Shown here piece by piece: positions 1 to 44,308 of a stretch of DNA of 44,308 bases; positions within the stretch are counted from its first letter, which is position 1; every line of letters starts with the position of its first letter. The notes below the pieces were generated by a model. It ran no database searches. It saw only the letters and a list, made by a program, of their open reading frames with translations, and was not told where the DNA came from. Source of the stretch: a virus; IMG/VR virus record IMGVR_UViG_3300036406_000404, positions 1-44,308 of that record, one strand, 5' to 3'. The translations under genes and the position numbers were made by a program.

Positions 1-2
1 AG

Positions 3-1385
3 TTCTTTGGTGACAAAGGATGGATCGCGGAGCAGGCGCGGAAACGGGCTTCGCAGCCTAGTGCGTCTGGCCCGTCCACCAGCGCAAGCACTTCGTCCTC
101 CAAGCCGCAAGCTCCCCAGCAGCAAGCGGCGCCCAGTAAGGCACCTGACATGTCGGCATACGCGCAGACCGGCTCTGCGCCCGGAGCAGCATCGCTGTCT
201 CCCTACGAACGCTACGGCATTCCCCCCATCCAAGGCCCAAGTGGTGGCTGGACTCCTCCCAAGGGAGCGCAGCGGAACGACCTCTCGGGGCAGGTGCCAT
301 CCAACCAGATTTGGGCGCAGGCGTACAACCAAGCATCTAAGCAGTACGGCGGCAACACGCAGGCTCAGTCGTTTACGATGCCCGGGGTGTTCACATCACA
401 GGGCTATAACCCGACGACCGGCCAGTACGGTCCAATGTCTGGCGGGCAGAGTAACGCCGGAAACATGGCATACAACGCCATAGACCGACGCCCCAGCCCG
501 ATCCAAGCGAGCGCGACCGGCGTGGATGGGAACCCGCTGCAGTGGCAGGATGCCATGACGCAGCGCGAGGCGTTTGTCGGCAACCTCTCGCAGCGGCTCG
601 GCCAGTACAACGGTGGTCAGCAGACCGGCCCCGTGACCTTCGACCCCAGTCAGTTGTTGTCGCAGGCCAACGACCAGCTGGCCAACGGTACGTTCTACAA
701 CCCATTCTCGCAAGCTGCGGAGTCGCAGCGCGCGCAGCAGAACCCGCAGGCGGTTGGAAACTTTCGCCAGCAGGTTCCCTACGGCGACAGCCTAGTTCAA
801 AGCTACGGCCCAAGATCTCAGCCCAGCGCCAAGCAGAACCCAGACGCTCAGCGGGCCATGGGCAACGCCACGCAATACATGCAGGGCAACTTCCAGAACC
901 CGTTCGGCAATAGCCCGCAAGCCAACAACCCGCAGCCGACTTGGGACCAGCAGACCTACGACCAGTTCGCGCCTCAGAACTATGACATGCGTACCGCTAC
1001 CTTTGCCGCCCCGCCGCAGCAAGGCTCCCCTTCCAGGCCATCTCAGGCAGCAAGCGCACCCAGTCGCAGCGCCGCCCGCCAATCGGTATCCATCTTCCCC
1101 AGCGATACATCGGACTATTTCAATCCGCAGCCAAGCAGCCCTCCAGCCCCGCCTGAGTTTATGCGTTCGACGGGTTTCCCAACACGCCAACTGGAAGATC
1201 CGACTGATCTTACGCCAACCGACCCTATTGATTTCAGCAATCGACAACTGGCGGCTGAATATGCGGGTTCAAGGCGGCGGTCTAGTCAGCGAGTAGGCAC
1301 CGCCCGCCCCATTGAGCCACCGTCACAAGGGACTGCGTACAACCCGCGCGCTAACGTCCAAGGCGTGCCCTCCAGGCGTCGTTGA
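3..1385 (+). CDS. Low-complexity structural protein, 5'-truncated by the window edge
   Basis: The reading frame is open from base 3, upstream of the first ATG at 150, so the true start lies outside the window. Codons before 150 read as a normal protein (a short charged stretch, then Ser/Pro/Gln-rich), which argues against a start at 150. The product is rich in Gln, Asn, Pro, Ser, Gly and Tyr, with no Cys and no recognisable domain. This composition resembles the other virion proteins of this phage at 20801-22547. I infer a virion or virion-assembly protein; I recognise no family. The gene ends just before the promoter that serves the next gene. Confidence 0.75.
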   Translation, partial: FFGDKGWIAEQARKRASQPSASGPSTSASTSSSKPQAPQQQAAPSKAPDMSAYAQTGSAPGAASLSPYERYGIPPIQGPSGGWTPPKGAQRNDLSGQVPSNQIWAQAYNQASKQYGGNTQAQSFTMPGVFTSQGYNPTTGQYGPMSGGQSNAGNMAYNAIDRRPSPIQASATGVDGNPLQWQDAMTQREAFVGNLSQRLGQYNGGQQTGPVTFDPSQLLSQANDQLANGTFYNPFSQAAESQRAQQNPQAVGNFRQQVPYGDSLVQSYGPRSQPSAKQNPDAQRAMGNATQYMQGNFQNPFGNSPQANNPQPTWDQQTYDQFAPQNYDMRTATFAAPPQQGSPSRPSQAASAPSRSAARQSVSIFPSDTSDYFNPQPSSPPAPPEFMRSTGFPTRQLEDPTDLTPTDPIDFSNRQLAAEYAGSRRRSSQRVGTARPIEPPSQGTAYNPRANVQGVPSRRR

Positions 1386-1410
1386 CACTCGCCTAGTCAT
1401 ACTGTAGACT
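1382..1410 (+). promoter_or_regulatory. Putative sigma70-type promoter before the glycosyltransferase/terminase genes
   Basis: A perfect TTGACA at 1382-1387 overlaps the stop codon of the upstream gene. It is followed after 17 bases by TAGACT (1405-1410, 4 of 6 matches to TATAAT). Transcription would start near 1417, just upstream of the ATG at 1435. A CCCCGGGG palindrome lies between, inside the leader. This is one of the few real gaps between genes in the left half. Confidence 0.45.
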
Positions 1411-1434
1411 TGTACACCTACCCCGGGGTGTGAA

Positions 1435-2301
1435 ATGCAACAAAAGTTCTCCATCGGTTTCTGCACGTTCTCTTACGGCGGCAACGGCGGCATCTCCTCT
1501 GAGGTGCCTGACATTCGGGAGTGGATGCTTCCGGTCACATCTAGCCTTGCGCAAGACCCTCGCGTCTCGCGGATCCAAGTGTGGAATCTGTCAGACACGC
1601 CCATCACCATGACACGCAATCGGGCCGTCCTCATGGCTCGCCAGTACGGTGTCGATGTGCTAGTGATGGTGGACTCGGACATGAAGCCTGACATGTACGC
1701 TGGGCAAGCCGATGCCAAGCCGTTCCTGTCCTCGTCCTTCGACTTCTTGGTAGATCACTACCACAAGGGTCCGGTGGTCATCGGCGCGCCCTACTGCGGC
1801 CCGCCACCGCATGAGAACGTCTACGTGTTCCGATGGCAGGCTCTGCAGTCGAACAACGCCAATCCAGACTTCAAGCTGGAGATGTACGACCGTGACACCG
1901 GGGCCAAGATGGCAGGCATCCAAGAGTGCGCCGCCCTGCCCACGGGATTGATCATGTACGACATGCGGGCCTTTGAGGTGACTGAGCCAAAGGACACCAA
2001 CGACAACCCTTGGTTCTACTACGAATACCCAGACAAGTATCAGTCTGAGAAGTCATCCACTGAGGATGTGACGATGACCCGCGACCTGTCCCTCGCGGGC
2101 ACGCAAAAGCTGGGCTACAACCCAGTGTTTTGCAATTGGGATGCGTGGGCTGGGCACTGGAAGCCGAAGTGCGTTGGCAAGCCACAGATCGTCCAGGCTG
2201 TGGACATCAGCGGCAAGCTCAAGCAGTGCTGGGAAGCCAACTACGATGCGGGCGTGAAGCTGATGGATCTGCGCCCTAAGTGGAGTGTGAAACCTGTCTG
2301 A
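1435..2301 (+). CDS. GT-A-fold glycosyltransferase-like protein
   Basis: The 288-residue product has the hallmarks of a nucleotide-sugar GT-A enzyme. A segment MTRNRAVLMAR at about 59-69 is of the type that precedes the donor site. It is followed by a hydrophobic strand ending in the DxD-type motif VMVDSDMKP (Asp80-Ser-Asp82), which would hold the metal and sugar nucleotide. Further on are Gly/Pro-Tyr-Cys loops and a His/Trp-rich C-terminal part. It lies between a structural gene and the terminase genes, so it may glycosylate a virion or host surface component; the substrate cannot be read from sequence. The next gene probably starts inside its last 8 bases. There is no signal peptide or membrane segment, so it should be cytoplasmic. 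Confidence 0.7.
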   Translation: MQQKFSIGFCTFSYGGNGGISSEVPDIREWMLPVTSSLAQDPRVSRIQVWNLSDTPITMTRNRAVLMARQYGVDVLVMVDSDMKPDMYAGQADAKPFLSSSFDFLVDHYHKGPVVIGAPYCGPPPHENVYVFRWQALQSNNANPDFKLEMYDRDTGAKMAGIQECAALPTGLIMYDMRAFEVTEPKDTNDNPWFYYEYPDKYQSEKSSTEDVTMTRDLSLAGTQKLGYNPVFCNWDAWAGHWKPKCVGKPQIVQAVDISGKLKQCWEANYDAGVKLMDLRPKWSVKPV

Positions 2302-2893
2302 GTACAAGGCGTGCATCCAGTGCGGGACTTCCTATGAAGTGACACCCGCCAACTGGCATAAATCCAAGGACGGGTTTCACGCGCGGTGCCGCAAGTGCCG
2401 CAACGCCCATGAGAAGAAGGCCCGCAAGAAGAAGGGCAACAAGAAGCTCGCGGAGATTGAGAAGGGCGCGGTCGATCTGTTCGTAGCCTCGGCCAGGATT
2501 GGCGGCGCGAACATCCCCCACTCATCGGAACTCTTGGAAGTTCTCATGGAGTATTTCGGTGGGGTGAGAGGGTTTTCCAACGTGTACCTCAAACAGTTCT
2601 TTGATGCGCCTTCTGGCGGCGCGTTCAGAACCAAGATGCTGGACACCGTTGTGCGATTGGTGTCTGCCAACACCGCTATGGGTGGAGCCAAGAAACCTCT
2701 CACCGCTTGGAGCGAAGAGGAGCTAGAGGACGAGCTTCGCCAGCGAATTATGGAAGCCGCCACAACGATTACGATCCAAGGAATCCCTTTGAAGGAGTTG
2801 CAACATGGAGTGCAAAACGTGCCGGTGGTGGGAGAAGACGGTGGATCGCCACGGCCAGTGCCACCGCTACCCCCCGCTCCCGATGGCCAATGA
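2294..2893 (+). CDS. Terminase small subunit candidate with N-terminal Zn ribbon; likely CTG start
   Basis: The first canonical start in this frame is GTG at 2339, but that cuts off half of a zinc ribbon. Reading from CTG at 2294 gives Cys7-x2-Cys10 ... Cys32-x2-Cys35, a complete four-Cys site, then a Lys/Arg-rich helix. GGAG at 2282-2285 lies 8 bases before the CTG, and the frame is closed by TGA at 2288-2290, so no ATG/GTG/TTG alternative exists upstream. The rest (199 residues) is helical with an acidic Glu-rich segment and a Pro-rich tail. The gene sits directly before TerL, the usual place for the DNA-recognition subunit. That role is inferred from position, size and basic N-terminus, not from a family match. 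Its 3' end overlaps the next short gene by 89 bases. Confidence 0.6.
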   Translation: MSEYKACIQCGTSYEVTPANWHKSKDGFHARCRKCRNAHEKKARKKKGNKKLAEIEKGAVDLFVASARIGGANIPHSSELLEVLMEYFGGVRGFSNVYLKQFFDAPSGGAFRTKMLDTVVRLVSANTAMGGAKKPLTAWSEEELEDELRQRIMEAATTITIQGIPLKELQHGVQNVPVVGEDGGSPRPVPPLPPAPDGQ

Positions 2894-2984
2894 ACCCGTC
2901 GATGTTCATCCCGTGACGGCAGATACCGACTACTGCGGCGAATATGCGCAAGCACCCACACGTACCACCACCACCGCCACCTGA
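2805..2984 (+). CDS. Short Cys-rich protein (59 aa) bridging the TerS candidate and TerL
   Basis: An ATG at 2805 has AAGGAG at 2792-2797, seven bases upstream, among the best ribosome sites in this part. The product begins MECKTCRWWEKT, then GQCHRYPP, then a DYCGEY segment: Cys3, Cys6, Cys19 and Cys44, with conserved-looking Trp, Pro and Gly. This pattern (CxxC, WW, GxCxRxPP, WCGE-like) is that of small probable metal-binding proteins I recall from bacteria and phages, function unknown. The C-terminal part after residue 50 is Thr-rich and overlaps the TerL start. It overlaps genes in two other frames, so all three are probably translated in a coupled way. Confidence 0.65.
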   Translation: MECKTCRWWEKTVDRHGQCHRYPPLPMANEPVDVHPVTADTDYCGEYAQAPTRTTTTAT

Positions 2985-4629
2985 CGAACCGGCCGTCCAA
3001 GGCATCACACAGCATGCTCTCAACCAGCTGCGTGATGTTCAGCTGGAGCTTGCTGAACGCCGGATCGAAGCTCTGCGGCTCTACACCCCGATGCCAAAGC
3101 AGGAGGAGTTCCACAAGTGCATGGCGAGCGAACGCCTGCTGATCGGCGGCAATCGGTCAGGAAAGAGCGCCGCAAGTTTCATAGAGGATGCTCGCGCAGC
3201 CACCGGACAAGACCCGTACGGGAAGTATCCCAAAGAGGGCGGGAACCTAGTGATCATCGGCCGGAACTGGCCCCACATAGGTCTTGTGGTTGTGCCGATG
3301 CTGTTCCGTGCCGGTGCGTTCAAGATGATCAAGGACGAGAAGACGAATCAGTGGCGGGCATTTAAGCCCGGGGTGGACGACCCCGCCAAAGCCAAGCCAG
3401 CACCGCCCCTCATCCCGCCCCGCATGATCAAAGAGATGAGTTGGGTACTGAAGAACGCAGGCTATCTCAACAAAGCAGAGCTTACTAACGGGTGGACTAT
3501 TAATTGCTTCTCCTCCGAAGGCGAACCACCCCAAGGGTTCCAGGCCGACTTAGTTCACATTGATGAGGATATTAATAATGAACGGTGGGTCGGGGAGATG
3601 CAGGCGCGGCTTGCCGACCGCAAAGGCCGGTTTGTATGGTCGGCTATGCCGCATAGTAAAAACGATGCGCTGTTGGGGTTGTGTGAACGTGCGGACAAGG
3701 CCGAAGAAGAGGGGCGCGAGAACTCAATTATTAAGAAGTTCACCCTGCGCTTCTTGGACAACGACCATATCGACAAAGAAGAAAAAGCCAAAAACATTGA
3801 GCGGTGGTCTGCCTTGGGGATGGACGAGCTTCGCATGCGAGCGGAGGGTGAGTTCACCACGGAAAGCACGCTCATGTACCCGTCGTTCAATCCTGGCGTG
3901 CATGTTCTGCGGCGAGAGGATCTACCCGATGGGCGGGTTCCGCAGGACTGGACGCGGTATGTGGCGATTGACCCTGGCCATACAGTCCTCGCGTGCGTCT
4001 TCGGTGCCGTACCGCCGGACGAAAAGTTCCTGCTGATCTACGACGAACTCTATATCCGACAGGCCAACGCGCTCATCTTTGGCGACCAGTTCGCACAGAA
4101 GGCCGATGGCCAGAGCTACCGGACGTTCATCATCGACATGCACGGCGGCATGCTCAGAGACTTAGGCTCGGGCCGTCTCCCCCATGAACTGTACTCAGAG
4201 GAACTGAAGAAGCGCGGCATCAAGTCGCAGATGAGCGGGTACGGCTTCATCCCCGGCTCAGACGACATCCCGGCCCGCACGGCGCTTGTCCGGCAGATGC
4301 TCCACATCCGGGGAGACGGCAGCACCAGACTGAAGTTCTTGGACGGTGCTTGTCCGAATCTGATGCGCGAGATTCGCCGCTACCGGAAGAAGACGACGAG
4401 CGTCAACGGCCAGGTCTACGTGACCGATGAGCCGCAGAGCCGCGGGGAAGTCCACGCCATTCAAAGCGTGGAGTACCTCTGCGCGTACGAACCCAAATAC
4501 CACGCACCGCCAAAGACCTATGGCCCCGATCCATGGTGGGTGCGTTACCTCGCGGATAAACGCCGCAGGCAGCAGTCGTCCGAAGACAACTGCATTGTTC
4601 TCGGGCCAATGGGGAGTAGACAAAGATGA
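2944..4629 (+). CDS. terL: Terminase large subunit (packaging ATPase and nuclease)
   Basis: This 561-residue protein powers DNA packaging into the prohead and cuts concatemers. Walker A is GGNRSGKS (about 68-75). Walker B is LVHIDED (about 203-209), with the catalytic acid just after it. The C-terminal RNase H-like nuclease begins at about 338 with RYVAIDPGH (Asp343), followed by further acidic residues near 368 and 398. The N-terminus has a proline run encoded where it overlaps the preceding 59-aa gene. The frame is closed at 2914-2916, so ATG 2944 is the first usable start. It ends in an ATGA overlap with the next gene. Size and motif order are normal for the family. Confidence 0.95.
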   Translation: MRKHPHVPPPPPPDEPAVQGITQHALNQLRDVQLELAERRIEALRLYTPMPKQEEFHKCMASERLLIGGNRSGKSAASFIEDARAATGQDPYGKYPKEGGNLVIIGRNWPHIGLVVVPMLFRAGAFKMIKDEKTNQWRAFKPGVDDPAKAKPAPPLIPPRMIKEMSWVLKNAGYLNKAELTNGWTINCFSSEGEPPQGFQADLVHIDEDINNERWVGEMQARLADRKGRFVWSAMPHSKNDALLGLCERADKAEEEGRENSIIKKFTLRFLDNDHIDKEEKAKNIERWSALGMDELRMRAEGEFTTESTLMYPSFNPGVHVLRREDLPDGRVPQDWTRYVAIDPGHTVLACVFGAVPPDEKFLLIYDELYIRQANALIFGDQFAQKADGQSYRTFIIDMHGGMLRDLGSGRLPHELYSEELKKRGIKSQMSGYGFIPGSDDIPARTALVRQMLHIRGDGSTRLKFLDGACPNLMREIRRYRKKTTSVNGQVYVTDEPQSRGEVHAIQSVEYLCAYEPKYHAPPKTYGPDPWWVRYLADKRRRQQSSEDNCIVLGPMGSRQR

Positions 4630-4943
4630 GCGATTACGTGATGCCGACAGCTGAGCTTGGTGACTGGGTGCTGTTCCGTGCCCATGAGGGTGCGGAGACT
4701 GTTCCGGCGTTGGTGACGAAGGTGAGCCAGCGGACCCTCACCCTGTGGGCCTTGGCCCCCGGGTACGGCGGGAATGAGAAGCAGTCGGTCCACCATGTCA
4801 CCGACCCGGGCGTGAGCGAGTTCCCGGCTTGGAAGGACTACGGCAACTGGGAACACAAGCCCCAGAAGAATGCGATTCTGGCCGAGAAAGTGGCGCTTTT
4901 GGAGCGGAAGGTGGCCGACTTGGAAGCCCGCAGAGGCAAGTAA
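4626..4943 (+). CDS. Small phage protein with C-terminal coiled coil
   Basis: This 105-residue protein overlaps the TerL stop by ATGA and precedes the portal gene by 24 bases. Residues 10-60 look like a small beta-rich fold (repeated Val/Leu/Trp strands and a GYGG turn). The last 25 residues are a heptad-like helix rich in Glu, Lys and Leu, a probable coiled coil. I recognise no family. Position between terminase and portal suggests a packaging or portal-associated role, which is inference only. Confidence 0.75.
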   Translation: MSDYVMPTAELGDWVLFRAHEGAETVPALVTKVSQRTLTLWALAPGYGGNEKQSVHHVTDPGVSEFPAWKDYGNWEHKPQKNAILAEKVALLERKVADLEARRGK

Positions 4944-4967
4944 GGACACTAGCTAATAGGAGTCTCC

Positions 4968-6947
4968 ATGGATAAACCGCTTCGTCCAATCGTCGCCCGC
5001 TGGCTTGAGTGCATTAAGCAGGCAACTGCTCATAAGCGTCCGTTCACAGAGGACGGTGACGAGGCGATGAACTTCTTCGCTGGCGACCCAGATTTCATGT
5101 GGAAAGATGGGTATGCCCGCGGGGAGCGGGGCTACAACAAGGGGATGACTCCTCCTGCATTCCGCATGCAGGTCAACCGTGTGTGGGAGGCCGTGCGCCT
5201 CTTCACCGCGGTAATCCACCACCGGAACCCCAACCGCGCGGTGACCCCCAAGGAGTATCCCATCATCGGGCCAGCACTCCTTGGCATCCAGCCCCAGCCC
5301 CCAGTGCCAGCCATGGGGCCGGACGGTCAGCCAATCATTGGACCCGATGGCCAGCCAGTGATGATGCCAGACCCCGGCATGCAGATGTACCAGCAGGGCT
5401 TGCAGGATCAGCAGATGATGCTGGAGCGGCGCAAGCTCGTCTCCAGGCTGTTGGAAGACTACCTCAACTACACCCCGAATGAATTAGATCTTAAGAAGCA
5501 CTCGCGGAAGGTGGTGGAGGAAGCGTTCATTAAGGGTGCAGGCGTCTGGTGGCATGAGCTTTACTCGCCCCCCGGCTCGCAGCTGAAGATGGCCGGGAGC
5601 TTCTACGACTCCATCGACAACCTCGTCTGGGATCCCGATGCCGATGAGTTTGAGGACATCCGATGGGCAGCGCGCAAGCGGGTCCAGCCTGTGGACGAGG
5701 TAGCGGCGAAGTTCGGTCTCTCCCGTGAAGACCTAAAGGGTCACATGGAGAGCTACTCGTCACGCGGCGACAACAACGAGCGTGGCTTTGAATACAAGAA
5801 GAAGCTGGGCAAGACCAACGACCTCATCGTCTACTGGGAGGTTTACTCCAAGACAGGGTTTGGCGACCGGCTCAAGAACGCCGACAAAGACCTCCGCGGC
5901 AAGTTCGATGCGTTCGGTCCCAACTGCTATATCGCGGTGGCAGAGGGAATTGATTTCCCACTGAACATGCCTGAAGCGATGCTGCAGGAAGAAGTAGACG
6001 AGACTGGCGTTGCACCGTCGATGTTCATGGCGGCGCAGTGGCCCATTCCCTTTTGGGCAGAACCAGGCGGCTGGCCGTTCACCCCGCTCGCTTGGCACGG
6101 CAAGCCAGGGTACAGCTGGCCCATCTCTATCATTCGTCCCGGTATCGGTGAGCTTCGATTCATCAACTGGGCGATGAGCTTCCTCGCCACGCGCATTGCC
6201 ACCAGCGCGCAGGTGCTGATCGGTGTAGCCAAGTCAGCAGACCCGGACCTCAAGGCCAAGATCCTGGAGAAGGACGAGGGCGGGTTCAAGATCGTAGAGA
6301 TCTCGGAAGCTATCGGCCGGTCGGTCAATGATGTGATCTCGGTCTTCCAGATGCCGGGGGTCACCTCGGACATGTACCAGATCATCTCTGAGGTCACCGC
6401 GCTGTTCGACCGGCGAGTGGGTTTGACAGAACTCATTTACGGTATGACCAGAAATTCCTTCAGATCAGCTGCAGAAGCGACCGTGAAGGCTGAGCAGATT
6501 TCGGTGAGGCCGGACGATTATGCAAACATTCTGGAAGACGCTCTGTCGCTGGTCGCGCGCAAGGAAGCCCTTCTCGCCCGCTGGTTGATTGGACCGCAGG
6601 ACGTTGCTCCGCTGCTTGGCCCTATGGCGGCGCAGGCATGGCAGATGCACGTTCAAGGCGAAGACCCGGATTCAGTTGTGCGTGAGTATTCGTACCGCGT
6701 TGAGGCTGGGTCTGTGAAGAAGCCTAACGTCGCCACTCGCATTGAGAACATCACCAACGCGATGCAGATTCTCGCGCCGATCAGTCAGGGTCTGTTGCAG
6801 GCCGGGAAGCCGGAACTGTTCAACGCGCTCCTGGAGGACTGGGGCAAGGCGATGAACACCGATGTGTCGCGCTACTTGGTCCCGCCTCCTCCTCCCCCAC
6901 CTCCAGGCCCGCCCCCCGAAGGACCGCCAAATGGAAATCCCGGTTGA
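4968..6947 (+). CDS. Portal (head-tail connector) protein
   Basis: At 659 residues it has the size typical of podovirus-type portals, and it follows TerL. It has an alpha/beta body with an N-terminal helical segment. A Pro/Gly-rich insertion near 105-140 (repeated GPDGQP motif) is probably a surface loop. A long helical region at about 400-560 includes a segment reading like the portal stem/crown (LIYGMTRNSFRSAAEA). The C-terminus is a run of prolines. TAGGAG sits ideally before ATG 4968. The portal forms the dodecameric ring at one capsid vertex through which TerL pumps DNA. The call rests on position, length and general features; the insertion and polyproline tail are unusual. Confidence 0.85.
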   Translation: MDKPLRPIVARWLECIKQATAHKRPFTEDGDEAMNFFAGDPDFMWKDGYARGERGYNKGMTPPAFRMQVNRVWEAVRLFTAVIHHRNPNRAVTPKEYPIIGPALLGIQPQPPVPAMGPDGQPIIGPDGQPVMMPDPGMQMYQQGLQDQQMMLERRKLVSRLLEDYLNYTPNELDLKKHSRKVVEEAFIKGAGVWWHELYSPPGSQLKMAGSFYDSIDNLVWDPDADEFEDIRWAARKRVQPVDEVAAKFGLSREDLKGHMESYSSRGDNNERGFEYKKKLGKTNDLIVYWEVYSKTGFGDRLKNADKDLRGKFDAFGPNCYIAVAEGIDFPLNMPEAMLQEEVDETGVAPSMFMAAQWPIPFWAEPGGWPFTPLAWHGKPGYSWPISIIRPGIGELRFINWAMSFLATRIATSAQVLIGVAKSADPDLKAKILEKDEGGFKIVEISEAIGRSVNDVISVFQMPGVTSDMYQIISEVTALFDRRVGLTELIYGMTRNSFRSAAEATVKAEQISVRPDDYANILEDALSLVARKEALLARWLIGPQDVAPLLGPMAAQAWQMHVQGEDPDSVVREYSYRVEAGSVKKPNVATRIENITNAMQILAPISQGLLQAGKPELFNALLEDWGKAMNTDVSRYLVPPPPPPPPGPPPEGPPNGNPG

Positions 6948-7464
6948 AGTTAAGCGCGCTGGCGAAGAAGCCATCGCTACCTATAAGCGCGCCCTGCCCT
7001 ACGGCGAGAAGTGGGCCGCTATGGTCGCCATGCAGACACCCCCCGGAACCAAGGGGACAGACCGTGCGTTCATGGAGGGCCGCATGAACAACCAGCAGCT
7101 GGACGACATGCCTGTTCGTCAGGCCCAGTACGTGGCCGCGGAAGCCAAGAGCGCAGGCATCAATATCTCGGGCAAGCACTACGTGGGAGGGCTGGCCGAC
7201 AAGCGAGGCTGGCGCGATCCCGAAGCGTGGGTTTCCAACAACGACGATGTACTCAAAGTCGCCCACAAGCGGCGATTGGCCGTGAGCGGAACGGTGAACT
7301 ACGACCCGGGCGCGGCCGATCCCAAGCGCAAGCTCATCAGCGAGAAGATTGTGCGAGAGGAAGTAGCGAAGGCCAAGAAGCTGAACCCGTCCGCGAAGAA
7401 CGCAGACCTCCGCGAGCAGGTGATCGCTAAGCATGCCTATCGGGCCAAGGGGCGCGGCGTATGA
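6931..7464 (+). CDS. Conserved-looking phage protein after the portal
   Basis: The reading frame is open from 6862, but the likely start is ATG 6931: AAGGA at 6919-6923 is seven bases before it, and the upstream residues are encoded by the portal's proline run in another frame. The 177-residue product is basic, Lys/Ala-rich and mostly helical, with no Cys. It ends with a ATGA overlap to the first fibre gene. In many phages this slot holds scaffold or capsid-related genes, but neither size nor composition fits a capsid protein here. Function unknown. Confidence 0.75.
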   Translation: MEIPVEVKRAGEEAIATYKRALPYGEKWAAMVAMQTPPGTKGTDRAFMEGRMNNQQLDDMPVRQAQYVAAEAKSAGINISGKHYVGGLADKRGWRDPEAWVSNNDDVLKVAHKRRLAVSGTVNYDPGAADPKRKLISEKIVREEVAKAKKLNPSAKNADLREQVIAKHAYRAKGRGV

Positions 7465-7820
7465 GCTACATCAAATACTCGCAGCTTCGGCGCGGTACGG
7501 CTGCGGAATGGTCGGCCGCGAATCCGGTCCTGCTGGCAGGCGAGGTGGGCTATGAGCGAGATGTCCCACTTACCACGGAACCATCGGCAGACACGTACGA
7601 CTACTCGGACCCAGCGTTCGGCTCGGGGGCGATCAAGATCGGTGACGGTGTGACGCGGTGGAACAATCTGCCGTACCTGCTGACTGCGCTGCGCTTCTCA
7701 TTGCCGTCTTCTAGCGATGTGGAGATGACAGACATCAGAACAGGCGATGTGCTGCGGTGGTCGGCGGGCAAGTGGCGTAATTATCCAGAGAGTTCGGTTG
7801 TAGACGGGGGGAGCTTCTGA
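7461..7820 (+). CDS. Fibre/adhesin anchor-type protein
   Basis: The 119-residue protein contains the motif pair RRGTAAEW ... IKIGDGVTRWNNLPY, the hallmark of a small domain found at the N-terminus of many phage tail fibres, where it tethers the fibre to the tail. It is therefore a fibre made of little more than the anchor domain, or the base of the fibre complex. It is the first of a run of six fibre-like genes and is coupled at both ends by overlaps (ATGA before, TGATG after). Confidence 0.7.
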   Translation: MSYIKYSQLRRGTAAEWSAANPVLLAGEVGYERDVPLTTEPSADTYDYSDPAFGSGAIKIGDGVTRWNNLPYLLTALRFSLPSSSDVEMTDIRTGDVLRWSAGKWRNYPESSVVDGGSF

Positions 7821-8587
7821 TGGCGACATTAAGAATCAAAAGGCGTGCAAGCGGCGGTGGTGCGGGGTCACCCAGCAGCATGGCCAACGCAGAACTTGCA
7901 TTCAATGAGCAGACGAACATTCTGTACTACGGGACTGGCACGGGCGGTGCGGGCGGCACGGCCACCCAAGTCATTGCCATTGGTGGGTCCGGTGCTTTTG
8001 CCACGCTGGCCTATGTCGATTCGGCTGTCGCTGCTGGCGGCGGCAACGTAGATCTGTCCGGCTACGCCCAGCTGGCCGGTGCGTCCTTCTCTGGCAACGT
8101 GACGGTCGGTGGAAACCTGACGGTCAACGGTACGACGACTACCATTAATAGCACCACGGTCAGCGTCGATGACATCAACGTCATTCTGGGCGATACCGCT
8201 TCGCCGTCAGACGCCACCTCAGACGGCGGCGGCATCACGCTTAAAGGCAACGGCGACAAGACGCTCACCTGGGTCAGCGCAACAGCCGCTTGGACGAGCA
8301 ATCAGGATTTCAATCTCCTAGCCACCAAGGTGTATGAGATCAACGGGACGACCGTCCTGTCAGCGACCGCTCTTGGCACGGGAGTCACGGGTTCCAGCCT
8401 GACGAGCGTAGGCACCATTGGCACGGGAACTTGGCAGGGCACCGCGGTAGCAGCGGCCTACGGCGGGACGGGGCTGACATCGGCTGTCAACGGACTCCTC
8501 AAAGGAAATGGTTCCACGTATTCGTTGGCATCCGCTGGAACCGATTACTTGGCCCCAGACTCCGACATCAACGGGGGCACGTTCTAG
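7820..8587 (+). CDS. Tail fibre protein
   Basis: The 255-residue product starts with a short anchor-like module (MATLRIKRRASGG, then a MANAELAFNEQTNILYYG motif). It continues with Gly/Thr/Val-rich repetitive beta structure (GNVTVGGNLTVNGTTTTI and similar). Such repeats form trimeric beta-helical fibre shafts. The C-terminal part, ending DYLAPDSDINGGTF, lies just before a non-AUG start of the next fibre. The role is host recognition; the receptor is unknown. Confidence 0.75.
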   Translation: MATLRIKRRASGGGAGSPSSMANAELAFNEQTNILYYGTGTGGAGGTATQVIAIGGSGAFATLAYVDSAVAAGGGNVDLSGYAQLAGASFSGNVTVGGNLTVNGTTTTINSTTVSVDDINVILGDTASPSDATSDGGGITLKGNGDKTLTWVSATAAWTSNQDFNLLATKVYEINGTTVLSATALGTGVTGSSLTSVGTIGTGTWQGTAVAAAYGGTGLTSAVNGLLKGNGSTYSLASAGTDYLAPDSDINGGTF

Positions 8588-9511
8588 TTGGCGACAGTCA
8601 GGATTCTCCGATCAACGACGGCTGGCAACGTACCGCCATCGCTCGTCTCTGGGCAGATCGCCATCAACGAAGGCGACGGCAAGCTGTTCTACCGCAACGG
8701 CTCGGGGGTCGTCACCGCACTGCCGACCGGCGCGTCTCTTGTTCGACACGCAACGACGGCTGGTTTTCCTGCGACAGGTCAGGAAGGGGTGTTATACCTC
8801 AGTGTTGATACCTCCAAAATATACCGATGGGAATCAACTGTATATGTCGAAGTGGCAGCTATAGCGACGACCGTATCGGCTAGTGACATCACAAGTGGTA
8901 TCCTGCCAGATGCGAGGTTAAGCGGCGACGTTACGCGGAACGAAAATCTTCGATGGGCGATGCAGACCACCGCTGCATCGATTGACTGGTTGCCGAGAAA
9001 CCACGGAACGATAGGCAATGCAAGTGCCACAAGCGGCAATCTGAAGCTGGCGTTTTTCACGGCTCCGTACAACTTGACAGCTACGACGATTACGTTCGTA
9101 AACGCTGGAACGAGTACCGCATCGCTGTCGCTGTGCAGGTTTGCGCTGTTCACTGTGAGCGAGACGATCACTGATTCTGTTACGGCCACAACCCCGTCGA
9201 TCACTATGGTTGCACGCACGGCGAGCGACACCACAATCGGCAACGTCGCGAATACGATCTACTCTCGCGCGTTTAGTACCACTGGCGGGTACCCTGCGTC
9301 CTACAACCTTGTCGCCGGGACTCGCTACGCGGTCGGCCTACTGATTGTCGGCAGCACGCCCGGAACATGGCAGGCGGCTACCGTCACTTCCGGCAGCTTT
9401 ATGAGGCTGCCGCCGATGGCTGCTGGTGCTGTTACTGGCCTAACGGATATCCCGACAGCCGCAACAAGTGTGCCTTTTGGCAACTTCATCCTATACGGGC
9501 GGATCTCATGA
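8588..9511 (+). CDS. Tail fibre protein with TTG start
   Basis: The previous stop codon TAG (8585-8587) is followed at once by TTG (8588), giving an anchor module like that of its neighbours: RSTTAGNVPPSLVSGQIAIN with EGDGKLFYRNGSG. A second shared module, ATTAGFPATG ... YLSVDTSKIYRW (residues about 55-80), recurs in the gene at 9885. The remaining 200 residues are a beta-rich tip, Thr/Ser/Ala-rich, and are probably the receptor-binding part. The use of TTG is inferred because the anchor begins exactly there and no ATG precedes it. Confidence 0.75.
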   Translation: MATVRILRSTTAGNVPPSLVSGQIAINEGDGKLFYRNGSGVVTALPTGASLVRHATTAGFPATGQEGVLYLSVDTSKIYRWESTVYVEVAAIATTVSASDITSGILPDARLSGDVTRNENLRWAMQTTAASIDWLPRNHGTIGNASATSGNLKLAFFTAPYNLTATTITFVNAGTSTASLSLCRFALFTVSETITDSVTATTPSITMVARTASDTTIGNVANTIYSRAFSTTGGYPASYNLVAGTRYAVGLLIVGSTPGTWQAATVTSGSFMRLPPMAAGAVTGLTDIPTAATSVPFGNFILYGRIS

Positions 9512-9867
9512 CCACCACCTATCTCGGCATTATCGATGGCATGCGCGTCTGGGAAGTGCGTGACGAGGATGGCAACGTCATCGGCAGGAACCAGCAGGCC
9601 GTTGAGCCTGAGACGCCCCTCGTTCCCGCAAGCGTCTCTGCTCGCCAGATACGCCTTTGGTTGATTAGGAACAGCGTCTCACTGGCACAGGTAGATGCAG
9701 CTATAGACGCGATCCCCGATCAGATACAGAGAGACTCTGTGCGAGTGGAGTGGGACTACGCACCGTACGTTGAGCGGTCGCACAAGATGCTTATCCCCTT
9801 GGCGACAGCCTTGGGCCTTACGGCTGAGCAGGTTGATCAGGCGTTTGTTGAAGCGTCAATCATTTGA
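9508..9867 (+). CDS. Small tail-fibre-associated protein
   Basis: The start is ATG 9508, in an ATGA overlap with the preceding fibre; an upstream extension to 9367 is out-of-frame fibre sequence. The 119-residue product has a short beta N-terminus and a helical C-terminal domain (SVSARQIRLWLIRNSVSL ... VEWDYAPYVERSHKM ... LGLTAEQVDQAF). I recognise this as a small domain common beside tail fibre genes of phages; its exact role (assembly or baseplate accessory) is not established to my knowledge. Confidence 0.75.
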   Translation: MTTTYLGIIDGMRVWEVRDEDGNVIGRNQQAVEPETPLVPASVSARQIRLWLIRNSVSLAQVDAAIDAIPDQIQRDSVRVEWDYAPYVERSHKMLIPLATALGLTAEQVDQAFVEASII

Positions 9868-9884
9868 TTCGGGCTAGGTAACAC

Positions 9885-10859
9885 ATGCCACTCTCTTTCC
9901 CAGGTTCCCCATCCGCTGGACAGACCAGCCAGCAGAACGGCAGAACGTATGTCTGGAATTCCCCCGCGTGGGAACTCGTCGCTGCGAGTGGCGGTGTGTT
10001 CACTGCGGCGACAGTCGCAGGCTTTCCCGCAACCGGGGTTGGCGGCGTGATTTACCTTGCGACCGATACGGCTAGGACATACCAATGGCAGGGCGCTTAC
10101 ATTGAGTTAGGTGTGAGTGGTGGTGGCACGGACGTTGAACTGCGTGCGCTGTTCACTCCCGCTGCCCCAACGAGCGTGACCGCGACTGGCGGCAACGCGC
10201 AGGCCACAGTCTCATGGACAGCACCGACTGTCATTTCGGTCACTCCAATAACCGACTACACCCTTCAGTACAGCACCAACAGCGGCTCCACTTGGACGAC
10301 GTTCGCGCGGGCCGCGTCAACCGCTACATCGGCCACCGTGACGGGACTCACCAACGGTACGGCTGTTGTCTTCAGAGTATCCGCGACGAATGGAGTGGGC
10401 ACTAGCAGCTACTCAGCGGCATCCACTGCGGTAACGCCTGCGGCTGCGGCCCCAATCGCATACGCCAACAAGTTTGGGAACGGCTCTTACACCCTGACAG
10501 GCACGGGCACCATCACGGCAACCGTGACCAGCGTTGACAATAACGACACTCGCCTCTGGCTGCTCATCGGGACTAGTGGCACGCTCTCCTACACGGTCAC
10601 GGCAAGCAGCGAGAACGGGTTTGACGGTGGTGCTCTTTATCGCACTTCGTCGTCTCCCGCCAGCCACTCGTTGGCCGATAGTGGTTACAGCAATCACCCG
10701 GTCGGCCTGACTGTAACCTCTGGAATAGTTACCGGCACCTCATCGTCCACTGGCACTGTAGCCGTCACGGCGGGGCAATATCTTGTCCTTCGGTACACCA
10801 AGGACAGCGAAGTGTCAGAGGGCAACGACCGCATCACGGCCGTACTCAACATCGCATAG
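9885..10859 (+). CDS. Adhesin with fibronectin type III domain
   Basis: The 324-residue protein begins with a PSAGQTSQQNGRTYVWN ... WELVAASGG module that recurs in the next gene. It continues with the AGFPATG ... YLATDTARTYQW module shared with the gene at 8588. Residues about 90-180 form a fibronectin type III domain (APTSVTATGGNAQATVSW, DYTLQYSTNSGSTW, VTGLTNGTAVVFRVSATN). The last 140 residues are a beta-rich Thr/Ser tip. It is probably a virion adhesin built by shuffling of modules. Confidence 0.8.
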   Translation: MPLSFPGSPSAGQTSQQNGRTYVWNSPAWELVAASGGVFTAATVAGFPATGVGGVIYLATDTARTYQWQGAYIELGVSGGGTDVELRALFTPAAPTSVTATGGNAQATVSWTAPTVISVTPITDYTLQYSTNSGSTWTTFARAASTATSATVTGLTNGTAVVFRVSATNGVGTSSYSAASTAVTPAAAAPIAYANKFGNGSYTLTGTGTITATVTSVDNNDTRLWLLIGTSGTLSYTVTASSENGFDGGALYRTSSSPASHSLADSGYSNHPVGLTVTSGIVTGTSSSTGTVAVTAGQYLVLRYTKDSEVSEGNDRITAVLNIA

Positions 10860-10868
10860 GACTAGCAC

Positions 10869-11792
10869 ATGCCCCTCACCCCTCCAGCATCGCCCACAAC
10901 GGGACAGCTATACACATCCAACGGTCGCACTTGGGCGTGGACGGGCGTGGCTTGGGAACTCGTCGCGAGTGGTGGTCTAAGCTGGTCAGCCGCGCCAGCG
11001 TCCGCAACGGCAGAAGGAGCAGCGGGGAGCATCGCGTACGACAACGCCAGTGGATTTTTCTATGTCGCAACGGCTACGAACACCTGGAAGCGTGCGGCAG
11101 TGTCAACGTGGGAAACAGACGCTTTTGCCAGCAGTGTTGTTTTGCTTATGCACGCTGATGGCACGCTGGCGGACTCGTCCACTTACGCGAGAACGGTAAC
11201 GCCCTACGGTTCACCTACTGCCACGGGCACGCCCCGTTTCGGCAGCGGGGCGCTCGCGTTTAACGGCTATACCGATTACCTGACTGTGCCGTCCTCATCC
11301 AGTCTTGATCTGGGCAGCAATTACACGCTGGAGTGCTGGATATACCCGAATAGCTCAACGCTTTCTGGAGGCATTCTTCACCGAGGCAGATATTCTACGG
11401 CAGGCACTTCTTGGGACGGGATGACTGCATCCATTCGCGCGCTCGGCACTTACATGCGATTTTACTTTGTGTCGCAAGGCAGCACCGAGCAGACCGTTGA
11501 CGTTTCGCAAACGTATTTCCCAGCCAATACGTGGACGCATTTAGCAATGGTGCGGTCTGGCACGTCTGGCTATGTATTTGCGGGCGGCCAGTTGGTTGGC
11601 ACAATCTCCAGTCTTGGTGCCCCGGTGGCTTCGACACATCCTTTATATATCGGCACATGGGAGTACAACGTAAACGGCAGTTCTACATTTGCAGGCTACT
11701 GGGACGGCAGGATGGACGAGATACGTATTACCACTGCTGCCCGCTATACATCTGCGTTCACTCCTCCTGCGGCAGCGTTCCCGAATCCATGA
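10869..11792 (+). CDS. LamG/concanavalin-like lectin adhesin
   Basis: After an N-terminal module like that of its neighbour (PPASPTTGQLYTSNGRTWAW, WELVASGG) comes a laminin G/concanavalin A-like jelly roll at residues about 95-300. Its marks are LLMHADGTLADSS, a GSGALAFNGYTDYLTVP strand, LDLGSNYTLECWIYPN, WTHLAMVRSG and a final MDEIRIT strand. Such domains in phages bind glycans on the cell surface. TAGGAC precedes the ATG, as it does for the following gene. Confidence 0.85.
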   Translation: MPLTPPASPTTGQLYTSNGRTWAWTGVAWELVASGGLSWSAAPASATAEGAAGSIAYDNASGFFYVATATNTWKRAAVSTWETDAFASSVVLLMHADGTLADSSTYARTVTPYGSPTATGTPRFGSGALAFNGYTDYLTVPSSSSLDLGSNYTLECWIYPNSSTLSGGILHRGRYSTAGTSWDGMTASIRALGTYMRFYFVSQGSTEQTVDVSQTYFPANTWTHLAMVRSGTSGYVFAGGQLVGTISSLGAPVASTHPLYIGTWEYNVNGSSTFAGYWDGRMDEIRITTAARYTSAFTPPAAAFPNP

Positions 11793-11860
11793 CCATCCCC
11801 CTCGCCGCTCTCCGCGCCTTTCTCGGGCAATAGCCTATAGGCCCATTTCGTAGGACTGCC

Positions 11861-13891
11861 ATGCCCCCTCCCCGCCTAAAACGCAGCAACACGGCCGGAC
11901 AAGTCCCAGCCTCGCTGGCTGACGGCGAAATCGCCATTAACCAAGCGGATGGCAAGCTGTACTACCAGACTGCCGCCGGGGGCGTATCGACGTTCCTGTC
12001 CCTGCCTACGGCCCATAAGTCCTCGCACGCTACTGGCGGCTCCGATGCCCTGTCCGCTGCGGACATTGGCGCGATTACACAGACTGCCGCGGACGGGCGT
12101 TACGTGAACGTGACCGGCGACACCATGACAGGCGGGCTGGCGATCAATGCGGCCACGCCACTGACCGTCACGGGCGGGAGAACATTTCTAGCGCCCGCCA
12201 GTGAGCCGTATGGCCTGGGCGTGCGGTATGTGTCAACCGGCGGTCCAGTGTACTTTGGTGCCACAGACGGTACGCCAACCCCCGGAGCGCAAATCAGCAA
12301 GGCTGGCGGCGGGGCGCTCATGTCGTTTACGAACGACGGGGCCGCGTCCATCCCGGGCACCCTGACGGTTGGCGGCGTTGCGGTGGTGGTGACAACGGAC
12401 TCCAGGCTTTCTGACGCGCGCACGCCCGCCTCGCATGTCCACGGCAACATCACTAACGCCGGTGCCATCGGTTCCACATCGGGACTGCCGATCATCACCA
12501 CCACCAGCGGTGTTCTAACAGTCGGAGCGTTCGGGACTGCGGCTGGATCTTTCTGCCAGGGCAACGACTCGCGATTGTCGGACGCACGCACGCCCGCCGC
12601 CCACACGCACGGCAGCATAACGAACGCCGGTGCTATTGGGTCTACCTCTGGGTTGCCAATCATCACCACCACCTCTGGCGTGTTGAGCGCGGGCGCATTT
12701 GGGACGGCAGCGGGTTCTTTCTGCCAAGGCAACGACTCCAGGCTTTCTGACGCGCGCACGCCTCTGGCTCACACGCAGGCTGCGTCAACGATCACAGACT
12801 TCGCAACGGAAGCGGCAAAGTATGGACCCGTGACAAGCGTGAACGGCTTAACTGGGGCTGTGACCGTTTCGTCTGGCAGTTCGATCAGCGACGGCAACAA
12901 GGGTGACATCACCGTCAGCGGCTCTGGTGAAACGTGGACAATCAATGCCAGCGCTGTGATCACAGCCGACATTGCTGGCAGTGCAGTCACCTACGCCAAG
13001 ATTCAGAACGTCTCTGCCACTGACAGGCTTCTTGGCCGGTCCACTGCGGGGGCTGGTGTCATTGAAGAAATCACCTGCACTGCGTTCGGTCGAAGCATTC
13101 TGGCCGGAGCGGATGCGGCTGCGGTTCGCACAACACTCAACGCGGTGTCCAAGGCAGGCGACACCATCTCGGGCGCGCTGACCTGCACCGGAGCCATCAC
13201 GGGGCAGACGGGCCTTAACATCTCAGGTGGCCGCTCGCTGTGTCGGTCCAATGACTCGCAGTACGGGGTTGGGTCGGCTTACGGAATCGGCGGCGGTTAC
13301 GTGTACTTCGGTGCGGTGAGCGCACACGCCACTCCCGATGCGGCTATCAGTGCCGCGGGCGGCGTTACGCTCATGACGCTTCAGAACGGCGGCAACGTGG
13401 GCATCGGCACTTCCAGCCCTGCCGTCAAGCTGGATGTGGCAGGAGCTATCCGCGCCTCAACGGGAGTTCTGTTTGGAACGAATACAGCCGCTGCCAACAC
13501 GTTGGACGATTACGAGGAAGGAACATGGACTCCTACCTTTGTCTCGGGCTTTTCGTCTGTGACCGTCATCAACGCAGTGGGACGATACATCAAAATTGGG
13601 CAGCATGTTACAGCCCACATTCGGCTTGGCGTGAGCGCGTTCACTGGCAGCGGGTCGCCTGTTGGGATCTCGCTGCCATTCACCGCTTCTTCGGCATCTG
13701 TCGGAGGTGGTGTTGTTCACTACAGCAACGCCTTCGCTGCTGGCGTAGTGGCCCCGCCTATGCTTTATGGTCCCGATGGCGGATCGTCTACAGCGACTCT
13801 GGTAAAGGCCAACGCCGAAGGCTTTACAGCTAGCGATTTTAAAACCCCAGGATGGACCGTTGGGTTCACGGTCCTCTACACGGCAGACTAA
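11861..13891 (+). CDS. Long tail fibre protein with internal repeats
   Basis: This 676-residue protein carries the anchor module RSNTAGQVPASLADGEIAIN with QADGKLYYQTAAGG, closely like the fibre at 8588. It then has a long shaft with a 56-residue repeat (DSRLSDARTP ... GSFCQGN), two full copies plus a partial one. The C-terminal third (after about 540) has the TLDDYEEGTWTP motif common at the start of phage fibre tips. This looks like the main trimeric receptor-binding fibre. TAGGAC lies before ATG 11861. Confidence 0.85.
   Translation: MPPPRLKRSNTAGQVPASLADGEIAINQADGKLYYQTAAGGVSTFLSLPTAHKSSHATGGSDALSAADIGAITQTAADGRYVNVTGDTMTGGLAINAATPLTVTGGRTFLAPASEPYGLGVRYVSTGGPVYFGATDGTPTPGAQISKAGGGALMSFTNDGAASIPGTLTVGGVAVVVTTDSRLSDARTPASHVHGNITNAGAIGSTSGLPIITTTSGVLTVGAFGTAAGSFCQGNDSRLSDARTPAAHTHGSITNAGAIGSTSGLPIITTTSGVLSAGAFGTAAGSFCQGNDSRLSDARTPLAHTQAASTITDFATEAAKYGPVTSVNGLTGAVTVSSGSSISDGNKGDITVSGSGETWTINASAVITADIAGSAVTYAKIQNVSATDRLLGRSTAGAGVIEEITCTAFGRSILAGADAAAVRTTLNAVSKAGDTISGALTCTGAITGQTGLNISGGRSLCRSNDSQYGVGSAYGIGGGYVYFGAVSAHATPDAAISAAGGVTLMTLQNGGNVGIGTSSPAVKLDVAGAIRASTGVLFGTNTAAANTLDDYEEGTWTPTFVSGFSSVTVINAVGRYIKIGQHVTAHIRLGVSAFTGSGSPVGISLPFTASSASVGGGVVHYSNAFAAGVVAPPMLYGPDGGSSTATLVKANAEGFTASDFKTPGWTVGFTVLYTAD
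12398..12778 (+). repeat. 168-bp direct repeat within the long tail fibre gene
   Basis: Units begin at 12398, 12566 and 12734 (exact period 168 bases, 56 codons). Two are complete and the third stops after about 45 bases. Each begins with codons for DSRLSDARTP. Much synonymous and some non-synonymous divergence shows the duplication is not very recent. It sets the length of the fibre shaft. Confidence 0.85.
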
Positions 13892-13893
13892 AT

Positions 13894-14142
13894 ATGGCAC
13901 TTACGCAAACGTCAGAAGTAGATCGGGTGGAAGTTGTGGGCGCGCATCGCTCCGTCCAAGTACGTGAGGCAATCATTGTTCGCGACGGGGATGCGGAGAT
14001 CGCGCGCAACTTCCATCGTCACATCATTCACCCGGGCGACGACTACTCGTCCGAGATTCCGCTTGTTCAAGCCGTATGCGAGGCGGCTCACACTGCTGAA
14101 GTTATTGCCGCATACCAAGCTAGTCTGAACGGAGAAGCGTGA
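13894..14142 (+). CDS. Small protein downstream of the fibre array
   Basis: The ATG at 13894 lies two bases after the stop of the long fibre; the in-frame extension back to 13852 is fibre sequence. The 82-residue product (MALTQTSEVDRVEVVG start, then mixed alpha/beta with two His in HRHIIHPGDDYS) has no membrane segment. It ends in a GTGA overlap with the adaptor gene. Position suggests a fibre attachment or tail accessory protein; I recognise no family. Confidence 0.7.
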   Translation: MALTQTSEVDRVEVVGAHRSVQVREAIIVRDGDAEIARNFHRHIIHPGDDYSSEIPLVQAVCEAAHTAEVIAAYQASLNGEA

Positions 14143-15281
14143 CCGTGCTTACCTACTACGACGCAGTCGAACATCTCATCACCAGCAGTTCTGGTGGACC
14201 GCAGGATGCAGAGCAGACCGACATCCGCACATCCATCCAGCGCGCGTACAGCGAACTCTCAACGATCCGCGACTGGAACTACTACCAGACTCATGGCCGC
14301 ATCCGGTTCTCCATCAACTGGTACGGCTCGGTCACCTACAGCCAAGACACAAGGTTCTTCGACCTGTCGTCTGGGGACGCATTCCCGACTAACTCGGCGC
14401 TGTCTCGCATGCGCCTCAACAACACGGTCGCGAAGATCGCCACTCGCGTCAGCAGCACCCGACTGCTCTGCGACCCGATCCTGACTCCTTCCAGCGATTT
14501 CCTCAATCCCACCGCTGCCACGCTGTACCAAGACACCTTCCCTCTGCCGTCCGACTTCCGGTCGCTGGACTCCCCAATCGACCATGTCGCTTGGACGCGG
14601 TTCATCTACGTGTCCGCAGACCAAGCGATGAAGCTGGAGAACGCCAACAACCTTGCGGGACCGCCGCATGCGTGGACGGTCATCAAGGATCCGCATGGCA
14701 CTGGGTGGGCGATTAAGGTTGTTGGGTATCCGGTAGCCAACTCCAACTTGGACTTCACGTACCGACGCCTCCCCCGCCGCCTGCGGATCTCAGGCCATGA
14801 GGCTGGCTCGCGTCAGGGCACGGTGACCATTGCGGGCACAGCCGTCACGGGAACGGGCACTGCATTCACAGCCGCCATGGTGGGTTCAGTCCTGCGAGTG
14901 GGAACCTCCACGGATTTCCCTGGTAGCGACGGTTCGCTCCTACCCTACCAAGGCGAGGCAGTCATCGCTTCGGTCGCCAGCGCGACCTCTTGCACGTTGG
15001 CTACCTCCCTCACGGCCACTGGCGCGAAGTATCTCGTCACCGACATTGTGGACATGTCGCCCGGGATGAATAACGGGTTCTTGTCCTGTGCTGCGTACTG
15101 GCTGGCCCGCACGCGCAACACCAAGCCCGACAACGCCTTTGCCATGTACCAGCGGGACTTGCGGCTGGCCATGGAGTCGGATGCCCTTACTCCATTCCAG
15201 CAACCGCAGCGAGTGATCTTCGACGCTATGGCGTGGAGGACTCCGCTGCAGGCCGACAACTTTGATGGAGGCAACCCATGA
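14139..15281 (+). CDS. Putative head-tail adaptor/neck protein
   Basis: The GTG at 14139 overlaps the preceding stop (GTGA); a second GTG at 14145 is possible. The 380-residue protein starts with a helical region (SIQRAYSELSTIRDWNYY). It continues with segments ending in LPSDFRSLDSPI and a beta-rich insertion with Thr/Gly repeats at about 225-290. The C-terminus is helical (LSCAAYWLARTRNTKPDNAF ... MYQRDLRLAM). The pattern of an N-terminal helical bundle plus the PSDFR-type motif is what I know from phage neck/adaptor proteins acting below the portal. The family assignment is tentative. Confidence 0.6.
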   Translation: MTVLTYYDAVEHLITSSSGGPQDAEQTDIRTSIQRAYSELSTIRDWNYYQTHGRIRFSINWYGSVTYSQDTRFFDLSSGDAFPTNSALSRMRLNNTVAKIATRVSSTRLLCDPILTPSSDFLNPTAATLYQDTFPLPSDFRSLDSPIDHVAWTRFIYVSADQAMKLENANNLAGPPHAWTVIKDPHGTGWAIKVVGYPVANSNLDFTYRRLPRRLRISGHEAGSRQGTVTIAGTAVTGTGTAFTAAMVGSVLRVGTSTDFPGSDGSLLPYQGEAVIASVASATSCTLATSLTATGAKYLVTDIVDMSPGMNNGFLSCAAYWLARTRNTKPDNAFAMYQRDLRLAMESDALTPFQQPQRVIFDAMAWRTPLQADNFDGGNP

Positions 15282-15553
15282 TCGTTATCGACAAGTGGGC
15301 GGGGCTGGTCACCAACGCATCGTCGTATGCCACACCTCCCGGGTCCACGGTACAGCAAATCAACCTGCAGTGCTTGGTGCCCGGGAAGCTCACCGTTCGT
15401 TCGGGCCTGTCGCCCATCACGTTCACTTCTGCCGACTCCACGGCATCTCCGATTGTATCTGCCTTCCGATACCAGAGCGGCACAGGCGAGCATCTCGTCT
15501 ACCAAGATTCAGCCGGACGCATCTACTCCTCCGTAAAGACAGGTAGCGCCTAA
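15278..15553 (+). CDS. Small tail/neck protein, perhaps the detached N-terminus of the next gene
   Basis: The 91-residue product (MIVIDKWAGLVTNASSYATP, LVPGKLTVRSGLSPI) resembles the extreme N-terminus of large phage tail/stabilisation proteins: an Asn-x-x-x-x-Pro segment, then LxVRxG. Here it is a separate reading frame joined by TAATG to the 861-residue protein that follows. I infer that one ancestral tail protein may have been split, but a free-standing small protein is equally possible. It overlaps the preceding gene by ATGA. Confidence 0.7.
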   Translation: MIVIDKWAGLVTNASSYATPPGSTVQQINLQCLVPGKLTVRSGLSPITFTSADSTASPIVSAFRYQSGTGEHLVYQDSAGRIYSSVKTGSA

Positions 15554-18138
15554 TGACCTATCTGGCCCAACGTCGATCCGGCCAAGTCGTCTCAATCTCA
15601 ATGACTACTGGCGGTTCCGGCTACACCGCCCCACCTTCAGTGAGCTTTTCTGGCGGCGGTGGTGCGGGTGCTGCCGGACTTGCCCACATGGCCGGTACGC
15701 AGGTTGAGTCTGTTGTTATCACCAACGGTGGAACAGGCTACACATCCGCGCCAACGGTCACCATCTCGGGCAACGCACAAGCATCCGCGAGCGTGTACAC
15801 CGGCGCGGTTATTCCTGCGTCCTTTGTCCGTTCGCGATTCAATGATCTGTACGTGTTCGACGGCATGGGGCGCGGCCTACGCTGGGACGGCTCTGCGGGC
15901 ACCATGCAACCCATCGGATTGCAAAAGCCATACAAGGGACCGGCTGTCGCCATCGCCAGTTCCTCCATGGCTGGCTATGTGGATGCCGTCAATGTCGTCA
16001 GCCCCGGCAACGGTTACTCCGCGGCTCCGACAGTCACCTTCTCTGGCGGGTCACCAACAAAGACGGCAGTGGCGCGAGCGGATGTCGCAGGAGGACGGGT
16101 TGTCGGCATCACCGTCTCGGAGCCGGGGGCAGGCTACACATCCGCTCCCTCTGTGTCGATCAGCAACAGCAATGCTTCCGGTGCTTCGTTCTCTCTTGGA
16201 GTGTCAGGGTCCGTGCAGGCAGTCACGGTGGTCAATGGTGGCTCTGGCTATACCACCGCACCCACGGTTGTGTTCTCCAGCGCGCAGGGTCTGACTAGCG
16301 CGAATGCTGTCGTCACCATCTCTGAGTCGGGAGCGGTTGCGTCCGTAGACCTGCGCTCTGGCGGGAAGGGAGCTACTGGTGCTGTGACTGCCTCGCTGGT
16401 AGGAGGCGGCGGCGCTGGTGCCGTCCTGTCTGTCGGCATGCTGTACGGTGTAGCGGCTGTGACTGTGACCAGCGGAGGGACCGGCTTTCTTGCGCCACCC
16501 GCCATCTCCTTTCAGCCCGACGCCACCGACGATACAGCCTCCGCTGCCGCGGCGACTGCGGCGGTGTCAGGGGGCAGCATAACGAAGGTCACTGTCTTTG
16601 GCGCTGGCGGCTACGCCTTGCCGCCGACTGTCTCTCTTGGCGACTACAACGCGACTGCCACCGCAACTATCTCCAACGTCATGCGGGGCAAGTACAAGTG
16701 CGCGATCCGCTATATCGACTCCACGCCAGAGAAGTTCCGCGGGCCGATCAGTTCTTCGATTTCTGAATTGATTGAGGTGGACGTTCAAAACGGAGCTTCC
16801 TCTTTAACTTGGACTCTTGCGCACGCGGGGCTGGACGACCGTGTCTCGGCCGTAGAGTTGTGGCGCACCACCTCCGACCAGAGCGTTCTTCTGTTCCGCG
16901 TGGCAAAAATCCTGCGGTCTGCTGGGAATTTCACTGGCACGTTCACGGATACGTTCACAGACGAGCAGCTGTCAGACGCTGAGCGCGATGGCTACGGCCT
17001 GCTGCCCGTGACCCTGCCTAGCGGCCAGCTAAACGCCCGCCGCTTTGGTGTGCCGCCAGGGAATTTCTCCGTGGCGTGCATGTTCCAAGACCGCTGCTGG
17101 CTGGCCGTGGATACGACTGGAGAGAAGCCCAACAGCCTCTACTTCTCAGAGGTGGACGAGCCGGAATCCATCCCCTTGGAAAATGAGATTGTTGTCCAAG
17201 AAAACGCGGGCGACTCTGATGCGGTGGTAGCTCTCATCCCTCTGGGATCCTCTCTAATCGCCGCCCAGTCCAGGCATCTATACAAGCTGACCTACGTGGC
17301 CCAGCCCGTGCTAGATGCAAGCATCATGCTGGTGGCCTACCGCGGGGTTCTGAACAGCCGCTGCTGGGATGTGATGGGTGGCGTGGCTTTCATTGCGGAT
17401 AGCTACGGGATGTATGTCTTTGAAGGCCAGAGTGACCAGCCGATCTCTTTGCCGGTGGACAACTACTGGCGCGACGGCATCATCGACTTCTCAAAGTCCT
17501 CCCAGTTTTTTGTGCGGGCCGACCTGGCCACCAAGGTTGTCCGATTCTTCTACTGCAACTCCACTGACGCCTCTCCTTCCCGTGCGCTCTGCTATTCGTT
17601 AACCACAAAGTCTTGGTGGGAAGAACAGTACGCAGTGCCACTGACGGCCGCGGCACCATACGCTATTGGCGGGCAGCAAGGGGTTGCGTACGCAGCGTCT
17701 GGGTTCGTACGGATGGCAGGCTACTCAGACAATGGCACTGCCATCCCGTACAGCTTCCGCTCTGGCAATCTGCAGCTAGTGACTGAGGACAGTAGGCAGG
17801 CCGTGAGCTTGCTGTACACGCCGACTACGGGCGATGCCCCGCTCTCGCTATCCCGCTACTTCAACGGCTCCGACACCCCAAGGCCGAATGCCGTTGCCAG
17901 TGATCGGGGTGATGGATTTGTCCCGGTCGTCCCCGGCGCGGAGTCTGTTCTGAACATGAAGCGCACTCGCTCTGCCCTTGGTGAGGCAAGCGGTGTGGCA
18001 CGCGCCATGTTCAGCGGCGGCAATGAAGAGCGATCCGCTGGGGCCGACAGGCATGTCGCCATAGCGTTTGCTGGCACACAGTCTTCGTCCGCAAATGCAC
18101 CTGCTATACACGCGGTCGTTGTGGAGGGTGCAAAGTAG
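15553..18138 (+). CDS. Large tail protein with Gly-Gly-X-Gly-Tyr repeats
   Basis: This 861-residue protein has two parts. Residues about 15-380 hold seven degenerate units of the type GGSGYTAPPSVSFSG, separated by Gly/Ala/Val-rich spacers. Such repeats are known from phage and bacterial surface proteins and probably form a beta-helix. Residues about 385-860 are a non-repeated body (from KYKCAIRYID) with Trp/Tyr-rich beta segments, reading like a phage tail tube or stabilisation protein. It is coupled by TAATG to the preceding gene and by TAGTG to the next. It is probably a virion tail component; the repeat block looks like an insertion into the older body. Confidence 0.7.
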   Translation: MTYLAQRRSGQVVSISMTTGGSGYTAPPSVSFSGGGGAGAAGLAHMAGTQVESVVITNGGTGYTSAPTVTISGNAQASASVYTGAVIPASFVRSRFNDLYVFDGMGRGLRWDGSAGTMQPIGLQKPYKGPAVAIASSSMAGYVDAVNVVSPGNGYSAAPTVTFSGGSPTKTAVARADVAGGRVVGITVSEPGAGYTSAPSVSISNSNASGASFSLGVSGSVQAVTVVNGGSGYTTAPTVVFSSAQGLTSANAVVTISESGAVASVDLRSGGKGATGAVTASLVGGGGAGAVLSVGMLYGVAAVTVTSGGTGFLAPPAISFQPDATDDTASAAAATAAVSGGSITKVTVFGAGGYALPPTVSLGDYNATATATISNVMRGKYKCAIRYIDSTPEKFRGPISSSISELIEVDVQNGASSLTWTLAHAGLDDRVSAVELWRTTSDQSVLLFRVAKILRSAGNFTGTFTDTFTDEQLSDAERDGYGLLPVTLPSGQLNARRFGVPPGNFSVACMFQDRCWLAVDTTGEKPNSLYFSEVDEPESIPLENEIVVQENAGDSDAVVALIPLGSSLIAAQSRHLYKLTYVAQPVLDASIMLVAYRGVLNSRCWDVMGGVAFIADSYGMYVFEGQSDQPISLPVDNYWRDGIIDFSKSSQFFVRADLATKVVRFFYCNSTDASPSRALCYSLTTKSWWEEQYAVPLTAAAPYAIGGQQGVAYAASGFVRMAGYSDNGTAIPYSFRSGNLQLVTEDSRQAVSLLYTPTTGDAPLSLSRYFNGSDTPRPNAVASDRGDGFVPVVPGAESVLNMKRTRSALGEASGVARAMFSGGNEERSAGADRHVAIAFAGTQSSSANAPAIHAVVVEGAK

Positions 18139-19601
18139 TGTTTACACAAAGCATGCCACAGCTGGCGCAGGCTCTTTCCGGCGCTCTGCCAGAAGCCGCG
18201 TTGCGGCAGCTGATGCAGGCTCTTGGCAACTGCCAGCAACCGCTCTCGCACCGCGGCGCTGTGAATCTTCAGCCGCCTACCTCAACCGGCCCTGGCGGGC
18301 TGGCAAGAAAAGGAGTGTGGAAGACATCCGACTACCCCGGACTGATTCCTACCGCTGGCCAAGATACGTTCGTTGATGTCGCTGGCGACACCTACACCAA
18401 CACCACCAACACCAACAACTACGACGGTCACCAGTTCAATTTCCCGATCAACCAAGACTTCAACTACAACAACTACTTCGGCGGCGATACGTTCAATGTC
18501 GCTGGCAACAGCACGTTCGACAACACCTACATCAACAACACTACCACCCAGAACCTCAACACTACCAATCTGAATGTTGAATACATCAACAACACCTACG
18601 TTGGCAGCCAAGGTCGCGATGGCCGCGATGGCTTCAACGGGCGCGACGGCATCACCACCGTCATTTTTCGCGGTGGCCCAGGCGGTGAGCAACAGAATTT
18701 CCCTACCGGCAACGCCCGCATTCTGAAAAGCGTGACTGTTAACGGCAAGGTGGATGTGCCACACGCCACCAACGCCCGCGTGTACGACAAGGCGGTAACG
18801 GTCGGCACCACTGAGGTAGACAGGGAGTTTACGGTTACGGGGCAGGTAGAAGTCCCGACCGTCGAAAGCGCGACCCTAAGTGCCATCGAAGCCAGTGGTA
18901 CGATAACGATACCGACCATCACTGGGGGAACTCTATCGGGCGCCACGGCGACCGGCACAATCTTCTACGACACGTACCCTAACGCAACGTGCGGCCCGCT
19001 GACGGCTTCCGTTGACATACCTACCAGCGGTACGTTTTCAGCAACCCCAACCGGCATCGCGGCCACTGGTGCGCTTGGAACGCTGGCAGGAACGGTCACG
19101 CTAGACATTCCCACCGGCGGCTATTTGGATGCTTCTTGCAAACTTGTCCTGACAACGACAAGCGTGACCAAGAGCGTTGTCTTCACAGGCGCGCCGAGCG
19201 TGTCCATTACCAGCCAAGGGAAGGTGGACGGGAACGTGACTCTCGTCTCGCCGGGGTCGTCCAAGTCCGTGACCGTCAACACGCCGACGATCACGCTGAC
19301 AAAGTCTTCTGCGTCTTCGTCCGTGTCGCTCAAGGTGAACGGCGGCACGTTCAGTCCAACGACCGGCAGCACCACATCTGCCGTCACGGTCAGTGCTGCG
19401 GGAGCGACCGTCACATTGACGGCAGGCACTACCGATGTGCAGGTGTCCTTGGATGGTTACGTGGCTGTCACGGAGCCTACGGGGGAAGGGACTTTGAAGG
19501 ACGACGAGGTGTTGCTGGATGAAGAGTATGAGTCAAAGAGAGTGGACATCACAGTAGTGCAAAAGGCAGACCAGCTGGTTTACTTGAGGCCGCGCATCTG
19601 A
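18138..19601 (+). CDS. Virion protein with Asn/Thr-rich and short collagen-like segments
   Basis: GTG 18138 overlaps the previous stop. The first 60 residues are helical. Residues about 80-155 are an Asn/Thr/Tyr-rich repeat (NNTY and NTTN units). Residues about 157-170 are Gly-X-Y triplets (GRDGRDGFNGRDG), a short collagen-like trimerising element. The remainder is a Thr/Val/Gly beta-rich body. The arrangement is that of a trimeric fibre or spike. There are very few Cys, in contrast to the next gene. No receptor or enzymatic function can be read. Confidence 0.7.
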   Translation: MFTQSMPQLAQALSGALPEAALRQLMQALGNCQQPLSHRGAVNLQPPTSTGPGGLARKGVWKTSDYPGLIPTAGQDTFVDVAGDTYTNTTNTNNYDGHQFNFPINQDFNYNNYFGGDTFNVAGNSTFDNTYINNTTTQNLNTTNLNVEYINNTYVGSQGRDGRDGFNGRDGITTVIFRGGPGGEQQNFPTGNARILKSVTVNGKVDVPHATNARVYDKAVTVGTTEVDREFTVTGQVEVPTVESATLSAIEASGTITIPTITGGTLSGATATGTIFYDTYPNATCGPLTASVDIPTSGTFSATPTGIAATGALGTLAGTVTLDIPTGGYLDASCKLVLTTTSVTKSVVFTGAPSVSITSQGKVDGNVTLVSPGSSKSVTVNTPTITLTKSSASSSVSLKVNGGTFSPTTGSTTSAVTVSAAGATVTLTAGTTDVQVSLDGYVAVTEPTGEGTLKDDEVLLDEEYESKRVDITVVQKADQLVYLRPRI

Positions 19602-20791
19602 TGACCTGTACCTGTTGCGAGACGGGCCGGTGCTGCAATGGGTCCGTGTGTAGGGACACTTCACAATCTGAATGTGTGTATCGGTTCGGAACATTCACCA
19701 CTGGTGGCGATTGCACTCAATACGCATGCACATCCGCACCGCCGTACAACACACCATGCACTCTCTCAAATGCCTGCGTCTGCTCCTCTGTCGGCAAAGT
19801 GCTGAACGCGCCACAGACTACCTGTAACTGCACCACTCTGACCGCAGCAGGAGTGCCGCACGGAGGGTGCCAAGCGTACTACTGCAACGCTTGCGTCTCA
19901 GGCTCCTGCGTTCTCACATGCGTTGCGCCTCGTTCCTGTTGTGCCGGTACGTGCTGCCCGCTGTCGCAGCGATGCGATAACGCTAGCGGGAACTGCGTGG
20001 ACAAGTGTACGACCGGCACCTTTTGCGCCGGTACTGGGGCGGCGTACGACTGCTGTGCGGTAGGAGAGAAGTGCTGTGGGCCGTCTGGTTGTTTAGCCAC
20101 CACAACCACCACGTACAGCCGCTCTGTCGTTATCGGAGACCCGGCAGGCTGGAATCAAGTAGTCATTACCATTCCTGACGGGGTGACAGTGACAATTACC
20201 GCTACTCAAAACACAGCGGCGCAAAGCCCGGATGGGGTTCCCGGCACCTCTGCAGATGCTTGCAATGTGATAGCGGTCAACAGGGCACGCCTCATCGGCA
20301 GGGTTGGAGACGTTGTTTTCGACATTGGCTCCAACTACACAGGCACACCAGGGGCCGGAGATCTTGCACTGCGACCCAACCTGACTAGCGGGAGTTGCAC
20401 CAACAACCAAGTTGGCAGCTATGCCGTGCAGATTTCTTTTACGACTGACCCTTGCCCAGGCTTCACGCCAGCTGCCATCGGTGAGCCAATCGTCTATGCG
20501 TCCGGTGAGGAACCGCCAGCCAGCACCGGCCCCGGCACGGAGCTAAAAGCTCTGCTGCGCCTAGCTGGGATTGTTGCCTCCCCTACGTGCAGTTGTAACG
20601 CGCGGGCTGCACAGATGGACGACTGGGGCGGGCGGGTGTGTTTGACACGCCTCCCAGAAATCTGTGGCTGGCTCAAAGAAGAGGCTGAAAAGCGGGGTTT
20701 GTGGTTTTTCCCACCCGCTGGATACGCCTTGATTCTGGCTGCGATTTCCCTGTCGGCACTGAAACAGACTCTCAGGGGCAATAACAAGTAG
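19601..20791 (+). CDS. Extremely Cys-rich protein with lectin-like domain and C-terminal membrane segment
   Basis: The first 164 residues contain 32 Cys, many as CC or CxC pairs (RSCCAGTCCP, EKCCGPSGC), a pattern of tightly disulfide-bonded or metal-binding modules. A beta-sandwich-like region follows (about 170-285, with RLIGRVGDVVFDIGSN and a PDG segment). It resembles the galactose-binding PA-IL/LecA-like fold. After a Cys-x-Cys at 330-332 comes a conserved-looking motif (NARAAQMDDWG ... WLKEEAEKRG), then a probable transmembrane helix near 375-390. It is coupled by ATGA to the preceding virion gene. I infer a surface adhesin or envelope-interaction protein; fold and disulfides are inferred, not shown. 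Confidence 0.7.
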   Translation: MTCTCCETGRCCNGSVCRDTSQSECVYRFGTFTTGGDCTQYACTSAPPYNTPCTLSNACVCSSVGKVLNAPQTTCNCTTLTAAGVPHGGCQAYYCNACVSGSCVLTCVAPRSCCAGTCCPLSQRCDNASGNCVDKCTTGTFCAGTGAAYDCCAVGEKCCGPSGCLATTTTTYSRSVVIGDPAGWNQVVITIPDGVTVTITATQNTAAQSPDGVPGTSADACNVIAVNRARLIGRVGDVVFDIGSNYTGTPGAGDLALRPNLTSGSCTNNQVGSYAVQISFTTDPCPGFTPAAIGEPIVYASGEEPPASTGPGTELKALLRLAGIVASPTCSCNARAAQMDDWGGRVCLTRLPEICGWLKEEAEKRGLWFFPPAGYALILAAISLSALKQTLRGNNK

Positions 20792-20800
20792 GAGAATCTT

Positions 20801-21889
20801 ATGTCCATGAACGGCTTCACCGGCACATTCCTAGCCCCCTTCGGCCGACAAACCGCGAAGGAATACGCTACCGCTGTCGGCGGGGCGCTGGCCCAAGCTC
20901 CTGGCCAGTTTGGTCAGACCCTTGGCGGGATGTACGACTCCTACAACAAGGGGTACGGCACCTACAACCAAGGGCTTGCCAGCCTTGGGAACAGCTACGC
21001 CCAGAACTACGCCGCCATGGCCGGTGGTATTGGCGGCATCGCAAACGCTCTGGGCAATACGTGGAACAACGCTCAGGCCACCAACCAAGCTGCATCCGCG
21101 GCCGAGGCTGCGCGTCAGGCTGCGGTGTCGAATCTTGGCACAGCTGCCATGGCGAGCTACGGCAACGTGGCTGGGCAGGGATTGCAGGCGTGGGCGCAGA
21201 ACCAGAACGGCTATCAGAAGGCGCTAGCCGATATGAATGTCGGCAACCAGAGCGCGGTCAGCCAGCTTGGCGTTGGCCGTTACAACGCTTTGGCGGGACT
21301 TGGCAAGTCTGGCGCAGCGATGCAGGTCGGCCGCGATGTCTCTGCTGCCCTGCCTGGGCTGGCGGGAGGCCAGACCGGCGGCTCGCCCACCCCAGCAATT
21401 AGCCAATACGGCGGCGAGGGTTTCAGCATGCTGGAAAACCTGCGTGGTGACATCAACAACGGCCGGGAGTTGTCTTCACTCAACAACAACTACTACTCCG
21501 GTATGGGTTCGCTCAATGCCGACCAAGCCATTGCCCGCAACATGCCACGTACGATGGTGGGAGATGCCTACGGCGCTCTGATGGACTTCAACAAGCTGAA
21601 TCTTGGCGCGTCATCCCGCGGCATGGATCAGTTCTACAACTTCGCGCGTGAGTTCCCAGAGTCCCGACCCCGAGAAGGACAAGCGATCCCGACCGGCTCG
21701 CTCTTGGACGCCTTGTCTGGCGGGTATTCCGATTCGGCCAATCGGATCGGGACGGTTCAGACTGACATGAACTCCGGGTTTAAGGATAGCCAGAAAACCT
21801 ACACCGCATCCGTCGCTGGTGTGAACGATCTGTTTAACCGCACCATTGGCAACATGGGCGTGTTCCGCAACCAACGCCAGATCTTCTGA
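20801..21889 (+). CDS. Virion protein, Gly/Ala/Asn-rich
   Basis: AGGAG lies just upstream of ATG 20801. The 362-residue product is low in charge and rich in Gly, Ala, Asn, Gln and Tyr, with long Ala/Gly helices (AAMAGGIGGIANALGN) and no Cys. This composition is typical of internal virion or pilot proteins that leave the capsid with DNA. It resembles the truncated gene at the left edge in composition. No named family is recognised. Confidence 0.7.
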   Translation: MSMNGFTGTFLAPFGRQTAKEYATAVGGALAQAPGQFGQTLGGMYDSYNKGYGTYNQGLASLGNSYAQNYAAMAGGIGGIANALGNTWNNAQATNQAASAAEAARQAAVSNLGTAAMASYGNVAGQGLQAWAQNQNGYQKALADMNVGNQSAVSQLGVGRYNALAGLGKSGAAMQVGRDVSAALPGLAGGQTGGSPTPAISQYGGEGFSMLENLRGDINNGRELSSLNNNYYSGMGSLNADQAIARNMPRTMVGDAYGALMDFNKLNLGASSRGMDQFYNFAREFPESRPREGQAIPTGSLLDALSGGYSDSANRIGTVQTDMNSGFKDSQKTYTASVAGVNDLFNRTIGNMGVFRNQRQIF

Positions 21890-21906
21890 CCCTCAAGAGC
21901 ATCCAC

Positions 21907-22173
21907 TTGATCTCTCCCTATAGCCAGTACCCATCCAGCCACCAAGACGTTTTCGCCTCGCTCCTGCAGGGGTCGCAGGCCAACAACGACTTGGAGACCG
22001 CCCGCCGCCAGTCGGAGCTTGGCAAGCAGGCCAAGGAGTTCTCCCAACGGTACGCGCTGCAAGGGTTGCAGAACCAAATTTCTGAGCAGAGCCAGCGCAA
22101 CAATCTCATGCAGTCGCGAATGGATGGCGTCTATGGGCCTGCGGGCAACCTCTTGCGAGGGCTATCGAATTGA
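21907..22173 (+). CDS. Small Gln/Asn/Ser-rich virion-region protein (TTG start)
   Basis: The frame opens after the previous stop and has TTG at 21907 as the first usable start, with only a weak purine stretch upstream. The 88-residue product is polar and helical with many Gln, Ser and Arg. It overlaps the next gene through TTGA. Composition matches the flanking virion genes, so I accept it as coding. Function unknown. Confidence 0.55.
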   Translation: MISPYSQYPSSHQDVFASLLQGSQANNDLETARRQSELGKQAKEFSQRYALQGLQNQISEQSQRNNLMQSRMDGVYGPAGNLLRGLSN

Positions 22174-22547
22174 TACCACAACAGCGGGTTAACGCCGCCT
22201 TCAACAACGACTACGCCAACGCGATTTCGCTTGGTGATCCACGCCTGACGATGAAGCAGCTGGATCGCGGCGGCATGTCGCGCGGCGCTGGGCAGGTGAG
22301 CAACGCTGGCATGCAGGGCGCGCAGAAGATGGCCCAAGGCATTGCCGAGGCGTACGGCGCTAAGCAAAAGGCGCAGGACTACAACAACGCCTACGCCATG
22401 CAGAACCAGCAGGCCGACGCCGAGCAGCAGCAGTCGATTCAGTCTCTGTTGCTTCAGCAGCAATACAACAACCAGATGGCCGCACAGCAGCGGCAGAACT
22501 CTGCGATGAACTTTGCGACTTCGATACTTGGGGGCTTGCTTAACTAA
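22170..22547 (+). CDS. Gln/Asn/Ala-rich helical virion-region protein
   Basis: TTG 22170 overlaps the preceding stop. The 125-residue product has long Gln/Asn/Met-rich helices (QQQSIQSLLLQQQYNNQM) and a short hydrophobic C-terminus (NFATSILGGLLN). The composition is that of internal virion proteins. It joins the next gene by TAATG. Confidence 0.6.
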   Translation: MIPQQRVNAAFNNDYANAISLGDPRLTMKQLDRGGMSRGAGQVSNAGMQGAQKMAQGIAEAYGAKQKAQDYNNAYAMQNQQADAEQQQSIQSLLLQQQYNNQMAAQQRQNSAMNFATSILGGLLN

Positions 22548-22819
22548 TGGCACGCATTGACTTTGACTTGGACGACCTGACGCAGGCCGGACTGAAGCGG
22601 CTGGTAAAGCAGTTGCTGTCCGCTAGCGACGAAGAGGAAAAGAAGATCATCGCCAAGCTGGGCAAGGACGAGAAGTCCGACAAACGCCCGAAGAACGACC
22701 TTGCCGATCTGGACGAAGAGATGCACGGCAAGCCCAACACGCCGATGGTCGAAGACGACGACGGCCCAGAAGACGGCGAAGAGATGCCTGACATTCCGAA
22801 GAAGGGGAAGAAATCGTAA
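22547..22819 (+). CDS. Highly charged small protein, scaffold-like composition
   Basis: The 90-residue protein has a helical N-terminus (DLDDLTQAGLKRLVKQLLSA) and a strongly acidic Asp/Glu run near 68-80, and ends in a Lys-rich tail. It has no Cys and no membrane segment. Such charged helical proteins often serve as scaffolds or chaperones for virion assembly, but nothing in the sequence proves this. It is coupled on both sides by TAATG. Confidence 0.7.
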   Translation: MARIDFDLDDLTQAGLKRLVKQLLSASDEEEKKIIAKLGKDEKSDKRPKNDLADLDEEMHGKPNTPMVEDDDGPEDGEEMPDIPKKGKKS

Positions 22820-24393
22820 TGGCCACTCCCGCTCAGTGGATTGATAGCCTCACAGCGGCCACGGGGATTAACTCCGTATGGCTCAACAAGGCTCTCCGCG
22901 CTGGCGCAATCACGCCCGACATGTCGCCCGACGCTGTGTATAAGGCCGTCTCTGAAATGGCGACCGGCACTGGCAGGCCCATGCGGCAGCTGCAGCTTCC
23001 TATGGGGAGTGACACTGCCGGTGATAGCGTCCGTTCGTTGATCCCCTATGGGGTCCGCGGGCCTGGTGTTCCCGTTGGTCAGCCGCGCGGCACCGGCATG
23101 TCTGGCGACCGCGTTGCCGCGCACAATGAACTGCGGGACTCTTGGCCTGTTGCGTACGACGCCGATGAGGCGGATGTGATGGACGCCATGTCGGAGTTCT
23201 CGCCCGAGCAAAGGCAGTATCTGCAGGCGTTGCGGTCAAACGACTGGCTGGGCTTCGACTATCCTTCGCAGGCCGCTTCTTCAGGCTTGGCCTCTCCGAA
23301 TGCGGCGAGCCGCTTGGAAATGTCTCCCGACCTAGTGGCCGCACGGCAGTCGCTGATTAACAGTCGCCTGCGCGGCCCCGGAGTGGCAATTCCCGCCCAA
23401 GGCGGCGCTATGATTCCCGCACCCATGCGCGGACTCCCGGCCCCGCAGCAGGCCCGCATCGGAACCACGGCTGGCGTTCCTGTTGATCGAAACCCCGGCG
23501 ACGATGTGAATATGTTCGGCATGTCAGAGAGCAGCTTGGACGAGCCGCTGAGCGCAGCTGACCAGCAGTCTTGGAATGACATGGTACGCCAGTGGGACCA
23601 AGAGCGTCCGTTTACTTTTGATCGCAATGGCCAGCTGACCATGTCGCCCCGCGGCTTGGAGCTTGCCCGAGGCGGGCGCAAGGCTCTCCCGGCCCCGGCT
23701 CAGAAAGCTCTCCCTGCCCCTGCCTCTACGGCGATGCGTGATCAGCAGGCAGTCGATGGGATTGCTAGCCAGTTCGACAACATGATGGGTGGGCGCGCCC
23801 CCACTGAGGATCTTCAACTTGCTCCATACGGCTATAGCGGCTCGCGAGCCGCCTCTGCCGCTCCTGCTCCCGGCGGTATGCCCGCGTGGGCCAAGGCCGC
23901 TGCGGGTGCTGGCCTAATCGGTGCCGGGGCTACTGCTTACAACATGATGCCCAAGGGAATGCGATCCACGGAGTCGGAGGCCGTTGGCGAGCTAGACAGC
24001 ACCGATGGCACCGCGGATCTCGTTGAAGAGAGCCGCCCTGCTCCGAAGGTAGAAGCACCCCCGGTCAGCCCGCGCGACCAAGCCCAGGCTCTGATTGCAA
24101 AGCTGAACAAGATGCGGCGTGATGCGGGTGGCGAAGTGCCCGAGGCTCCTCAGATGATGAAGGAGATCAATCGTCTGATGGCGATGAGCAATCAGAGCCG
24201 TAACGCCATGACTCCGCAACAGGCGCAGGGGTCCAGTGATCCTCACATCAAGGCTCAGGCTCTCATCGCCCAGTTGAACCAGATGCGTCAGCAGGCTGGC
24301 GGTGAAGTCCCGCAGGCCCAGCAGATGATGGCGGAAGTCCGCAGGCTCCAAGCCATGGGTGATCAGCAGCGCAACTACGCCCAGACCCGGTAG
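22819..24393 (+). CDS. Internal virion protein with membrane segment and tandem repeat
   Basis: This 524-residue protein has a short helical N-terminal domain, then Pro/Ala/Arg-rich linkers. A hydrophobic segment (AAAGAGLIGAGATAYNMM, about 355-373) looks able to enter a membrane. The C-terminus carries two copies of a helical repeat (QALIAKLNKMRRDAGGEVP and QALIAQLNQMRQQAGGEVP) 57 residues (171 bases) apart. The combination fits an ejected protein that helps DNA cross the host envelope. Confidence in the role is low; coding status is clear. Confidence 0.7.
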   Translation: MATPAQWIDSLTAATGINSVWLNKALRAGAITPDMSPDAVYKAVSEMATGTGRPMRQLQLPMGSDTAGDSVRSLIPYGVRGPGVPVGQPRGTGMSGDRVAAHNELRDSWPVAYDADEADVMDAMSEFSPEQRQYLQALRSNDWLGFDYPSQAASSGLASPNAASRLEMSPDLVAARQSLINSRLRGPGVAIPAQGGAMIPAPMRGLPAPQQARIGTTAGVPVDRNPGDDVNMFGMSESSLDEPLSAADQQSWNDMVRQWDQERPFTFDRNGQLTMSPRGLELARGGRKALPAPAQKALPAPASTAMRDQQAVDGIASQFDNMMGGRAPTEDLQLAPYGYSGSRAASAAPAPGGMPAWAKAAAGAGLIGAGATAYNMMPKGMRSTESEAVGELDSTDGTADLVEESRPAPKVEAPPVSPRDQAQALIAKLNKMRRDAGGEVPEAPQMMKEINRLMAMSNQSRNAMTPQQAQGSSDPHIKAQALIAQLNQMRQQAGGEVPQAQQMMAEVRRLQAMGDQQRNYAQTR

Positions 24394-24401
24394 GAGAGAA
24401 G

Positions 24402-25706
24402 ATGGAAATCGATCCCAGTGCAAGGCTTTCACGCCTAGAAGCTCTTCGACGTTCCGGCATTCCCGTTGGGCCAGAGTCGCTGTCTGATGGCTTGGAGGGG
24501 GCCGACACTCCGATTGCGGAAGATCCGGTAATGTCGGACGAAGACAAAGAGGCAATGTTCCAGAGGCAGGCCAATCGGATTAAGACCGACGACTACCGGC
24601 GGGAGCGGATGCTGTACCGTGCGGCCAAGGCTACTGGCACTCCGGTTGAGGAACTGATGCAGCAGCCAGAGTGGAGCGGTGTGGGGGAAGCCCGATCCGA
24701 CGACAACGTGATGCCGATGCAGGCCCGCGCCGCCATGGCCCAGAAGCGCATGGATGATGAGAACGCGCGGATGGCGCAGTGGAAGTCGCAGATGCTGTTG
24801 GCTAGCTCCAACTCCCGGGCCAACATGTCCAACGCTTTTGGCATGCTTAGCCCAGAGCAACAGCAGCGCGTCATCGAATCACGGCTGACAGGCAATCGCT
24901 ACAACAACAACAACGATCCTCGCATGGCCATCGCTCAGTTGGAAGCGGAGACTCGCCGTGCCGAAGGGCAGGACGCACGGGCTTCTGCTGCTGAGATTGC
25001 TGAAGCCAACAGGGTTGCAGCCCGAGAAGAGCGTGAGACTGCACGGGCTTCTGAAGAACGCAGGTTCACCGCTCAGCAGCAGCAGTCACAGCAGCAGAAT
25101 GAGATCATGATAAAGAAGATGGATCAGCAGCAGGCATTGCTAGTAAAGCAGCTGGAGAACGGCCAAACAGACGCAGCCCGAGACACGGCACTAAAGATTA
25201 AGGGCCTGGAGGTGCAGTTGGCAACCGCCACGGCGGCTACGCAGTCTCGCTCAGAGACTGACAAGTACGTTGCGGATCAGCGACTCAAGGAAGCAGAGGT
25301 CGCTGCTGCAGCCACTCAGGCGAAGCTCGGTGCCGAGACGACGGCGCGCGAAACTGGCATGAAGATAATGCAGCAAAAGCAGCGCGAGGCAGAAGCGATT
25401 GCTCTTGCTGGTCCTGGCGGCGTCGATCTGGTGCAAGGCCAGTATGGCACGCCGAATGCCCAAGAGTCTCTTGACGCTATTGCGGCACGCTCTGACAAGT
25501 CTTGGCTTGGCTTCACTACGGACGATGCCAAGCGCATGGACGCTGTTTTGATCCGTCTTGGAATCACCGACCCCGCGGTGCGCAAGGAGCTTGTTACGCG
25601 CCATGGCATGGGCGTCGAATCTCCTGGCCAGCGCGCCAGAGGTTCTGCACACTCACGCATGTGGTATCCGCATCCAGAATACGCCCCAGTCCCCACGGCT
25701 GAGTAA
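24402..25706 (+). CDS. Coiled-coil internal virion protein
   Basis: TAGGAGAGAAG lies before ATG 24402. The 434-residue product is dominated by a long Glu/Gln/Arg/Ala helix from about 180 to 340 (heptad-like, with Gln runs), flanked by shorter domains. There is no Cys and no membrane segment. It stands between two other large virion genes and overlaps the next by one base (TAATG). I infer an internal virion or pilot protein. Confidence 0.7.
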   Translation: MEIDPSARLSRLEALRRSGIPVGPESLSDGLEGADTPIAEDPVMSDEDKEAMFQRQANRIKTDDYRRERMLYRAAKATGTPVEELMQQPEWSGVGEARSDDNVMPMQARAAMAQKRMDDENARMAQWKSQMLLASSNSRANMSNAFGMLSPEQQQRVIESRLTGNRYNNNNDPRMAIAQLEAETRRAEGQDARASAAEIAEANRVAAREERETARASEERRFTAQQQQSQQQNEIMIKKMDQQQALLVKQLENGQTDAARDTALKIKGLEVQLATATAATQSRSETDKYVADQRLKEAEVAAAATQAKLGAETTARETGMKIMQQKQREAEAIALAGPGGVDLVQGQYGTPNAQESLDAIAARSDKSWLGFTTDDAKRMDAVLIRLGITDPAVRKELVTRHGMGVESPGQRARGSAHSRMWYPHPEYAPVPTAE

Positions 25707-28700
25707 TGGCTCGCTCCCCGCTCTTTGATCTATACGATCCCTATGGCCTGCTGAATGGGCAGGAGGGGATCCCCAACGATGATCCGACTCTTGCGGACCT
25801 TATGCCGCAGGAAGAGAAGAGCAGCATGCTCCGCTCTCTTGCGGAGGCTGGAACGTCCACTCTGTCTACGGCCGGTTGGCTGCTGGACACCCCTGGCGCG
25901 CTTGTGCGAGGCGTTCTGGCAGGCAAGCCCCTTAGTTTTCTTGGATCATCCGACGACCGCGTAACGGGCCGGGAACTTCTGCGCCAGTACGGCATGGCTG
26001 GCACCCAAGATACTTGGGGCAACTTCGGTGGTGGCTTGGCGGCTGAGATTCTCCTAGACCCACTGACCTACGGCACGCTGGGCCTGAGTGCTGTGCTAGG
26101 AAAAGGTGCGCTAGGTCCGGCCGGTCGCGCTGCCCAAGCGGCAGGCTTGATGCGGGATGCGGCCTTGGATTCCGTGGACAACCTTGGCGCTTTGCGTCTT
26201 GCTCGCGGGTTGCCAGCGTACGCCGACGATCTGCCGAGGGTGCGAGAATACAACAGGCTGTCCACGCCCAACACTCTCCTCGCCCAGATCGCTGACCCCG
26301 CTGCCAGACAGGCCGCAGAGACAAGGCTGAATCAGCAATTTCAACGGTTTGGAGTCGGCCCCAACGGGATGACCGAAGCCGTTGGTGTCTTGGACGACTT
26401 CCGCGTCCCGGGCACAAACATCGGCTTCAGCGTTGACGGCGGCGCGTTTGGCGATGCGGTTGCCAGAAACGCCGATGCGCTGGGGAACTGGACAAAGACT
26501 GCTCCAGTCATTGGCAACATCACTCGCACAGCCGCTTCGCTTACTAGCCCCGCGGCTGGGCCTCTTGGAGTGGTCAGCAACGACCTGGAGTTGACCAATG
26601 CGCTCCAGATGGATCACCGCATGGCCCATCGGGCTGCGCGTGATGCTGTAGAACGGGTCGATGGCGAGGATGCCGTGGCGGTGTTTAACGCCCAGCGCGC
26701 CCAGGTTCCCGAGGTTGTCTCTTCTGGGCCTCTGGCGGGCGAGGCTATCCCGAGAACGCTTCGACAGTTCCAAAGCTCCGATCTCCAGCGTGCGCTAAAC
26801 AACTGGGTAGAGTCTCAGCCCACCGTTTTTGGCCCGAGCCTCCCCCGCACTAGCGGCGATGCGGTAGCCGACTGGGTCATGGAGAACACCCCAGAGTTTC
26901 GGATCATCCGTGACTCCATGACTAACCTTGGTCCGCAGGCGCAAGCAGAGTCTGCATCGCGGGGACTGCCTGCGCCGCAGTGGGCGAGCGCCAACTCAGA
27001 CACGGGTTGGATACCGCGCCAGACAAAATGGTTTGAGCGTCCTGCTCCGCCCGACATCCCGGGTGGAGGCGTTGCCACCCAGCGGCCGTGGGGGCGAGAT
27101 GCGCGTTTCATCAACACGGCCGACAACTTTGGCCGCAGCCGCCCCGAATACACAGACGTTGTTGGCGGGCAGGACACGTTCAACGCGCTTACCGGAACGA
27201 CTCCGCAGGACTTTGCCGATGCCATCGCTAACGGCAGGCGGGGCGTGATTGATTCCCGCGGATTGCAACAGTCTCTCATTGGTGCCAACGAGCGGCAGGC
27301 TCGCATGATCTTGGACTCAGCATTTGATGCCATCGGCCGGAAACAGCCTGGGCAGTCGGTGTACCAAGGCATTGAAGATTCCGTTCGTCAATCCCCTGAG
27401 TACATTGCTGCCACTCCTGCTGAGCGGGCCGCAATGGATACTGCCTTGACCGCTCGCGTTGGGCGTAACTACCGCGACCTTGCAGACATCATTCGATCTG
27501 CGGACACGCAGTTCGCTGAGACTGGCACTGGCATCTACGACACGCCCGCTTGGGAGAACGTGCGGCAGTATCGCCGGGGGCAGGCGCGCACCCAGGCTAA
27601 CTCGGACGTTCTCACCAATCGCATGATGCAGCTGGTGGAGAATGTCCCGGCAGGAGCTTCCGCTGGTGGTGTAAACATTGCGTTGCCCGAGGCCGCTCAG
27701 CGCCTTGGCTATGACGAGCGGAACTTCCGTCAGATGTGGCAGGCGCGCACAGGCCAAGACCCCACCAACTTTTCTATCAATGAGCGATACATCAATGCCC
27801 TCGCCACGCTCGCCCCGCAAACGCGGGCCGCGCTCCCCGAGCAGGGATTGCTGAAGGGCATCGATAACCTGACCAATGCCTTTAAGGTTGGGGCACTTGC
27901 ATCGCCCGCGTTCCATGTCCGTAACTCCTACAGCGGCATGATCAATGCTGCGGCACACGGGGCTTTCAGTCCTTCTGACTATTGGGCGGCGTTTCAGGCC
28001 AGCCGCGGAAACTACGACGCGCTAGTGAATCGACTGCGAGGCACTCCTGCCTTTGAGGGCCTGACCGACGATCAGATCCTAGAGCGATACATCCGGCTGT
28101 CTGGTGCGCAACAAGTCTCCACTGGCAACCTCATTGATGACGTGTCTGGTCGTCCTGAGCAGGAGATTCGCGGCAACTACCCAGGAGCTTCTACCGGGGG
28201 TTCCGTGGCTCGCTCGTTCTACAATCCCGAGCGAACGTGGGGGCAGTTTGTAGACGACTTTACCAGCATGCGAGGAGTCGGCTGGACTCGCGAGGCACCT
28301 TCTCGCAACACCAACCCGCTACTAGTTGCTAATGACGCAATTGGTTCGACCGTTGAGGACATGCTGCGAAACGGCACGTTCATCAATCAGCTACGCAAGG
28401 GTGTCGATCCTGGCGTGGCTGGTGACCTCAACCGCATGGTGAACGTGGACTATCGGCCGGAGGCTTTCACTGGCTTCGACCGGACGTTTATGAAGCGCGC
28501 GATGCCGTTCTGGAGTTTCCAGAAAAACATCATGCCAAGCATTTTCGACCGACTAGTCTACAACCCTGGCGGACTGCAGGGCCAGTCGATACGGGCGGTG
28601 ACCCGTGGCACCGAGCCTACCGAAGGCAACATGGTGCCCGAGCATCTTCGGCAATCCGCAGCCATCCCGCTCCCAGCGGAGTGGACTTCGCTGCTTGGCG

Positions 28701-29374
28701 GCTCCCCAAAGCCGGGGCTGCGCCGGTATCTGACCAACGTAGACTTGCCGTGGGAATCGACGTTTGGCTTGCCATCACTTGGTGTTGGGGCCACGGCCTC
28801 CGCAAGGGTGGCCGACGCCGTTCAGCGCACTGGCTCCAACATCTTGGGCATGGCTAACCCGCTGATCAAAGCCCCACTGGAGTACATCACCAACCGGCAG
28901 TTGTATTCCGGCAGACAGTTGTCAGACCTCTACTCAGTCCTAGAGCAAGACATTGGCCCAATGGGCAGGCCGCTGGAGCAGCTTGCGACCAACCTGCTGC
29001 CGTTCGGTGCCCGTGCCATCGGAACCTACCGGCAGTTGCGTGACGACCGGCTTGATCCAGCAGACAGATACTCCAAGGCAGCATTCAACCTCTTGGCAGG
29101 GCTGAAGCTCACGGACGTTGATAGCGAACGGACCAAGCAACTCGCCGCCCGGGACATGCTGAACAAACTCCTGTCCACCACCCCCGGCGTCCGCACCTAC
29201 GAAAACATAACTGTCCCAGACGATGTCCTGCGGTCCATGCCGAAGGAACAGCGTGACATGTACCTGCTCTACAAGATCATCCAGAACGAAGCCGCCAAGC
29301 GCGCCCGGGACAAGAAAAAAGCGCAGGCCGGGATGGACCCGATGCAGATGCTAGGGTTGCCCAGCCAGTTCTAG
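25706..29374 (+). CDS. Very large internal virion protein (1222 aa)
   Basis: This is the largest gene of the window. Residues about 100-160 contain a Gly/Ala/Leu-rich amphipathic stretch (AAEILLDPLTYGTLGLSAVL), of a kind I associate with DNA-ejection proteins of short-tailed phages. The remainder is mostly helical and Arg/Gln-rich, without Cys. The C-terminal 40 residues are Lys/Arg-rich. No lysozyme, protease or polymerase motifs are seen. It closes the rightward structural module, and its stop lies inside the terminator hairpin shared with the convergent integrase gene. Confidence 0.75.
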   Translation: MARSPLFDLYDPYGLLNGQEGIPNDDPTLADLMPQEEKSSMLRSLAEAGTSTLSTAGWLLDTPGALVRGVLAGKPLSFLGSSDDRVTGRELLRQYGMAGTQDTWGNFGGGLAAEILLDPLTYGTLGLSAVLGKGALGPAGRAAQAAGLMRDAALDSVDNLGALRLARGLPAYADDLPRVREYNRLSTPNTLLAQIADPAARQAAETRLNQQFQRFGVGPNGMTEAVGVLDDFRVPGTNIGFSVDGGAFGDAVARNADALGNWTKTAPVIGNITRTAASLTSPAAGPLGVVSNDLELTNALQMDHRMAHRAARDAVERVDGEDAVAVFNAQRAQVPEVVSSGPLAGEAIPRTLRQFQSSDLQRALNNWVESQPTVFGPSLPRTSGDAVADWVMENTPEFRIIRDSMTNLGPQAQAESASRGLPAPQWASANSDTGWIPRQTKWFERPAPPDIPGGGVATQRPWGRDARFINTADNFGRSRPEYTDVVGGQDTFNALTGTTPQDFADAIANGRRGVIDSRGLQQSLIGANERQARMILDSAFDAIGRKQPGQSVYQGIEDSVRQSPEYIAATPAERAAMDTALTARVGRNYRDLADIIRSADTQFAETGTGIYDTPAWENVRQYRRGQARTQANSDVLTNRMMQLVENVPAGASAGGVNIALPEAAQRLGYDERNFRQMWQARTGQDPTNFSINERYINALATLAPQTRAALPEQGLLKGIDNLTNAFKVGALASPAFHVRNSYSGMINAAAHGAFSPSDYWAAFQASRGNYDALVNRLRGTPAFEGLTDDQILERYIRLSGAQQVSTGNLIDDVSGRPEQEIRGNYPGASTGGSVARSFYNPERTWGQFVDDFTSMRGVGWTREAPSRNTNPLLVANDAIGSTVEDMLRNGTFINQLRKGVDPGVAGDLNRMVNVDYRPEAFTGFDRTFMKRAMPFWSFQKNIMPSIFDRLVYNPGGLQGQSIRAVTRGTEPTEGNMVPEHLRQSAAIPLPAEWTSLLGGSPKPGLRRYLTNVDLPWESTFGLPSLGVGATASARVADAVQRTGSNILGMANPLIKAPLEYITNRQLYSGRQLSDLYSVLEQDIGPMGRPLEQLATNLLPFGARAIGTYRQLRDDRLDPADRYSKAAFNLLAGLKLTDVDSERTKQLAARDMLNKLLSTTPGVRTYENITVPDDVLRSMPKEQRDMYLLYKIIQNEAAKRARDKKKAQAGMDPMQMLGLPSQF

Positions 29375-30172
29375 GCTGGGCACCGCCCGCTTCAGATCCG
29401 ACAGAATCACGGGATCTAGGTAGTGCCGTTTCATGCCCGGGGTCAAATGACCCAGGTGTCCAGTTGCGTCCATTCCCGCTAATTGGGCGTAAGTTGCACT
29501 GCTTCTACGCAGGTATTTGCCTGAGCCAGTCAGACCTGCACTTTTGACAAGTGCGCGCATGGCCACTATGATCCGGCTCCTTCCAACCAGTCCCCCGAAA
29601 ATCTTCGGGCCGCGACGAGGTAGGGAGCGAATGGATTCCAAGGCATTAGCGTCAAGGACGACGACATGCGGCTGGCGAGTTTTCTGCAGCACCGTAGCCA
29701 AGCGATCCCCGCGAAGGGAATCGTAGGTAATGGCCAGCAGATCCCCGAGCCGCAGCCCGCTGCTGTAGCCCACAAGAATCCATGCGGGCAGCAGGATTCT
29801 GTGCGGGCAGTACAGCGTACCCCCCGGCATCTCAGAGGCCACCGCAAGCAGGTGACGCATTTCGTCATGGGTCCAAGCGCGGACCATCGGCAAGGTGTGC
29901 TTGACACGGCGGATCGGGCGTGTACAATCGTCCACCAACAGGCCGTCGCGCAGGGCGGCTCGTCGCAGGGTGGACAGCATCCGGCGATGGTTGTGAACCG
30001 TGGAGGCGGCGAGATGACCGAGAGCATTCGTCAGGTACGCATCGATGTTGGCGACGGTCAAGTCGGCCACCCCCCAAGGGAGCCGCTTTGCCATCACAAT
30101 GAGTTGCTCACGGTATCCGGGGCTAGCCCCCGATTGGAGGGCGTAAGCCTCCGCGAACTGTCGCACAGTCAT
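29351..30172 (-). CDS. int: Tyrosine-recombinase integrase
   Basis: Numbering from ATG at 30172 (273 residues): an N-terminal core-binding helical domain is followed by the catalytic domain with Arg141 (SSGLRLGDL), a Lys164 hairpin (LQKTRQPHVVVLD), a box II reading KYLRRSSAT (Arg222), His242 (HLGHLT) and the nucleophile Tyr251 (KRHYLDP). The usual HxxR motif is KxxR here. An open frame extends upstream to an ATG at 30265 (304 residues), but that part is encoded by an inverted repeat and is Gly/Ser/Thr-rich. I prefer the shorter form, although neither start has a clear ribosome site. It would carry out site-specific integration and, with partners, excision. Confidence 0.9.
   Translation of the reverse strand: MTVRQFAEAYALQSGASPGYREQLIVMAKRLPWGVADLTVANIDAYLTNALGHLAASTVHNHRRMLSTLRRAALRDGLLVDDCTRPIRRVKHTLPMVRAWTHDEMRHLLAVASEMPGGTLYCPHRILLPAWILVGYSSGLRLGDLLAITYDSLRGDRLATVLQKTRQPHVVVLDANALESIRSLPRRGPKIFGGLVGRSRIIVAMRALVKSAGLTGSGKYLRRSSATYAQLAGMDATGHLGHLTPGMKRHYLDPVILSDLKRAVPSLELAGQP
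29359..29381. terminator. Bidirectional terminator hairpin between virion and integrase genes
   Basis: GCCCAGCC (29359-29366) and GGCTGGGC (29374-29381) form a perfect 8-bp stem with a 7-base loop. It sits exactly where two convergent genes end. There is no U tract on either strand, so it may act only as a weak or factor-assisted terminator. The stem is encoded within the last codons of both genes. Confidence 0.6.
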
Positions 30173-30190
30173 GTTGTTATCGGAAATTTT

Positions 30191-30238
30191 GTGGATCTGG
30201 GTGAGGGGGGTGAGACTACCCCCTCCATTGGAATCCAC
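30191..30238. promoter_or_regulatory. Nested inverted repeat in the integrase leader (possible arm site or operator)
   Basis: An outer pair GTGGAT (30191-30196) / ATCCAC (30233-30238) encloses a perfect inner pair GAGGGGG (30203-30209) / CCCCCTC (30219-30225) with a 9-base loop. It lies between the likely integrase start and the tRNA-like element, overlapping the -35 box of the rightward promoter. Such a place suits an arm-type binding site or a switch between int and early transcription. The function is inferred. Confidence 0.4.
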
Positions 30239-30255
30239 AAGCCCTCTGCTATACT
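30228..30255 (+). promoter_or_regulatory. Rightward promoter for the tRNA-like element and recombination operon
   Basis: TTGGAA (30228-30233, 4 of 6) and TATACT (30250-30255, 5 of 6) are separated by 16 bases. The start of transcription would be near 30262, about seven bases before the tRNA-like 5' end at 30269. It faces away from the integrase and is the only strong candidate driving the genes from 30511 on. Confidence 0.5.
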
Positions 30256-30265
30256 GACGGACCAC

Positions 30266-30499
30266 ATGGCACCCCTAGCTCAATTGGATAGAGTCGGTCG
30301 AAGCGTCCCCCCTTCGGGGTGGATCTCCCGAATCATACGGGGTGCGGTCCTAGCCCTGCTGGTGATCGTCATTTTTCTTCACGGCGTGGGCACTCTGCTC
30401 ACGTTCCTCGCACTTGGACAGTTGGGCCGAGCGGCGGTTTTGTTCCGCCGCGGTCTTCGGAGGGAGTCGCTTCGCCCCACGGATGGGGCTTTTCACTAG
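30266..30499 (+). CDS. Doubtful small membrane-protein frame overlapping the tRNA-like element
   Basis: The 77-residue reading begins MAPLAQLDRV, which is exactly what one gets by translating the 5' half of a tRNA gene, so its N-terminus is suspect. The middle (GAVLALLVIVIFLHG and following) is a good transmembrane helix and its third codon positions are fairly G+C-rich, so a real shorter gene is not excluded. There is no ribosome site, and its last codons overlap a terminator-like hairpin. Confidence 0.25.
   Translation: MAPLAQLDRVGRSVPPSGWISRIIRGAVLALLVIVIFLHGVGTLLTFLALGQLGRAAVLFRRGLRRESLRPTDGAFH
30269..30345 (+). other. tRNA-like 77-mer, candidate attP core
   Basis: GCACCCC (30269-30275) pairs 7/7 with GGGGTGC (30339-30345), exactly 77 bases end to end. 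Next come TA and a normal D arm (GCTC, AATTGGATA loop, GAGT). The anticodon arm is not valid: GGTCG and CGTCC pair with a T-T mismatch and leave a 3-base loop. The T arm is replaced by a TTCGGG/CCCGAA stem with an 8-base loop plus six extra bases. So it is tRNA-derived but not a decoding tRNA. Its 5' half probably equals part of a host tRNA gene used as attachment site beside int. No CCA is encoded. Confidence 0.5.
30431..30493 (+). terminator. Leader hairpins, the second terminator-like
   Basis: GCGGCGG (30431-30437) and CCGCCGC (30445-30451) form a perfect 7-bp hairpin. Downstream, GCCCC (30474-30478) and GGGGC (30485-30489) form a stem followed directly by TTTT (30490-30493), the shape of an intrinsic terminator. 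It ends 18 bases before the first gene of the operon, whose AGGAGG ribosome site is at 30498-30503. It may attenuate operon transcription or end the tRNA-like transcript. Confidence 0.45.
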
Positions 30500-30510
30500 G
30501 AGGTGTACGG

Positions 30511-31365
30511 ATGACTACTTTGCCACGGAAGGTTGTGGGCATGAGCAATGCCGACTACCACTCTCAGAACGATTTTCTTGGCCGGTCCTACCTGCACTCG
30601 GTCGCCAAGTACGGCGGCGAGGCGCAGCGGTGGATGGATCACGGCTACTCCCTCTTTGGGGGGAACGCCGGAACCCGCACGGGCAGCAAGTTTGACACCA
30701 TCGTCACGGCTGTCTGTGAGGGAAAGAAGTTGAGTGACGTTCTCGCCATCCCTCCCGCCGAGGTGCTGGCCAGCAACGGCCACCGCCGGGGGAAAGCCTA
30801 CGACGAGTGGAAGTCGCAGGCCGAGGCCAAGGGGTTGATCGACTGCAACGCGGAAGAGGGATGGCAGCTGGAGGTGATGTTGACTCATCTCCTTGAGAAC
30901 CCTGCCGCCAAGGCTCTGGTGGAGCAGACCACTGAGACTCAGGTGTCGGTGTTCTTTGAACTGAACGGCCACCGCTGCAAGGTGCGACCGGACGGCTGCA
31001 CACCAACGCTGTGGTGGGATCTGAAGACGACCTCGTCCACTTGGGACAAGGTCTACCGCAGTGCGATGGACTTCGGATACGCGGAGCAGGAATGGCTGTA
31101 CTGCCAAGGTGCCAAGGCTGTGGGCCTGCCGCACTTCCGCATGCCGTTCGTCTTCGTCCAGACGATGGCCCCGTACGGTGTCCACGTTTTCTATCTGCCA
31201 ACGGAGATCGTTGAGGAGGCGGGCCTGCGTATGACCCGCGTGATGGAGGAGGTTCGCCTTCGCCGGGAGACTGGCGTGTATGAGTCCGCTGATGCGGGCG
31301 AGATCACGGAGCTTCAGTTCCCCGCCTGGGCGAAGCGTCAAGAGGAGGAGGTAATCACAGTATGA
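30511..31365 (+). CDS. RecE-like PD-(D/E)XK exonuclease
   Basis: AGGAGG stands seven bases before ATG 30511; the in-frame extension upstream is leader. The 284-residue protein shows the order of a PD-(D/E)XK nuclease of the phage recombination type: an N-terminal YHSQNDFLGRSYLHS segment, a GSKFDTIV helix, Glu142, Asp161 (VRPD) and Asp170-Leu-Lys172 (WWDLKTT), then a Tyr/Gln helix (YAEQEWLYCQG). It would resect double-stranded ends to give single strands for the ERF protein encoded next. It overlaps that gene by ATGA. Confidence 0.8.
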   Translation: MTTLPRKVVGMSNADYHSQNDFLGRSYLHSVAKYGGEAQRWMDHGYSLFGGNAGTRTGSKFDTIVTAVCEGKKLSDVLAIPPAEVLASNGHRRGKAYDEWKSQAEAKGLIDCNAEEGWQLEVMLTHLLENPAAKALVEQTTETQVSVFFELNGHRCKVRPDGCTPTLWWDLKTTSSTWDKVYRSAMDFGYAEQEWLYCQGAKAVGLPHFRMPFVFVQTMAPYGVHVFYLPTEIVEEAGLRMTRVMEEVRLRRETGVYESADAGEITELQFPAWAKRQEEEVITV

Positions 31366-32021
31366 CCGATAGCCATGACATCCTGGGACCAAGCTCGTCG
31401 CCCGATACCAGCGCACTCACAGAGGCACTGGCCAAGGCACAGGCTGAGTACAAGCACGTTGAGTTGGACGCTGCGAACCCGCACTTCAAAAGCAGGTTCT
31501 CGTCCTACGCCACTTGCTGCGATTCGTTGCGTGGCCCGTTGACCAAGCACGGCTTGGCCTTGCCGGACTTCCGGCCGGGGCTGGTTGCTGGCCAGTGGGT
31601 GCTGGTCGGAACCTTGCGTCACAAGACTGGGCAATACATCACCGGCATCTCGCCGCTGGTGAACCCCAAAGGTGACATGCAGGGGTTCGGTGCGGCGATG
31701 ACCTACGCCAAGCGGACCCTGTTGATGGCACTCACCGGAGGATTCTCTGGCGAGGCCGATGACGACGGTGACAGTGTGAAGGTGGAGTCCGCTCCGCAGC
31801 GCACATCGCCTAAGCCGAATGCTTCCGCTCGCAACCTGCAGTGGGAGCAGGAGTGGAAGAAGACCATCGCAGACGCGGAAGACCGTGGCACTGCGGTCAA
31901 CGTGATGAAGACAGTGGAGTTGCGTCTTCGGGAGAAGGCGATTGCACGGGATGTGTACGACCGCTGCAAGGCTGAGTTTGTTCGATGCTGGGAAACCAAG
32001 GAGGTAGTGACCAATGGCTAG
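31362..32021 (+). CDS. erf: ERF-family single-strand annealing protein
   Basis: The 219-residue protein has the ERF core: a helical N-terminus, NPHFKSRFSSYAT at about 39-51, TKHGLALPDF, a strand LRHKTGQYI, and the signature MTYAKRTLLMALTGG followed by an acidic DDDGD patch at about 133-137. The C-terminal 60 residues are helical. ERF proteins form rings that anneal complementary single strands during phage recombination, normally alongside an exonuclease and SSB, as here. Confidence 0.9.
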   Translation: MTDSHDILGPSSSPDTSALTEALAKAQAEYKHVELDAANPHFKSRFSSYATCCDSLRGPLTKHGLALPDFRPGLVAGQWVLVGTLRHKTGQYITGISPLVNPKGDMQGFGAAMTYAKRTLLMALTGGFSGEADDDGDSVKVESAPQRTSPKPNASARNLQWEQEWKKTIADAEDRGTAVNVMKTVELRLREKAIARDVYDRCKAEFVRCWETKEVVTNG

Positions 32022-32364
32022 TTCTTTTTACAACAGGACGATTCTCATGGGCAACATCACTGCTGACCCCGACATTCGTCGCGTTGGCGAGAAGGATGTT
32101 GTGAAGTTCAGCGTGGCCGTGAACAACCCTTACCGCGAGGGCAAGGTCTTGTTCATGGATTGCGAATACTGGAAGGGTGGCGCTGTCGTCAACTACCTCA
32201 ACAAGGGCACCTCTGTCCTTGTCGAAGGCGAGCTTGATCAGCAGGTCTGGGAGCGTGACGGCCAGAAGAGGAGCAAGGTTGTCCTCAACGTCAAAGGCAT
32301 CCAGCTTGTTGGCGGGAAGAAGGACAGTGCCCGCGAAGAAGAGTTCGTTTCAGAGTTCCGCTAG
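32014..32364 (+). CDS. ssb: Single-stranded DNA-binding protein
   Basis: The 116-residue OB-fold protein starts with the SSB pattern NRTILMGNITADPDIRRV, then KFSVAVNNPY, an FMDCEYWKGGA segment and LVEGELDQQVWE, ending with KVVLNVKGIQLVGG. It lacks the Gly/Gln-rich linker and the acidic DDxxF tip that most bacterial SSBs use to bind partners; it ends instead with charged EEEFVSEFR. It overlaps the erf gene by 8 bases. Confidence 0.92.
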   Translation: MASSFYNRTILMGNITADPDIRRVGEKDVVKFSVAVNNPYREGKVLFMDCEYWKGGAVVNYLNKGTSVLVEGELDQQVWERDGQKRSKVVLNVKGIQLVGGKKDSAREEEFVSEFR

Positions 32365-32366
32365 AA

Positions 32367-32421
32367 GGCGCGCTGCTCCGCGCCGCCTGGGGTTGAGGGC
32401 GGGAACCTCCGACCCGCCCTC
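32367..32421 (+). terminator. Two tandem hairpins between ssb and the helicase
   Basis: GGCGCG (32367-32372) / CGCGCC (32379-32384) is a 6-bp hairpin. It is followed by GAGGGCGGG (32395-32403) / CCCGCCCTC (32413-32421), a perfect 9-bp stem with a 9-base loop. They fill the 88-base gap after ssb. No U tract follows, so partial termination, mRNA end protection or a regulator site are all possible. Confidence 0.5.
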
Positions 32422-32452
32422 CCCCGGGCTTCTTCATACACAAGGACGTTTC

Positions 32453-33043
32453 ATGCTCAGACTGCGCGCCTACCAAACTGAAGTGATCGAATCGCTGCTG
32501 GACGCAATGCGCCGCGGTGTGAAGTCCACGCTCGTTGGCCTGTTCACCGGCGCGGGCAAGACGGTGATCTTCACGGCCCTCGCGGATCGCATCCAAGGTC
32601 GCACGCTGATCATCGCCCCGATGCGTGAGTTGGTATGGCAGGCCGCTGACAAGGTGCGTCAGGTCACCGACTCCGACCCCGACATTGAGATGGCCGACTT
32701 CGTTGCCGAGCGGGACTACTGGCCCGCCAAGGTGGTGGTCGCATCGAAGCAGACGCTGCTGTCCAGCCGTCAGGGCGAGAAGAGATACAAGCGATTCCAA
32801 GGCTTCTCGCTCGTCATAGTTGACGAGGCACACATGCAGTGCAGCGAAGCCGTCATAGAGATGTTGAAGTTCTTCCAGGGCCAAGGAGCAATGGTCGCTG
32901 GGTTCACGGCCACACCGTTTCGGATGGACGGTAAGCCAATGCTAAGGAGTAACGCATGCAGTTCTACGAAGAGTCCGTCTGCAACTACGACCTCCAGTGG
33001 GCCATCGCCAACGGATGGTCAGTTCCCCCTGTTTGCAAGCTGA
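32453..33043 (+). CDS. SF2 helicase, N-terminal (ATP-binding) half
   Basis: ATG 32453 has AAGGA six bases upstream; the open frame before it overlaps ssb in another phase. The 196 residues carry the Q-motif-like LRAYQTEVIE, motif I TGAGKT (32-37), Ia LIIAPMREL, motif II DEAH (124-127) and motif III TATP (152-155). It ends shortly after motif III, and the last 35 residues, encoded over the next gene, look random. RecA-like domain 2 with motifs IV-VI is on the next gene in another frame. The two would have to work as one ATPase. Confidence 0.85.
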   Translation: MLRLRAYQTEVIESLLDAMRRGVKSTLVGLFTGAGKTVIFTALADRIQGRTLIIAPMRELVWQAADKVRQVTDSDPDIEMADFVAERDYWPAKVVVASKQTLLSSRQGEKRYKRFQGFSLVIVDEAHMQCSEAVIEMLKFFQGQGAMVAGFTATPFRMDGKPMLRSNACSSTKSPSATTTSSGPSPTDGQFPLFAS

Positions 33044-34014
33044 GCAAGGTTGAGTCACTGGATCTGAGCAAGGTCAACATTGTCGGCGGCGACTTCAACC
33101 AGACGAAGCTCGCGGCTGAACTGAACAAGGAAGCCAACTTGCACCGCGCCTGCATGATCACCGCCGAAGAGATGGAGGGACAGACGGTCCTCTTCACCGG
33201 CAGTGTGTTCGCAGCCAAGGGTGGCTGTCATTTCTTAAACCACAACTACGGCATCCCCGCCGTCTGTGTCTGGGGCACCATGCCTGACGAGGAGCGAGCC
33301 GATGCACTTGCAGCCTTCAAGTCCCGACAAGCCAGAGTCCTCGTCAACTGCCAAGTCGTCGCCGTGGGATTCGATTACCCACCGACCGCAACCCTCATCC
33401 TTGCCCGACCAACCCGCTCCAGAAGTTTCTGGCTTCAGTGCGTTGGTAGAGCCACTCGTCCTCTCCCCGGAGTTGTTGACGACCCGGGCCTTCTCACAGC
33501 TGACGACAGAATTGCTGCTATCCAGCGTTCGGATAAGCCCTATTTCAAAATTGTTGACTGCACAGCAGGAACTCTGGATCACACGGTCATCACAAGTGTG
33601 GACATGTTCTGCACCAGCGAAGACGCGGAAGTCAAAGAAGCGGTGCGTAAAGCAGCGGCGCAGTCTCCACTCACGCAGAAAGAAATAGACGACCTCGCCG
33701 CGGCAGAGGCTGCGAAGAAGGCCGAGAAGATCGCCAACGCCAAGCTGATCGAAGAGATGCGCCGCAACACCCACGGCCGGGGCGAGGGCCGCATCCACGG
33801 TAAGGACGTTGATATTACATGGAAGGGTGTTCGCTCAGTGGGCACTTACAACAACCCGCTTAAGGGGAAGTACGCCGGATTCAAACTGTGCGAGCTGCCC
33901 GATCACTACGTTCAATGGGCGGCTGGCAACGACAAGCTCAACGGCTGGATCAAGTCAATGTTCCGCAAAGAATTGGGGAGACGCCATGGACGATCAGAAA
34001 GATTTGTTAGTTGA
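32956..34014 (+). CDS. SF2 helicase, C-terminal half
   Basis: AAGGAG at 32944-32949 lies six bases before ATG 32956, a strong independent start. The 352 residues begin where a normal SF2 helicase continues after motif III (YDLQWAIANGWSVPP). They carry motif IV VLFTGSV (78-84), motif V NCQVVAVGFDYP (131-142) and motif VI QCVGRATR (161-168). A Lys/Glu helix and a small C-terminal domain with KDVDITWKGVRSVG follow. It overlaps the N-terminal half by 88 bases in the -1 frame. Confidence 0.85.
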   Translation: MQFYEESVCNYDLQWAIANGWSVPPVCKLSKVESLDLSKVNIVGGDFNQTKLAAELNKEANLHRACMITAEEMEGQTVLFTGSVFAAKGGCHFLNHNYGIPAVCVWGTMPDEERADALAAFKSRQARVLVNCQVVAVGFDYPPTATLILARPTRSRSFWLQCVGRATRPLPGVVDDPGLLTADDRIAAIQRSDKPYFKIVDCTAGTLDHTVITSVDMFCTSEDAEVKEAVRKAAAQSPLTQKEIDDLAAAEAAKKAEKIANAKLIEEMRRNTHGRGEGRIHGKDVDITWKGVRSVGTYNNPLKGKYAGFKLCELPDHYVQWAAGNDKLNGWIKSMFRKELGRRHGRSERFVS

Positions 34015-34237
34015 TGAGACGGTATCGGAGATTCTCTGGAGGTTCGATGTCCCGCATGCGTTCCCACCGGAGCATGCGTTTACACAAGGAGGTTCGGATG
34101 AACATCGTAAAGTTAATTTCTGGCGGCGACTGTGGTCTTGGCTCAACGCACCCATTGGCTTTCGCCGGTCAGCTGTGGCACCGCGTGGTCGTCAACCAAG
34201 AGCCGGTGGTTCGGGTCGCCAAGCAACTGGGTCTTGA
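33986..34237 (+). CDS. Small hypothetical protein overlapping two genes
   Basis: GGGGAG (33975-33980) is five bases before ATG 33986. The first 60 of 83 residues look natural (acidic helix DDQKDLLVDETVSEIL, then FWRRLWSWLNAPIGF). The last 24 are Arg/Gly/Ala-rich and overlap the next gene in another frame, so they look less convincing. No family is recognised. Confidence 0.4.
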   Translation: MDDQKDLLVDETVSEILWRFDVPHAFPPEHAFTQGGSDEHRKVNFWRRLWSWLNAPIGFRRSAVAPRGRQPRAGGSGRQATGS

Positions 34238-34616
34238 ACCCGAGGTCTGCCGGGGTGTGGTGAGGATGATGAAGGCTTTCGGCAAGGTGCCCAGCCGTGA
34301 GCGGCTCGCCGTCATCTGCCAGCTGGACCCCGGCTTCGATGACCGCGACGTTGGTGAAGTCTTCGGGGAGAGCGCGGCGTGGTCGGCCGATGTGCGCCGC
34401 CGTACCGCTTTGATCCGCGAGGCCGAGCCGATTGCGCCCAAACTGGAGTGGTACGACGAGGGTCTGAAGCCCTTCGACCCCGCGCCAGCGGAGATCCTGC
34501 AGCGAGCCTTGGAGGTTCGCAGCACAAGGGGGATGGAAAGGAAACCTTCCCCTGGCATCAAAGCTTTTGCATGGAGGCCACGTGCCGCATCGTTCATTCA
34601 AATCCGCGTTGAGTAA
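34098..34616 (+). CDS. Hypothetical protein of the recombination operon
   Basis: ATG 34098 has AAGGAGG ideally placed; upstream in-frame residues belong to neighbours. The 172-residue protein has a helical middle that reads like a helix-turn-helix or DNA-binding module (VVRVAKQLGLEPEVCRGVVR, then SRERLAVICQLDPGFDDRDV), followed by an acidic/aromatic linker and a basic C-terminus. A transcription or replication accessory role is possible but unproven. It overlaps the next nuclease gene by 35 bases. Confidence 0.65.
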   Translation: MNIVKLISGGDCGLGSTHPLAFAGQLWHRVVVNQEPVVRVAKQLGLEPEVCRGVVRMMKAFGKVPSRERLAVICQLDPGFDDRDVGEVFGESAAWSADVRRRTALIREAEPIAPKLEWYDEGLKPFDPAPAEILQRALEVRSTRGMERKPSPGIKAFAWRPRAASFIQIRVE

Positions 34617-35193
34617 TGGCCACCGCGCCGAGCGTGCGTGGGTCGATGACCTGCGCTCCGCTGGCCGGTCGGCGGCTCATGGTCGCAAGCTGGTGATCAC
34701 GGGTCACAACAAGAACAAGGATCACTGCGAGACACCCGACGCAGTGGTGATGCTGAGTCTGGAGATCAAGGAGCGGTCCATCTCGTTCACCTGTCCAGAG
34801 GACTACCCCTACGACACGGTGTTCGTTGATGACCTGCACGGGATGGCACGTGAGAACCTACGGCACTTTGCCTACATCTATAAGTCGAAGCCCACCGGCA
34901 AGTGGGTGTGGCTGTCGGCGTTAGATAGGGATGAGACATGGACTGAGCAGGTTGTGTTCGACCGGGGCCGCGGGCATGAGGTGCCCACCCTCGTCGCACC
35001 AAAAAGTCATTTGCGCGCCGCGGAGGAACTTGTCACACTTTTGTACCCACATCAATTACTGGAGATGGTTGACGGTGACACAGGAATCTTTGTCCAAGGA
35101 GGAGGAGACAGTGAAACAATTGATAAGTCGGATCCGTCTGCTAGAGGCCGAGGTCGCAAGGCTCCAGGCAAAGCTGATCGGAATGTGGGGTGA
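34582..35193 (+). CDS. PD-(D/E)XK nuclease of unknown subtype
   Basis: I choose GTG 34582 (GGAGG at 34573-34577) over TTG 34567. Near the start a basic FKSALSNGHRAERAWVDDL helix gives Glu17. Then TPDAVV gives Asp53 and LEIKER gives Glu61-x-Lys63, the classical catalytic order. A DTVFVDDL strand and Lys/Trp-rich beta segments follow. It may be a recombination or branch-cutting nuclease, or degrade host DNA; the subtype cannot be decided. The last 40 residues are polar and overlap a coiled-coil gene. Confidence 0.65.
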   Translation: MPHRSFKSALSNGHRAERAWVDDLRSAGRSAAHGRKLVITGHNKNKDHCETPDAVVMLSLEIKERSISFTCPEDYPYDTVFVDDLHGMARENLRHFAYIYKSKPTGKWVWLSALDRDETWTEQVVFDRGRGHEVPTLVAPKSHLRAAEELVTLLYPHQLLEMVDGDTGIFVQGGGDSETIDKSDPSARGRGRKAPGKADRNVG

Positions 35194-35200
35194 GGCATGA
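35075..35200 (+). CDS. Small coiled-coil protein (41 aa)
   Basis: GTG 35075 has GGAG ten bases upstream; a second GTG at 35111 after AGGAGGAGGAG would give a 29-residue form. The C-terminal 28 residues form an ideal heptad helix (KQLISRIRLLEAEVARLQAK). It overlaps the end of the nuclease gene by 119 bases and ends in an ATGA overlap with the next gene. Confidence 0.5.
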   Translation: MTQESLSKEEETVKQLISRIRLLEAEVARLQAKLIGMWGEA

Positions 35201-35493
35201 GCTTTCTCCCAATGTTCTCCAAGCCGCAGCGGTTGTACGAAAACATCCTGGCGTTCCGCACGCTCAGCACCAACATCCGCACATGGGTGGAGCGTGATAA
35301 GAGCGGGCCGATTGACCAAGAAGACTACGTTGAGATCAACGCCTACGTGCAAGCCAACCGGCAGGTGATTGATACCCAAGCGATGATCGACACGGCAGAG
35401 ATGATGACCAAGGCTTTCCCCCGCATCGTCGCGGTGGAAGTGATGAACGGCAGTCGTACTAATGGTGTTATTATTTACCCGAGGTGGACATGA
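35197..35493 (+). CDS. Hypothetical protein, 98 aa
   Basis: This is coupled by ATGA on both sides. The product is helical with Phe/Ile/Met-rich amphipathic helices and Arg/Asp/Glu charges, no Cys and no membrane segment. It may be a small regulator or structural accessory. I recognise no family. Confidence 0.65.
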   Translation: MSFLPMFSKPQRLYENILAFRTLSTNIRTWVERDKSGPIDQEDYVEINAYVQANRQVIDTQAMIDTAEMMTKAFPRIVAVEVMNGSRTNGVIIYPRWT

Positions 35494-35726
35494 TTATTAA
35501 CATTGAACTTGATGGCGAAGAACTGGAAAAGCTGGTGGCTCTGCTAGAGCAGTCTGCGGACTGCTGCGAAGACCTTGCCGCTGAGTACGAAGATGACGAC
35601 GACTATGAAGAGGAGATGAATAGCCACCTCACTGAAGCGGCAGACTGCCGTCGCCTCATCGGGTACATCGACACCTGCATTCGACACGCCTGCGAGCGGG
35701 CGCTCCCTGGTTTCAGCAACAACTAA
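35490..35726 (+). CDS. Acidic hypothetical protein
   Basis: ATG 35490 (GAGGTGG upstream, ATGA overlap) is preferred to the GTG at 35484. The 78-residue product is helical and strongly acidic, with a Glu/Asp run (YEDDDDYEEE) at about 34-43. Five Cys are present (CC, then three single ones). No family is recognised; acidic proteins of this size sometimes mimic DNA, which is speculation here. Confidence 0.65.
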   Translation: MIINIELDGEELEKLVALLEQSADCCEDLAAEYEDDDDYEEEMNSHLTEAADCRRLIGYIDTCIRHACERALPGFSNN

Positions 35727-35953
35727 TGACCCTACCCAACGAACGCACTCGCAGCGTCCTGTCTGCCCAGCGGTTCCTGCTACGGCTTGCCACCCCATAC
35801 GGTGGCGGGCTGAAGCGGATACCCAAGGATGTCAGGGCCGAGGCGAGGCGGCTTTTGCGTCATTACCCAAGCTGGTTGGACTTCACATTCCCTGGGCAGT
35901 TCGATCCAGACGCTGCCCGGGACTTTGCCAAACGGGAGGCGTCTCCCGAATAG
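35726..35953 (+). CDS. BPSL0761-like small phage protein
   Basis: The 75-residue protein follows the pattern NERTRSVLSAQRFLLRL ... RIPKDVRAEARRLLRHYPSW, which I recognise as the conserved small phage/prophage family named BPSL0761. Function is unknown in the family. It is basic and helical. TAATG couples it to the preceding gene. Confidence 0.7.
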   Translation: MTLPNERTRSVLSAQRFLLRLATPYGGGLKRIPKDVRAEARRLLRHYPSWLDFTFPGQFDPDAARDFAKREASPE

Positions 35954-35956
35954 TAC

Positions 35957-35975
35957 GACCAACACGGTGTTGGTC
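35957..35975. promoter_or_regulatory. 19-base palindrome, possible operator
   Basis: GACCAACACGGTGTTGGTC is a perfect palindrome around a central G. It lies in a real gap between genes, upstream of the secreted-protein gene whose AAAGGA site precedes ATG 36006. With a 1-base centre it suits a dimeric regulator better than an RNA hairpin. No clear promoter boxes are seen beside it. Confidence 0.45.
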
Positions 35976-36005
35976 ATGGATGGTTCGTAACGAAAGGATT
36001 CGACT

Positions 36006-36296
36006 ATGCGTTTTCTTACAGTTTGCTTCATCTTGTGTGTGGCCAGCGTAGCCCAAGCCGACACCCGCACGCGGACGGTGACCGTCACCCGCTCCGCTCA
36101 GGACGATGCCAACGAGATGGCCCGCACCGGCATCCTCCGACACCGGGGTGGCCAGGGATACGAAGGGATCGGCTTCTCCACCGTCAGCGGGGACGCCGCC
36201 TGCCGCGCCTCATGCTACTGGGGCCAGCGGAAGGTGAAGGAAGTCGCCGTGTCCCGCGGTGCGCGCGGCTGGTTCGCCTGCGTCCGCTACTGGTGA
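36006..36296 (+). CDS. Secreted small protein with signal peptide
   Basis: Residues 1-18 are a typical signal peptide (Arg2, then FLTVCFILCVASVAQA), with cleavage likely after AQA before Asp19. The mature part (78 residues) starts DTRTRTVTVTR and has two Cys near 67-71 and one near the C-terminus (WFACVRYW). The motif pattern GGQGYEGIGFS ... ASCYWGQRKVKEV resembles small secreted proteins I recall from Planctomycetota and their phages. Its role is unknown; export may place it in the periplasm or lumen. The preceding palindrome may regulate it. Confidence 0.75.
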   Translation: MRFLTVCFILCVASVAQADTRTRTVTVTRSAQDDANEMARTGILRHRGGQGYEGIGFSTVSGDAACRASCYWGQRKVKEVAVSRGARGWFACVRYW

Positions 36297-36365
36297 TCGC
36301 ATCCCGGTTTTGCTGGGTTCCGGTCTACCAAAAACCCTGCTTTCCGTATTCCAGAAAGTGACACC

Positions 36366-36449
36366 ATGACCGAGCGTCAGATGCACACGCTGTTCTACTT
36401 GGGCTGCGCCGCCATGCTGGCCTACGTTTTGTGGGAGCGACTGGCATGA
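36366..36449 (+). CDS. 27-residue membrane peptide
   Basis: ATG 36366 opens MTERQMHTLFYLGCAAMLAY, a short polar start followed by one transmembrane helix ending in a charged WERLA tail. It overlaps the next gene by ATGA, the same coupling used throughout this operon, which supports coding. Ribosome binding signal upstream is weak. Confidence 0.5.
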   Translation: MTERQMHTLFYLGCAAMLAYVLWERLA

Positions 36450-36937
36450 GCGACATCGTTGACCGTTTGCTTGCAGCCTCACACTTCGCATTGATGGACG
36501 CTGCCCGACCGCTGGTGATGGAAGCCGCAGTTGAGATCCAACGCCTGCGAAAAGGCCGGAAGCTGGACGGCGAATCCATCGGCGTCTTGGTGGGTGAGTG
36601 CCAAGACCTGCATGACCGCTGCGTCAACGGCGAGCCGCAGGAGGAGTGGATCCCGGTGGCAGAGCAGCTGCCGCCAAGGGCGGGGCGCTACGTAGCACGG
36701 CCGGACAGAGCCATGTGGTACTACTGCGACTTCGACGGTGAATTCTTGGTGGAGAAGGGCGCGGCCCCAATTACCCACTGGATGCCCGACACTCCGCTCA
36801 GCATCGACATGCGGTTGCAGGCACTGCCAGATCGGCTGGCCCAAGAGGTGAGAAAAGAATTGGCATCAACTCGGTGGCGAGCTAAGGTTCAATCGAATAT
36901 CATCGCCCGACTGAAGGCCGCACTGGAGAGGCGATGA
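36446..36937 (+). CDS. DUF551-domain protein
   Basis: ATG 36446 starts in ATGA with the preceding peptide; the few extra in-frame codons upstream lack support. The 163-residue product contains EWIPVAEQLPPRAGRY at about 67-82 and ITHWMP at 109-114, the two ends of the DUF551 domain common in phages (function unknown). Helical flanks lie on both sides. It ends with ATGA. Confidence 0.75.
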   Translation: MSDIVDRLLAASHFALMDAARPLVMEAAVEIQRLRKGRKLDGESIGVLVGECQDLHDRCVNGEPQEEWIPVAEQLPPRAGRYVARPDRAMWYYCDFDGEFLVEKGAAPITHWMPDTPLSIDMRLQALPDRLAQEVRKELASTRWRAKVQSNIIARLKAALERR

Positions 36938-37080
36938 GCGGGACACTAATCATAATGACGGGTGTGATCTACTTGTATGTGTCCTTTGAACAGGGGCTTC
37001 ACGGAAACGTAGGCATGGCAATCACTTACGCTGCCTACGCCGCTGCCAATGTTGGACTCTGGATGATGGCTAGTAAATAA
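36934..37080 (+). CDS. 48-residue small membrane protein
   Basis: ATG 36934 overlaps the preceding stop. Two hydrophobic segments (about 3-18 and 27-45) are separated by a polar EQGLHGNV turn, giving a probable helical hairpin in the membrane. It is too short for the usual length cut-off, but the coupling and clean hydrophobic pattern support it. It is the last gene before the gene-free stretch. Confidence 0.65.
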   Translation: MSGTLIIMTGVIYLYVSFEQGLHGNVGMAITYAAYAAANVGLWMMASK

Positions 37081-37095
37081 CTCCGCACACACATA

Positions 37096-37430
37096 GCCCC
37101 TGGATGGGCACACGGTATGAAGATCGGCCCCCCGCCGAAGGCTAGCTGTGCAAGGCTAGCCGCTGCCATGGAATGGCGAAGAGGGGGCAACCCCGCGTAG
37201 ACGCGCCGACAGGCAATCACGCGGTTCGATGTGTTTCTCTGCGGTAAAGGTGGTTCGTCTGACGACTCCGCGTCCACCGAGGCATGAGCCAATCGCAGCG
37301 CAGTGGCAGGGTTGAACTAAGGGAACTGCGTTATCAAAGGTCACACTTAGGGTAGAGGTCTGTGGCTCCAACCGTAAACAGGCTTTTGCTGACTCCTTGG
37401 AATTTTCCTTTCGGGATTTTCCAGGGAGTC
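37096..37430 (+). ncRNA. Candidate large structured RNA in a 387-base gap
   Basis: No convincing gene covers 37081-37467. The plus strand folds by eye into many helices: GCCC/GGGC (37096-37109); GCCCCC 37127-37132 with GGGGGC 37183-37188 enclosing GGCTAGC/GCTAGCC (37140-37161) and GCCAT/ATGGC (37165-37177); CGCG TAGA CGCG (37194-37205); GGTGG/CCACC (37249-37278) enclosing TCGT CTG ACGA; CGCAGT/ACTGCG (37299-37330). The last is a 12-bp stem GACTCCTTGGAA/TTCCAGGGAGTC (37391-37430) with one G-T pair. I recognise no known RNA class. Boundaries are approximate. Confidence 0.5.
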
Positions 37431-37467
37431 GGTGCAGTTTTCCGTACCGAAACAGACAGGGGGTTAT

Positions 37468-37746
37468 ATGGATAAGCGTAGTCTGCCGAAGCGAAAGGGA
37501 TTCTTGGTCCGGTGTAACAGTCTTGGGTCCGTGAATGGCAAGTCCCATCTGTGGACCGGAGAGGATACGGTGTGCCGCATGTGGGCTACGAGCCTTGTGC
37601 AAAGCCAGAAGACCTACAAAGTCACAGCGGAACCGATGACACAGTTGTGTTCCTTGTGCCATCCAGAGAGATACGACATGGAATTGTGGATCCGAGAGTC
37701 GGTTGCGCTGGCAGATGCACAGCCTTATACTCTGCGGAATGAATAA
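37468..37746 (+). CDS. Small Cys-containing protein beside the structured region
   Basis: AGGGGG at 37458-37463 precedes ATG 37468. The 92-residue basic protein has Cys in RCNSLG, VCRMW and CSLCHPERY, so a zinc site is plausible. It overlaps the HNH gene by 8 bases, so the two are co-translated. Function unknown; it could be a partner of the nuclease. Confidence 0.65.
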   Translation: MDKRSLPKRKGFLVRCNSLGSVNGKSHLWTGEDTVCRMWATSLVQSQKTYKVTAEPMTQLCSLCHPERYDMELWIRESVALADAQPYTLRNE

Positions 37747-38137
37747 GGCTGAGCAAAAGGAATTGCTAGCGTGGGTTGAACTGCACCGCTGCTGTGCCGT
37801 GTGCTGGTGGCCTGAGTCTGACGGTCGCCGCAGCCTGGAGGTTCACCACATCATTGGTGGTGCCGGTCGCAAGCATGACATCCGCAATTACCTGCGCCTC
37901 TGCTCGCACTGCCATGGCGTGTACCACGGCGGCAAGATTTACAGTGGACGCCCTGACCTGGACAAGCGTATACTTCTAGGCGTTAAAGAAGAGTGCGACC
38001 CAGATAACTATGACCCAGCGTTTCTTGCATCTCTAAAGCACAAGAAGCACTTGGGCTACGACCCGGAACCGCTGCCGGATTACTACACCCGCGAACGCCA
38101 GCAGAACATCACCTCATGGACGGCAAGATCACCATGA
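37739..38137 (+). CDS. HNH endonuclease
   Basis: The start is ATG 37739; an extension to 37703 is unlikely because of the preceding gene. The 132-residue protein has a Cys19-x2-Cys22 knuckle, the HNH heart LEVHHIIGGAGRKHDIRNY (His36-His37) and Cys55-x2-Cys58-His59, then His63. Such small HNH enzymes nick or cut DNA, act in packaging, or home. It is far from terL, so homing or host-DNA attack is more likely than packaging. The tail after residue 70 is Lys/Tyr/Asp-rich. Confidence 0.8.
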   Translation: MNKAEQKELLAWVELHRCCAVCWWPESDGRRSLEVHHIIGGAGRKHDIRNYLRLCSHCHGVYHGGKIYSGRPDLDKRILLGVKEECDPDNYDPAFLASLKHKKHLGYDPEPLPDYYTRERQQNITSWTARSP

Positions 38138-38379
38138 ACACAGGCACAATGATCCGCACTGCCAGCTACACGTTCCTCATTTACTGGGAGCCAGCCGGTG
38201 CCACCACCGATTTGAACATGGGCGGCAGGCTGGGCCGGTGGATCAGTCAGAACGAGAAGTCCATCGACAAGCTGAAGGTTGGCATGGATGCCATCAAGCT
38301 ACTGACAGAACAGTTCCCGATGCTCACGCTGGTGGAATCCCGCCACTCCAACGGCCTTCTGGCGAGGTATCAAAAATGA
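38134..38379 (+). CDS. Hypothetical protein, 81 aa
   Basis: ATG 38134 forms ATGA with the HNH stop; ATG 38116 would give six more residues. The product has an N-terminal beta segment (RTASYTFLIYWEP), a Gly-rich turn and an amphipathic C-terminal helix. It ends in ATGA with the next nuclease. I recognise no family. Confidence 0.65.
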   Translation: MNTGTMIRTASYTFLIYWEPAGATTDLNMGGRLGRWISQNEKSIDKLKVGMDAIKLLTEQFPMLTLVESRHSNGLLARYQK

Positions 38380-38870
38380 CCCAGTCCCGTGCCAAAGGTT
38401 GCCGTGGGGAGCTTGAGGCGTCCAAAGTTTGGGCGCATGTGATGGGCGGCAAGGCCCGCCGGGGCCAGCAATTTGCCGGGGGAACTGACTCCCCGGATGT
38501 GATCAGTGACTACCCGGGCATTCATCTTGAGGTGAAGCGAACTGAGCGGGGGAACCCATACGACTGGTTGGCGCAAGCCCGCCGGGATGCACGGGGGAAA
38601 TGCCCTGTCGTCCTGCACCGGCGTAACAACCAGCCCTGGCTACTGATCATGGAGTTGTCCGATGCCCCGAAGTTCCTGCTGGAGGCGGGCGCTGGCCCGC
38701 AAACTGAAGAGGTGGGCAGAGGAACGCTTCCCCTGCACGTTCCCGCTCAGAGTGTGCGTCAGGTCGGCGGCACAGATGCCGGATCACCTGGGGTATTTCC
38801 TGCTGAGCGACGACGCCGACCGCGGGGTGATCGCTCTGCGGGACAGCCTGGATCGGGACGCACTGGTTGA
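38376..38870 (+). CDS. PD-(D/E)XK resolvase-like nuclease
   Basis: Residues 1-105 are a compact nuclease: basic RAKGCRGELEASKVW start (Glu12/Glu14), GGTDSPDVI with Asp41, LEVKRTERG with Glu52-x-Lys54, then a DWLAQARRDA helix and VVLHRRNNQPWLLIMEL. This order resembles phage Holliday junction resolvases. Residues after about 105 overlap the next gene in another frame and are Arg/Gly/Pro-rich, so the natural C-terminus may once have been earlier. ATGA couples it to the preceding gene. Confidence 0.7.
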   Translation: MTQSRAKGCRGELEASKVWAHVMGGKARRGQQFAGGTDSPDVISDYPGIHLEVKRTERGNPYDWLAQARRDARGKCPVVLHRRNNQPWLLIMELSDAPKFLLEAGAGPQTEEVGRGTLPLHVPAQSVRQVGGTDAGSPGVFPAERRRRPRGDRSAGQPGSGRTG

Positions 38871-39015
38871 GACTTTCTGCGAGGAGTGGGCGCATGCCCG
38901 CACCGCATTCCTGTTGGACGAGGAGGAGATTGATAACGATGACCCCTACCACCATCCCAGTTTCTGGGCCGAATACGGCCGACTCGTTAAGGCTTGCCGA
39001 GAGCGCACTTGGTGA
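38662..39015 (+). CDS. Zincin-like protein with degenerate HExxH motif
   Basis: GGAG at 38651-38654 precedes ATG 38662 by seven bases. The 117-residue protein has the small zincin pattern (GYFLLSDDADRGVIAL ... LVETFCEEWAHA ... PYHHPSFWAEYGRL). In place of HExxH it reads Glu74-Glu-Trp-Ala-His78; the distal His97/His98 and Trp102 are kept. With the first His replaced by Glu, zinc proteolysis is doubtful; it may be an inactive or altered member. It overlaps the resolvase gene heavily (209 bases) and the next gene by 77 bases. Confidence 0.6.
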   Translation: MPRSSCWRRALARKLKRWAEERFPCTFPLRVCVRSAAQMPDHLGYFLLSDDADRGVIALRDSLDRDALVETFCEEWAHARTAFLLDEEEIDNDDPYHHPSFWAEYGRLVKACRERTW

Positions 39016-39340
39016 GGCTCTGGCCGTATCCCCCGACGACCCCTACCTACCCATCTGCGTTGAGCTATGGCGGCTCCTGAGCAGGAAGCGGGGGTACTAC
39101 GGGTGTGCGGAGGAAAGCCCGCTAGAGAACGCGCTAGGCGTTGCAGAGGACGGTATCGAACCGTGGGTCTACCAGCTGGCCAGGATCGGGGAGAAGTGCC
39201 GCCGCCTCCGGGGGATGATCGGCACAGATCGGACACTAGCTATTAGGGAAACGCTGGCCGACATCGCGGGCCACGCCATTGTGGCAATCGCAATCAATGA
39301 CACTACGGGAGAGGCTCATGGTCAATCTGAAGGTAGTTAA
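38939..39340 (+). CDS. MazG/DUF1599-like nucleotide-metabolism candidate
   Basis: ATG 38939 has GAGGAGGAG upstream (about 10-15 bases). The 133-residue protein is helical and contains GYYGCAEESPLENA, IGEKCRRLRG and RETLADIAGHAIVAIAI. These resemble the small all-alpha phage proteins of the DUF1599/MazG type (YG...N, KxxR, DtlxDxAgY). In that family some members hydrolyse nucleotides. The match is by pattern only. Confidence 0.55.
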   Translation: MTPTTIPVSGPNTADSLRLAESALGEALAVSPDDPYLPICVELWRLLSRKRGYYGCAEESPLENALGVAEDGIEPWVYQLARIGEKCRRLRGMIGTDRTLAIRETLADIAGHAIVAIAINDTTGEAHGQSEGS

Positions 39341-39674
39341 GTTCCTGCTTGCCCACCAAGCGGCGCTGGTCAAGGTGGTAGAGATCGCCAAGGCTTGGCG
39401 CAAGGATCTCCCCTACGGGGAGCAGTGGGCGCTGGTCGATTCGATTGCCCGGGTGCTGATCCCGATCTTGGAGGCGCAGGCTGTTGGCCCCAAGGCGCTG
39501 ACCACGCACCGCTTCCATGACGCGGAGTACGAAGAGCAGGACTACGAAGCCCTGGTCTTTGAGGCGGGTGCTGAGTGCGCCGCCCTGAGCGTGGACTGGA
39601 AGCTACTCATCGATGTGATCCTGCCCATCGTCATCTCAATCCTTAAAGCACTGGCTGCAGGCAAGGCAGAGTGA
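39318..39674 (+). CDS. Hypothetical protein before the protease gene
   Basis: GGGAGAGG stands before ATG 39318. The 118-residue product is helical, with an N-terminal amphipathic segment (NLKVVKFLLAHQAALVKVVE), a middle acidic YEEQDYEAL segment and a hydrophobic C-terminus (LLIDVILPIVISILKALAAG), a possible membrane helix. It overlaps the subtilase gene by GTGA. Together with the C-terminal helix this suggests a membrane-associated lysis-region protein. Confidence 0.6.
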   Translation: MVNLKVVKFLLAHQAALVKVVEIAKAWRKDLPYGEQWALVDSIARVLIPILEAQAVGPKALTTHRFHDAEYEEQDYEALVFEAGAECAALSVDWKLLIDVILPIVISILKALAAGKAE

Positions 39675-40612
39675 GCGGGTTCGTCCACCTCCCACCCTAT
39701 CGGGTCAACCTAGATGCCCCTCGCGCCCTCCAGCATGGAGTGGACTGGGGTGTCTGCTCTTACGGGATCCCCTCTCTGTGGCAGAAGTCACAGGGCGAAG
39801 GCGTGACGGTGGCCGTCATCGACAGTGGCGTTGCCAAGCACCATGCCTTGGACGAGGCGGTGGTTGACTACCGCAACTTCACATCCGACTCGGACCCGCA
39901 TGACACGCTTGGGCACGGTACGCATGTGAGCGGGATCATTGCTGCGCGCGGCGGGCTGGCTAAGGGCATCGCTCCCGCCTCCCGAATCCTCTCCCTCAAA
40001 GTCCTTGGACACAGCGGGATGGGAAGCAACGAGTGGGTGGCGCAGGCTGTGCGTCATGCCATCGAAGCCAAGGTGCAGATCATCTCCATGTCCTTGGGTT
40101 CCAGTCGCACGGACGATGGTGTTCATAGCGCACTGCGTGAAGCTCACGCTGCTGGCATTGTGGTGGTGTGCGCCGCAGGCAACGACGGTGGGTCTGTGAA
40201 CTACCCCGCCGCCTACCAAGAGACGGTCGCTGTTGGCGCAGTCGATAGCCACGGCGCAGCGTGTGAGTTCTCCAGCCGTGGGAAAGAGATTGCCGTCGCC
40301 GCACCAGGGCAGGACATCACCAGCACATGGTTGTCCGATGGCTACGCCACGGTGAGCGGGACAAGCATGGCCGCGCCGTTCGTCTCCGGTGTACTGGCGC
40401 TGTACATCTCGGCGCAGCACAAGCTGGATCGCACGGTGAACCATGCCGATGTGATGAAGGCGCTGTCCACCACATGCAAGGACGTTGGCGAGCAAGGCCG
40501 GGACAACGTCTACGGCTGGGGGCTAGTCGATCCGCACAAGCTGATGACCTACTCCATGCAGGCAAACATTAATGGAGTGACGATCTTTATCCCGGGAGCC
40601 AAGATCCTATGA
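39671..40612 (+). CDS. Subtilisin-like serine protease (S8)
   Basis: GTG 39671 overlaps the preceding stop. The 313-residue protein has a full subtilase triad: Asp51 (VAVIDSG), His82 (LGHGTHVSG), Ser232 (GTSMAAP), plus the oxyanion Asn171 (AAGNDGG). There is no signal peptide and hardly any propeptide (the catalytic domain starts near residue 30), so it would stay in the cytoplasm until membranes open. Subtilases are rare in phages. Position among small membrane proteins and a second protease suggests a role in lysis or host takeover. A C-terminal extension of 35 residues follows the catalytic domain. Confidence 0.9.
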   Translation: MSGFVHLPPYRVNLDAPRALQHGVDWGVCSYGIPSLWQKSQGEGVTVAVIDSGVAKHHALDEAVVDYRNFTSDSDPHDTLGHGTHVSGIIAARGGLAKGIAPASRILSLKVLGHSGMGSNEWVAQAVRHAIEAKVQIISMSLGSSRTDDGVHSALREAHAAGIVVVCAAGNDGGSVNYPAAYQETVAVGAVDSHGAACEFSSRGKEIAVAAPGQDITSTWLSDGYATVSGTSMAAPFVSGVLALYISAQHKLDRTVNHADVMKALSTTCKDVGEQGRDNVYGWGLVDPHKLMTYSMQANINGVTIFIPGAKIL

Positions 40613-40830
40613 CGACTGTACAGATTCTCGCCCTCGTTGCGGTGGCAGTTGCAGTGGTACTCACCTACCTCCCACTCAATGCAATCAAGCTGCCTGTCAG
40701 CAACAAGGGCAAGCCGTCGATCATGAAGCAGATCGAATCCATCGTCGCCGTGAAGGAGGCGAGCGAAGACGCCTCTGTCGTCAGCGCATGCAACGCCCTC
40801 CTCCAAGCACTGCTGAAGGTGAAGGCATGA
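40609..40830 (+). CDS. Small membrane protein in the lysis region
   Basis: ATG 40609 overlaps the subtilase stop (ATGA). The 73-residue product has one N-terminal transmembrane segment (ILALVAVAVAVVLTYLPL), followed by a Lys/Ser-rich soluble tail of about 45 residues. One-helix proteins of this type can be holins, pinholins or spanin-like partners; none can be assigned by sequence. Confidence 0.65.
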   Translation: MTTVQILALVAVAVAVVLTYLPLNAIKLPVSNKGKPSIMKQIESIVAVKEASEDASVVSACNALLQALLKVKA

Positions 40831-41216
40831 AGAACATCCCAGTGATCGTCGCCATAGTTGTCGCCGCCCTGACGTTCATCCCCTCTCCCAAGAAAGCCGA
40901 AGGCCCAGTCGCTACTGCGATGGCCGGGGCCAGCCGATCAGACCGCTCGCACCTCAAGGGTATCTACCTGTCCCTTGCCGATGTGACCGAGAAGGACAAC
41001 GGCAACCTCATCAGCACCGTGGGTATGTGGCGGCAGCTGCACATCAACACGCTGAAGCTGGCCGCTGCTGACATGCGCGGCAAGTACGCTGGCCTGGACG
41101 TTGCCGTTGAGAAGGTGATGGCCGACAAGTTCCCTCTGGATGATGCACCACTTAGCCCCTCGCTAGTGAACCAGATCGCAGCCGCATGCCGGGAGGTGGC
41201 GAAACAAAGTGAGTGA
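40827..41216 (+). CDS. Exported or membrane-anchored hypothetical protein
   Basis: ATG 40827 forms ATGA with the preceding stop; the upstream in-frame ATG at 40788 is not supported. Residues 1-18 are hydrophobic (NIPVIVAIVVAALTFIP), acting as a signal or anchor, followed by about 110 soluble helical residues (YLSLADVTEKDNG ... LHINTLKLAAADMRGKY). It overlaps the endonuclease gene by 8 bases. It sits between two proteases, so action in or at the envelope is plausible. Confidence 0.65.
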   Translation: MKNIPVIVAIVVAALTFIPSPKKAEGPVATAMAGASRSDRSHLKGIYLSLADVTEKDNGNLISTVGMWRQLHINTLKLAAADMRGKYAGLDVAVEKVMADKFPLDDAPLSPSLVNQIAAACREVAKQSE

Positions 41217-41862
41217 GAAGTCTTGCACAGTCTGCGGCATCACAAAGCCGCTGACTGAATACAGCCCGTGCCGCAATGGCTACCAGCCGTCTTGCAAAAG
41301 ATGTCGCAATTACAAGTCGGCTGCCAAGAACATTTGCGTAAACGTGACAGAGCAAACGTGCAGAAATTGCAAGCAGCGAAAGTCGGCAAGCGATTTCAAC
41401 AGAGCAAAGCACAAGAGCAGCGGCCTGCAAAGCGAGTGCAAGCTCTGCACAAATGCACGCAAGTCTGCCGTGCATTACGAAGTGTCTGTTGTGTCCCAGG
41501 TTTGTAGCGACTGCGGCGCGGAAAAGCCAGCATCGGAATTCCCTCGCGCAACCAAGCGAGCGTCCGGCATCCGAAAGGAATGCAAGGACTGCACAAGCAT
41601 CCGCAACCGCGCTCACACCTATGCACTGACATTGGAAGAAGTGCGAGACATGTGCAGCGTAGAAGCCTGCGACATATGCGGAGCGGCTTTCTCTAACGCA
41701 AGTGAACGCAACATCGATCACTGCCACGCTACTGGTGTAGTGCGAGGCACACTCTGCAACCTGTGCAACCGGCTGCTCGGCAGTGCGAAGGACAATCCTG
41801 CTGTCTTGGAAATGGCAGCAAACTATCTGAGAGCTACTTCTCAGGAGGCATGCTGTGGCTGA
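41209..41862 (+). CDS. Endonuclease VII-type nuclease with three Zn-ribbon repeats
   Basis: GTG 41209 overlaps the preceding gene. The 217 residues start with three four-Cys repeats (C6/C9-C29/C32, C51/C54-C77/C80, C99/C102-C125/C128). They are followed by a recombination endonuclease VII domain: C154/C157, RNIDHCHATGVVRG (Asp170-His171, His173), C183/C186 and a C-terminal helix. T4-type enzymes resolve branched DNA; many such genes move as homing elements. Codon third positions look less G+C-rich than neighbours, hinting at transfer. It splits the lysis-like region. Confidence 0.85.
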   Translation: MSEKSCTVCGITKPLTEYSPCRNGYQPSCKRCRNYKSAAKNICVNVTEQTCRNCKQRKSASDFNRAKHKSSGLQSECKLCTNARKSAVHYEVSVVSQVCSDCGAEKPASEFPRATKRASGIRKECKDCTSIRNRAHTYALTLEEVRDMCSVEACDICGAAFSNASERNIDHCHATGVVRGTLCNLCNRLLGSAKDNPAVLEMAANYLRATSQEACCG

Positions 41863-42802
41863 CGAAAAAGACAACGTGTTCCAGCCGCTAGCGGCGTACG
41901 ATGCTGGGCTGCAGGGCTACATCGACAGTGCGCGTGAGCGTGGCCTGTTTGGTGAATCCCAGAGGCAGTCGGTTTATTATGAGCCGAACACAATGGGCAG
42001 CGGGGAAGGCCAGCGTGCCGCTCTGTGGGCGTACACGCAGAAGCTAGACCCCCTGTCTTTCACTGAGGTTCAGACGACTGGCGACTGCACTTCCCACTGC
42101 TCGCGCAACGCTATCGATACGACCAGGGCCACGCAAATCTGCATTGAGAACCGGCCGGAAAGTTTTGTCGTCCGAAGCGCAACGGAACCTACGTACGGTG
42201 CGCGTGGGCACGCGGGAGAAGGCATGTCCCCGGCCCGCGCGGCGATGTTCGTCAACGAAACTGGCTTCTTGTTGCGTAAGAAATACGACGCGGTTGATCT
42301 TGCGAAATACAACAGCAGCATCGGTACGCGGTGGGGCAGTGGCGGTGTGCCGGAAGAAGTGAAGTCCCTGTGCCGCAGCAATAAGGTCGGTGTCATCCGC
42401 CAGCTGACCCGGATGAGCGATGCGGTCGATGCCTTGTTCAACGGATACGCGATAGCATCGGGGCAGTTCGCCTCTTGGTCGCAGCACCCCAGCAAAGACC
42501 ACATCCATCCGCGCACGGCAGGAGGCTGGTCGCACGCGATGGCCACGGTCGGCATGGACTTCACTCGCAAGTTCTGGCCGTTCGATGTGTTCTTCATCCA
42601 GAATTCCTGGGGTGCGTGGAACCAGCCTCCCAAAGAATGGCCAACCTACCTGCCACCGTGGGTGCCAGGGATGATCGTCACCAAGGCTGAAGACTGGGAG
42701 GTCTGCATCCGCGGCGGCGACTGCTACGCCTACGGCAATGTGGATGGCTTCCCCCCTCAGAAGCTGCCCGACTACGGCACCATCGGACTACTGCAAACAT
42801 GA
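41855..42802 (+). CDS. Papain-like cysteine protease (C1A-type)
   Basis: GTG 41855 is preceded by AGGAGG. The 315-residue protein has the papain order: Gln73 with Cys78 (VQTTGDCTSHCSRN), then His227 (GGWSHAMAT) and Asn250 (FIQNSWGAWN), all at plausible spacing. The N-terminal 60 residues could act as a propeptide or adaptor; no signal peptide is seen. In phages C1A enzymes are very unusual. It overlaps the preceding nuclease by 8 bases and the next Cys-rich peptide by ATGA. The substrate is unknown, perhaps a protein-rich envelope. Confidence 0.85.
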   Translation: MADEKDNVFQPLAAYDAGLQGYIDSARERGLFGESQRQSVYYEPNTMGSGEGQRAALWAYTQKLDPLSFTEVQTTGDCTSHCSRNAIDTTRATQICIENRPESFVVRSATEPTYGARGHAGEGMSPARAAMFVNETGFLLRKKYDAVDLAKYNSSIGTRWGSGGVPEEVKSLCRSNKVGVIRQLTRMSDAVDALFNGYAIASGQFASWSQHPSKDHIHPRTAGGWSHAMATVGMDFTRKFWPFDVFFIQNSWGAWNQPPKEWPTYLPPWVPGMIVTKAEDWEVCIRGGDCYAYGNVDGFPPQKLPDYGTIGLLQT

Positions 42803-43050
42803 TCAGTCTCATCTTCTCGCTGCTGTTCCCTGTGCCCACATTCCCTGAGCGGGTAGCAGTGGAGGCAGCGTACGTTGTCACCACCTACGTTGCACCCAAG
42901 TCCAAGTGCTGCGGGCTGTGCAAGAACGGCAAGATCACGCACGGCGATGGGCATGTGACCGACTGCGCGTGCCCGCCTGGGTGCGCATGTAAGACCAAGT
43001 CTGTGCTTGTCCCCTCTAAGGAATGCAAGACATGCTTGCCCAGCAAATAG
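42799..43050 (+). CDS. Small Cys-rich protein with N-terminal hydrophobic segment
   Basis: The ATGA overlap fixes the start at 42799. Residues 1-14 are a hydrophobic segment (MISLIFSLLFPVPT), probably a signal or anchor. The C-terminal half holds ten Cys (KCCGLCKNGK, THGDGHVTDCACPPGCACK, CKTC), with His/Asp between, fit for metal or disulfide binding. It follows the cysteine protease, as if partner or inhibitor. I recognise no family. Confidence 0.65.
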   Translation: MISLIFSLLFPVPTFPERVAVEAAYVVTTYVAPKSKCCGLCKNGKITHGDGHVTDCACPPGCACKTKSVLVPSKECKTCLPSK

Positions 43051-43337
43051 CATTGCGGTGTGCGGAAGAGACTGGTGCTGCTCGCATGTCCAAGCACGGC
43101 GAGGAGGTGGCGCTGATCGCAATCGCCACTGCCAATCCCGACAAGCGCGCATGGAAGAAGCAGATCCGCAGTGAGTTCCGCGCCCGTCACCAGGAATGCG
43201 GATCGGTCCTGCTGCTGATCGTCCTCCCCATCATCATCAACCTCATCAGTGCATGGCTAGCCAAATGGATTTTCAGCGAACACCCAACAAGCCTAGAGCA
43301 CCTGAGACTGGAAGCGAACTCAGCTTTGAAGTCTTAG
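43032..43337 (+). CDS. Membrane protein, holin-like candidate
   Basis: ATG 43032 (AAGGA nine bases upstream) is preferred to 43023, where the ribosome site would touch the start. The 101-residue product has a charged helical N-terminus and one strong transmembrane helix (VLLLIVLPIIINLISAWLAK, about 60-79), then a short soluble tail. It may be a holin or a membrane anchor for a lysis complex. It overlaps both neighbours in other frames. Confidence 0.6.
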   Translation: MLAQQIALRCAEETGAARMSKHGEEVALIAIATANPDKRAWKKQIRSEFRARHQECGSVLLLIVLPIIINLISAWLAKWIFSEHPTSLEHLRLEANSALKS

Positions 43338-43492
43338 CCCGATACAACGGGCACACCCACATGTACAGATACCCCGAAGCCGACGCCTTCAAAGCAACGC
43401 GGATGATCAAACTCCACGTTGAGGAAGGGCAGCTACACCCGTACGCGGGACTCATGTTAATCGCCATGGTGAGGGGAACAGATGTCGCCTGA
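43253..43492 (+). CDS. Small hypothetical protein
   Basis: The frame is open from before 43253; ATG 43253 and 43265 are both possible and neither has a good ribosome site. The 79-residue form has an N-terminal Pro/Thr-rich stretch and an alpha/beta domain (ELSFEVLARYNGHTHMYRY ... HPYAGLMLIAMVRG). The overlap with the membrane protein is 85 bases. No family is recognised. Confidence 0.5.
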   Translation: MASQMDFQRTPNKPRAPETGSELSFEVLARYNGHTHMYRYPEADAFKATRMIKLHVEEGQLHPYAGLMLIAMVRGTDVA

Positions 43493-43709
43493 GACAGAGT
43501 TGTGGATGCTGGGCATTTCGGTTGCCGCAGCGGTAGTCCCGTGGGCATTCAGCCTGCATGCCAAGGTTGCGGTAATAGCCAGTAGCGTGGAGTCATTGCC
43601 CCGCATGCTGGACGAACTGCGCCAGACCATAGAGGAACATGAGGTTCGTCTGAACGCGCATGACAAAACGATTGAAGCTCTCAGCCAAGCGTCAACGCCT
43701 AGTCGTTGA
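43482..43709 (+). CDS. Membrane-anchored coiled-coil protein (spanin/holin candidate)
   Basis: ATG 43482 has GAGGGG upstream. The 75-residue product has one N-terminal transmembrane segment (LWMLGISVAAAVVPWAFSL) and a long Glu/Arg/Leu heptad helix to the end. The layout (inner membrane anchor plus coiled coil) is that of small holins and i-spanins. It overlaps the sigma-like gene by 50 bases. Confidence 0.6.
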   Translation: MSPETELWMLGISVAAAVVPWAFSLHAKVAVIASSVESLPRMLDELRQTIEEHEVRLNAHDKTIEALSQASTPSR

Positions 43710-44226
43710 GTACATGCCGCTCGCGGCGATACTCGCAAAGTATTTCCTGCAGAACCGCCCCGGGTGGCAGCGGTCGGTGCTGGTCGAAGACCTGCAGAGC
43801 GAGGGGTATCTGGCGCTGGTCAAAGCTGCCCGAACCTATGACCCCAAGCGGTTGCCCTACCCCAAGGCATACTTCGCCAGGGCTGTACTCAACGCCATGT
43901 ACAAGGCGATTAAGAAGCTAGCCCGCCAGCCAGGGGAGATTCGCATCACACTGGAGGAAGCAGCCGACCTGCTGCCAGAGTTCGATCACGTTGACCACAT
44001 CCGGCTGGCCATCGCTGATCTCCCAGAGTGGGAGCAGGAGCTAGCTACCGACAGGTTCATCAACGGCAAGACACTCAGAGCGTTGGCTGAGTCGCATGAG
44101 ATTTCTCTGCGCGCTGCATCTCGTCGCGCCACTGCGCTTGCGAAAGTCTTGGCGGAATCTTTGGGTATCCAGCTGACGCTGCCCGATGCAGAGCAACTGT
44201 GTCTGACAGGCCGTAGTACCCCCTGA
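43660..44226 (+). CDS. Sigma-70-like transcription factor
   Basis: ATG 43660 is the start that keeps region 2 whole. The 188 residues read as sigma region 2 (AKRQRLVVEYMPLAAILAKYFL, then VEDLQSEGYLALVKAA, a TYDPKR turn and an AYFARAVLNAMYKAIKK helix). A short linker follows, then region 4 (LPEWEQELATDRFINGKTLR, ESHEISLRAASRRAT), a helix-turn-helix for the -35 box. It probably redirects host RNA polymerase, presumably to late genes, though no conserved late promoter was found. It is the last plus-strand gene in the window. Confidence 0.75.
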   Translation: MTKRLKLSAKRQRLVVEYMPLAAILAKYFLQNRPGWQRSVLVEDLQSEGYLALVKAARTYDPKRLPYPKAYFARAVLNAMYKAIKKLARQPGEIRITLEEAADLLPEFDHVDHIRLAIADLPEWEQELATDRFINGKTLRALAESHEISLRAASRRATALAKVLAESLGIQLTLPDAEQLCLTGRSTP

Positions 44227-44308
44227 CCCCCTTCTTGTTGGCGGGCTTGCGCAGTTCCTTCTTGCACAGGTGCATACAGATGTCTGTGAAGGACCGGCCT
44301 GCCTTGCG
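44075..44308 (-). CDS. Possible C-terminus of a leftward gene cut by the window edge
   Basis: On the minus strand a frame is open from the edge to TGA at 44075. The first 35 codons have ordinary phage codon use (RSFTDICMHLCKKELRKPAN). The rest overlaps the sigma-like gene and looks less natural. If real, a convergent gene lies to the right of the window; if not, the last 80 bases hold nothing recognised. Confidence 0.3.
   Translation of the reverse strand, partial: RKAGRSFTDICMHLCKKELRKPANKKGVRGYYGLSDTVALHRAASAGYPKIPPRLSQAQWRDEMQRAEKSHATQPTL

Follow-up and report, generated by a model that had tools for sequence, protein, structure and literature searches.

We propose, with a probability of roughly 55%, that a gene cassette at 39.3–43.7 kb of an uncultured phage genome is a module for lysis, with a C1A papain-type protease standing in the endolysin's place. 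The window, i.e., the whole stretch of 44,308 nucleotides analysed here (IMG/VR record IMGVR_UViG_3300036406_000404), is part of a phage genome of ~61.8 kb, of which the remaining 17.5 kb was recovered and read. The cassette has a gene content conserved among relatives, proteases with recognisable active sites and, for the papain-like enzyme, a predicted fold, and no known muralytic family; moreover, it occurs in Planctomycetota genomes beside phage genes. If the proposal is true, bacteriophages would have a lysis strategy independent of peptidoglycan degradation, and these phages could become probes for the long dispute on whether it is peptidoglycan or a protein wall that Planctomycetes rely on.

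Organisation of the cassette and its conserved core

Two proteases, one a subtilase and one papain-like, share the cassette with five single-span membrane proteins, a Cys-rich protein and an endonuclease-type insertion (Table 1). ORFs, profiles and alignments confirmed the subtilase, the papain-like protease and the small membrane genes that an earlier note, made from the DNA letters, had described: each of the five small proteins contains a single hydrophobic segment, the Cys-rich protein contains 9 Cys and, by eye, a signal-like start, and the gene that follows is sigma-like, as stated there. The start of the 118-aa protein was placed at 39318 (ORF 39279-39674), since most relatives begin at MNLK. 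The endonuclease VII-type gene inside the cassette, absent from the earlier note, is probably a mobile insertion, outside the cassette core.

Table 1. Genes of the cassette and the gene directly downstream (window positions)
Feature	Position	Strand	Evidence and occurrence
118-aa protein, C-terminal hydrophobic tail (tail-anchored; possible holin-type)	39318..39674	+	One hydrophobic segment; 61/61 subtilase loci
Subtilase, intracellular-subtilisin type, N-terminal HLPPY, without hydrophobic leader	39671..40612	+	PF00082, phrog_3677
73-aa protein, single N-terminal membrane segment	40609..40830	+	55/61 loci
129-aa membrane-anchored helical protein, constant papain partner	40827..41216	+	61/61 loci
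Endonuclease VII/HNH-type insertion	41209..41862	+	PF02945 E 1e-17; same place in 11/61 loci
Papain-like (C1A) protease, candidate lysin; Cys78, His227, Asn250, Gln73	41855..42802	+	Alignment, predicted fold
Cys-rich protein, signal-like start, CCGxCKNG..HGDGH..CPCP..C	42799..43050	+	50/61 loci
104-aa protein, single membrane segment	43023..43337	+	42/61 loci
Small soluble protein, start uncertain	43196..43492	+	52/61 loci
75-aa protein, N-terminal membrane segment and coiled coil (by eye)	43482..43709	+	58/61 loci
Sigma-70-like factor	43660..44226	+	PF04542 4.6e-8; 58/61 loci

The protease pairing, whose conservation the earlier note had suggested examining, was found in relatives: in 61 of the 76 loci the papain comes no more than 4.5 kb after the subtilase, and every one of these 61 subtilase loci also has the papain. 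Other phages and Planctomycetota chromosomes also carry the papain with its 129-aa partner, but without a subtilase; in 12 loci, none of them plainly truncated at a contig end, the papain has no neighbouring subtilase, and a search of the whole records gave no close one. Since the subtilase is optional, the lysis by two proteases put forward in the earlier note shrinks to its papain component; the core of the cassette is the papain together with the 129-aa membrane-anchored helical protein.

A profile of this partner matched 16 of the 22 divergent papain loci, at ≤2.3 kb from the papain, and this constant companion is a marker for finding such cassettes. Its AF2 model (pLDDT 90.7) is helical and has no match in the PDB at E ≤ 0.001; the best of its weak matches to viral models reached 0.019. 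The protein is membrane-anchored in the window and in most relatives seen, and begins lipoprotein-like in two loci (L135 and L150, by eye). Homologues of the Cys-rich protein were found in 8/22 divergent loci, with a thioredoxin-like extension in L052 and L150 (by eye); exported thioredoxin-like or Cys-rich proteins are part of some relatives' cassettes. The 104-aa protein has a homologue in 3/22 of the divergent loci, and no homologue of the 73-aa, the 75-aa or the tail-anchored protein was detected by profile in the 22 cassettes (no match at E < 0.01).

Among the small proteins of the window, no convincing holin match was obtained with Pfam or PHROGs; the 75-aa protein gave weak matches to a holin family (phrog_1296, E 0.011), an Rz-like spanin family (phrog_739, 0.02) and XhlA (0.082). 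When ten proteins from relatives were tested, one matched PHROG holin families, i.e., L050 8667-8852 (phrog_9987, 1e-4; phrog_297, 5.9e-4; phrog_4712, 1.2e-3), and the other nine none. The contig carrying this gene is binned as Lokiarchaeota, not Planctomycetota.

Among 50,697 phage records, tblastn with five versions of the papain detected no homologue; the capsid had no match in phage records and the terminase matched only four Manatee Spring contigs, at 23–25% identity; the subtilase matched 80 records, every one below 60% identity. Among the papers listed from the open-licence PMC literature, no title or abstract opening describes a cassette of this kind.

In chromosomal loci L130, L131, L133 and L152 the papain cassette lies just upstream of the terminase (by eye), and the best 25 of 48 Pfam families among 138 neighbour proteins scanned at chromosomal loci include terminase and portal families. 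In L132 the portal gene is ~4.7 kb away, and the L135 cassette has no phage structural genes seen in 20 kb. Proteases inside head morphogenesis modules were regarded in the earlier note as evidence against lysis; this arrangement is nearly reached in L134 and L148, where capsid-region genes lie on one side of the papain and tail genes on the other (by eye). Morons also use such a position. In L042, of the window group, a long distance separates the proteases from the capsid gene. In some phages, head or tail proteins are cut by proteases, and the closeness of the papain to head or tail genes at certain chromosomal loci could suggest a function in virion maturation or entry; we consider this very improbable, on account of the distance from the capsid gene in the window group, of the prohead-protease-like genes that L130, L131 and L134 already have (by eye), and of the membrane anchors, which do not fit.

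Active sites and predicted structures of the two proteases

The papain-like protease, described in the earlier note as having a complete Cys78/His227/Asn250 triad, keeps C78 and H227 invariant in 19/19 aligned sequences; the third residue is less constant, being Asn in 16/19 and Gln in L026, L034 and L035. Over 22 aligned rows, Q73, C78 and H227 are invariant, and N250 and W252 are present at ≥90%. The order Gln/Cys/His/Asn, with a Trp following the Asn, is that of C1A proteases. For the window protein, neither Pfam nor PHROG profiles gave a family at E ≤ 1; a weak Peptidase_C1 match was obtained at E ≤ 1 for 3 of 19 relatives (best 0.019), and neither the papain nor its relatives exceeded the Pfam Peptidase_C1 cut-off. 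The AF2 model (mean pLDDT 67, pTM 0.78) found 3ois as its best Foldseek match in the PDB (E 6.6e-6), and VIA-align returned Z 16.1, rmsd 3.5 and 225 aligned; both structural comparisons listed 50 matches, all of them papain-fold proteins of the C1 type, with no NlpC/P60 or CHAP among those listed. According to this model, the window protease has the C1A papain fold of xylellain and the cathepsins. The similarity to xylellain and other C1A proteases extends to predicted fold and Gln-Cys-His-Asn active site, and Cwp84, a surface-layer-associated C1A protease of Clostridioides, ranks 21 with Z 14.3; by contrast, identity to known C1A proteases is 10–18% among the matches listed, and the window enzyme differs from them in being phage-encoded, in having a constant partner and in lying below every Pfam cut-off.

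The subtilase matches PF00082 (E 2.2e-54) and phrog_3677 (7.7e-75), and its triad was complete as reported: D51, H82 and S232, the Asp/His/Ser of an S8 catalytic domain, are invariant in 19/19 aligned sequences, as is HLPPY at the N-terminus. The closest solved structures are intracellular subtilisins, the top two aligning across their N-terminal LIPY/LIPF motif. HLPPY aligns with LIPY, but the Pro at its second position falls outside the published pattern [LVI]-[IFLV]-P-[YFH] (PMC6220982). The enzyme is like the intracellular subtilisins of Bacillus and Planococcus in lacking a hydrophobic leader, in its short N-terminal extension with a putatively LIPY-like motif and in its top PDB matches, and unlike them in HLPPY itself and in the location of its gene within a phage membrane-protein cassette. 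By this resemblance, it could act in the cytoplasm.

No hydrophobic leader was found on either window protease. An N-terminal membrane segment (mean hydropathy >1.6) is present on 7/33 papain homologues; the papain of the window group is anchorless. The leaderless proteases, the likeness of the subtilase to intracellular subtilisins, N-terminal motif included (PMC6220982), and the recombination, helicase and nuclease genes upstream of the protease genes would all agree with intracellular enzymes that act in host takeover, recycle amino acids or process proteins late; the membrane proteins would then belong to another lysis system, whose lysin went unrecognised. Such a role appears quite unlikely, as the constant partner of the papain is membrane-anchored, some papain homologues carry the membrane segment just mentioned, and several chromosomal loci have the papain cassette upstream of the terminase.

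Inteins typically start with Cys, end with His-Asn or Ser-Asn, are followed by Cys, Ser or Thr, and lie in frame at a conserved site. These features were found in L018, L025 and L036, where C...VHN precedes Cys78 of the papain, and in L073, where C...VSN precedes Thr84 within the GHGTH motif of the subtilase; in L075 a papain intein was placed at Cys78 by position only. The active-site motifs of both proteases are, in some relatives, intein-interrupted.

Search for a muralytic enzyme

The earlier note had seen no muralytic gene in the window, and this was upheld and extends by Pfam across the ~61.8 kb genome: none of 99 predicted proteins (10 + 10 + 37 + 42) matched a muralytic family, in a scan that left out a few overlapping ORFs, e.g., 43196-43492. 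The additional 17.5 kb, where an endolysin would have spoken against the earlier reading, contains no recognisable one. SLT, Phage_lysozyme, Amidase_2, M23 and NLPC_P60 were found in 0/38 related records, many of which may be fragments; in 14 known genomes used as positive controls, the same families were recovered in 8, 3, 6, 10 and 9, respectively. A divergent or virion-borne muralytic enzyme without a Pfam match may be present.

PHROG profiles, read over the best 25 of 65 and the best 25 of 31 families, gave two candidates. The phrog_873 'endolysin' match in the 17.5 kb part was rejected because its ~50 residues (positions 1044-1093 of a 1277-position family) fall in a gene matching an ADP-ribosyltransferase (ART-PolyVal) model. 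One protein matches, at 1.5e-16 and among the best 25 of 65, the family phrog_1922 ('baseplate hub subunit and tail lysozyme'); it was not accepted as a lysin, since Pfam finds no lysozyme domain in its 37-protein set and PF00959 is in 0/38 records.

That the cassette is conserved throughout a phage group with no lysin found speaks more for an essential than for an accessory role. This conservation, and the anchorless papain of the window group, stand against an envelope-modifying module for superinfection exclusion or lysogenic conversion, in which an exported or membrane-held protease would trim surface proteins, e.g., receptors, without lysis. Such a module would explain the anchored papain with a lipoprotein-like partner in some chromosomal loci, the flanking of the L134 and L148 papains by capsid-region and tail genes, and the L135 cassette without visible structural genes; on balance, we regard it as rather unlikely.

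Possible proteolytic lysis of a planctomycete host

The phage family probably infects Planctomycetes, an assignment based on MAG binning and distant homologues. In a genome scan with the phage profile, 4 of the 8 loci were in Planctomycetota MAGs, and the profile matched 8/392 Planctomycetota genomes. A wider profile matched, at E ≤ 1e-30, 13/392 Planctomycetota versus 1/395 Bacteroidota genomes, or 6 versus 0 once the six Planctomycetota matches that supply rows of the query alignment and the one that is its centre are set aside; at E ≤ 1e-3 the counts were 23/392 and 11/395.

Planctomycetota are reported to have Cys-rich wall proteins, and most Planctomycetales are said to have no peptidoglycan genes (PMC8567305). 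Peptidoglycan sacculi exist in the planctomycete species tested and are broken by lysozyme (PMC4432640), so that proteolysis by itself might fall short. As a further caution, another phage of planctomycetes is reported to undergo chronic release without lysis (PMC10945688). The sacculi, the 0/38 result for the five muralytic families and the lysin-like gene company of the papain would suit a peptidoglycan endopeptidase, i.e., an ordinary endolysin role with a fold new to that job. We judge this unlikely, in view of the exclusively C1-type structural matches among those listed and of the reported lack of peptidoglycan genes.

The earlier proposal of lysis by holin-released proteases is in part sustained by the lack of a recognisable endolysin, the conserved pairing, the holin match of one relative, the proximity to terminase in several chromosomal loci and the Cys-rich wall proteins reported for the likely host phylum. 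From these features we infer, besides the lysis function, an export route, a redox role and a substrate. The inner membrane would be opened by at least one holin among the small membrane proteins of 118, 73, 104 and 75 aa, and the soluble papain would then cross to the periplasm, held or folded by its membrane-anchored 129-aa partner; the exported Cys-rich protein might keep the papain reduced or help by disulfide reduction, and the papain would cut a structural envelope protein. The subtilase would be an accessory of this phage group, with a possible part in papain activation or in the late degradation of cytoplasmic protein. Some chromosomal relatives' papain has its own membrane anchor, so export could also occur without a holin.

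A broader scheme is offered only tentatively, as it is more doubtful than the lysis module itself: planctomycete phages might lyse by proteolysis, with a papain tethered by a phage-specific helical protein and kept reduced by an exported Cys-rich/thioredoxin partner dismantling a disulfide-rich protein wall without a peptidoglycan hydrolase, and in some phages inteins splitting the catalytic motif of either protease would gate activation.

Tailed phages have holin-endolysin cassettes of the lambda type and of the SAR/secreted type, the SAR-type endolysins being exported without a holin. The present cassette is like them in that small membrane proteins adjoin one degradative enzyme, just upstream of terminase in several chromosomal loci, and in that the papain family has both soluble and anchored forms; it is unlike them in that its enzyme belongs with the C1A-type proteases and is neither a glycosidase nor an amidase nor an NlpC/CHAP/M15/M23 endopeptidase, and in that its holin is a candidate. 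The pseudomurein endoisopeptidases of methanogen viruses are cysteine peptidases acting as viral lysins on an unusual wall; the papain, a candidate lysin, would resemble them in this role and differs in both family and wall.

The protease cassette and the genome that carries it

Reading frames and overlaps in the window outlined a closely coupled gene run, in which four junctions are four-base ATGA/GTGA overlaps (Table). The cassette with two proteases described in the earlier note was confirmed by these frames and overlaps, by the S8 match and by the conserved active-site residues. The subtilase is a clear S8 member in the Pfam search (PF00082, E 2.2e-54), with D51, H82 and S232 invariant among 19 aligned sequences. 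In a profile search against solved structures, intracellular subtilisins ranked first, and the invariant HLPPY of the subtilase faces their LIPY/LIPF motif, the N-terminal stretch being covered in both alignments shown; passages of PMC6220982 give this motif a part in blocking the active site. Intracellular roles of the proteases are a rival explanation of the cassette. The papain-like protein of the window matched no Pfam or PHROG family; its predicted model (mean pLDDT 67) matches xylellain and cathepsins in structure comparison, and Gln73, Cys78 and His227 are invariant over 22 rows, with identity down to 23%.

The papain gene of three relatives (L018, L025 and L036) carries, immediately before Cys78, a 1197-base insert with intein ends, and in L073 it is the subtilase gene that is interrupted (Table). 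Inteins prefer conserved sites of important enzymes, so these positions support the view that both proteases are catalytically active; a role of splicing in timing their activity is speculation. Between the genes of the 129-aa membrane protein and the papain, the window has an inserted endonuclease VII/HNH-type gene; as only 11 of 61 loci have it there, it is probably mobile.

Coordinates of the cassette, the inteins of relatives and further features
Feature	Sequence	Positions	Remark
Cassette gene run	window	~39318 to 43709	
Endonuclease VII/HNH-type gene	window	41209-41862	
396-aa protein	window	19601-20791	
Papain intein	L018	11749-12945	read
Papain intein	L025 and L036	11767-12963	read
Papain intein	L075	239-1438	same split, by position only
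Subtilase intein	L073	5488-6717	split within GHGTH motif, catalytic His
Holin-matching cassette gene	L050	8667-8852	
Papain cassette, trypsin-like and thioredoxin-like genes	L113	3534-9400	by eye
Papain cassette in chromosome	L135	9651-11980	
ART-PolyVal gene	L042	3246-4205	minus strand

The window is a fragment of a longer phage genome: the record G001 (62,982 bases) has papain, subtilase and terminase 100% identical to those of the window. The ends of G001 are redundant, and arithmetic on its two terminase copies gives a genome of ~61.8 kb. In the missing ~17.5 kb (L042), some 33 small opposite-strand genes, one of them a resolvase and another methyltransferase-like, are followed by a gene that by eye is scaffold-like and by the capsid gene. 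The absence of a muralytic motif, noted earlier for the window, was borne out, as a Pfam search of the window and the missing part found no muralytic family among 99 predicted proteins, in a scan that left out a few overlapping ORFs (e.g. 43196-43492). Six-frame searches for five common muralytic families gave 0 of 38 related records each, some records being possibly fragments. A PHROG 'endolysin' label in L042 is misleading, being due to an ADP-ribosyltransferase-like (ART-PolyVal) gene, which adjoins the scaffold-like and capsid genes.

Two further observations were made. Downstream of fibre-like genes, the window encodes a 396-aa protein that contains 39 cysteines and is hydrophobic over a C-terminal stretch; it has no match in Pfam (E<=0.1) or PHROG (E<=0.001). 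Two terminase genes, different from each other, and two cassettes are present in the virus record G017 (IMGVR 3300049595_001870, 117,778 bases), which suggests that two phage genomes have been joined there.

Conservation and core of the cassette

Papain or subtilase searches yielded 76 loci after removal of repeat contigs, some from near-identical phages. The subtilase is present in 61, and in all 61 the papain comes after it, no more than 4.5 kb away and on the same strand. The 129-aa and tail-anchored proteins are likewise in 61/61 each; the Cys-rich, 104-aa and 75-aa proteins occur in 50, 42 and 58 of them, respectively. The papain is found without subtilase in 15 loci, three of which (L053, L069, L075) are plainly contig-end cuts; in the records of the other 12, a search with the subtilase profile gave either no match or distant matches elsewhere (best E 3.4e-28). 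The proposed protease pairing holds in the 61 loci with a subtilase, but the constant element is the papain and not the pair. In L113, where the papain cassette has no subtilase, a thioredoxin-like gene and a trypsin-like protease whose start is signal-like lie close by, and this may be another protease pairing.

The core of the cassette is the papain with the 129-aa protein. Among 22 divergent loci, a 129-aa profile built from the window group alone found 10 ORFs at E<0.01 and, after three rounds, reached 16 loci, all <2.3 kb from the papain. By eye, the 129-aa protein seems fused to a Cys-rich motif in L050 and L051, which belong to the same genome (profile weak there, E 0.15), and in L052 and L150 one protein combines the Cys-rich motif with a thioredoxin-like region; in L130, L131 and L133 the papain is followed by thioredoxin-like genes with signal-like starts. 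PF00085 matched 4 of 138 cassette neighbours, members not being named. The fusions and the signal-like neighbours suggest that papain, partner and redox protein share one compartment outside the inner membrane, consistent with an N-terminal membrane segment in 7 of 33 papain homologues examined (six of them, L130, L131, L133, L134, L148 and L151, from long contigs, and L152 from a contig of 37 kb).

Genomic setting and the proposed role in lysis

In Planctomycetota assemblies, with genes named by eye, the papain cassette has several settings. At L130, L131, L133 and L152 a terminase gene lies downstream of it, and at the first two portal- and capsid-type genes come after the terminase; at L132 the distance to a portal-type gene is ~4.7 kb; at L134 and L148 the cassette stands between capsid-region and tail genes. 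The Pfam matches listed for cassette neighbours, whose members are not named, include portal, terminase, capsid and tail-tube families. The position upstream of the terminase favours the lysis claim of the earlier note; that in L134 and L148 speaks against it and would also fit a moron. The L050 gene matches three PHROG holin families, and the nine other proteins tested alongside matched none. Lysis by protease, with the cassette as lysis module, is the best single reading, at slightly better than even odds (about 0.55); envelope modification and a peptidoglycan endopeptidase are rivals. The claim is thus partly supported, and sharpened to a papain-centred module in a probable planctomycete host.

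For L135, a locus of a Planctomycetota chromosome, the 20 kb read showed the cassette but no phage structural genes, so that it may be a remnant or host-adopted module.

Host and envelope

The phage profile picked out eight loci among 84,980 species genomes. Four are in planctomycete MAGs: one of Pirellulaceae, with the whole cassette in order (L046), two of Planctomycetaceae and one of Pirellulales. The others, in MAGs of Flavobacteriales, SAR202 and Lokiarchaeota (a single MAG, with two of its contigs), may be mis-binned phages. This profile matched 8 of 392 Planctomycetota genomes, centre included. A wider profile matched 13/392 Planctomycetota against 1/395 Bacteroidota genomes at E<=1e-30 (23/392 against 11/395 at E<=1e-3). 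At E<=1e-30, six Planctomycetota matches and the sole Bacteroidota one are sources of query rows and a further Planctomycetota match is the centre, which leaves 6 against 0 as independent matches. The host is probably a planctomycete.

On the planctomycete envelope, the literature, as far as the passages cited go, points both ways for a protease lysin. Peptidoglycan sacculi broken by lysozyme are described for examined Planctomycetes in part of PMC4432640, a setting in which the papain might act as an endopeptidase on peptidoglycan, with a fold unexpected for that task. In passages of PMC8567305, instead, most Planctomycetales are said to be without peptidoglycan genes and to have Cys-rich YTV-domain wall proteins, and there a protease lysin makes sense.
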